From Spirochaetota bacterium (GTDB lineage: Bacteria > Spirochaetota > Spirochaetia > ARS1246), in NCBI GenBank assembly GCA_024275515.1, contig JAJRYZ010000071.1:1-34219 (forward strand): DNA of 34,219 bases. Reading direction: 5' to 3'. This document shows, in pieces, positions 1 through 34,219 of this stretch (its first letter is position 1; every line of letters begins with the position of its first letter). Under the pieces are notes generated by a model that saw nothing but the letters and a program-made list of their open reading frames with translations, was not told where the DNA came from and made no database searches. Made by a program: the position numbers and the translations under genes.

Positions 1-51
1 CAGCGCGACATCGAGCAACTCGGACGAGGTGTCGACGGCAAGGATCGTCAA
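1..51 (-). CDS. tsaB: TsaB, tRNA t6A biosynthesis protein (N-terminal fragment)
   Basis: Only the first 17 codons lie in the window; the gene continues beyond base 1. The minus strand reads (M)TILAVDTSSELLDVAL, the typical start of the TsaB/YeaZ ASKHA-fold protein (ILAIDTS-type phosphate-binding strand). TsaB works with TsaD and TsaE to make N6-threonylcarbamoyladenosine at position 37 of ANN-decoding tRNAs. The start codon would be TTG at 51-49, overlapping the TGA stop of tsaE in a TTGA overlap, which implies translational coupling. The neighbouring tsaE gene supports the call. No downstream residues can be checked. Confidence 0.85.
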   Translation of the reverse strand, partial: MTILAVDTSSELLDVAL

Positions 52-479
52 TGCCCGCTCCCTTTGATCGTAATACGACGCTCATCGCCTTCGATCGCAA
101 ACGTCACGCGAATGAGCGGCGCGGGAAAATCGCGGAAAAAACTTCCCGCCTTTTCGGCCCATTCGACGACCACGACCGCAGGTCGTTCGAGTATCTCATC
201 GAGTCCGAGGAGTTCAAGCTCCTCGTCGGAACCGGTCCGGTACAGGTCGATGTGGACGAAAGGAAGTCGCCCTTCATACTCGCAGACGAGCGTAAAACTG
301 GGACTGACCACGCGCTCGCGCACCCCGAGTCCCCGGGCGACTCCACGGGCGAATACGGTCTTCCCCGACCCGAGAGGGCCGCTGAGTGCGACAACAACGC
401 CGACCGAAAGTCGTCGGGAAAGGTCGAAACCGAGCGCGTCGGTCTCCAATTCGTTTCGGGTGCGGACGGTTCGGTTCAT
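48..479 (-). CDS. tsaE: TsaE, tRNA threonylcarbamoyladenosine biosynthesis ATPase
   Basis: Small P-loop ATPase that cycles the TsaB-TsaD complex during t6A37 synthesis in the cytoplasm. The chosen start (MNRTVRT) gives 143 aa, close to the family norm; the reading frame extends 15 codons further upstream, but this ATG has a GGGATAGGA-type ribosome site just before it. Visible features are the Walker A motif GPLGSGKT, the SPSFTLVCEY segment, the HIDLYR strand with its conserved Asp, and VVVVEWAEK, the usual Walker-B-like EW motif. Its stop overlaps the TTG start of tsaB. It follows the PilZ gene by about 50 bases, so it may be cotranscribed with the flagellar cluster. Confidence 0.93.
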   Translation of the reverse strand: MNRTVRTRNELETDALGFDLSRRLSVGVVVALSGPLGSGKTVFARGVARGLGVRERVVSPSFTLVCEYEGRLPFVHIDLYRTGSDEELELLGLDEILERPAVVVVEWAEKAGSFFRDFPAPLIRVTFAIEGDERRITIKGSGH

Positions 480-530
480 TCCTATCCCCACACGATAGTA
501 GATCAAAAGCGATGCGCCGGTCAACGAGAA

Positions 531-1658
531 TCACTCGCTGCCGTACTCGTATATATAGGAATTGATTCGGTTCAAGTTCTTCTTCGACACGCGCGTGAAC
601 ATGACATGCATGATGCTTCCAAGCGCGTCGTCCTTCCTAACGCGTACGATTTTGCCATAGGAGGAGACCGGTCGGCCGCGGTCGGTTTCGAAATCGACCT
701 TGACCAATGATTCCGACGGCAGCGTGCGCGTCGCGCGAATACTGCATCCGCCGGCTGAAACTTCGATGATGGTTCCGAGCACGCCTTGTCTTTTGTCGAC
801 ATAGGCCTTCTTCCGTCTGTTCCGGCCGGTTCCCAGAGTCACGATTCGTACCGGATAGCAGTAGCACGGGCGTTCGAGCGCCTTGCGGCGGAATCGACGT
901 TGCTTAGCCGTCTGGATTTTTCCGGAATGCTGTAAAAACGTCGCCGGCAAGCCCTTGAACGTGTTGTAACCGGTGACCTTTGACTCGAACGAAAATCCCT
1001 CGCCGTTGGGTTTCCAGAAATGCGCAACCACCGGCGACCATTTTCGCCATCTGACGATCTGACCGGAGTCCGTTTCCGGCGCTTCGACCGCGATTCCGTC
1101 TTTGAGCACCGCGATGACTCTGCTTGGGTAGCGGGCGCCGTCTTCGCCGCAAAGCGACAGGCGTTGGCCGGGTTTGAGCTGCTTGGTCGAGCTGATAGAG
1201 ACACTCTTTTGCGCGTTGCGCTCGATAATCTGCTTGATGCGAAACAGTGTGAGCTTTTGTGCTTCCTTTACGTCTTCGGCGGCGACTTGTTGGTCGATCT
1301 GGGCGATCGCCTTGTTTAGATAGAAATCGAGCTGTCTGGAATTAGCGAGCAGGGCCATCGGGTTGCGTACATTGTAAGTGTCGCGAACGTATTCAAGCGT
1401 TCTGATATGAGCGCGCGAGAGACCGAGCTGTTTCGCCCGCCGTCTGAATGCCCCGCGCCGATACCGCCGCGCTCCACCGGCCGCTCGGGCGCGACCGTGC
1501 GACGCTCCCGATATTATCAGAAAGACGACGAAAGCAACAACAATACCCGCCATGAGCAGGATCGTATTGGTATCGGCTTTCGTGACGAACTGCGTATCGA
1601 ATCTGCTCTGCAGTAGAACGATCCACGGAGCCGCTGCGAGCCGGTCGATACCGCTCAA
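531..1658 (-). CDS. Membrane-anchored YcgR-like PilZ domain protein
   Basis: About 375 aa from a TTG at 1658 that overlaps the stop of the upstream gene (TTGA). The frame stays open further upstream, but that part is antisense-like, Arg-rich sequence overlapping the neighbouring gene. One transmembrane helix lies at about residues 32-50 (TILLMAGIVVAFVVFLIIS), then a basic linker, a YcgR-N-like beta domain (QRLSLCGEDGARYPSRV onward) and a C-terminal PilZ domain. The c-di-GMP motif is RRFRR (RxxxR) followed by EVSAGG, where Glu replaces the usual Asp/Asn of [DN]xSxxG. YcgR-type proteins act as flagellar brakes when bound to c-di-GMP, and the position beside fliD fits a motility role. Binding competence is uncertain because of the Glu. 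An alternative start is the Met inside the helix. Confidence 0.8.
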   Translation of the reverse strand: MSGIDRLAAAPWIVLLQSRFDTQFVTKADTNTILLMAGIVVAFVVFLIISGASHGRARAAGGARRYRRGAFRRRAKQLGLSRAHIRTLEYVRDTYNVRNPMALLANSRQLDFYLNKAIAQIDQQVAAEDVKEAQKLTLFRIKQIIERNAQKSVSISSTKQLKPGQRLSLCGEDGARYPSRVIAVLKDGIAVEAPETDSGQIVRWRKWSPVVAHFWKPNGEGFSFESKVTGYNTFKGLPATFLQHSGKIQTAKQRRFRRKALERPCYCYPVRIVTLGTGRNRRKKAYVDKRQGVLGTIIEVSAGGCSIRATRTLPSESLVKVDFETDRGRPVSSYGKIVRVRKDDALGSIMHVMFTRVSKKNLNRINSYIYEYGSE

Positions 1659-2533
1659 CGGACGCCGTCTCCGTCCGCCGTCGCCGTCGCGTCGATGAGC
1701 TCGGCGAACCGCGGTCCGATCTCGTATTCGAGAAGGTCGCCGATCGTAATCGTGTCTGCGTCGGTTATCGCCGCGGACAGTTCGGAAAGCAAACCGTTCA
1801 ACGTGCTCCAGCACTCCGTTATCGACTCCGAGCCGATGCGGAGACTCGCAAGATCGCGAATACGCTGTTCGCCGATAGACGAAAGAAGACGCATGAGCTT
1901 CTGCGCGAGCTCGAAAAAGCGCAGCACGCGACCCATGGCCTCCGAGTCTTCGCCGTTTTGCAGGTAGGCCGACACATCCGAAAGATCGGAGATTGCTTTG
2001 CGCAATGCGGGAATCGTCGCACAGAGATTCTTTTCCGGTTCCGCTATCTCCAGCCACCGATCCTCGAGCACGGGAGTAATCTCCCGGGAAAACTCCGAAA
2101 GGGCCGAGATGTCCGTTTCCTTCGGTTCGCTTGCGTCGAGGAATCTGCCGGCGGTGTCCTCGCCGACTACGGTGGTCAACAGCTCGGCAACGGCCTTCCG
2201 CTCCTCGAGCAACGCGGAAACGACGGGCGAATCGACGACGGTCGCTTCAACGAATGTCGAAAAGTAGCCGTGCAACGACTCGAGTTTTTCGGCCAGAAAC
2301 TCGAACGGCGTCACCGCAACGACGTCGACCGACCCGATTTCTTCCACCGGCTGAGTCTCCCATGACGGCTTCTCCGACAGATCCAGCGAACTCCCGTCGC
2401 TGGTGATCGACCGAATCTGCAGTCCCGACTCGCCGAGCCACTTCTCGATTCCGGCGACCACGTCTCCGAGCGTCGATTCGCTTTCGAGGGTGTAGTCGAT
2501 GGATTGACTGTTGATCGTTATGTGCATGCTCAC
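1655..2533 (-). CDS. Hypothetical protein of the flagellar cluster
   Basis: 292 aa, acidic, with no signal peptide or membrane helix. I do not recognise a family. The first 55 residues (MSMHITINSQSIDYTL..., then a predicted helix DVVAGIEKWLGE and two strands) look like a small beta-grasp/ubiquitin-like module. The rest is largely helical, with Leu heptads around RFFELAQKLMRLLSSIGEQ. The start is a GTG at 2533; an in-frame ATG two codons later is equally possible, and an AAGGAG site lies 11-17 bases upstream. It sits 27 bases after fliD and its TGA overlaps the TTG of the PilZ gene, so it is coupled to both. A role in filament assembly, such as a chaperone or cap-associated factor, is only a guess from position. 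Confidence 0.8.
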   Translation of the reverse strand: MSMHITINSQSIDYTLESESTLGDVVAGIEKWLGESGLQIRSITSDGSSLDLSEKPSWETQPVEEIGSVDVVAVTPFEFLAEKLESLHGYFSTFVEATVVDSPVVSALLEERKAVAELLTTVVGEDTAGRFLDASEPKETDISALSEFSREITPVLEDRWLEIAEPEKNLCATIPALRKAISDLSDVSAYLQNGEDSEAMGRVLRFFELAQKLMRLLSSIGEQRIRDLASLRIGSESITECWSTLNGLLSELSAAITDADTITIGDLLEYEIGPRFAELIDATATADGDGVR

Positions 2534-2560
2534 GCCTGTTCGATCTCCTTCGGAACGTCG

Positions 2561-4591
2561 CTATCGGCCGTTGCCGCCGCTGCGGTTGAAATTGTCGAGT
2601 TGTTGAGAGCTCCGCTCAAGCGCGTTGAGCGCGCCCTCCATAGCGCCGTACTCTTTACGGTATTCCTGTTCGATGCGCGCGAGACGCGCCTCGAAATCTT
2701 CGATGTCTTCCGTAGCCGTCGATATCTGGTTGGACAGCGTGGAAAGCCTCGTCGCGATGAACCCGCCTGTTTCGACGTACGGTTTCGCGTATCTATCGAA
2801 CGCGAAGGCGACGCCGCTGTCGACGATCATGTCACCGTCGGTATCTTGTCCGAAAAGTTCCCTCACCGCGTCCATCGATCCCGCCAAAGCGGCGTCCAGC
2901 TTCGCTTCGTCGATATCGAGGTATCCACGAAGTCGCGCGCGATCAACCGCGCCGGCGCCGGTTCGTGCGGGGTTGGTAGACACGCCGATCTGATCGAGAA
3001 GCGCGAGCCGCCGGCCGTCACGGGTGGGGTAGGAGTTCATCATGATCGTTTGGGCCCGAGATTTGAGCTGCATAAGCGTGATGTCGCCCTGAAAAAGACC
3101 GAGTCGTTCTCGCGCATTGGCCCGCTCATCGTCGCTGAGGTAGCCGATCTCGTCGATGACGTTCTCCGAACTGGTGGTGAGAATATTTATTTCCGAGAGT
3201 AGTTGGTTGTACTGGCCGACAAAGGCGATAATCGCTTCCTTGACCGCGTCACGGTCGGGCGCGATCGATATCTCGACCGGCTCATCGCTTGCCGAATGGA
3301 GGGTGAGCGTGACTCCGGGAATGAGATCGTCGATTTCGTTGGAACTTCGCAGGACCTCGATTCCGTCGATAAGCACGACCGCGTCGCCGGCCGCTTCGAT
3401 CGCGTTGGTCGGGAGGAACTCGCCGCGGGAGGTCGGGTCAAATATTTTCACATGCTCCAAAGTAAAGGTGCGGTGCGTATTGTCGTTTCGCAGGTTGAGT
3501 CCGGAGACGAACCGACCGTAGTCGCCGAGTGGAACACTGATGGTCTGCGATCCTTCCGTATCGGCGACCGCCGGAAGCTCAATTTCGCCTCCGTCGGTGA
3601 CGACGGAAAACACGGTAAGATCGTCGCGCCTTTCCGGCGGTTTCGGCGGCTGCCAGTCCGGAGCGACGACCCGCGACGACTCGTTGCGGATGACGATTCC
3701 CTGGAACTCGATACCCGGCGCCTCGGGAGTCGACGGGCCCGGCGGCGGCGTCGGCGGCGTGTACTCGTAGGGGATCTTGGTCATCGAATAGGTTATCTCC
3801 ATGACCAACCCTTCCTTGACTTCGACGCTCGGCGCAAGCGGAACTCGTAACGCAGCCAGCGGCTCGACAAGCGCGCCGGTATCGAGAAAACGGACGTATT
3901 CGTCGTCGATTGGATTGGTGAGTGAGCGGACCGTCGCCCGGTCGACGGTGAGATCTCTGAAGGTGTCGTCCGCGGGTTTGAGCATACCCGATCCGACTCC
4001 GAAAGCGGCGGAGTCCTCGAGAAATCGCAGCGTATTCGCCGCTCCGGTTTCGAGCCCTTCGAGCAGGAATACTTCGGTATCGGCGGTATCGCGCACTACG
4101 CGGGCCCGAAGAATGTCGCCGGCGCGTTCATTGATCGTGCGGGCGAAGGTACGAAGCGATCCGCCGCGGAACGAGAATCCCGTCTCTTTCTCTCCGACCG
4201 CGAATCTGTAAATCCCTTCGGGAACCTCGTAGTCGCGACTCAACGACGGAGTTGCGAAACGATCGCGCGACGCGGTACGCTTGACGATGATCCTCGAGAC
4301 CTCCTCGATCGCGGTCCGTTCGGCCGTCGCGGTGACGACCTCGTCATCGGAGGAGGAGGCGACGCGATCGTTGAACGGGTTGTCGAATCCAAAGAGCGAT
4401 TTCGACGTATCGCGCAGCCGCGAAAGGTTGCGGTTGAGATCCTGCCAGGCCGACCGCTGAGTCTCATAGCGGGTCCGCCGCTCCTCCAGTCGATCAAGAG
4501 GTATACGTTCGACCGCCATCAGATCTTCTATGATCTTGTCCGTGTTGTATTTGCTTGCGCCGGGCACGCCCGGTATTGATAGGTCCGACAT
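2561..4591 (-). CDS. fliD: FliD, flagellar filament cap protein (HAP2)
   Basis: 676 aa, the long form usual for spirochaetes. FliD caps the growing filament (periplasmic in spirochaetes) and folds exported flagellin into place. The N-terminal segment SDLSIPGVPGASKYNTDKII followed by DLMAVERIPLDRLEERR matches the FliD_N helical leg. The C-terminal third (AIIAFVGQYNQLLSEI, LMQLKSRAQTIMMNSYP, then a long terminal coiled coil LSNQISTATEDIEDFEARL) matches FliD_C. The middle contains a proline-rich insert (YTPPTPPPGPSTPEAPG) between surface domains, probably a linker. It lies 59 bases after flaG, the standard pairing, and probably shares its transcript. Confidence 0.95.
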   Translation of the reverse strand: MSDLSIPGVPGASKYNTDKIIEDLMAVERIPLDRLEERRTRYETQRSAWQDLNRNLSRLRDTSKSLFGFDNPFNDRVASSSDDEVVTATAERTAIEEVSRIIVKRTASRDRFATPSLSRDYEVPEGIYRFAVGEKETGFSFRGGSLRTFARTINERAGDILRARVVRDTADTEVFLLEGLETGAANTLRFLEDSAAFGVGSGMLKPADDTFRDLTVDRATVRSLTNPIDDEYVRFLDTGALVEPLAALRVPLAPSVEVKEGLVMEITYSMTKIPYEYTPPTPPPGPSTPEAPGIEFQGIVIRNESSRVVAPDWQPPKPPERRDDLTVFSVVTDGGEIELPAVADTEGSQTISVPLGDYGRFVSGLNLRNDNTHRTFTLEHVKIFDPTSRGEFLPTNAIEAAGDAVVLIDGIEVLRSSNEIDDLIPGVTLTLHSASDEPVEISIAPDRDAVKEAIIAFVGQYNQLLSEINILTTSSENVIDEIGYLSDDERANARERLGLFQGDITLMQLKSRAQTIMMNSYPTRDGRRLALLDQIGVSTNPARTGAGAVDRARLRGYLDIDEAKLDAALAGSMDAVRELFGQDTDGDMIVDSGVAFAFDRYAKPYVETGGFIATRLSTLSNQISTATEDIEDFEARLARIEQEYRKEYGAMEGALNALERSSQQLDNFNRSGGNGR

Positions 4592-4650
4592 CTCCGCCTA
4601 CATCAGTCGATGACTTCTATGTATCGCACTCAGGCGGCGATATCCGAGGC

Positions 4651-5016
4651 TCAGATAAACTCGTCGATCAACAACCCGATCGCTTCCCGAATGCGGACGT
4701 GCAACCGCTGCAGCACTTCAGGAGGAATCTCCTTTATTACCTTATCGGTTTTCCCGTCGATCACCTTTACGACCACCTGGTCGAGTTCCTCGTTGACCGA
4801 GAACTTGAGGCGTTTATTGAAAAACTGGGTGTAATCGAGTATTTCTTCCAAATACTGTTGCGTCGTCCGCTTTTCGGCATCTTTCGCAGCCCGGTCGGCG
4901 AGACGGCGAGCCACATCTCTGGCGTTTTGCTGTGTGACCTGGTCCTGCTGCCGAAAGCGTTGAGTCTGTTCGGCCGACTGTCCGGCGCTATTTACGCCGT
5001 TTATCTCAAGGTCCAT
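4651..5016 (-). CDS. flaG: FlaG family flagellar protein
   Basis: 121 aa. The C-terminal half carries the FlaG core LKFSVNEELDQVVVKVIDG followed by TDKVIKEIPPEVLQRL and a terminal helix. The N-terminal 50 residues are Gln/Arg-rich and probably disordered or coiled coil. FlaG proteins influence filament length and are usually encoded next to fliD, as here. Its ATG sits directly downstream of the probable flaB terminator at 5027-5062, so flaG-fliD may depend on read-through from flaB or on a promoter I could not identify. Confidence 0.92.
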   Translation of the reverse strand: MDLEINGVNSAGQSAEQTQRFRQQDQVTQQNARDVARRLADRAAKDAEKRTTQQYLEEILDYTQFFNKRLKFSVNEELDQVVVKVIDGKTDKVIKEIPPEVLQRLHVRIREAIGLLIDEFI

Positions 5017-5026
5017 ACGGTCCCTC

Positions 5027-5062
5027 TTTTAAAAAGACGGAAGGGGGCGCGAGCCCCTTCCC
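5027..5062 (-). terminator. Rho-independent terminator after flaB
   Basis: On the minus strand a GC-rich hairpin (GGAAGGGG paired with CCCCTTCC, stem bases 5039-5046 and 5054-5061) is followed by a short U run (TCTTTTT at 5036-5030). It lies between the flaB stop and the flaG start, about 60 bases past flaB. It should make flagellin mRNA far more abundant than the flaG-fliD message. Confidence 0.8.
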
Positions 5063-5124
5063 GATGATCCGACGGTAAGGTGACGTCCAGATCCCTCACC
5101 ATCGATGTTCTAAGAACGGAGAGT

Positions 5125-5973
5125 TTACCCCAGGAGCTGAAGAACGGACTGCGGCTGGGTGTTCGCCTGTGCCAGCATTGCTGTGCTTGACTGAACCAGG
5201 ATCTGGTTTTTTACATAATCAACCATTTCGCTGGCCATGTTCACGTCCCGAATTCTCGATTCCGCAGCTTGAAGATTCTCGGCGGCGGTGGCGATACCGA
5301 CGGAGGCCATTTCGAACCTGTTCTGGTATGCGCCGAGGTCGGCGCGCTGTTTGGAAACGACCTTAAGAGCCGTGTCCAGTACGCCGATCGTGCGGTTCGC
5401 CTGGTCGGGGGTCGAGATCGAAATGGTCTCGTTGGCCCCCTGCGTTCCCTGAATGCCGAGTGCTTCCGCAGTCATTGCGCCGATGTAAACCCGTTCATTC
5501 TGGTCCATGTTTGCGCCGACTTGGAACTGCATAACCCGATCGGAACCTTCCGTATACGCGCCGGTGAGCATATTCATACCGTTGAACTGGGCGTGCGAAG
5601 CAATCCGATTGATTTCGTCGACGAGCTGTGATACCTCGACTTGGATTTGCAGACGGTCCTCGTCGGTGTACACTCCGTTTGCCGATTGCACCGAAAGCTC
5701 TCTGAGCCGATGAAGGATATCCTGGGTTTCCGACAGATACGCCTCGGTGGTCTGTATGAAGGAAACACCGTTCTGGATATTTCGTTCGGCTTGATTGAGA
5801 CCGCGAATCTGCGATCGCAGTTTTTCGGACACCGCGAGCCCGGAAGCGTCGTCGGCAGCCTTGTTGATCCGCATCCCGGAGCTCAGCCTTTCGATGTTTT
5901 TGCTTACTCGGTCGGCTTGCGTGCTGAGGGTCCGGTTGGCAAACATGGCACTCATGTTGTGGTTTATAATCAT
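5125..5973 (-). CDS. flaB: FlaB flagellin, periplasmic filament core protein (copy A)
   Basis: 282 aa. The N-terminal flagellin helix starts [16 protein letters not shown] and contains [19 protein letters not shown]; the C-terminal helix ends [18 protein letters not shown]. Both D0/D1 regions are complete, and the short middle without D2/D3 is typical of spirochaete FlaB, which forms the core of periplasmic flagella. Compared with the neighbouring copy, the loop after NGMNMLTG is shorter ([20 protein letters not shown]). The Shine-Dalgarno site AAGGAGG lies five bases before ATG and is probably controlled by the hairpin at 5997-6015. A strong terminator follows. Two tandem FlaB genes suggest a mixed core filament. 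Confidence 0.97.
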
Positions 5974-5980
5974 AAGCCCC

Positions 5981-6015
5981 TCCTTGATGAGTTTCCGAAG
6001 GCATCCATTGCCTTC
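5981..6015 (-). promoter_or_regulatory. Candidate CsrA-binding leader of flaB copy A
   Basis: In the minus-strand transcript a perfect 7-bp hairpin (GAAGGCA/TGCCTTC, bases 6015-6009 and 6003-5997) presents a five-base loop AUGGA, which fits the CsrA consensus ANGGA. About a dozen bases downstream the Shine-Dalgarno sequence contains a second ANGGA (AAGGA, 5985-5981). This two-site design, one in a loop and one over the ribosome site, matches known CsrA control of flagellin in Bacillus (hag). csrA itself is not in the window. Confidence 0.6.
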
Positions 6016-6191
6016 CTTTCGTCATGCTGGCATGAAGAACACAGAGGGTACTCGCGCCACCCCCGCTCCGTTCATTTCCCTCATGCAACAACGGGTGGAT
6101 TCCGGAGTTACCGAAAACAACCCGCACGTCGCGCATGACAACACAAGAAGAGTACGTTTTCAAAGATCAGAACGGAAACTGTACGAAGGAC

Positions 6192-6232
6192 GCCGCAGAA
6201 TATGTGCAACAACACGCTACGATTCCTGCGGC
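6192..6232. repeat. Inverted repeat between the two flaB genes
   Basis: GCCGCAG at 6192-6198 pairs with CTGCGGC at 6226-6232, and the stem extends by AAT/ATT with one bulged base. The loop of about 20 bases has a further short GTG/CAC pairing. There is no U tract on either strand, so it is a poor intrinsic terminator. It may stabilise the 3' end of the upstream flaB message. The rest of 5974-6257 holds the flaB copy A leader and no gene. Confidence 0.45.
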
Positions 6233-6257
6233 AATCCTCCGAACATAGTGTAATAGG

Positions 6258-7118
6258 CTATCCAAGCAATTGCAATACCGTCTGGGTTTTCGCGTTCGCC
6301 TGGGCAAGCATCGCGGTACCCGACTGGACGAGAATCGCCTGCTTGGTGTACTGAACCATTTCGGCGGCCATGTCGGCGTCTCGAATACGCGACTCGGCCG
6401 CTTGCAGGTTTTCGGCGCCCATGTCAATTCCCGCCACCGCCATTTCGAGACGGTTTTGATACGCGCCGAGATCTGCTCTTTGCTTGTTGACGATACTCAG
6501 CGCACCGTCGATGACGCCGATGGCTCGGTTCGCCTGTTCGGGCGTCGAGATCGAAAGCAAGTCGCCTGTACCGGTCTGCTTGAGCTGAAGCGCCTCCGAA
6601 GTCATTGTTCCGATATACAGCCGCTCGCGTTGGTCCATGTTTGCGCCGATGTGCAGCCACATCGAACCGGTTACGGTATTCTCTCCGCGTTCCATCGCGA
6701 ACCTGCCGGTAAGCATGTTCATCCCGTTGAACTGCGCATGAGAGGCGATCCGGTCGACTTCGTCGATAAGTTGGGAAACCTCTACCTGAATCTGCATTCG
6801 GTCTTCGTCCGAATAGATTCCATTCGCCGATTGTACCGATAGCTCCCGCAGCCGGTGCAGGATATCCTGCGTCTCCTGCAGATACCCTTCGGTCGTCTGG
6901 ATAAATGACACTCCGTTTTCCGCGTTCCGCGACGCCTGCTGAAGACCACGGATCTGCGCTCTCATCTTCTCGGAAACGGCCAGACCCGACGCGTCGTCGC
7001 CGGCGCGGTTGATCCGCAGACCGGATGAGAGTTTTTCGATCGACCTGTCCAGCGCCGCGTTGGTCTGCTTGAGTTGGTTGCGTGCGAAGATCGCACTCAT
7101 GTTGTGATTGATTATCAT
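6258..7118 (-). CDS. flaB: FlaB flagellin, periplasmic filament core protein (copy B)
   Basis: 286 aa, closely similar to the downstream copy. It has the canonical spirochaetal middle region [19 protein letters not shown] followed by [19 protein letters not shown], and ends [18 protein letters not shown]. Complete N- and C-terminal flagellin helices indicate a functional filament core subunit exported by the flagellar type III system. Its ribosome site (GGAGGAAG) is two to three bases before ATG, preceded by a GGA-rich leader with a loop-presented AAGGA. No terminator with a U tract separates it from copy A, so the two may be partly cotranscribed. Confidence 0.97.
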
Positions 7119-7120
7119 AT

Positions 7121-7156
7121 CTTCCTCCGTGAGATTCTTTCGGACATCCTTGCCCG
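7121..7156 (-). promoter_or_regulatory. Candidate CsrA-binding leader of flaB copy B
   Basis: The minus-strand leader forms the hairpin CGGGCA-AGGA-TGTCCG (bases 7156-7141; six pairs, one G-U), exposing AAGGA when the closing A is included. The ribosome site ACGGAGGAAG (about 7130-7121) supplies further GGA cores. Upstream, between 7235 and 7190, three more AGGA motifs occur. The layout mirrors the leader of the other flaB gene although the stem sequences differ. Confidence 0.55.
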
Positions 7157-7197
7157 AGATAAACAGCGATCAGTTGCGTTTCTGCCGGGTTGCCTCC

Positions 7198-7206
7198 TTA
7201 TTTCAT
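7198..7206 (-). other. Minimal start-stop reading frame in flaB leader
   Basis: In the leader of flaB copy B the sequence AGGAGATTCCA is followed by ATG AAA TAA and immediately by GGAGG. This two-codon frame has an excellent ribosome site. It may be chance in a GGA-rich leader, or a site of ribosome loading that affects flagellin translation. The rest of 7119-7398 has no other gene; I found no convincing sigma-28 promoter on this strand. Confidence 0.3.
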
Positions 7207-7353
7207 TGGAATCTCCTAATCTCCTGTTCAGTTCGGCCGATACATAGACTAAGAGGGGAGGTATCCTTTCTTCTCACTATTGAAAAAGAACACCGCCTCA
7301 TCTCCTGTTTCGGCGTGGGGTCGTAAAAACTTGACGCAGTTTTCCGTGGGAGG

Positions 7354-7376
7354 AAAAAAAGGCGGCCGTCGGCCCG
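7354..7376 (-). terminator. Probable terminator after the TPR gene
   Basis: On the minus strand a short GC-rich hairpin (GGCC-GAC-GGCC, 7374-7364) is followed by GCC and a run of seven T (7360-7354), about 25 bases past the stop of the TPR protein gene. The stem is short but the U tract is good. It separates the zapA/PilZ/TPR unit from the flaB genes. Confidence 0.6.
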
Positions 7377-7398
7377 GAGACAATCGCGCCCGGCGATC

Positions 7399-8517
7399 CT
7401 ATTCGGCCGTCCGGCCGAGGAAGTCGAGATACCTTCGCGCGATCGGATCGGCGGGATCGATTTCGGCGGCTGAGGCGAAGAACCGCACCGCCTCTTCGCG
7501 ACGTCCCTGTTTTAGCTCGAGGATTCCCAAATTCGAGATGATCTTGACGTTTTCCGGCTCGTGCGACAGCGCCGCGTGCAGCGTTGCGCGGCATTCATCG
7601 TACTTGCCGAGTTCCATTCGACAAATCGCCAGCTCGTTAAGCGTGTCGGTCTCCTCGGAACCGAGCTCGACGGCTCTTATGAACGCTTTTTCGCCCTCGG
7701 CGTACTCTTCCAGTCTGCGATGCGCCCAACCGAGCAGAAACCAAGCGTTCCAGACGTTCGGGTGAACGGCGATGAACGTGCGTAGCTTCTCCATCGCTTC
7801 GCGTTCGCGGCCGAGGAGAATGAAATCGTAGGCCTCGTTGAAAAGGACGTCGCTTTCGTCTCGCCTTTCCAACTCCCCAAGAACGGCGGAGACAAGGTCA
7901 CGCTGCCGTTCATCGGCGCCGAGCGAGAGGTAGCGCTCGAGATGTTCGCGAGCGCGTGCGTAATTCTTTACCTTGAGAAAATAGTGCCCGGCGTTGAATC
8001 GCACCTGCGAGTCGTCGGGAAAGAGCCGCGCCAGCTCGTTGTAGAGGCGGAAGGCCTCTCGGCGGTAGGCGTCGGCTAAATCGTTCTTTCCGGCCTGTTC
8101 GTACACGTCGGCATGCTCTTCATAGACGAGCGCGAGGTTGATTCCGGAGCTCGGATCGTCGGGTCGGAGTACGCGGACCGCGGCGAAAACTTCCTCCGCA
8201 GCGCCGAAATTCCGTTCCTCGACCTGAGTCATGCCGTTGGCAAAGAGCTCGTCGACGATACTGGGCCTGACGGCCAAAACGAACTCACGGTAGTAGCCGG
8301 CGTTTGCGTTGCCCGGGTCGTGCACCAGTACTTTGAGCATCGCCGCGATGATCATTTCCCAGGAAAGGTTCCGCATCGTCCATGATTCGTTCCCGTCGAC
8401 GATTTCAACAGGGATCAGCACGTCGGGGTCGATCGAGAAATCGCCGATCTCGCGGGCCGCGTCTTCCGGAAGCGAAATGAACATGATATTTTCAAGCGGG
8501 GCGGGAGTCGACGGCAC
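7399..8517 (-). CDS. Tetratricopeptide repeat protein
   Basis: About 372 aa from GTG at 8517, five bases after the stop of the PilZ gene; an ATG at 8484 is an alternative but has no ribosome site. From about residue 130 the protein is a string of TPR helices, e.g. EEVFAAVRVLRPDDPSSGIN, NAWFLLGWAHRRLEEYAEGE, TLNELAICRMELGKYDE and ISNLGILELKQGRREEAVRF. The N-terminal 95 residues (FISLPEDAAREIGDFSIDP...) are not repeats and may be a distinct beta domain. No signal peptide is visible, so it is cytoplasmic. A similar TPR protein accompanies PilZ genes in treponemes, from memory. Its partner is unknown; a link to the adjacent c-di-GMP receptor is an inference from operon position. Confidence 0.85.
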   Translation of the reverse strand: MPSTPAPLENIMFISLPEDAAREIGDFSIDPDVLIPVEIVDGNESWTMRNLSWEMIIAAMLKVLVHDPGNANAGYYREFVLAVRPSIVDELFANGMTQVEERNFGAAEEVFAAVRVLRPDDPSSGINLALVYEEHADVYEQAGKNDLADAYRREAFRLYNELARLFPDDSQVRFNAGHYFLKVKNYARAREHLERYLSLGADERQRDLVSAVLGELERRDESDVLFNEAYDFILLGREREAMEKLRTFIAVHPNVWNAWFLLGWAHRRLEEYAEGEKAFIRAVELGSEETDTLNELAICRMELGKYDECRATLHAALSHEPENVKIISNLGILELKQGRREEAVRFFASAAEIDPADPIARRYLDFLGRTAE

Positions 8518-8521
8518 GGGC

Positions 8522-9334
8522 TTATCCGGTCGGCTTGCGAAGCGTGACAAGATATTCGTTGAGTCGCATCTTGTACTCCATCGGCACCTCATTCTCGTCG
8601 AACCGTATGCCGGCGACACCGATTTCCGTTTGATCCTGAATTTCGTCGAAGCGGACGATCTTCCCCGAGAGCGTGTGCGTCTCCTTGCCGTCGTCGAACG
8701 CGATCTTTAGTCTGATCGGTTTGTTCATCAAGTCCTGCGACGATCCGGACACTATCACTTTGGCGCCCGAAAACGACAGATCCCTGAGTATTCCCTTGCG
8801 CGGCGTCTCGTCTACGAGCAGGATCGCTTCTCGAGAGGAGAGGTTCATTTTTCTGATCGATTGGGGATTAATGTCGATTCGTTCTTCCTTGCGCTTCTTC
8901 GAATTGATGTTCGCCTCCAGCAGCTGACCGAGGATCGCGATCAGGTCGTCCGATGGGCGTTGCGTGTATTTGAGAATGATGAAATTCAGATCGGGCTTAT
9001 CGCGGCTGTACGGGCTAAAACCCATGATACGTGCGGCGACGAAAAACGAAAGCGGGTCGCTTTTCTCGGTTCCTTGAAAGCAGAACCGCAGAGAAACGAG
9101 ATTGTTCGCTTTCCTGATCCTCTGAAAAAGATCTTTGGTAATGTTGGCGAGAACTTTTGCGCCCGCCATCGAGCTCGAGTAGATGACGCACGGAAGCTGG
9201 TAGCCGAGAAATCGAATAAAGGTTTGTTTCGTCTGAAGCCCTATCGCGCGGGTGACCTGTTTATTGAAGGTCACGTCGATATTCATATAGAGCTCATAGT
9301 AGCGTGACAGTTGCTGACTAGTTACCAGTGCCAT
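8522..9334 (-). CDS. plzA: PlzA-like c-di-GMP receptor (PilZN-PilZ)
   Basis: 270 aa with two parts. The N-terminal domain (about 20-140) contains LGYQLPCVIYSSSMAGAKVL and SFFVAARIMGFSPYS, resembling the PilZ-like N domain of Borrelia PlzA. The C-terminal PilZ domain (about 150-260) has both c-di-GMP motifs: RKEER (RxxxR) and DLSFSG ([DN]xSxxG). PlzA-type proteins sense c-di-GMP and affect motility and gene expression in spirochaetes. The gene starts six bases after zapA stops and is followed by the TPR gene, so the three form one unit. All ligand residues are intact, in contrast to the other PilZ protein in this window. Confidence 0.88.
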   Translation of the reverse strand: MALVTSQQLSRYYELYMNIDVTFNKQVTRAIGLQTKQTFIRFLGYQLPCVIYSSSMAGAKVLANITKDLFQRIRKANNLVSLRFCFQGTEKSDPLSFFVAARIMGFSPYSRDKPDLNFIILKYTQRPSDDLIAILGQLLEANINSKKRKEERIDINPQSIRKMNLSSREAILLVDETPRKGILRDLSFSGAKVIVSGSSQDLMNKPIRLKIAFDDGKETHTLSGKIVRFDEIQDQTEIGVAGIRFDENEVPMEYKMRLNEYLVTLRKPTG

Positions 9335-9339
9335 GGTCT

Positions 9340-9639
9340 CTACTGCGAATCGTCGTCGAGAACCGAATCGATCCGCTCGATAAGCCTCTCGGTGATCTCG
9401 CCGATCCGGCGGTATTGTTCCGTCGATTCGGACGCCGTACGGGCATGGAACAGCTCGTCGGCGGTCAGCAGTGAGACGAGAATGGCCGTTTTCAGGCTGT
9501 CCTGCGACCCGGCGGACCGCTCGATCTGCCGCGCCTTTTCTTCAATGAACTCCAGGAGAGACTCCACGTACGCCGGCTCCTGATCGGTCTGGATCGAGAA
9601 GCTTGCGCCGAGCAGTCGTATGTGGATGCTCTCACTCAT
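9340..9639 (-). CDS. zapA: ZapA, cell division protein
   Basis: 99 aa. The N-terminal strand pair ESIHIRLLGASFSIQTDQEP and the following YVESLLEFIEEKARQIE match the ZapA globular head, and the second half is the expected helix leading into a coiled coil (LVSLLTADELFHARTA, TERLIERIDSVLDD). ZapA crosslinks FtsZ protofilaments at midcell. The preceding gene encodes a coiled-coil protein, consistent with a division pair. The length is normal for the family. Confidence 0.88.
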   Translation of the reverse strand: MSESIHIRLLGASFSIQTDQEPAYVESLLEFIEEKARQIERSAGSQDSLKTAILVSLLTADELFHARTASESTEQYRRIGEITERLIERIDSVLDDDSQ

Positions 9640-9658
9640 CCGTTCGTCTGGCGACCGG

Positions 9659-10069
9659 TCAAAAGATGTCGAGCTCGCCTTCGCCGGTCTTGGGTTCTGC
9701 GGCGCCGGCCTCTTCGGAATCGCGTTCCTCCGATCGGTCGCCGTCGTCTTGCGCAGTTTCGGCCTCCGCGGCCGGATTCTCGACTACGCCAGGTTGCGTA
9801 GCGGTTGCGGTGGAACGCGGCGGCTCGTCGGCGCCGGTCACGGTGTCTTCAAGCGCGTCGAGTTGTTTGAGCGCGCGGAGGATCCCGTCCTCGATCGCGC
9901 TCTGGTCCCGCTTGAAATCGTCGACGAGTCGTTCCAGTTCGCCGATCCGACGCTCGTATCCGTCGAGCTTCGTCTTGAGCTCGGCGTTTTCCGTGCGAAG
10001 CTCCCCGATAAGCGCGATTGCGGAGTGTACTCTCTGCTCCAGTTGCTCGATGTGCCGTAACTCGATCAT
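9659..10069 (-). CDS. Coiled-coil protein, possible ZapB-like division factor
   Basis: 136 aa from MIELRHIEQLEQRV; the frame is open 24 codons further but that stretch overlaps rplT. Residues 1-75 form a continuous coiled coil (LRTENAELKTKLDGYERRI, then ELERLVDDFKRDQSAIEDGI). The tail is low-complexity Ala/Glu/Asp/Thr, highly acidic, ending GEGELDIF, which could be a peptide docking motif. It lies between rplT and zapA, 19 bases from zapA. Small coiled-coil partners (ZapB) are known for ZapA in other bacteria, but there is no sequence proof. No good ribosome site precedes this start, suggesting translational coupling to rplT. Confidence 0.75.
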   Translation of the reverse strand: MIELRHIEQLEQRVHSAIALIGELRTENAELKTKLDGYERRIGELERLVDDFKRDQSAIEDGILRALKQLDALEDTVTGADEPPRSTATATQPGVVENPAAEAETAQDDGDRSEERDSEEAGAAEPKTGEGELDIF

Positions 10070-10079
10070 GATACGCGCG

Positions 10080-10439
10080 TCACGTTCGACCGGCCGACCG
10101 GGCGGTTTGCACGAGAACCTTGAAGGCCTCGGCGTCTTCAACGGCCATATTCGAAAGGGCCTTTCGGTTGATCCTGACGTCGGCCTTGTTCAAGCCGTCG
10201 ATGAATCGTGAATAGCTCATGTTTTCCGCGCGACAAGCGGCTGAGATTCGGGTTATCCAGAGGCGACGAAAGTCGCGTTTCTTCCTTCGACGGTCGCGAT
10301 ACGCGTAGGCGCCGGCCTTCGCTATCGCATCCTTGGCCGTCCGTACAAGCTTACTTCGGCGGCCGCGGTATCCCTTGGCGGCGTCTAGTACCTTTTTTCT
10401 TCTCCGCTTACGCCGGACACCGTCTACTGCTCGTGGCAT
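10080..10439 (-). CDS. rplT: 50S ribosomal protein L20
   Basis: 119 aa, standard length. MPRAVDGVRRKRRRKKVLDA, then AYAYRDRRRKKRDFRRLWI and RISAACRAENMSYSRFI are diagnostic of L20, a 23S rRNA-binding assembly protein. It is third in the conserved infC-rpmI-rplT operon, about 30 bases after rpmI. In other bacteria L20 or free leader structures autoregulate this operon; no such structure was clear here. Confidence 0.98.
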   Translation of the reverse strand: MPRAVDGVRRKRRRKKVLDAAKGYRGRRSKLVRTAKDAIAKAGAYAYRDRRRKKRDFRRLWITRISAACRAENMSYSRFIDGLNKADVRINRKALSNMAVEDAEAFKVLVQTARSAGRT

Positions 10440-10469
10440 GATCTGTTCTCCTGAATTGTGCTTTAATGC

Positions 10470-10667
10470 TTACCGATACGGAAGCAGCGTCTTGATCTTT
10501 CCGTGTTCCGCTTTGCTGAGCATGCCGGGCCTTTTCAGCTCGCGCTTCCGGCGCTTGCTTTTTTTCGACAGCTTCTTGCGCATGCCCATCTTTTTGTATT
10601 TGATCTTGCCGTTGGCGGTTACGGAGAATCGCTTTGAAGCCGCCCGTTTCGTTTTCATTTTCGGCAT
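10470..10667 (-). CDS. rpmI: 50S ribosomal protein L35
   Basis: 65 aa, very basic. PKMKTKRAASKRFSVTANG at the start and RPGMLSKAEHGKIKTLLPY at the end match L35. It sits between infC and rplT in the conserved operon, with a ribosome site AGGAGC upstream. The 71-base gap from infC carries a direct repeat TCGCGACGA on the transcribed strand, of unknown meaning. Confidence 0.98.
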   Translation of the reverse strand: MPKMKTKRAASKRFSVTANGKIKYKKMGMRKKLSKKSKRRKRELKRPGMLSKAEHGKIKTLLPYR

Positions 10668-10738
10668 CGTGGTGCTCCTGTGGTTTTGGTTCGTCGCGAA
10701 TCGATGGGTACAGGGCCCGCTCGTCGTCGCGAGGACGG

Positions 10739-11263
10739 CTACTTTCTCACCTTGGGGGCGAGAATCATCGACATGAACCGCCCCTCCATCTGTGGCCGCC
10801 TATCAACCGAAAACGAGCCTTCTTCGAGGTTATCCATCACTCGTTCGAGTACGTCTCTTCCGAGCTCGGTGTGGGCCAACTCGCGCCCGCGGAATCGTAT
10901 GGTGACCTTTACCTTGTTCCCCTCGTCGAGAAACTCCTGCACGTGTTTCGATTTGAATGCCAAATCGTGCTTCTCGATTTTCGGCTGCATCCGAATTTCT
11001 TTGAGCTTAAGGAGTTTCTGCTTTTTCCTCGATTCCTTGTCCTTTTTCTCCAGTTCGAACTTGTACTTCCCGTAGTCGAGTACCTTACAGACCGGCGGCT
11101 TTGCGCTGGGCGCTATTTCCACAAGATCTCCGCCGGCGTCGGCAGCGATTTCCAGTGCCTCGCGGGTCGGAATGATCCCCAACTGTTTTCCATTTCCATC
11201 AATGAGCCTCACCTCGCGTACCCGAATCTGGTCATTGATGCGCAGATCTTTTGAAGCCAACAT
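10739..11263 (-). CDS. infC: Translation initiation factor IF-3
   Basis: 174 aa. The N-domain starts [20 protein letters not shown] and includes [19 protein letters not shown]; the C-domain includes [16 protein letters not shown] and [21 protein letters not shown]-3 binds the 30S subunit and proofreads initiator tRNA pairing. The first possible start is ATG at 11263, but the AAGGAGG site ends only one base before it. The next codon, TTG, is better spaced. infC genes often use unusual start codons for autoregulation, so the start deserves checking. It is the first gene of the infC-rpmI-rplT operon. Confidence 0.97.
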
Positions 11264-11314
11264 GCCTCCTTACTTCGCTGCAGCGGCGAACGATCACCCT
11301 GCAATCGTGCGTAG

Positions 11315-11343
11315 ACAATAACACCGCGCGTCGAATTAGTAAA
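11315..11343 (-). promoter_or_regulatory. Possible sigma-70 promoter for infC operon
   Basis: On the minus strand TTTACT (11343-11338), a 17-base spacer and TATTGT (11320-11315) resemble -35 and -10 boxes, each with four of six consensus bases. The predicted start is about 45 bases before infC. It also lies between divergent genes, where a promoter is expected. Confidence 0.4.
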
Positions 11344-11471
11344 GACCGGCTCCGGCGTGGATTATGTCGATTCTCCGACCAAACGTAGCGTCGAACCGCC
11401 GGCGTCGGCGCCGATCGGTCCGTTCCCGCCGTTGCGCTTGGCCGCCCGCCGGTGCTATGCTCGGAGTCGGC

Positions 11472-12128
11472 ATGTCGTTGTATCTTCTTACCGCGGTACC
11501 GCTCTCCTACATCCTCATGGTTGTAACGTCGGGCTCCGACCGGGCCGGGGAGAAGTTTGCGACGATCGTCAAACCGCTGTTGCGGGGGGTAGCGACCTGG
11601 AGCGTCGGGTACGTGCTGTACCTGTTTCTCGCCCCGCTGGCGCCACTTGAGTTTACGGGGCGACGAATATACGCGCACTACGCCTTTCGCGATTTCGTCT
11701 ACTGGACCGTCGTCGCGATGATCGGTTTTCTTGTCCTTCGCCTCTTTCGTCGTCGTCGCGACGAAGATCAGGAGTGGGGACTCGCCTCATGCGGTTCGTA
11801 CATGCTCGGGGTGCTTCTGCTCGAGCCCGTCGTCGATATGATCGAGTTTCACCGCACACTCAACGTCTACCAGTTGTTTCTCCTGCCCACGTTGCGCGTC
11901 GCCATGGTTTACGTGTTCGCATCGCTCACGGGAGCGGCAAAGGAACGCGCGCCGGTGGTGCGCCTTTTCTCGTACCTATCGGTGACGGCGATATCGTTTC
12001 TTCCCGGCTTCGTTCCTCTTCTGTTCCGGTTGAGTTATCCGATTCTCTCATACCTCGTCTGTTTCGTTTTTTTGACGGGCGTCGTGACGATCTATCTCTA
12101 TGCGCTTCGTTCCGGTGCATCGAGTTAG
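11472..12128 (+). CDS. Polytopic inner-membrane protein of unknown function
   Basis: 218 aa from MSLYLLTAVPLSYILMVVTS, chosen because GGAG lies five bases upstream; the upstream Arg-rich extension is unlikely to be real. About six hydrophobic segments are visible: residues 3-18, a segment around VATWSVGYVLYLFLAPLAPL, FVYWTVVAMIGFLVLRLF, SCGSYMLGVLLLEPVVDMI, LFLLPTLRVAMVYVFASLTG and the C-terminal ILSYLVCFVFLTGVVTIYLY. I do not recognise the family. It overlaps the next gene (a lipoprotein), suggesting a joint envelope function. It is divergent from infC. Confidence 0.75.
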   Translation: MSLYLLTAVPLSYILMVVTSGSDRAGEKFATIVKPLLRGVATWSVGYVLYLFLAPLAPLEFTGRRIYAHYAFRDFVYWTVVAMIGFLVLRLFRRRRDEDQEWGLASCGSYMLGVLLLEPVVDMIEFHRTLNVYQLFLLPTLRVAMVYVFASLTGAAKERAPVVRLFSYLSVTAISFLPGFVPLLFRLSYPILSYLVCFVFLTGVVTIYLYALRSGASS

Positions 12129-13083
12129 AGACGTGGTCGGATCCGTGCTCCGACGTACGGTCGGAGTCGCGTGGACGGCGCTGATCGTTGTTTCCTGTTC
12201 GACCGGAGATTCTCTTCTGTTTCTTACCGACACCCTTTTCGAGTCGGCGTTTCTCGACGAAGGAGCGAACGGGCAACTCGTGAGCACAACGACCTCGCTC
12301 GGGATCGAGCTCGATCGGCTGACCGTCGATCGGAACGTTTCGTCGGAGACGTTTATCGATACGCTCGCCGAGACTAAGGCGAAGTTTGTCGTTGTCACCC
12401 CGTTTCTCGCCGATCTTGCCGCGTCGGCGGCGCCGGTGTACCGCGATCGGAGGTTTATCGTTCTGTACGGCGCGGAGCTTTCTCCTCAGGAGAACATCCA
12501 GAGGCTGGCGCCCGATCGTTCCACAGCTTTCCACGCGGCGGGGGCTTTTTCCGCTCGTCTTCTTCGGTACTTTTCCGAACAAGGCGTGGACCCCGTCCGG
12601 ATCCTCGTTCTCGCCTACGTTGCCGATCCGCGAAGGGCGCGCGAACTTGACACTTTTTTGGCGGGGTACGAGAAGACCGCCGACCTCGGGCTTTCGACGC
12701 CGGAAGTACGACGGTTTTCGACGCTTCAGGAGGGCCGATCCGTCGCGCGCACCATGGCGAGTTCGTGGAGCGACTACGAGCTTGTTCTCGTCGCGCTGTC
12801 CACGATGAACGCCGACGTTCTTTCGTCGCTGTCGAAGAGCGACGGGACGTACGTGATTACGGAAGGATTCGGCCGAGATCTACCCGCGGAGGAACGGATC
12901 GTTGCCGTCATTGTTGAAGACTGGATCGGCGCGATTGCGGAGGCGATCGAGTCACGGAATCCGCGTGTTGTCATTCCATCGCGTCTCGTTCCGGGCCCTG
13001 GTTGGTCGCGGCTCCGGGCGCCGGCCGGTCTTTTCGACGCCACGGACCTGCGAGGTCCGACGGGAGACTCGTCGAGCAAATGA
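12100..13083 (+). CDS. Predicted lipoprotein with periplasmic-binding-protein-like fold
   Basis: 327 aa from ATG at 12100, overlapping the membrane-protein gene by 29 bases; a GTG at 12133 would avoid the overlap and give a more normal signal peptide. The lipobox VVSC ends at Cys33 after the hydrophobic stretch VAWTALIV, so the mature protein is probably lipid-anchored. Alternating strands and helices (KFVVVTPFLADLAAS, RFIVLYGAELS, DPVRILVLAYVADPRRAREL, YELVLVALSTMNADVL) resemble type I periplasmic binding proteins such as the BMP family, but no diagnostic motif confirms this. The ligand is unknown. The two-gene unit with the membrane protein suggests an envelope-linked sensor or uptake role. 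Confidence 0.75.
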   Translation: MRFVPVHRVRDVVGSVLRRTVGVAWTALIVVSCSTGDSLLFLTDTLFESAFLDEGANGQLVSTTTSLGIELDRLTVDRNVSSETFIDTLAETKAKFVVVTPFLADLAASAAPVYRDRRFIVLYGAELSPQENIQRLAPDRSTAFHAAGAFSARLLRYFSEQGVDPVRILVLAYVADPRRARELDTFLAGYEKTADLGLSTPEVRRFSTLQEGRSVARTMASSWSDYELVLVALSTMNADVLSSLSKSDGTYVITEGFGRDLPAEERIVAVIVEDWIGAIAEAIESRNPRVVIPSRLVPGPGWSRLRAPAGLFDATDLRGPTGDSSSK

Positions 13084-13355
13084 AGCTTTAAAAAAAAATA
13101 CCGTTCTTTACGTTCTCACGGAGTTGAAAATAGGATACCATCAATTCGGAAGCGATGCGCGTCGCACGCGCTCCGTGCGGCGACGAAACGCCGGCTCCGA
13201 CGCTTCGGCGTTGCAACGGGAGTTCGAAATACGGCCACACGGTGCATCGGCCGCGTCGATGTTTTCCGCGATCCTGACGGCTCCGCCGACGGATCGTGGC
13301 GACAACGGCGGGCTTTCGGCGACTTCGCGAGTCGCCTCGCGAAGAGGAAAAGGGT
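13084..13355 (+). other. Intergenic region upstream of flaA, no gene seen
   Basis: About 270 bases between the lipoprotein stop and the flaA promoter. It begins with an A-rich stretch (nine A at 13092-13100) and then becomes GC-rich with several short dyads. Open frames crossing it have no ribosome site or recognisable sequence. A small RNA cannot be excluded. I see no intrinsic terminator with a U tract for the upstream gene. Confidence 0.5.
13318..13344 (+). promoter_or_regulatory. Overlapping inverted repeats next to flaA promoter
   Basis: Two perfect dyads share bases: GGCGACT-TCGCG-AGTCGCC (13318-13336) and CTTCGCGAG-TCGC-CTCGCGAAG (13323-13344). They cannot form at once. The second ends 11 bases before the -35 box. 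No U tract follows, so an operator is as likely as a terminator. Confidence 0.5.
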
Positions 13356-13384
13356 TTGACAAAGGAATACGATGGAAATATAAT
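13356..13384 (+). promoter_or_regulatory. Consensus sigma-70 promoter of flaA
   Basis: TTGACA (13356-13361), a 17-base spacer and TATAAT (13379-13384): twelve of twelve consensus bases with ideal spacing. The predicted transcription start near 13391 leaves a leader of about 43 bases before flaA. Spirochaete flaA genes are known to use sigma-70 whereas flaB genes use sigma-28, which agrees. Confidence 0.9.
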
Positions 13385-13433
13385 TGCCTACAGTCAGGAT
13401 GAGCGTAACTTAGTAATCTACAAGGAGTTAAGA

Positions 13434-14174
13434 ATGAAACGAGGCGTTCCGCTCCTCATCTGCCTAGCATTCCTGCTCATGTCCGTGCACGCAGCGTTTT
13501 CGGACGAGGTTGTGCAGACCCTCGAATCGCGAATCATCGCGTCATTCGACAATCCGGACGAGCAACAGTGGATTGTGCAGGGGAGTAAATTCATCGCCGA
13601 GGGCTATCCATTGATGACTTATGCGCCGGCCTGGCCTGAAGCGGTCTACGGACGAAACTCGGAAGGCCTCGACCTGCGTGTTCTCGGGGCCAAAGCCGCT
13701 TTCGTCAAACAAGGCTACAACTATTTGGAGTTTATTCCGGTTGCCGAGAATCAGAACGGCGAACTCGAGCCGGCGCCGATCGAGCTTCCCGGACGCGTTA
13801 AGGAGCTCGACCTGTGGGTCTGGGGGTCCAACTACGACTACTACCTTGAGGTCCACCTTCGTGACTACACGGGGCGAGTTCACGTTCTTCAACTGGGGGG
13901 TATCAAATTCGTCGGGTGGAAGAATCTGAGAACCCCGATCCCCACCTACATCCCGCAAGCGGGCGGATACGTCACCGAGGGAGGATTCATCAAGACGCTG
14001 GAGTTGATCAAGGTCGTGCTGTGGACGAAGCCGGCCGAGAACGTCTCCGGGTTCAACGTGTATCTGGACAATATCAAGATACTCACCGACACATTCGTGA
14101 CACGCTTCGACGGCGACGATTTGGCCAATCCGCAGAAAGTGCAGGAAATCTGGTCGAATGCGGAGGGAAGGTAG
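13434..14174 (+). CDS. flaA: FlaA-family flagellar filament sheath protein (first)
   Basis: 246 aa. The start at MKRGVPLL is fixed by AAGGAG six bases upstream. A signal peptide (MKRGVPLLICLAFLLMSVHA) directs Sec export, unlike FlaB. The mature protein has the FlaA pattern: SRIIASFDNPDEQQWIVQGS, VKELDLWVWGSNYDYYLEV, LQLGGIKFVGWKNLRTPIP and VYLDNIKILTDTFVTRFDGD. FlaA coats or stabilises the FlaB core of the periplasmic filament. The Trp/Tyr-rich beta-sandwich with LGGIKFVGWKNL is shared with its downstream neighbour. It is first in a tandem flaA pair driven by a very strong promoter. Confidence 0.93.
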   Translation: MKRGVPLLICLAFLLMSVHAAFSDEVVQTLESRIIASFDNPDEQQWIVQGSKFIAEGYPLMTYAPAWPEAVYGRNSEGLDLRVLGAKAAFVKQGYNYLEFIPVAENQNGELEPAPIELPGRVKELDLWVWGSNYDYYLEVHLRDYTGRVHVLQLGGIKFVGWKNLRTPIPTYIPQAGGYVTEGGFIKTLELIKVVLWTKPAENVSGFNVYLDNIKILTDTFVTRFDGDDLANPQKVQEIWSNAEGR

Positions 14175-14178
14175 ACGG

Positions 14179-14895
14179 ATGAACAGGAAAACCACGATTA
14201 CGACGTTGCTGCTGCTGATCGTCGCGGTCTCGCTCTCCTACGGGCAACTCACCGGAATCGGCGAGCCGAACGCTGAAGAGATAGGCGTCGACACGGCCCA
14301 GCAGAATCTTCGCGAGATTTCGGTCACCAAGTTCGAAGACGCCGGTTTCTGGTACAGCACCATGCCGCGGGACCAGGGCGTGACGACGCTCAGAAGGCTC
14401 CCGGGCGGGCCGCTTGACAAGGAGCCGTTGGTCGGGGAGCAGGAAGTCGGCATCACGGAGGTCGACCAATACGTTCTCGGCATGAAGGTCCAGTACTACA
14501 AACGCGGACTCAATACTTTCTCGCTCTACCCGGTGCGGCCGTTGCCGGTAGAGGGAATCACCAAGACGCTGTCGGTCTGGGTTGTCGGACGGAACATGAA
14601 ACACGTCCTGAAGCTCGTGATCGAGGACTTTTTCGGAAACCGCGCCGAGCTCACGATGGGAACACTGAATTTCTCGGGGTGGAGAAAGCTGACCGTGGCG
14701 GTGCCTCCTTCGGTCAAACAGCGCGATTTTCACTATAACGATCGGATGGGAATCAAGGTAATCGGGTTTATCATCGAAACCGATCCGCTCGAGGCGTTTG
14801 GAACCTATTATATCTATTTCGACGACATGCGCGCATGGACCGATCTCTTCGCACAGGAAAGTCGGGATCCCGACGACATGGCCGACGTGTGGTGA
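14179..14895 (+). CDS. flaA: FlaA-family flagellar filament sheath protein (second)
   Basis: 238 aa from MNRKTTITT; the GGAGGGAAGG ribosome site lies inside the end of the previous gene, four bases upstream of which the stop falls, so translation is coupled. A signal peptide ends at about SYG-Q. Shared FlaA features are EISVTKFEDAGFWYSTMPRD, LSVWVVGRNMKHVLKLVIED, MGTLNFSGWRKLTVAVPPS and YYIYFDDMRAWTDLF. It is a divergent paralogue of the first gene; treponemes carry a similar tandem pair. An acidic tail (ESRDPDDMADVW) ends the protein. A terminator-like hairpin starts 25 bases after the stop. Confidence 0.9.
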   Translation: MNRKTTITTLLLLIVAVSLSYGQLTGIGEPNAEEIGVDTAQQNLREISVTKFEDAGFWYSTMPRDQGVTTLRRLPGGPLDKEPLVGEQEVGITEVDQYVLGMKVQYYKRGLNTFSLYPVRPLPVEGITKTLSVWVVGRNMKHVLKLVIEDFFGNRAELTMGTLNFSGWRKLTVAVPPSVKQRDFHYNDRMGIKVIGFIIETDPLEAFGTYYIYFDDMRAWTDLFAQESRDPDDMADVW

Positions 14896-14908
14896 GCCTC
14901 GGTTCCGG

Positions 14909-16147
14909 GTGAGTGTTTCAAGGCCCTTCGACGTCCGTCGAAGGGCCTTTCTACGTTCCACGGCGGCGGTGGCGCTACTGTGCGCCGCCTCACCGGCGCC
15001 GGCACAAGATGAACCGATCTTACTTCCCGGAACGGGGGGAACGGAGCGGTTCGAGATCGTCGAAAAAGAAAACCTTCGCCGGCGCGTCGACGGACAATAC
15101 GCGGGGTACGTATACCGCGAGTATCGTGGCCTGCTTGCGCGGAACGGCGAGACCGACGACGCGGTCCGTTACGACGGGAGCTTCTACGTGCTCGAGGATC
15201 TGAGCATGCGCGGCGCCTCGGCGCGACGGGTGGGCGACCGTCGGGCTGCGTCGCTCATTATCGGACGTTCGGGTGTCTTCGCGCTCGGCGACGACGCCGG
15301 ATACCCTCGGATTCGCGGTTTCCCGTCGATTCCCTCTGCGAAAATAGCGGTCGGAGAGAAATGGTTGGCCGTCGGAGAAAGGCTCGTCGATCCGACGCTC
15401 AGCGGCAAGCTGACGCGGGTACGCTTCCTGTCCGAGTATCGGTACGACGGAACGGGCGTGTACGACGGCGCCGAGGTCTACTTGGTGCGGGCTCGCTACG
15501 CTTTGAGGTACCGGGCCGGAGACGATCCGGTCGGCGCCGGAGACGCCGACCTTCTTGCCGTCTCCGGAAGCCATGTGGCGCAGATTGTGCTCTACGCCGA
15601 CGGTTCCGGGCGCGTGTTCGTTCGTACGCAGGTCGATGAGCAGTACCGCTTCGCGGACGGTCGCTCGGTCACTTATCAAGGGTTCATCCTCACATGGTTC
15701 CGCAACGCCGCGCCTCTGGATCGCCGGCGGACCGTCGAGGCGGTGCGCGAGACGCTCGAGTCCGATGGAGTGAGCGAGGTCGCGGTCGAGGATAGGCCAA
15801 TAGGCGTCGCGATTACACTTGGGAGCATTCACTTCGTTCCCGATTCGCCCGAGATGCTGCCCGACGAGCGAGGACGGCTGGACACGCTGTACGAGGCGCT
15901 GAATACGATTCCGGACAGAAGTTTTTTGGTCGTGGGACACACCGCGGATGTCGGGACAGTCGAAAGCCAGTTGTCGCTGTCGGTGGAGCGGGCGAAAACG
16001 GTGATCGATGAACTCGTCGAGCGCGGGATCTCGGCGGAGAAGTTCATCTACACCGGGAAAGGAGGAAGCGAACCGGTGGCGCCGAACGACTCCGAAGAGA
16101 ACCGGGCGAAGAATCGGCGCGTCGAAATAATCATTCTGGATCGGTAA
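14909..16147 (+). CDS. OmpA-family outer-membrane/peptidoglycan-binding protein
   Basis: 412 aa from GTG at 14909, the only start that leaves a complete signal peptide (RRRAFLRSTAAVALLCAAS, cleavage after PAPA). An upstream in-frame ATG lies inside flaA. The N-terminal 270 residues are rich in beta strands (YAGYVYREYRGLLARNG, VYLVRARYALRY, DGSGRVFVRTQVDEQYRF). The C-terminal OmpA domain (about 295-410) has ITLGSIHFVPDSPEML, FLVVGHTADVG, LSLSVERAKTVIDELV and a terminal NRAKNRRVEIIIL, the peptidoglycan-binding signature. It should tether the outer membrane to the cell wall. Its first codons coincide with the flaA terminator hairpin, and its end overlaps the convergent helicase gene by 100 bases. 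Confidence 0.88.
   Translation: MSVSRPFDVRRRAFLRSTAAVALLCAASPAPAQDEPILLPGTGGTERFEIVEKENLRRRVDGQYAGYVYREYRGLLARNGETDDAVRYDGSFYVLEDLSMRGASARRVGDRRAASLIIGRSGVFALGDDAGYPRIRGFPSIPSAKIAVGEKWLAVGERLVDPTLSGKLTRVRFLSEYRYDGTGVYDGAEVYLVRARYALRYRAGDDPVGAGDADLLAVSGSHVAQIVLYADGSGRVFVRTQVDEQYRFADGRSVTYQGFILTWFRNAAPLDRRRTVEAVRETLESDGVSEVAVEDRPIGVAITLGSIHFVPDSPEMLPDERGRLDTLYEALNTIPDRSFLVVGHTADVGTVESQLSLSVERAKTVIDELVERGISAEKFIYTGKGGSEPVAPNDSEENRAKNRRVEIIILDR
14920..14952 (+). terminator. Terminator-like hairpin after the flaA pair, inside the OmpA-like gene
   Basis: AAGGCCCTTCGACG (14920-14933) and CGTCGAAGGGCCTT (14936-14949) form a perfect long stem with a tiny loop, followed by a short U run (CTTTCT). It starts 25 bases after the second flaA stop. 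It lies within codons 4-15 of the OmpA-like reading frame, so it would also limit or attenuate expression of that gene from the flaA promoter. Confidence 0.75.
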
Positions 16148-18210
16148 ACGCAAGGAGTCGGCGAGCGCTTTCGACAATCGCTTCGACCTAATCCCAAACG
16201 CGCGCGGATTTGATCGAAAAAGGAGCCCGCGTCCCGCTGTTCGACGGGTTCATCGGGTTCGTGGACGTGGATGAGCTCGTCGGGTATCTCATCGAGAAAC
16301 GGCGACGCCGCTCGTTCCTGAACCTCGCGCATGACCCTTCGAGTCCGACACGCCGAAAGCAGAAGCTTCCGTTTGGCTCTGGTAATCGCGACGTAGAAGA
16401 GTCTTCGCTCCTCTTCGATGTTCGATTCGTCTTCCTCCAACGCGCGCGCGTGCGGAATGAGACCGTCCTCCACTCCGGCGAGGAACACGACGTCGAACTC
16501 GAGTCCTTTTGCCGCGTGAATCGTCATGAGGTGAACGCTCCGCCGGTCGGATTCCTCCTGATTGTCGTCTCGATTGACGAGTGCAATCCGCGCGAGAAAA
16601 TCGAAAAGCGTCGGCGCAACGACGTCCGGATCGTTCTCCCACGCGCTCATCATATCGACGAACCGCATAACCGAGCGAAACTTGAGCCGCGCCGGCCGTT
16701 CGTTGTCCGGATGCTCCGAAACGATGTGTCCCCGGATGTTCAGATCGTCGATGAGACGGCCGAGCTTTTCGGCGAGTTTTCTCGGCGCGAGGAACTCGGC
16801 GCGATACGGCTCGATGATTCCGACGAACTCTTCCAGTCGTTCGCGCGTTTTGAAGCTCACACGGCCGTCTTCGGCGTGAATGAGCGCCTGTATGGTCGAG
16901 TAGAGCGACTCGCGTCGTTCGGCGGAGAGCTCGCGAAGCATCTGCACCGTCTTACGTCCGATGCCGCGTCGCGGTGTGTTGACGACACGAAGCAGACTAA
17001 CGTTGTCGTCGGGATTGGCGATGAGCTTGAGGTAGGCGATGATGTCCTTGATCTCTTTGCGTTGAAAGAAGCTCGTTCCTCCCGAGACCCGATAGGCGAT
17101 GTTTTCTCCAAGCAACGCCTCCTCGATGGGAGCTATGAGCGAGTTGGTGCGAACGAGTATGCCGAACTTGTCGAGGCGGACGCCGCCCCGACCCGCGATG
17201 GCCCGAACGGTCCGCGCGATGAACCGCGCTTCCTCATATTCGTCGGCCGGGAAAAATACCTCTATGCAACGGTCGGCGCGCAGCCCGGTCCAGAGCTCTT
17301 TTTGCTTCCGATTCCGGTTGTGTGCGATCACGCTGTTCGCCGCGCGAAGTATGTCGTGGGCGGACCTGTAGTTCTGCTCAAGCTTGATTTCGCGACGCTC
17401 GGGGAAATCGCGCTCGAAATACGCCATGTTAAGCGAACTTGCCCCTCGCCATGAGTAGATCGATTGATCATCGTCTCCGACCACGCACAGGTTGCGATGC
17501 TTCCGAGCGACGGCTTCAACGATTCTGTACTGAGCCGTCGAGGTGTCCTGAAACTCGTCGACCATGACGTAACGATATCGTTCGCGAAGTGCGTCGAGGA
17601 CCTGTGAATGACGTTCGAAAAGCTCGAGCGGTAGAACAATCAAATCGTCGAAATCGACGGCGTTATAGGCGCGCAAATGTTCACGGTAGACGTCGGCGAC
17701 CGGTCGGTAGAGATCGTTTTCTGCGTTCCATTCGGTCCTGCCGGTCTTGACGGCGGATATCGTCTGCGCGCACGAGTAGAGGTCCACATCGTTCCTTGCG
17801 CCGAGAACTTCGCGCGCGATTTCTTTGAGGAGCGACATCTTGTCGATCTGGTCGTAGATCGAAAAATCCCGACCAAAACCGAGTAGCGTGATCCATTCCC
17901 TCAAAATCTGCACGCCGAAAGAATGGAAAGTCGAAATGGGCGGCGCCGATCTCGTCGGGTCGGAGAGCAGACGCACGCGTTCGCGCATTTCCTTCGCCGC
18001 CTTGTTGGTAAAGGTGAGCGCGAGAATAGTCTTTCCGGCGACGCCTTCGGCCAGCAGTCGTGCGATGCGTTGCGTGATCACTCGGGTCTTGCCCGATCCT
18101 GCACCGGCTATGATCAGAAGCGGCCCCGTGGTCGTCTCAACGGCCGCGCGCTGCCGACCATTTAGCTTCCCCGTCAACGAATCGAAGGGCTTCGGTTCCC
18201 GTTTCGGCAT
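16048..18210 (-). CDS. uvrD: UvrD/PcrA/Rep-type superfamily 1 DNA helicase
   Basis: 720 aa ATP-dependent 3'-5' helicase for repair or replication restart. All SF1A motifs are present: Walker A AGAGSGKT (35-42), ALTFTNKAAKEM, VDEFQDTS (DExx box), GDDDQSIYSWRGA, LEQNYRS, VHLMTIHAAKGLEFDVVFLAG and EEERRLFYVAITRAKRKL. Which of UvrD, PcrA or Rep it is cannot be decided by eye. It starts one base after the stop of the membrane-protein gene. The last 35 or so residues are antisense to the OmpA-like gene and look unlike a helicase C terminus (Ser/Arg/Phe-rich, no Tudor-like domain). This suggests loss of an earlier stop or a tail extension. Confidence 0.95.
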   Translation of the reverse strand: MPKREPKPFDSLTGKLNGRQRAAVETTTGPLLIIAGAGSGKTRVITQRIARLLAEGVAGKTILALTFTNKAAKEMRERVRLLSDPTRSAPPISTFHSFGVQILREWITLLGFGRDFSIYDQIDKMSLLKEIAREVLGARNDVDLYSCAQTISAVKTGRTEWNAENDLYRPVADVYREHLRAYNAVDFDDLIVLPLELFERHSQVLDALRERYRYVMVDEFQDTSTAQYRIVEAVARKHRNLCVVGDDDQSIYSWRGASSLNMAYFERDFPERREIKLEQNYRSAHDILRAANSVIAHNRNRKQKELWTGLRADRCIEVFFPADEYEEARFIARTVRAIAGRGGVRLDKFGILVRTNSLIAPIEEALLGENIAYRVSGGTSFFQRKEIKDIIAYLKLIANPDDNVSLLRVVNTPRRGIGRKTVQMLRELSAERRESLYSTIQALIHAEDGRVSFKTRERLEEFVGIIEPYRAEFLAPRKLAEKLGRLIDDLNIRGHIVSEHPDNERPARLKFRSVMRFVDMMSAWENDPDVVAPTLFDFLARIALVNRDDNQEESDRRSVHLMTIHAAKGLEFDVVFLAGVEDGLIPHARALEEDESNIEEERRLFYVAITRAKRKLLLSACRTRRVMREVQERAASPFLDEIPDELIHVHEPDEPVEQRDAGSFFDQIRARLGLGRSDCRKRSPTPCVYRSRMIISTRRFFARFSSESFGATGSLPPFPV

Positions 18211-18211
18211 C

Positions 18212-18697
18212 TCAATCGGCGACGCTTTTCACGAAGATCGACAGCGCCTCGACGCCCAGCATAGTGACGACCGAGACGACGAGACCCGCGACGAGTACGC
18301 CGGCGGCGACCGCGAGGCACGATCGTTTCGGGTCGAGACCGAGGACCCACGCGCCGAGCGCGCCGGTGTACGCGCCGGTCACCGGAAGCGGAACGGCGAC
18401 GAAGAGCGCGAGACCGAGGTATCCGTATTTACCCACTTTCGTCTCTACTTTGCTGCGGGTTCGATCACGCAGACGGGCAAAGAGCCGTTGGTAGAGCGTA
18501 AGACGAAGCAGAAAGCGGTGGATCGAGCCGAGGAAGATGAACACGAGAGGACCTACCGCGGCGTTGACGACGACCGCGAGCAGATAAGCCGCCGCGACGG
18601 GGACCCCCCGACCGACGGCGTATGGAATGCCGCCGCGAAGCTCGAAAATGGGCGTGAGTGTAATCAGTGTGGTGACGATGAGCGTTTTGGTGATCAT
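18212..18697 (-). CDS. Small multidrug-export-type membrane protein (Sm_multidrug_ex family)
   Basis: 161 aa from MITKTLIVTTLITLTPIFE; the longer upstream frame is Arg-rich and overlaps the methyltransferase gene. The segment TPIFELRGGIPYAVGRGVP, with an acidic-basic pair in the first hydrophobic region, is characteristic of the COG2426 family. AVPLPVTGAYTGALGAWVLGL is the conserved second motif (PLPxTGxxxG). About four membrane helices are visible. Family members are annotated as small multidrug exporters, but the substrate is not established. It is probably cotranscribed with the helicase gene one base downstream. Confidence 0.82.
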   Translation of the reverse strand: MITKTLIVTTLITLTPIFELRGGIPYAVGRGVPVAAAYLLAVVVNAAVGPLVFIFLGSIHRFLLRLTLYQRLFARLRDRTRSKVETKVGKYGYLGLALFVAVPLPVTGAYTGALGAWVLGLDPKRSCLAVAAGVLVAGLVVSVVTMLGVEALSIFVKSVAD

Positions 18698-18778
18698 AGG
18701 CTCAGGGCGCCATACTACAGGCGGGCGCGATTTCCTGCAATCGGCGGCAGTACCCACACGAGACTTTTTCGTGGCGAT

Positions 18779-18798
18779 TCGTCGGTCCCGACCGACGG
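18779..18798. repeat. Inverted repeat after the methyltransferase gene
   Basis: CGTCGGT-CCCG-ACCGACG forms a seven-base-pair hairpin just past the methyltransferase stop. A run of four T follows on the plus strand only, which is the wrong side for this minus-strand gene, so intrinsic termination is doubtful. The remaining 80 bases before the next start hold nothing recognisable. Confidence 0.35.
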
Positions 18799-18801
18799 TT
18801 T

Positions 18802-19599
18802 TCAATTCGGCCGAACGAAACGAGAACCGCACCTCCTGAGCAGGCCGACGTAGAGGGGACCGTGTCCGTCGGAGACGTCGGGGAGAATCCGTACTCCCCA
18901 CCTCGTCGGTTCGCCCGTATCGAGTTGCGGGCGAAGTACTTCGACGCGCCCGCTCCTCCGGTGCAGGAGACGCCCGATCACTTCGTCGTTCTCCGTCGGC
19001 GAAACGGTGCATGTGCAGTAGAGGATGAGGCCGCCGGGGCGGACGACTTCGAGCGCGGAGGCCAGCATGCAGTAGCTCTGCGCGGCGAGCCGCTTTGTTC
19101 TGCTCGGAGTCCACTTTGCGAGCTCTCTCGGGCGCGCGAGAAGATGACGCTCGGCCGAACACGGAGCGTCGAGGAGTATCGTATCGTAGGCTTCGACTTC
19201 ATGCAGCAGCCAGCGTCGCGCGTCGTGTCCGGTGACGCGAACGACACTCTTCAGCTTCTCCGGCAGATGAGCGTCGAGCACTCTGCGAAGACGCTCTCTG
19301 CGAGCCCTCGAACGTTCATTGGCGACGAGCGATCCGGAACCGGCGAGTCGGCCGGCAAGAACGAGCGACTTGCCGCCCGGCGCGGCGCAGAGGTCGAGAA
19401 CTTCCAGTCCGGGAACCACCCGCGCGGCCTCGGCGGCGAGCATCGACGCCTCGTCAAGATAGTACGCCGGGCGTCCGGGATACTCGACGGCGGTGTAACG
19501 CGGATCGGACTGCAGAGCCCGTTTGAGCGCGGGCCACCTCCCTCCGAAAAGCGCCCGATAGAACCCGTCGAATGCCGTCTCGCCGGTGGAGCGGCTCAT
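18802..19599 (-). CDS. NSUN/RsmB-type RNA cytosine-5 methyltransferase
   Basis: 265 aa S-adenosylmethionine-dependent enzyme. Motif I is VLDLCAAPGGKSLVLAGRL (SAM binding). Motif IV is LLDAPCSAERH and motif VI is ILYCTCTVSPTENDEVI, which together supply the two Cys residues (PC and TC) used for catalysis and product release in Nop2/Sun enzymes. It lacks the N-terminal NusB-like domain of RsmB and a C-terminal PUA-like extension, so the target could be rRNA or tRNA. The start at 19599 overlaps the glycosyltransferase gene by four bases, implying a coupled pair of RNA-modification genes if the neighbour is QTMAN. Confidence 0.87.
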   Translation of the reverse strand: MSRSTGETAFDGFYRALFGGRWPALKRALQSDPRYTAVEYPGRPAYYLDEASMLAAEAARVVPGLEVLDLCAAPGGKSLVLAGRLAGSGSLVANERSRARRERLRRVLDAHLPEKLKSVVRVTGHDARRWLLHEVEAYDTILLDAPCSAERHLLARPRELAKWTPSRTKRLAAQSYCMLASALEVVRPGGLILYCTCTVSPTENDEVIGRLLHRRSGRVEVLRPQLDTGEPTRWGVRILPDVSDGHGPLYVGLLRRCGSRFVRPN

Positions 19600-20690
19600 C
19601 GGGCGACCTCGTCAATCAGCGCGTCGTACGATTCGATCACCTCCTCCCACGAAAAGCGCGCCACGTGGCGACGCAGCTCTTCGACATCGGGAGGCGCGGG
19701 CGCGGTAAGAATCGATTCGAGCATTCCGGTGAGTTCGTCGGTGTTTTCATAGAGCACCGAATCGTGTCGGCTTTCGGGAATGATTTCCGGGTACGAGAGA
19801 CGATTGGGGAGCAGCGGACGGCATCCCGCGCCGACGGCTTCCACAACCGATATGCCGAAGTTCTCTTGTATCGCGGTCGAAACTACGACCCAGCCGCGCC
19901 GCAGCCAATCGCAATACTCCGTCCGATCCTCGACGTATCCGTAGCGAACGATGCGGTCGGCGAATCGGCGGCGTGCGTCGAGAAACGGCTTGGGAACCGC
20001 CTGAAAGTTCTCGCCGAGCAGAGCCAACCGAAAGTCCGCTCCTCCGGACGCGATCCGGTCGACGGCGTCGAAAAACACTTCAGGCGATTTGTCGAACTCC
20101 CACCGGTGGTTCCAAATCACGAGCGGGGTCGCGTCTTTGGAGTGCGGCGCCGCCGGAAGTCGGCATCCCGGATAGATCACCCGGCTTTTCGCTCGAATTG
20201 CGTCGACCGTCCACGCGGGACGAAACTCCGGCAGTCGCCTGAGAAAGCGCGTCGCCGAAGAGAAGAAGCTCTCCATATGGAAGTTCGAATTGAAAACGAC
20301 CCGATCGGAAACCAGAGCGCCCGTCAGATTCGTAAAGGCGAAGTGATAGTCGATCCGCTCTCCGGACGGAACCGGATAGGAGAGTTGGTTTTCGTGAAAG
20401 TAGAGGATGACCGGCGGCATGCGGTTCCTCCAGAGACCGGCGAGATCGGCAACGCTCATCATGTCGGTGCATATCAAAGCATCGTAGCGCTCCGGCCGCG
20501 CGATCCGGTCGAAGTAGTGCAAGGCCGCGCCCCTCATGCGCCACTTCCAGAATCGGGCCGGCATCGTCTTCAGATCGATTCGATGCGCCGAATGTTCCTT
20601 CAACCCGTCGGCGAATGAGCGATGAGAGCCTCCGTAGAACGGTTCGAGAAACAGAACATCGAACGATCGACGCCTCCGGGTTCCGGACAC
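19596..20690 (-). CDS. GTDC1/DUF3524 glycosyltransferase, candidate tRNA-queuosine mannosyltransferase
   Basis: 364 aa from GTG at 20690, with GGAGG five bases upstream. FLEPFYGGSHRSFADGL near the N terminus, then ILYFHENQLSYPV, VVFNSNFHMESFF and VIWNHRWEFDKSPEVFF, are hallmark segments of the family that includes vertebrate GTDC1, the tRNA-Asp queuosine mannosyltransferase. The C-terminal GT-B nucleotide-sugar motif is ENFGISVVEAVGAGCRPLLP with YPEIIP. By homology it would add a sugar, probably mannose from a nucleotide donor, to queuosine-34 of a tRNA; the bacterial substrate is an inference. Its neighbour, an RNA m5C methyltransferase sharing a four-base overlap, strengthens the RNA-modification reading. 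Confidence 0.85.
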   Translation of the reverse strand: MSGTRRRRSFDVLFLEPFYGGSHRSFADGLKEHSAHRIDLKTMPARFWKWRMRGAALHYFDRIARPERYDALICTDMMSVADLAGLWRNRMPPVILYFHENQLSYPVPSGERIDYHFAFTNLTGALVSDRVVFNSNFHMESFFSSATRFLRRLPEFRPAWTVDAIRAKSRVIYPGCRLPAAPHSKDATPLVIWNHRWEFDKSPEVFFDAVDRIASGGADFRLALLGENFQAVPKPFLDARRRFADRIVRYGYVEDRTEYCDWLRRGWVVVSTAIQENFGISVVEAVGAGCRPLLPNRLSYPEIIPESRHDSVLYENTDELTGMLESILTAPAPPDVEELRRHVARFSWEEVIESYDALIDEVAR

Positions 20691-20863
20691 CGGCGCCTCC
20701 TCCTGCGCGTGCGGGAATACTCCGGGCGCTCACGTCGACCGGACACGGCGCCGCGTGGGGAGATCGTAGCCGACTCATCGTCGATTGTTCAACAACACCT
20801 CCCCCGGGACGCCGCTCTGGAGCAACCGCGGTACGTGCAGGTAGAATGGAGGCGGAGGGCACC

Positions 20864-22600
20864 ATGGAGATTCGATCGTACGAAGATGAGGCGCGCCGGT
20901 ATATCGAGCTTGAAGAACACCCGGAGTTCCGCGCCGAAATGCAACGGCTTCTCGACGAGGGGAACCGGGCGGAGCTGGAAGACCGCTTCTACAAAGATCT
21001 CGAGTTCGGCACCGGCGGCCTGCGCGGGGTTATCGGCGCCGGTTTCAACAGGATGAACCCTTACACCGTGCGAAGGGCCACGCTCGGACTGGTTCGTTAC
21101 ATGAGAATGCAAGGGAAGAACGAGCCCGGGAGCATCGTGATCGCCTACGACTCCAGACGTTTCTCTCCCGAGTTCGCCGATGCGGCGGCGTTGGTGTGCG
21201 CCGCAGAAGGGATAAAAGCGTACGTTTTCGAATCGCTTCGCCCCACTCCCGAGCTCTCCTTCGCCGTACGTTTCCTCGGCGCCGATGCCGGCATTGTGGT
21301 TACCGCCAGCCACAACCCGCCCGAGTACAATGGATACAAAGTCTACTGGAACGACGGCGCTCAGGTGGTGCATCCTCATGACCTCGGTATCATCGAGCAA
21401 GTCCGCCGCGTATCGGGAAAAGTACGGTCGATCGGCCGGGAGGAGGCGGAACCCGCCGGATTGTACGAACGGATCGGGGAGAGTATCGATTCGTCCTTTC
21501 TCGCGATGGTCAAACGTTACCTTCGGCGGACCGAGGCTCTCGAACCACGCTCGGGAAGTTTTTCGATCGTCTATACGCCGCTCCACGGGACGGGTGCCGT
21601 GCCGGTCGAGCGGCTCTTCAAGGATCTCGGAATCCCGTGCACCGTTGTGCCGGAGCAGAGAACCCCGGACGGCGAGTTTCCCACCGTCGAATCGCCCAAC
21701 CCCGAGGAGGGGAAGGCTCTGCAGATGGCCATCGATCTGGCTGCGGAGGTGGGAGCGGACCTGGTTATGGGAACCGATCCGGACGCCGACAGACTCGGGA
21801 TCGCCGTTCGCGACGCCGACTCAGGCTACAGGCTGATAACCGGCAACCAGCTCGGATCACTTCTCGCCGATTATGTGCTTCGAACTCACGAAGAGTTCGG
21901 TACGATGCCGCGGAGACCGGCGCTCGTTAAGACGATCGTAACGACCGAGCTTCTCCGGCGAATCGGCGAATCGCACGGCGTCCGCGTCTACGACGTGCTG
22001 ACGGGGTTCAAATACATCGGCGAAAAGATACGCGAGTTCGAACGCAGCGGAGAGCACTACGTCTTCGGAGCCGAGGAGAGCTACGGCTATCTGGTCGAGA
22101 CCGAGGTGCGCGACAAAGACGGCGTTTCGACCGCCGCGGTTACCGCCGAGATGGCTCTCTACTGCAGGTCCAAAGGCGCTTCGCTCCTCGACTATCTCGA
22201 AGAGTTGTACGCCCGCTTTGGCTACTTCGAGGAGATGCTCGAGTCGCGAAGATTCGAGGGACCCTCGGGAGCCGAAAAGACGAGGACGCTTATGGAGGGG
22301 CTGCGAACACGCGTCCCGACCGAGTTCGCCGGGCTGCCGGTCGTCGAGTTTCTCGACTACAGGGACGGTTCGGTCTTCCGAAGCGGAACGCGCGTTCCCG
22401 GGACGATCGACCTGCCTCGCTCGGACGTCGTTCAGTTCAAGCTCCCCGGCGCGATTTTCACCGTTCGGCCGTCGGGAACCGAACCCAAGGTCAAGTTCTA
22501 TGCGTCGTGTTGGGAGGATCCCACAGCGTCGCTTGACGAGGCGAAAAGGCGCGTCCGGGCGCGGTTGGAAGCGATTCGGTCGGCCGTTTCCCGACTGTAA
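20864..22600 (+). CDS. pgcA: Phosphoglucomutase/phosphomannomutase (PgcA type)
   Basis: 578 aa from MEIRSYEDEA; GGAGGG lies four bases before this ATG, and an ATG six codons earlier is less well placed. The four alpha-D-phosphohexomutase domains are intact: phosphoserine loop VTASHNPPEYNGYKVY (Ser149), metal loop GTDPDADRLGIAV (305-310 DPDADR), sugar loop GAEESYGYLVE and phosphate loop RPSGTEPKVKFY. FYKDLEFGTGGLRG near the start is typical of the Bacillus PgcA-like long form. It interconverts glucose-6- and glucose-1-phosphate for nucleotide-sugar synthesis. It is divergent from the glycosyltransferase gene; the 173-base gap holds no other gene and no promoter I could defend. Confidence 0.95.
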   Translation: MEIRSYEDEARRYIELEEHPEFRAEMQRLLDEGNRAELEDRFYKDLEFGTGGLRGVIGAGFNRMNPYTVRRATLGLVRYMRMQGKNEPGSIVIAYDSRRFSPEFADAAALVCAAEGIKAYVFESLRPTPELSFAVRFLGADAGIVVTASHNPPEYNGYKVYWNDGAQVVHPHDLGIIEQVRRVSGKVRSIGREEAEPAGLYERIGESIDSSFLAMVKRYLRRTEALEPRSGSFSIVYTPLHGTGAVPVERLFKDLGIPCTVVPEQRTPDGEFPTVESPNPEEGKALQMAIDLAAEVGADLVMGTDPDADRLGIAVRDADSGYRLITGNQLGSLLADYVLRTHEEFGTMPRRPALVKTIVTTELLRRIGESHGVRVYDVLTGFKYIGEKIREFERSGEHYVFGAEESYGYLVETEVRDKDGVSTAAVTAEMALYCRSKGASLLDYLEELYARFGYFEEMLESRRFEGPSGAEKTRTLMEGLRTRVPTEFAGLPVVEFLDYRDGSVFRSGTRVPGTIDLPRSDVVQFKLPGAIFTVRPSGTEPKVKFYASCWEDPTASLDEAKRRVRARLEAIRSAVSRL

Positions 22601-22640
22601 CGACCGCGGCGAGGTCCGTCACCGGGCGACCGACCGGCCG

Positions 22641-22688
22641 ACGACGGGACGACGGGACGACGGGACGACGGGACGACGGGACGACGGG
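22641..22688. repeat. Tandem octamer repeat, six copies of ACGACGGG
   Basis: Six perfect head-to-tail copies of an eight-base unit, 22 bases upstream of the suf promoter -35 box and 40 bases after the phosphoglucomutase stop. It is intergenic. Perfect short tandem repeats are prone to slipped-strand change in copy number, which would alter spacing upstream of the promoter. Confidence 0.95.
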
Positions 22689-22709
22689 TGATAATCGGCG
22701 CGAGCCGGG

Positions 22710-22738
22710 TTGACACTTCCGACCTCAATGAGTAATCT
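22710..22738 (+). promoter_or_regulatory. Probable sigma-70 promoter of the suf operon
   Basis: A perfect TTGACA (22710-22715), a 17-base spacer and a weak -10 TAATCT (22733-22738). Downstream, from 22739 to 22765, an AT-rich stretch with AGGA and TCCT arms could be a binding site for the Rrf2 regulator, but the symmetry is poor. The leader to the first gene is about 40 bases. Confidence 0.6.
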
Positions 22739-22783
22739 AAATACGAGGAAAATGGTCCTATTTGGCGTGCTGCGGGGTTCCTG

Positions 22784-23200
22784 ATGCGTTTCAGCAAAGA
22801 GATCGAGTATGCGCTGATCAGTTTGATGGCGATGAGCGATTCCGACGGGCTCTCAAGCGCTCGCGATCTTGCCAAGAGGTTCCACATTCCCCACGAGTTG
22901 CTCAGTAAAATTCTACAGAGACTTGTGGCGAGAGGCATTGCCGATTCGGTGAAAGGTGCTCACGGCGGATACCGCCTGCGGCGACCGGGTGGTGAAATAA
23001 CGCTCGGCGAGGTGATGACCGCAGTCCAAGGACCGAGGCACGTCGCGCGGTGCCTGGACGATGAGGATTGCTTCCAGGCGGAGGTGTGCAACATCAAAAG
23101 AAGTATCCGCACCGTTCAATCGATATGGGATCGAACGATCAACTCGATGACGCTCGACGACTTCGGCCGCACCGCCTCACGCCTTTCAGGGCCGACGTGA
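22784..23200 (+). CDS. Rrf2-family iron-sulfur-responsive transcription regulator (IscR/SufR-like)
   Basis: 138 aa. The winged helix starts MRFSKEIEYALISLMAM and includes LAKRFHIPHELLSKILQRL and the wing VKGAHGGYRLRRP, diagnostic of Rrf2. Cys90, Cys96 and Cys102 form a Cx5Cx5C motif, the spacing used by IscR to ligate a 2Fe-2S cluster. It is first in the suf operon and most likely senses cluster status and represses or adjusts the operon. Its stop lies 17 bases before the sufT start. No clear IscR-type operator was found. Confidence 0.92.
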   Translation: MRFSKEIEYALISLMAMSDSDGLSSARDLAKRFHIPHELLSKILQRLVARGIADSVKGAHGGYRLRRPGGEITLGEVMTAVQGPRHVARCLDDEDCFQAEVCNIKRSIRTVQSIWDRTINSMTLDDFGRTASRLSGPT

Positions 23201-23217
23201 TTCAGGAGGGAGACGCC

Positions 23218-23517
23218 GTGGTGAACCGGAACGATCTGCTCGATGCGCTCAAAGCGGTGGAGGACCCTGAATTGATGATAAATATCGTCGATCTGGGGCT
23301 CGTCTATCGCGTGGAGCGGGTCGACGACCGAGTGGAGGTCGATTTTACTCTGACCACGTCCGGATGTCCCGCCGGCGACGACATCCGGCGGCGAATCGTC
23401 GAAACGCTCCGCGAAGCGGCCGGCGTACCGGTGGTCGCTACACTCGTATGGTCTCCGCCGTGGGGGCCCGCGCGTATGTCCGACGAGGCTAAGATCGCCC
23501 TTGGTTATCCGATATAG
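23218..23517 (+). CDS. sufT: SufT-like DUF59/MIP18 family Fe-S maturation protein
   Basis: 99 aa from the first of two adjacent GTG codons at 23218, eight bases after AGGAGG. LKAVEDPELMINIVDLGLVY is the classic DUF59 opening, TTSGCPAGDDIRRRIVETLR carries the conserved Cys, and VWSPPWGPARMSDEAKIALG is the closing motif. SufT/MIP18-type proteins help insert or transfer Fe-S clusters to apoproteins. It lies between the Rrf2 regulator and sufC, the usual setting in Suf operons of many bacteria. Confidence 0.9.
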   Translation: MVNRNDLLDALKAVEDPELMINIVDLGLVYRVERVDDRVEVDFTLTTSGCPAGDDIRRRIVETLREAAGVPVVATLVWSPPWGPARMSDEAKIALGYPI

Positions 23518-23526
23518 GAGAGGTGA

Positions 23527-24309
23527 ATGCAACTTGAAATAAGGAATCTTCACGCTACGGTGAAGGGTAAGCCGATACTCGAAGGCGTTGATCTGACGAT
23601 AAGCACCGGAGAGACGCACGCACTGATGGGTCCCAACGGTTCGGGCAAAAGCACCCTCGCCAACGTGCTGCTCGGGCATCCCGACTACGAGGTAACCGCC
23701 GGCGAGGCGCTTCTCGACGGGGAGAGTATTCTCGATCTTCCGACCAACGAGCGAGCGCGCCGCGGGCTTTTTCTCGCTTTCCAGTATCCGGTGGAAGTGT
23801 CCGGAATCACGATCGGGAAGTTCTTGAAACGCGCCACCGAACACATCTATGCCGAGAACGACCACGTTAATCTGTCGCGGTACGTCGCCGACCTCAAGGC
23901 GAATATGGAGTTTCTCGGCATCGACCGGCAGTTCATAAACCGGTATCTGAACGAAGGATTCTCGGGGGGCGAGAAGAAGCGAATGGAAATCCTGCAGATG
24001 CTTATGCTTCGCCCTCGTTTCGCGGTTCTTGACGAGACGGATTCGGGGCTCGATATCGATGCGTTGAAGACCGTGGCAAAGGGCGTCAACAAGCTCATCG
24101 GCGACGGATTCTGCGCGCTCGTCATTACTCACTATCAACGGATACTCGATTATATCCGGCCCGATCAGGTCCACATCCTCTACCGCGGCCGAATCGTCGT
24201 TTCGGGCGGCGGCGAGCTGGTGGAGCAGCTTGAAAAGAAGGGTTACGACTGGGTCAAAGAACGGTACGCCGTCGGGGAGGAGGAGCATGAACACTCGACG
24301 ACAGGTTGA
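23527..24309 (+). CDS. sufC: SufC, Fe-S cluster assembly ATPase
   Basis: 260 aa cytoplasmic ABC-type ATPase. Walker [10 protein letters not shown] is at 35-43, the Q-loop at [11 protein letters not shown], the signature [11 protein letters not shown] at 145-155, and Walker [13 protein letters not shown] at 165-176. ETDSGLD is typical of SufC. It binds SufB and SufD and drives the conformational change needed for cluster assembly on the scaffold. It starts nine bases after sufT with a GGAGAGG site and overlaps sufB by 23 bases. Confidence 0.97.
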
Positions 24310-25687
24310 CATAGACGACTACAAGTACGGTTTCGCGTTTCCCGATAAGTCGGTCTTCAAGACGCCGAAAGGCTTGAGCGAGGCGGTGGTATGCGCGATT
24401 TCGGCGCACAAGGATGAGCCCGAATGGATGCGGCGATACCGTCTTCGTTCGCTCGAGGCCTTTCGTCGCAAACAGATGCCGAATTGGGGCGCCGACATAG
24501 GGGACATCGATTTCGACGGCATCTACTACTACGCCAAACCGGTCGAGGAGCAGCAGCGATCGTGGGATGAGGTCCCCGACGATATCAAAGAGACATTCGA
24601 ACGGATCGGCATCCCCGAAGCCGAACGTAAGTTTCTCTCGGGAGTGGGCGCCCAGTACGATTCGGAGGTCGTTTATCACAATATTCGCAACGATCTCGAA
24701 GAACTCGGTGTGGTGTTTTGCGATCCGGAGACGGCGGTTCGTGAACATCCCGACATCGTGCGTGAGTACTTCGGTACGGTCATACCGTTCGGCGACAACA
24801 AATTCGCCGCGCTCAACAGCGCGGTCTGGTCCGGCGGATCGTTCGTGTACGTGCCGAAAGGGGTCAAAGTGGAGATACCGATCCAGGCCTACTTCCGGAT
24901 CAACTCCGAGAACTTCGGTCAGTTCGAGAGGACGCTGATCATCGCCGAGGAGGACAGCTTTATCCATTATATCGAAGGATGTACCGCGCCGGTCTACACA
25001 ACCGACTCGCTTCATAGCGCCGTTGTTGAAATAATCGCGAAACGCGGCGCCCGGGTGAGATACTCGACTATTCAGAACTGGTCGGGAGATGTGTACAATC
25101 TGGTCACCAAACGAGCGGTGGCGTATGAGGGCGCGACGGTCGAGTGGGTCGACGGAAACATCGGGAGCAAGCGGACGATGAAATACCCGGCGATCTATCT
25201 GATGGGCGAGGGCGCACACGGCGAGATCCTTTCGATCGCGTTCGCAGGAAAAGGGCAGGAGCAGGACACCGGCGGGAAGGCGGTGCATCTCGCCGATAAC
25301 ACCACCTCGATCATCACCTCCAAGTCGATCAGCAAAGACGGAGGAATCGCGAGCTATCGCGGACTGCTCAAGGTGGGGGAGAACGTGCGCAACGCGAAAT
25401 CCCACGTCGTGTGCGACGCGCTGATCCTCGACGATCGCTCCGAAAGCAACACCTATCCGTACATGGAGATCGGTTCCGACGAAGTGTCGGTCGAACACGA
25501 GGCCCGTGTGAGTCGAATCAGCGAGGATCAGCTCTACTATCTGATGAGTCGCGGACTGAACGAGCAGGAGGCGTCGATGATGATCGTCAACGGATTCCTG
25601 GACCCGCTCGTCAAGCAGTTGCCGATGGAGTACGCGGTCGAGCTTAATCGGCTGATCGAACTGGAAATGGAAGGATCGATCGGGTGA
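24287..25687 (+). CDS. sufB: SufB, Fe-S cluster scaffold subunit
   Basis: 466 aa, the usual SufB length. The start [16 protein letters not shown] is preceded by GGAGGAGGAGC and lies inside the end of suf[58 protein letters not shown] and [20 protein letters not shown] are strongly conserved SufB segments; the Cys in EGCTAP is the family's conserved one. It builds clusters in the SufBC2D complex using sulfur delivered through SufU. The stop GTGA overlaps the sufD start. Confidence 0.97.
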
Positions 25688-26979
25688 GCGGCAGACGAAC
25701 GCCCGCGTCGCGTGAGCTCCCCCGGCTCGACGAGATCGAAAGCGCGGCGAAGGAACGATACGAAGAAATGAACTGGCCGACTCCCGAGGAAGAAGAATGG
25801 CGACGAACCGACGTGACGGAGTTCCGCTTCGATGAGTTCGCGCCGTACGCGGTCGAATCTTCGGCGGAACGAGCCGCCTCCGCGCCGTCACCGGTGGTCG
25901 TCGACTCAGGTGTGACGATTCGCTTCGTATGCGGCGACTGCACCGAACTCGACATATCGGCGTCTCTTCGGGACTCCGGCGTGAGTGTGATCGTGGACGG
26001 CGGCGCCGACGGTTTTGACGGGCGATACGCCTCATCCCGCGCCGAGGAGGCGATGCGTCGGCTCCTTCGAAACGCGGTCGACCGACTCGACAACAGACTC
26101 TCGGCGTGGCACTACTCGGGGGTTCGTCACGGACCGTCGATTCATATTCCCGCCGGCGTCTCGGTCGAATTACCCGTCGTCGTGGAGTTCTTCGAAGCCG
26201 GCGCTTTGATGGCGACAAACCCGCACATCTGCCTCGTACTCGAGGAGGGGGCGAGCGCGACGATCGTCCAGGTCGTGAGAAGCGCTGCCGGGGACCGGAT
26301 TCTGTGCAACGCCGGCTTCGATGCGGAGGTCGCGGCGAACGCGCGGCTTTCGGTGGCGGCTATGAACGACCTCGGGAGCGCAACCACGCTGTTTGAGCAC
26401 CGGTCGATCGCTCTCGGTCGCGACGCGGGGCTGAGACATTTCGCCGGGACGTTCGGAGGCGAGCTCGTAAAGACGCGCATCGAGGTTCTTCTCGCCGGCG
26501 CCGGCGCCGAGGCGCGTCTCGACGGGGCATTTCTCGCGAACGGGAACGGGCACATGGACATACGCACGGTTCAGACCCATCGGGCGCCGCACACCTCCGG
26601 CCGGGCGTACTACAAGGGGGCGGTTCGCGATTCGGGTCGTACGGTTTTTCAAGGTCTTATCGACGTCGGAAAAACCGCCGTGCAGACCGACGCGTATCTG
26701 ACCAACAAGAATCTGATGCTGGGTCCCGGGGCCCGGGCCGATTCGATTCCTACGCTTAAAATTCGGACCGACGATGTGAAATGCAGCCACGGTTCGACCA
26801 CGGGCCGTGTCGACGAAAACGAAGTGTTCTACTTGATGAGCCGCGGCTTCGCCCGTGATGAGGCGATGCGTGCGCTCGTCGAGGGATATTTCGAAGAGAT
26901 CGTCCGCCGTGCGGACGAGCGGACGCACGAGCTTCTGATGCGTGCGGTCGTCGCACGTTTGACCGAAAGGAGCTTGTAG
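25684..26979 (+). CDS. sufD: SufD, Fe-S cluster scaffold subunit
   Basis: 431 aa from GTG at 25684, four-base overlap with suf[20 protein letters not shown] is the standard SufD opening. The beta-helix core and C-terminal block [41 protein letters not shown] match SufD and include the Cys/His pair (KCSHG) at the SufB-SufD interface. It completes the scaffold. Ala-rich segments in the middle are typical of GC-rich genomes. Confidence 0.96.
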
Positions 26980-26981
26980 AG

Positions 26982-27224
26982 ATGGGGCGATGGGTCGAGG
27001 CGGCGAGAGTCGATGCGCTCGACGACGTGTGCTCGCAGGAATACTCGCTTCTGTCGGAGGGCGAGATTCGGGACGGAGAGGTCTATTGCCCGAAGCACGG
27101 TTCGCGTTTCGACATACGTTCGGGCGCCGCGAGGAGCCTTCCGGCGTTCAAACCGGTCTCGACGCACGACGTACGCGCAGAGAACGGAACGATATTCGTC
27201 GAAATGGAGGATACGGCGCGATGA
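26982..27224 (+). CDS. Shortened Rieske-like ferredoxin of the suf operon, one ligand missing
   Basis: 80 aa. The start is supported by AGGAG nine bases upstream. ALDDVCSQEYSLLSEGEI and GEVYCPKHGSRFDIRSG correspond to the two cluster loops of small NirD/Rieske ferredoxins found in suf operons. The second loop is intact (Cys36-x2-His39). The first reads Cys17-Ser-Gln19, where the family has Cys-x-His. The protein is also about 20-25 residues shorter than relatives: WVEAARV runs directly into DALDDVC, skipping the usual N-terminal strands. A normal 2Cys-2His 2Fe-2S cluster is therefore unlikely. It overlaps sufS by four bases (ATGA) and is translated in the operon, so it may be degenerate or repurposed. 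Confidence 0.8.
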   Translation: MGRWVEAARVDALDDVCSQEYSLLSEGEIRDGEVYCPKHGSRFDIRSGAARSLPAFKPVSTHDVRAENGTIFVEMEDTAR

Positions 27225-28477
27225 AAAGACGCTCGCAGACGGTCCCATGCGTCGGGTCGCGGTCGATTGAATCGATTCGCGACGATTTCCCTATCTTGCG
27301 CGGAGAGACGGGGCGGGGTATCGCCTATCTCGACAACGCCGCCACGTCTCACAAACCGGCCGTCGTCATCGATGCGGTTCGTTCCTACTACGAAGAGGCG
27401 AACTCCAATGTTCACCGGGCGGTCCACCGACTGGCAACCGAGGCGACAAGACGGTACGAAGAAGCAAGAAAAAAGATCGCCGCGTTTATCGGGGCGCCGT
27501 CGGAACGAAGCATCGTTTTTACGCGTGGAACCACGGAATCGATCAACCTCGTGGCCTCCTCGTGGGGCGGTGAGTTTCTTGAACCCGGGGACGTCGTTCT
27601 CCTTACCGAAATGGAGCATCATGCGAACATCATCCCGTGGCAACTTCTCGCTTCGCGCACCGGCGTGGAACTCGTGTTTCTGCCTTTCGATGCCTCCGGC
27701 CGGCTCGAGCTGGACAGACTTGCCGGACTCTGGTCCGATCGCGTTAAGCTCGTTTCGATGATTCATGTGTCGAACGTCTTCGGCACGCTCAACGATATCG
27801 AATCGGTGATCCGATTCGCACACGATCGGGACGCTCCCGTCCTCATAGACGCTGCTCAAAGCGTTCCTCACGGCCCGATAGACGTCGCTGCGCTCGACGT
27901 GGACTTCCTTGCCTTCTCCGGTCACAAAATGTGCGGACCGACCGGGATAGGCGTTCTGTACGCCAAGGAAGAGCTTCTCGACGCGATGCCGCCTTATATG
28001 GGCGGAGGGGAAATGATACGCGCGGTGTGGCTCGATCGTGCCGAGTGGAACGATATCCCCTACAAGTTCGAGGCGGGAACACCGAACATCGCGGGGGCGG
28101 TCGGGCTGGGCGCGGCGGTCGACTATCTCACGTCGATCGGGATGAGCGATATCCAGGCTTACGAACGGGACCTGTGCGTCTACGCGATCGAGGCACTCTC
28201 TGAAATCGAGGGAGTAACGTTGTACGGTCCGCCGCCGGGCGACGATCGCGAGGCGGTCGTCAGCTTTACCGTCGACGGGGTTCACGCGCACGACGCGGCG
28301 CAAATGCTCGACCGCGAGGGCGTCGCCGTCAGGCCGGGACACCATTGCGCGCATCCGTTGACTCGCAAGCTGGGAGTGCCGGCGACGGTGAGGGCGAGTT
28401 TCTACCTCTATTCCACCTACGATGAGATCGATCGTTTGACCGCCGCGATCGAGAAAGCGAAGTCCTTTTTTATTTGA
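27221..28477 (+). CDS. sufS: SufS, group II cysteine desulfurase
   Basis: 418 aa PLP enzyme releasing sulfur from cysteine as a persulfide. YLDNAATSHKP is the family opening; EMEHHANIIPWQ holds the PLP-stacking His; AFSGHKMCGPTGIGVLY has the PLP lysine (Lys236); RPGHHCAHPL has the catalytic Cys376 in the short loop of group II (SufS) enzymes. The start ATG overlaps the Rieske-like gene stop; the open frame upstream is antisense-like. SufU, 25 bases downstream, is its usual sulfur acceptor. An N-terminal extension of about 20 residues precedes the conserved domain. Confidence 0.96.
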   Translation: MKRRSQTVPCVGSRSIESIRDDFPILRGETGRGIAYLDNAATSHKPAVVIDAVRSYYEEANSNVHRAVHRLATEATRRYEEARKKIAAFIGAPSERSIVFTRGTTESINLVASSWGGEFLEPGDVVLLTEMEHHANIIPWQLLASRTGVELVFLPFDASGRLELDRLAGLWSDRVKLVSMIHVSNVFGTLNDIESVIRFAHDRDAPVLIDAAQSVPHGPIDVAALDVDFLAFSGHKMCGPTGIGVLYAKEELLDAMPPYMGGGEMIRAVWLDRAEWNDIPYKFEAGTPNIAGAVGLGAAVDYLTSIGMSDIQAYERDLCVYAIEALSEIEGVTLYGPPPGDDREAVVSFTVDGVHAHDAAQMLDREGVAVRPGHHCAHPLTRKLGVPATVRASFYLYSTYDEIDRLTAAIEKAKSFFI

Positions 28478-28502
28478 CACCGACAGGGCACGGGGAATCA
28501 CG

Positions 28503-28937
28503 ATGACATTCGACGACCTTTACCAGGAGATAATTCTCGACCACTACAAGCATCCAAGAAACTTCGCCGATCTGAGTGGTCTTTCCGATGTGCACGAGAA
28601 TCCGACGTGCGGGGATTCGCTCAAGCTCGCGGTCGTGGTCTCGGACGACGGTGTGGTTGAGTCGATCCGCTTCGACGGTTCGGGGTGCGCGATAAGCATG
28701 GCTTCGGCGTCGATGATGACCGAGCAGCTTTCAGGCAAGCGGATCGAAGAGGCGCTGGCAATGGTCGGCGAGTTCATCGGCGTCATGCGCGGCGAGAAGG
28801 ACGTTTCCGAGCTCGAGAGGCACGGCGACATAGCCGCGCTCGGCGGTGTCATTCAGTTTCCTCTGCGAATCAAATGCGCGACGCTCGCGTGGCACGCGTT
28901 CGAAAAGAGCGTTGAGAAGGATCATGCGGATCGCTAG
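28503..28937 (+). CDS. sufU: SufU, zinc-dependent sulfurtransferase
   Basis: 144 aa. LYQEIILDHYKHPRNF is the classic IscU/SufU opening. Cys36 in NPTCGD with Asp38, Cys62 in GSGCAIS and Cys125 in RIKCATLAW are the zinc/sulfur-accepting residues. The insertion between Cys62 and Cys125 (VGEFIGVMRGEKDVSELER) marks SufU rather than IscU. It accepts persulfide from SufS and passes it to SufBCD. It is the last gene of the operon. Its TAG stop shares the palindrome CTAG with the stop of the convergent gene. Confidence 0.96.
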   Translation: MTFDDLYQEIILDHYKHPRNFADLSGLSDVHENPTCGDSLKLAVVVSDDGVVESIRFDGSGCAISMASASMMTEQLSGKRIEEALAMVGEFIGVMRGEKDVSELERHGDIAALGGVIQFPLRIKCATLAWHAFEKSVEKDHADR

Positions 28938-29218
28938 CGACGGTTTCCGGATCGCTTCGCCGCCTCTATCCGTCCGATCGTTTTGTAAACTTCGGCCTCG
29001 TCGATGATTCTCGTATCGATCTTCTCTTGAAGCTCTTCGACGAATCGTTCCTCCATTCGATACCAATCCGCTTCGAGTCTGCCGGAGTGGATCAGCTCGG
29101 CGAGCTCGACCGGATTGTCGCGATAGGTCAGCACCCGAAGGGCCTCCTCGTGCGCGAGATACCATCTTATGTCGTCTATTTCGACGCCGTGTTCCCGAAA
29201 ACCGGCCGCTACGTTCAC
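28934..29218 (-). CDS. Small hypothetical protein, mostly helical
   Basis: 94 aa from GTG at 29218, with AAAGGAG six bases upstream, which is a strong argument that it is real. It has no signal peptide, membrane helix or Cys. Sequence such as DDIRWYLAHEEALRVLTYRD and EERFVEELQEKIDTRIIDEA suggests two or three amphipathic helices with many charges. I do not recognise a family. It is transcribed toward sufU, and the two stop codons overlap in CTAG with no terminator between them. Confidence 0.7.
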   Translation of the reverse strand: MNVAAGFREHGVEIDDIRWYLAHEEALRVLTYRDNPVELAELIHSGRLEADWYRMEERFVEELQEKIDTRIIDEAEVYKTIGRIEAAKRSGNRR

Positions 29219-29492
29219 GAGTCACTCCTTTCAGTCGGCGCGTGCTCCGCGATAACCGTCCCGTCGCCGCGGTGGATGAGCGCACGCCGTCTCCCCGGGT
29301 CGCACGAGTCGTGGCCGAAACCGACGAACCGCTCGGCGTCGGCTCGGTCGTCGAACACCCGACGGATAAACCGCGTGAGCCATGCCGATATTCTACGGTT
29401 CGTCGGCGTTTCTGCAATCGAGTCGATCGGGCGTGTCCCGCGCTTCGCAGGTCGGAGAGTTCCGTATACGATACGGGTCGAGGGATGCGACG

Positions 29493-30542
29493 ATGAGATT
29501 CGAAAAACGGCGACTCGCGGACGCTCGACAAGGATACGCGGTTGCGTCTCTGCGGCTGTGCGGAGATCAACGGATTATCGCGGCGAGCGAGGGCGCAGGA
29601 CCGGTGGTTGTTTTCGAGGGGCGTGAGCTGCAGAGGCGAGTCCTTTTGCAGGGGCCGGGCGGCTGTATGGGGTTTGCCGAGGTCCCGGGGCGTGACGACG
29701 CGTTTTTTATGATCACCCGATTCTATCCCATCTTTCGCGCCGAAAACGCCGGCGTCGATCTGGTTCGACGTTCGCCTCGAGAGCGGTGGGCGTGGGAAGG
29801 AGGTCGCGCGATAGATCTCCCGTTTGTTCACCGCGTCGCGTCGGTTTCCACCTCGGAAGGCGACTATCTTGTGGCCGCCACGGTGTGTGGAGGAAAAGAG
29901 CATCGGGACGACTGGTCGCGGCCGGGGGCCGTGTACGCGTTTGAAATCGACCGCGCTCTCGACCGTGCGTTGACTCCGGTAGTCGTTCTGGAGGCGGTTC
30001 ACCGAAACCACGGACTGTGCCTGGGTATGCTCGACGGGCGGAAAGCTCTTCTCGTCTCCGGAGATGAAGGAGTCGTGGCGCTCGAGGTCGAAGGCGCGCC
30101 CGACGGTGCACGGAGCGACCCCTGGCGCGTGAGCGTCATAATCGATCACCCGGTAAGCGAAGTCGTCCTTTTCGATCTGGACGACGACGGCGAAGACGAA
30201 CTCGTCACGGTCGAGCCTTTTCACGGGAACGAAATGAGCGTTTACAAGCGACTCGGCGGTGCGTGGAAAAAGATCTTCTCGGCCGAGCTCGCCTTCGGAC
30301 ACGGGCTTTCCGCAGGGCGTCTCGGCGGCGAGCCCGCCGTAATCGTCGGCAACCGGGACGGTTCCAAGGACCTCCTCTGCTTCAGGAGCGATACGCAGGC
30401 GCCGCGGTTCGCGATGGAAAGGATCGTCGTCGACCACGGATCGGGAACGGCGGGAACGATATTTCTCGACGCTCCGCCGGGCGGCGTCGTTGCCTCCAAC
30501 GCGGAGCTGCGCGAATACGCGATCTACCTTCCGCAGGAATAG
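29493..30542 (+). CDS. Cytoplasmic FG-GAP/VCBS beta-propeller protein, candidate sugar-modifying enzyme
   Basis: 349 aa from MRFEKRRLADARQGY; GAGGG lies eight bases upstream, and the 37-residue upstream extension has no ribosome site. There is no signal peptide. The protein looks like a beta-propeller: repeated strands, and a calcium-type loop LFDLDDDGEDELVTVEPF at 226-243 as in FG-GAP/VCBS repeats. His/acidic clusters recur at blade loops: HRNHG (170-174), EPFHGNE (241-247), FGHG (268-271), NRDGSKD (287-293), DHGSG (314-318). Such a ring of His-Gly motifs is reminiscent of metal-dependent propeller enzymes such as aldos-2-ulose dehydratase, but that is an inference. It is nine bases upstream of a beta-hydroxyacid dehydrogenase gene and surely cotranscribed. 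The 274-base gap before it holds no gene. Confidence 0.82.
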   Translation: MRFEKRRLADARQGYAVASLRLCGDQRIIAASEGAGPVVVFEGRELQRRVLLQGPGGCMGFAEVPGRDDAFFMITRFYPIFRAENAGVDLVRRSPRERWAWEGGRAIDLPFVHRVASVSTSEGDYLVAATVCGGKEHRDDWSRPGAVYAFEIDRALDRALTPVVVLEAVHRNHGLCLGMLDGRKALLVSGDEGVVALEVEGAPDGARSDPWRVSVIIDHPVSEVVLFDLDDDGEDELVTVEPFHGNEMSVYKRLGGAWKKIFSAELAFGHGLSAGRLGGEPAVIVGNRDGSKDLLCFRSDTQAPRFAMERIVVDHGSGTAGTIFLDAPPGGVVASNAELREYAIYLPQE

Positions 30543-30551
30543 GAGCAACGA

Positions 30552-31418
30552 ATGAGAATCGGATTCATAGGACTCGGAATAATGGGCGGACACATGGCCC
30601 GACATCTGGCGAAACATCATAGGCTGTCCGTCTTTGACGTCGAACGTTCGAAGATCGACGGAATCGAAGGCGTCCGCGGCGCCGACGGGGTTGCGGCGGT
30701 CGCGCGACTTTCGCAGCTCGTGTTCCTTTCGTTGCCTTCTTCCTCGATCGTCGAGGATGTGTGCATCGGCTCCGGCGGGTTGGCGGAAAACCTTGCCGAG
30801 GGCGGCGCGGTCGTGGACACCAGCACGACCGAACCGCTCGTGACGAGGCGGATCGCCGACGTCTTTTCGGCGAAGGGAATCGACTTCCTCGACGCGCCGG
30901 TAAGCGGCGGGGAAGCGGGCGCACGCAACGCCTCGCTTTCGATCATGGTCGGCGGGTCGGCCGAAGTCTTCGAGCGTTATCGGTCCGTGCTCGAGATCGT
31001 CGGTTCCTCGGTCGTCCGGGTCGGCGAAACGGGCGCCGGCGAGGTCGCCAAGTTGGTCAACAACATGATCGTCGGCTCGACTTTCGTGGTTATCGCAGAG
31101 GCTTTCGCGCTGGGAAAGAGCATGGGGCTCGACCTGAAAATGCTCTACGAGGCGATCCGCGGAGGTTGGGCGGGATCGGCGGTGCTCGACGTCGCAGCAC
31201 CCGGCATTATCGAGAGAAACTTCACCCCCGGCGGAAGCGTCGACGTTCTGTTCAAGGACATCGGATACGCGCTCTCGCTCGCGAGAAGTCGCAACGTTCC
31301 CACACCCATGACCGCGCTCGTCGACGAAGTATTCAAAGCCGCGCGCGCCTCCGGCCGCGGATCTCAGGCGCAGCACGTGATTATCCAGATGTGGGAGAAT
31401 CTGCTCGGGCCGGCGTAG
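30552..31418 (+). CDS. Beta-hydroxyacid dehydrogenase (3-hydroxyisobutyrate/tartronate semialdehyde reductase family)
   Basis: 288 aa NAD(P)-dependent enzyme. The N-terminal Rossmann motif is GFIGLGIMGGHMARHL; the substrate loop is FLDAPVSGGEAGA (114-120 DAPVSGG); the catalytic lysine is Lys167 in GAGEVAKLVNNMIVG; the C-terminal helical domain includes LFKDIGYALSLAR. Residue 30 after the second strand is VFDVERSK; Asp there argues for NAD over NADP. Possible substrates are tartronate semialdehyde, 3-hydroxyisobutyrate or related C3-C4 acids, not decidable by sequence reading. It is in a two-gene unit with the propeller protein and converges on the dhaK-dhaL-rpiB operon. Confidence 0.92.
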   Translation: MRIGFIGLGIMGGHMARHLAKHHRLSVFDVERSKIDGIEGVRGADGVAAVARLSQLVFLSLPSSSIVEDVCIGSGGLAENLAEGGAVVDTSTTEPLVTRRIADVFSAKGIDFLDAPVSGGEAGARNASLSIMVGGSAEVFERYRSVLEIVGSSVVRVGETGAGEVAKLVNNMIVGSTFVVIAEAFALGKSMGLDLKMLYEAIRGGWAGSAVLDVAAPGIIERNFTPGGSVDVLFKDIGYALSLARSRNVPTPMTALVDEVFKAARASGRGSQAQHVIIQMWENLLGPA

Positions 31419-31421
31419 CTC

Positions 31422-31448
31422 GCGACGGCGGGATCACGCAACCGTCGC
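31422..31448. terminator. Inverted repeat between convergent operons
   Basis: GCGACGG (31422-31428) and CCGTCGC (31442-31448) form a seven-base stem with a 13-base loop, three bases past the dehydrogenase stop and nine before the isomerase stop. The position suggests a shared terminator, but neither strand has a U tract. Confidence 0.35.
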
Positions 31449-31457
31449 CGGCGCGAC

Positions 31458-31901
31458 CTATTTCTCGTGCCTTTTCGCGTACTCTTCGATGCGCCGTATT
31501 TTCGCCTCACTTCGTCCGCCCGGCCGGTAGGCGTATTGCATCCACGTGCGGATGAGCGCGCGGGCGAGCATAGCACCGGTCACCTGAGCTCCGAACGCAA
31601 TGAGATTGGCGTTGTTGCTCAGCGCGGCTCGTTCGGCCTGATAGACGTCGGTTACCAACGCGCAGTAGACGCCGGGCACTTTGTTGGCCGCTATACTCGC
31701 TCCGATGCCGGTGCCGCACAACACGACGCCCCGGGTATAGTCGCCCGCAGCAACCGCTTCGCCGACGGAGATGACGACGTTAGCGTATATCGGATCGTCC
31801 GATCCGAAATCGGTTACCTCGTGACCGAGCTCTTCGAGCTCCGCCATAATCTCTTGTTTGAGAACCGCCGCGTTCGGATCGCATCCTATCGCCACTTTCA
31901 T
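31458..31901 (-). CDS. rpiB: RpiB/LacAB-family sugar-phosphate isomerase, atypical active site
   Basis: 147 aa from MKVAIGCDPNAAVLKQ; its ATGA overlaps the dhaL stop. CGTGIGASIAANKVPGVYCA is the family signature, with the catalytic Cys62 and Thr64 present. Classical RpiB has Asp-His near residue 9 and a second His before the NAN motif. Here these are Asp8-Pro9 and Ser95-Asn-Asn-Ala-Asn, so both active-site histidines are replaced. The substrate is therefore probably not ribose-5-phosphate. With a dihydroxyacetone-kinase-type pair upstream, a tetrulose-phosphate (erythrulose-4-phosphate) isomerase role is a plausible inference. The symbol marks family membership only. Confidence 0.85.
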   Translation of the reverse strand: MKVAIGCDPNAAVLKQEIMAELEELGHEVTDFGSDDPIYANVVISVGEAVAAGDYTRGVVLCGTGIGASIAANKVPGVYCALVTDVYQAERAALSNNANLIAFGAQVTGAMLARALIRTWMQYAYRPGGRSEAKIRRIEEYAKRHEK

Positions 31902-32542
31902 CGGCACAGCTCCTTCATGGTCTCTCCCATCGATTTCAACAACAAGTAACAGCTTGTTGCGCCGGCGTCGAGCACGCCTCTCGATCGTTCCGCCAGTCTC
32001 GCCGAGCGACCTCTCTTCGCCACAAGATCCCGCGTCGATTTCCATCCCGCTTCGGCCGCGACCAGCATCGAGTCTACCGCTTCCGGTAGGCCGGCGCCGC
32101 GCGCGTGGGCCGTCTCGACGGCGCCGGCCGCCGGCGCAAGAGTGTCGACCATCGTCTTGTCGCCCACCTCGGCTTCGCCGAGCTCGGCGACCGCTTCGGC
32201 CGCGCGCGCGAGCATCGAGGCAAGAACGCCCGCATCGATCAGCTCCACGCGCTTGCTCGCGCGCGCCATGCTTCGAAAAACCGCGCCGTAGAGCGGCCCC
32301 ATCGCCCCGCCGATCTCCATGACCAGCGTCCGGCCGAGAATGTTCAACGCTTCGCTCATTCCGATATCCGCGCCGGCGATCCTGCTCCCGGCCATCGAAA
32401 AACCCTTGTCCATGTTGATTCCATGATCGCCGTCGCCGATCGCGCCGTCGAGTTCGCTCAACGACCCGCGGTTTTCGTGAATGATTTCGATCATACGTTC
32501 GACGATGATCTTGCCGTCGCCGTTGCTGAACCCCGATGACAT
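31898..32542 (-). CDS. dhaL: DhaL, ADP/ATP-binding subunit of a dihydroxyacetone-type kinase
   Basis: 214 aa. LDGAIGDGDHGINMDKGF contains the Asp cluster (Asp32, Asp37, Asp39) that holds the Mg-nucleotide. GDKTMVDTLAPAAGAVETA and GRSARLAERSRGVLDAGAT are the other conserved segments, the latter being the lid over the nucleotide. In PTS-type systems DhaM rephosphorylates ADP on DhaL; no dhaM is in this window, so the pair may be ATP-dependent or DhaM may be elsewhere. It is 20 bases after dhaK with a GGAGGAA site and overlaps the isomerase start. Confidence 0.93.
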   Translation of the reverse strand: MSSGFSNGDGKIIVERMIEIIHENRGSLSELDGAIGDGDHGINMDKGFSMAGSRIAGADIGMSEALNILGRTLVMEIGGAMGPLYGAVFRSMARASKRVELIDAGVLASMLARAAEAVAELGEAEVGDKTMVDTLAPAAGAVETAHARGAGLPEAVDSMLVAAEAGWKSTRDLVAKRGRSARLAERSRGVLDAGATSCYLLLKSMGETMKELCR

Positions 32543-32562
32543 CTTTTCGTTCCTCCGCCCTT

Positions 32563-33567
32563 CTATACCGCCGTTTGGCGCAAACCCGTCGAGTACGCGT
32601 CGAGGTCGATCAAACCTTTGAGCTCACTATCGAGTCTGAGCAGAGTCAACGTGACGCCCATCATTTCGAGACTGGTAAAGTAGTTGCCGACATACGAGCG
32701 ATGGATCGAGATCCCTCTTCGATCGAGGCGCTTCGCGACGTCGTCGAAAAAGATGTATAGTTCCATCGCCGGCGTGGCGCCGAGTCCGCTGACAAGAACG
32801 ACGACATCGTTTCCTTTCTCGAACGGTAGATCGGGAAGCACCACATCGAGGCTCATTCGAGCGAGCTCCGCCGCCGGTTTCAGATCGTCGACGTACATTC
32901 CCGGCTCTCCGTGGTGACCTATTCCCACTTCCATCTTTCCAGGTTCGATGGAGAAGTTCGGCTTCCCGACCGCGGGGATCGTGCAGGGTGTAAGACCGAT
33001 GCCGATGCTTCTACAGTTGTCTATTGTTTTTTTCGCCGTCGCGATTACCTCATCGAGCGTTCCGCCGAGCGCCGCCTTTGCGCCGGCGGCTTTCCACATC
33101 AAGACTTCGCCGGCAACGCCCCTTCGCTTGTCCCGTTCACCGCGTGGTGCGCTGGGAACATCGTCGTTGGCGACGACGCGCTTTATTTCGATCCCGTCGT
33201 CTTCGGCCTCTTCCATCGCCATCTTCACGTTCATGTTGTCGCCTGAATAGTTGCCGTAGAGGACTGCAACGCCCGCACCTCCGTCGGCGGCTCGAATGGC
33301 GTCGTAGAAGGACTTCGCGGTCGGCGAGGTAAAGACTTCTCCCACGGCAACCGCGTCGACAAGATTCCTCCCGATGTATCCGACGAACGCCGGCTTGTGC
33401 CCGCTTCCACCGCCGGTAACGATTCCGACCTTCCCGGGCGCCGGAGCGCCGCGGTACTTGAGGACGCGAGGATTGGATGTGGGAGCGACGATGTCGGAAT
33501 GCGCCCGTACGAACCCGCGGAGCATATCTTCGACTACCAGATCGGGATTGTTGACTATTCGCTGCAT
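32563..33567 (-). CDS. dhaK: DhaK, ketose-binding subunit of a dihydroxyacetone-type kinase
   Basis: 334 aa. GIVTGGGSGHKPAFVGYIG (with the substrate-contacting GSGH), VLYGNYSGDNMNVKMAMEEA and KMEVGIGHHGEPGMYVDDL are hallmarks; the His before GEPG (His219) forms the covalent hemiaminal with the ketose. It lacks the fused DhaL domain of eukaryotic/Citrobacter kinases, which is supplied by the next gene. Substrates may be dihydroxyacetone or a related ketotetrose. A GGAGGAAG ribosome site precedes the ATG. First gene of the dhaK-dhaL-isomerase operon. Confidence 0.95.
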   Translation of the reverse strand: MQRIVNNPDLVVEDMLRGFVRAHSDIVAPTSNPRVLKYRGAPAPGKVGIVTGGGSGHKPAFVGYIGRNLVDAVAVGEVFTSPTAKSFYDAIRAADGGAGVAVLYGNYSGDNMNVKMAMEEAEDDGIEIKRVVANDDVPSAPRGERDKRRGVAGEVLMWKAAGAKAALGGTLDEVIATAKKTIDNCRSIGIGLTPCTIPAVGKPNFSIEPGKMEVGIGHHGEPGMYVDDLKPAAELARMSLDVVLPDLPFEKGNDVVVLVSGLGATPAMELYIFFDDVAKRLDRRGISIHRSYVGNYFTSLEMMGVTLTLLRLDSELKGLIDLDAYSTGLRQTAV

Positions 33568-33609
33568 ACGCTTCCTCCGATGCGGCTATTGTGTGTCGCG
33601 CAAAACCGA

Positions 33610-33674
33610 CACGTCGGCGAGGCCGACGCCGTGTACAATCGGCGCTTCCGAATTGCTCTTGATCCGGAAGCAGT
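33610..33674. promoter_or_regulatory. Divergent control region with two dyads
   Basis: Between dhaK and the secreted-protein gene two inverted repeats occur: GTCGGC-GAG-GCCGAC (about 33613-33627), flanked by ACAC/GTGT, and GCTTCCG...CGGAAGC (about 33646-33673). They may be operators for the dha operon or hairpins. No convincing -35/-10 pair was found. Confidence 0.35.
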
Positions 33675-33690
33675 CTACTATGAACACGAG

Positions 33691-34219
33691 ATGAACCGAA
33701 ATAGCGTTCTTGCCGTCGCGCCGTTGCTTCTCGTTTTCGTGCTTTCGTCATGGGTGGCGGCGGAATCGCCCCACCCGGAACGAGACTTCGCCCCACGCGC
33801 GGGAGTCGCTCCGGTCGACTCGCTCGAGGATCTTATCGCCAATCCGGCCAAGATCTTTTTTCATGTTGAATCGTGGGAGGGCGAAGGTAGCTACATCATA
33901 CGGTCGGAGACGGACGTGCACGCGGTCTACCCGATCGGCGTTGAGGCGTTTCTGAGTGCGCTACTCGATTTCGCGAATATGAAGAACATCTTCCCGCGCG
34001 TGGATGAGAGCCTGATCGAGTATGCTTCGGAGGACCCTTTCGATAAGCATTCGGTATGGCTTCATGTGAAAATCAAGGTCGCCGGTTTCGGCGCCGAATA
34101 CGTCTACGTCACCGATTTCTGGACCGAAAAGTACGGCAACGGGTATCTTCAGAAGTACCGTCTCAACCGGTCGCCGGACGGGACCTTCTACGAATTGGAC
34201 GGCAGTTGGTATCTCGAAG
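33691..34219 (+). CDS. Secreted protein, possible START/SRPBCC-like fold (C-terminally incomplete)
   Basis: The frame is open to the end of the window, giving 176 residues so far. It starts MNRNSVLAVAPLLLVFVLSS with a clear Sec signal peptide (cleavage about VAA-ES). The mature part has IFFHVESWEGEGSYIIRSE, YPIGVEAFLSALLDFANMKN, HSVWLHVKIKVAGFGAEYVY and FWTEKYGNGYLQKYRLNRS, a pattern of helix and long antiparallel strands as in START/polyketide-cyclase-like lipid-binding folds; this is an inference from pattern only. An ATG eleven bases upstream opens a four-codon frame whose TGA overlaps this start. No good ribosome site is seen, so the start is less secure. Confidence 0.75.
   Translation, partial: MNRNSVLAVAPLLLVFVLSSWVAAESPHPERDFAPRAGVAPVDSLEDLIANPAKIFFHVESWEGEGSYIIRSETDVHAVYPIGVEAFLSALLDFANMKNIFPRVDESLIEYASEDPFDKHSVWLHVKIKVAGFGAEYVYVTDFWTEKYGNGYLQKYRLNRSPDGTFYELDGSWYLE

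Follow-up and report, generated by a model that had tools for sequence, protein, structure and literature searches.

Background

The ability of anaerobic gut and soil bacteria to use ascorbate is usually judged by the presence of the ulaABCDEFG set. The decarboxylase of this set, UlaD (KGPDC), is a TIM barrel of the OMPDC suprafamily. Other described systems that resemble the locus analysed here are (i) the D-threitol/erythrulose pathway (DthD, DerK, DerI), which combines a DhaK-type kinase with an RpiB-type D-erythrulose-4-phosphate isomerase, and (ii) the tetronate pathway (LtnD/DenD, OtnI, OtnK, OtnC), in which a sugar acid is oxidised, phosphorylated and decarboxylated to a ketose phosphate by means of a DUF1537 kinase and a class II aldolase-family decarboxylase.

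The locus lies within a 34,219-nucleotide contig of a Spirochaetota bacterium, the whole of which is referred to below as the window. Its kinase and isomerase are of the types found in the D-threitol/erythrulose pathway, but DthD is missing; erythrulose would instead be supplied from a sugar acid by a dehydrogenase and a beta-propeller protein. The predicted route is akin to the tetronate pathway, although the module contains neither the class II aldolase-family decarboxylase nor the DUF1537 kinase.

Gene content and organisation of the locus

An earlier note on this DNA had described five genes in two convergent short operons and no transporter in the window. All of the ORFs and their orientations were confirmed, and no transporter was seen beside the module. 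The features are as follows:

29493..30542, + strand: seven-bladed beta-propeller protein of an unnamed family, 349 aa; predicted beta-keto sugar-acid decarboxylase
30552..31418, + strand: beta-hydroxyacid dehydrogenase, 288 aa, with NAD_binding_2 and NAD_binding_11; predicted sugar-acid (aldonate) 3-dehydrogenase
31419..31457: 39 bp of intergenic DNA separating the two convergent units and containing a weak hairpin
31458..31901, - strand: atypical member of the RpiB/LacAB isomerases, 147 aa; predicted to be of the D-erythrulose-4-phosphate isomerase type
31898..32542, - strand: DhaL, 214 aa; binds the nucleotide in a ketose kinase of the dihydroxyacetone-kinase type; TIGR02365, GDGDHG motif
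32563..33567, - strand: DhaK, ketose-binding subunit, 334 aa; Dak1, GHHGEPG; predicted erythrulose (or dihydroxyacetone) binder

The propeller and dehydrogenase genes are separated by 9 bp on the + strand, and DhaK, DhaL and RpiB form a tight unit on the - strand, in which the DhaL and RpiB genes share 4 bp. Terminator-like matches in the gap between the two units were not clearly above those obtained with shuffled sequences.

Both Pfam domains of the dehydrogenase exceeded the cut-off (NAD_binding_2, 8e-42, 143 bits; NAD_binding_11, 5e-31, 108 bits), and by its sequence the protein is a member of the beta-hydroxyacid dehydrogenase superfamily (HIBADH/tartronate-semialdehyde-reductase), as had been assigned. 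All of the NCBIfam equivalogs scored below their cut-offs (tartronate semialdehyde reductase, 261 vs 397 bits; HIBADH, 192 vs 292; L-threonate dehydrogenase, 159 vs 350). The dehydrogenase is conserved at propeller loci L013, L014, L015, L056 and L061.

The split ketose kinase was likewise recovered: DhaK matched Dak1 (5.5e-110, 367.6 bits vs a cut-off of 31.4), while DhaL matched Dak2 (6e-46) and TIGR02365 (169.8 bits vs 138.3) and contains the GDGDHG motif. The ketone-binding His motif of DhaK, GHHGEPG, aligns with DhaK of solved structures, and the DhaK relatives are 60-71% identical. DhaM (TIGR02364) was absent from the genomes G000, G039, G056, G014 and G347, with a positive E. coli control; a PTS-dependent DhaKLM system was ruled out, as the window genome is without DhaM.

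The isomerase matched LacAB_rpiB (Pfam, 1e-42) and keeps the catalytic Cys (CGTGIG). It is atypical, as the earlier note had claimed, since three motifs are replaced: DHxG by DPNA, the ring-opening His by Ser, and also the GR-H motif, all of which are retained in the second RpiB of the same genome. The window RpiB scored 124.5 bits with DerI (cut-off 240) and 101.3 with the rpiB equivalog TIGR01120 (cut-off 138.65). The rounded DerI and rpiB scores of the module RpiBs were 124 v 101, 145 v 115, 183 v 158 and 172 v 153, whereas the other RpiB encoded by the window genome gave the reverse ranking (99 vs 144). On these residue changes and scores, a plain ribose-5-phosphate isomerase was rejected for the window RpiB. 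The loss of the ring-opening His in the module RpiBs is expected where the phosphate of the substrate cannot cyclise. An SNNA motif is common to the module RpiB and 5ifz, in a comparison with the EryI-type RpiB of Brucella.

Recurrence of the module

The five genes had been regarded as a possible carbohydrate module, to be sought as a shared neighbourhood in other genomes. The genes do co-occur: the module recurs in three other spirochaetes, and four of its genes cluster in Betaproteobacteria. All five are found together in G039 and G056, in the interleaved orders HIBADH-RpiB-DhaK-DhaL and HIBADH-RpiB-DhaL-propeller, respectively, while G014 carries them in two places, with propeller-HIBADH on one contig and RpiB-DhaL-DhaK, in the window order, on another. 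The propeller, HIBADH, DhaK and DhaL genes adjoin one another in Propionivibrio soli and in a soil proteobacterial MAG (Betaproteobacteria). Related DhaK-DhaL-RpiB sets in G056 and G299 adjoin an SDR dehydrogenase of the GolD/DthD family (threitol-type), which fits a reading of the set as an erythrulose kinase with its isomerase; the earlier note, citing tetritol/erythrulose breakdown, had held a C3/C4 ketose or sugar-acid route plausible.

It is highly improbable that the propeller-dehydrogenase pair has nothing to do with the DhaK-DhaL-RpiB unit and adjoins it by chance gene order. The two units do form separate convergent transcripts, and a close DhaK subtype is also present in five propeller-negative spirochaetes, which means that the partnership of the two operons is not obligate. 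However, the interleaved gene orders largely refute chance adjacency, and the clusters in two Betaproteobacteria, at separate places on the propeller tree, argue against it as well. According to this tree, the association with DhaK arose at least twice, in the spirochaete group and within the betaproteobacterial ascorbate-type propellers; one chemistry should therefore serve both the ascorbate and the DhaK contexts.

The beta-propeller family

AF2 models the window protein with high confidence (pLDDT 91.7, pTM 0.90) as a propeller of seven blades, and no signal peptide is apparent at its N-terminus. Pfam produced only a sub-threshold match to FG-GAP_3 (E 0.037), and the NCBIfam search with this protein (P0001) gave zero matches. 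A sequence search of the PDB identified no real relative (the best single-sequence match, 1yqn, was judged to be due to chance), and the fold matches in the PDB (LGI1 EPTP domain, CRTAC1, ITFG2) inform on the fold only. Zero matches were obtained in a single-protein scan of the genome contigs and in a tblastn search of plasmids with two propellers. Since a 12-row propeller alignment was too diverse for a pattern search, a four-row alignment was used instead; it retrieved 350 or more matches from the genome collection.

Comparison of 92 homologues confirmed that the recurring His-Gly loops remarked on in the earlier note are real. The His-Gly/His-Arg motifs (H113-R114, H173-G174, H244-G245) and H270 are kept in every homologue, and Y15, H113, R114, W141, H173, H244, H270 and R288 are identical in 92/92. 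When placed on the modelled barrel via strand order (starts of inner strands, ends of second strands), the invariant residues appear to lie on one face, so that the His motifs, for which modelling had been proposed as a check, are probably not scattered. We infer that the activity depends on a metal.

Probable replacement of UlaD by the propeller in ascorbate operons

Analysis of the neighbours at the 92 propeller loci revealed UlaE at 68, UlaG at 67, UlaF at 50, UlaA at 41, UlaC at 38, UlaB at 37 and UlaD at none (the identities of UlaE, UlaF, UlaG and UlaA were verified against NCBIfam). The propeller gene sits within the operons, with short gaps to UlaF, UlaE, UlaB or UlaG. This is the spot otherwise taken in ascorbate operons by UlaD, beside UlaE, UlaF and UlaB; in control spirochaete operons UlaD was found beside UlaE or UlaF. 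Some loci (L025, L038, L080) have no recognised Ula or Dha partner by the propeller.

Whole-genome searches for UlaD in 38 propeller genomes gave no match in 31, only relatives of 30-35% identity in five, and UlaD-grade proteins (46-47%) in two. Among UlaG-positive genomes drawn independently of the propeller, 12 carried the propeller without UlaD and 10 UlaD without the propeller, with none having both or neither (Fisher p 1.5e-6, computed ignoring relatedness among the genomes, which weakens this statistic). The Clostridia in this type of draw were all propeller-positive and UlaD-negative (8/8), and the Spirochaetota (UlaG 62% or more) were divided into four of this kind and 10 of the opposite one.

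The propeller is not itself a UlaD: it has no match to NF009832, no detected sequence relation, and a seven-bladed fold in place of the OMPDC-type TIM barrel, although the same type of reaction is predicted. Searches of open-licence papers turned up no description of ascorbate operons with a propeller decarboxylase. The earlier note saw no place for the propeller in known schemes and supposed that it might dehydrate or isomerise the substrate. Neither view is supported, since relatives of the protein sit in the place of UlaD, which indicates decarboxylation instead; judging from operon position and the exclusion with UlaD, this is most likely the reaction catalysed. We consider it probable that the family comprises undescribed beta-keto (3-keto) sugar-acid decarboxylases. 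In Clostridia, spirochaetes and Betaproteobacteria these would take over from UlaD in the ascorbate operons, and in the window the same chemistry would act on another sugar acid.

3-Keto acids can lose CO2 without an enzyme, so the absence of UlaD is no proof of this role. The same lability favours a different activity, in which the propeller would isomerise, epimerise or dehydrate keto-sugar acids, like the propeller of fungal aldos-2-ulose dehydratase (AUDH, PDB 4a7k), and decarboxylation would be spontaneous or occur elsewhere. AUDH is also a keto-sugar enzyme, its E-x-FHGN-x(3)-VY segment is shared with the EPFHGD/N motif of the family, and Pfam AUDH_beta_propeller (PF22301) matches 2/30 family members (best E 4.5e-4). 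We regard this activity as unlikely: the isomerisations in ula operons are already covered by UlaE and UlaF, the decarboxylase alone is missing, and the exclusion between propeller and UlaD is complete across 22 genomes. PF22301 does not match the window protein, full-length similarity to AUDH is not significant (E 0.6-0.9), and AUDH has 900 residues and additional domains, whereas the window protein (349 aa) is a propeller only, with no cupin fusion. Another suspected relative was the WD40-like enzyme of ascorbate catabolism in Cupriavidus. It reportedly (the account is attributed to Stack et al. 2020) acts on 2,3-diketo-L-gulonate by a benzilic-acid rearrangement in which the carboxylate migrates. 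Both proteins are predicted propellers in the area of ascorbate metabolism, and carboxylate migration is chemically close to decarboxylation. Kinship or a like activity is nevertheless very unlikely, because the operon partners differ: UlaG, UlaE and UlaF point to ascorbate-6-P and the products of 3-keto-L-gulonate-6-P decarboxylation as substrates, not to a branched acid. The family profile also found no homologue (E <= 0.01) in the 398 other genomes of the order of Propionivibrio, which we take to be Burkholderiales (399 scanned, the centre genome being the sole match). The distinction from the Cupriavidus enzyme is drawn by description and by this order scan.

Predicted pathway

If the propeller is a decarboxylase, the dehydrogenase would oxidise an aldonate, probably a pentonate, at C3, giving a 3-keto aldonate from which the propeller would remove CO2 to leave a ketose (erythrulose). 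With ATP as phosphate donor, DhaK-DhaL would turn the ketose into its phosphate, which the modified RpiB would convert into an aldose phosphate. The skeleton that fits best would be D-pentonate, 3-keto-pentonate, D-erythrulose, D-erythrulose-4-P and D-erythrose-4-P, which would enter the pentose phosphate pathway; the placing of decarboxylation before phosphorylation is presumed. Some relatives of the dehydrogenase (L-threonate dehydrogenase) oxidise C2, not C3.

A C4 route would run from a tetronate via 3-keto-tetronate to dihydroxyacetone (or be phosphorylated first) and, through DhaK-DhaL, to DHAP, with RpiB acting separately. In its favour, dihydroxyacetone is the substrate most familiar for DhaK-DhaL, no RpiB lies near the DhaK loci of Betaproteobacteria (L056, L061), and L-threonate dehydrogenase belongs to the same superfamily as the window dehydrogenase. 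We still think this course rather doubtful, as RpiB is present in the module of all four spirochaetes, yet would be useless with DHAP, and the window RpiB carries residue changes of the tetrulose type. The erythrulose route remains preferred, and it seems reasonably likely that we are dealing with a new family, whose fold is not known to have been linked to this reaction before. In it, a seven-bladed, His-rich propeller decarboxylase would have replaced UlaD in the ascorbate operons of many Clostridia, spirochaetes and Betaproteobacteria and, on at least two occasions, have joined DhaK-DhaL modules making erythrulose phosphate from sugar acids.

If this is true, the propeller would account for the step left vacant where UlaD is missing, a function would be given to a protein family with at least 350 matches, and the decarboxylases would gain an added fold. 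It would also help to predict which bacteria are able to metabolise vitamin C and sugar acids related to it.

Genes of the module and their recurrence

The five module genes in the window are all intact and are arranged as two convergent units:

29493-30542, + strand, propeller (no Pfam domain above cut-off, no NCBIfam match)
30552-31418, + strand, beta-hydroxyacid dehydrogenase (clear Pfam domain)
31458-31901, - strand, RpiB-family isomerase (clear Pfam domain)
31898-32542, - strand, DhaL (clear Pfam domain)
32563-33567, - strand, DhaK (clear Pfam domain)

An apparent SUF iron-sulphur cluster, recognized by sequence reading only, lies immediately upstream of the propeller gene (23527-28937, + strand; SufC-, SufD-, Rieske-, SufS- and SufU-like ORFs, in this order). 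Another + strand ORF (33397-34219), whose later portion resembles a secreted or membrane START-like protein, continues past the window end; its true start is probably later, since the frame opens inside the opposite-strand DhaK gene.

Propeller homologues (26-38% identity) were detected in 11 other spirochaete genomes. In two of these (G039 and G056) all five module genes are clustered, with differing gene orders and orientations. In a third (G014) the propeller and dehydrogenase genes share one contig, and RpiB-DhaL-DhaK (61, 49 and 71% identical to the window proteins, respectively) occur on another, in the same order as in the window. Outside the spirochaetes, Propionivibrio soli (L056) and a soil proteobacterial MAG (L061) both have adjoining propeller, dehydrogenase, DhaK and DhaL genes; in the former, TRAP-transporter-like genes, so named by sequence reading, are close by. 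A DhaK context requires at least 3 changes on the tree of 92 propellers, where it is found in one spirochaete group and in two cases within the betaproteobacterial ascorbate-type propellers; the propeller-DhaK partnership therefore arose more than once. The same DhaK subtype (60-70% identity) is also present in five spirochaetes without any match in the propeller search, and thus the kinase unit exists independently too. A Propionivibrio locus (L104:1414-16200) carries both module types side by side (propeller, UlaG, UlaE, UlaF and FGGY, plus SDR, HIBADH, a split transketolase and a DhaL fragment).

The propeller family in ascorbate operons

Scanning a single genome for each species yielded at least 350 propeller relatives, the best 80 of which belong to Clostridia, Erysipelotrichia, Betaproteobacteria, spirochaetes and a few others. 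Probing of 92 propeller loci with the E. coli Ula proteins revealed UlaE in 68, UlaG in 67, UlaF in 50, UlaA in 41, UlaC in 38 and UlaB in 37, and UlaD in none (0/92). The identities were supported by NCBIfam models: UlaG of locus L022 (617.8 bits; cut-off 306), UlaE (364; cut-off 200), AraD/UlaF (364; cut-off 257) and ascorbate-PTS IIC (398; cut-off 380). In compact clostridial operons (UlaG-UlaC-UlaA-UlaB-propeller-UlaF-UlaE) the propeller gene is separated from its flanking genes by short gaps; in the ordinary ula operons of control spirochaetes the corresponding place is taken by UlaD. A HAD-family-like gene was observed immediately 3' of the propeller gene in several clostridial ascorbate operons (L082, L091, L102).

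A whole-genome search for UlaD in 38 propeller genomes gave no match in 31. Two genomes (G025 and G030, with propeller loci L017 and L016) encode a UlaD-grade protein (46-47% identity to E. coli UlaD) elsewhere, never in one operon with the propeller, and the remaining five contain at most 30-35% identical relatives, as would be expected for hexulose-phosphate synthase and related proteins. UlaG was also searched for in 296 Spirochaetota and 341 Clostridia genomes, which avoids a propeller-based choice of genomes. Close UlaG was found in 14 Spirochaetota, of which 4 have the propeller and lack UlaD, and 10 have UlaD (about 5 kb or less from UlaG) and lack the propeller; all eight UlaG-positive Clostridia (two previously known from the propeller scan) carry the propeller and none carries UlaD. 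The resulting table (12/0/0/10) gives a Fisher p of 1.5e-6, with relatedness ignored. One spirochaete (G162, C1:822893-823840) was excluded; its sole UlaG-like protein is distant (37%), and it has neither UlaD nor the propeller. The UlaG search revealed no close UlaG in the window genome.

Proposed function of the propeller

In propeller operons, the ula pathway lacks one step only, the decarboxylation of 3-keto-L-gulonate-6-phosphate. Among the recurrent genes of complete ula operons, the propeller alone has no assigned role. The simplest reading, based on context, fold and residues, is therefore that the propeller performs this decarboxylation.

AlphaFold predicts a seven-bladed propeller with high confidence (pLDDT 91.7, pTM 0.90), and the closest PDB folds are generic propellers. 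Fourteen residues are invariant in all 92 propellers, including Y15, M59, H113, R114, W141, H173, H244, H270 and R288. On the strand map of the model, Y15, M59, H113, H173, S222, H270 and G318 start the seven innermost strands, and E33, D140/W141, G193, H244, R288 and N336 lie at the ends of second strands or just beyond. These positions share one propeller face, so the conserved residues, as placed by strand order, should encircle the mouth of the central channel, where the His residues may bind a metal. The fungal propeller enzyme aldos-2-ulose dehydratase (AUDH) has a short E-x-FHGN-x(3)-VY stretch in common with the family, and its Pfam model weakly matches 2 of 30 members.

For the window module, the 3-keto acid on which the propeller acts would come from the beta-hydroxyacid dehydrogenase, much as 6-phosphogluconate dehydrogenase, another member of this superfamily, oxidises its substrate at C3. 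Alternatively, the window dehydrogenase may oxidise C2, decarboxylation may be spontaneous, or the propeller may act as an isomerase. Cupriavidus reportedly has a WD40-like rearrangement enzyme; when the propeller family profile was run on one order (that of Propionivibrio, taken to be Burkholderiales), the 398 genomes besides the centre genome gave no match at E <= 0.01. A 3-keto sugar acid substrate also suits the gene company at six loci (L017, L026-L029, L054), where the propeller is found beside an FGGY sugar kinase, a 2-hydroxyacid-dehydrogenase-like or epimerase-like oxidoreductase, and UlaE. At five of these (L017, L026, L027, L028, L029) the propeller occurs together with UlaE and, in most, an FGGY kinase, and UlaG and UlaD are absent; L026 and L027 additionally have a 2-hydroxyacid-dehydrogenase-like gene. 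These loci may encode a route that starts from an aldonate and passes through 3-keto-gulonate-6-P. At L054:8932-11032 (with an FGGY kinase) and L072:8743-11035, the propeller is accompanied by TRAP transporter genes and by a member of the NAD-epimerase family that is similar to D-erythronate dehydrogenase (DenD), possibly a third sugar-acid route employing the propeller.

Kinase, isomerase and the favoured substrates

DhaM was absent from all five module genomes in a search that was positive in the E. coli control, and DhaK-DhaL therefore probably take ATP directly. In the window RpiB the catalytic Cys is kept, but the DHxG and GR-H motifs and the ring-opening His are missing; changes of the same kind occur in the RpiBs of related modules, but not in the second RpiB that the window's genome encodes. 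Module RpiBs, unlike this second protein, score higher with the D-erythrulose-4-phosphate isomerase model than with the rpiB equivalog, although every RpiB scored falls below the cut-off of the former. The module isomerase has its SNNA motif in common with 5ifz. As in D-threitol use, a GolD/DthD-family dehydrogenase (above cut-off) adjoins the kinase in G056 and G299. For erythrulose, the combination of a DhaK-type kinase and an RpiB-type isomerase has been described in the context of the Brucella erythritol route (PMC5992420). The main rival is a C4 route ending in dihydroxyacetone. Taken together, the RpiB residues and scores, the DthD-type neighbour and the Brucella precedent favour erythrulose as the ketose of the window module, for which the favoured sugar acid would be a pentonate.
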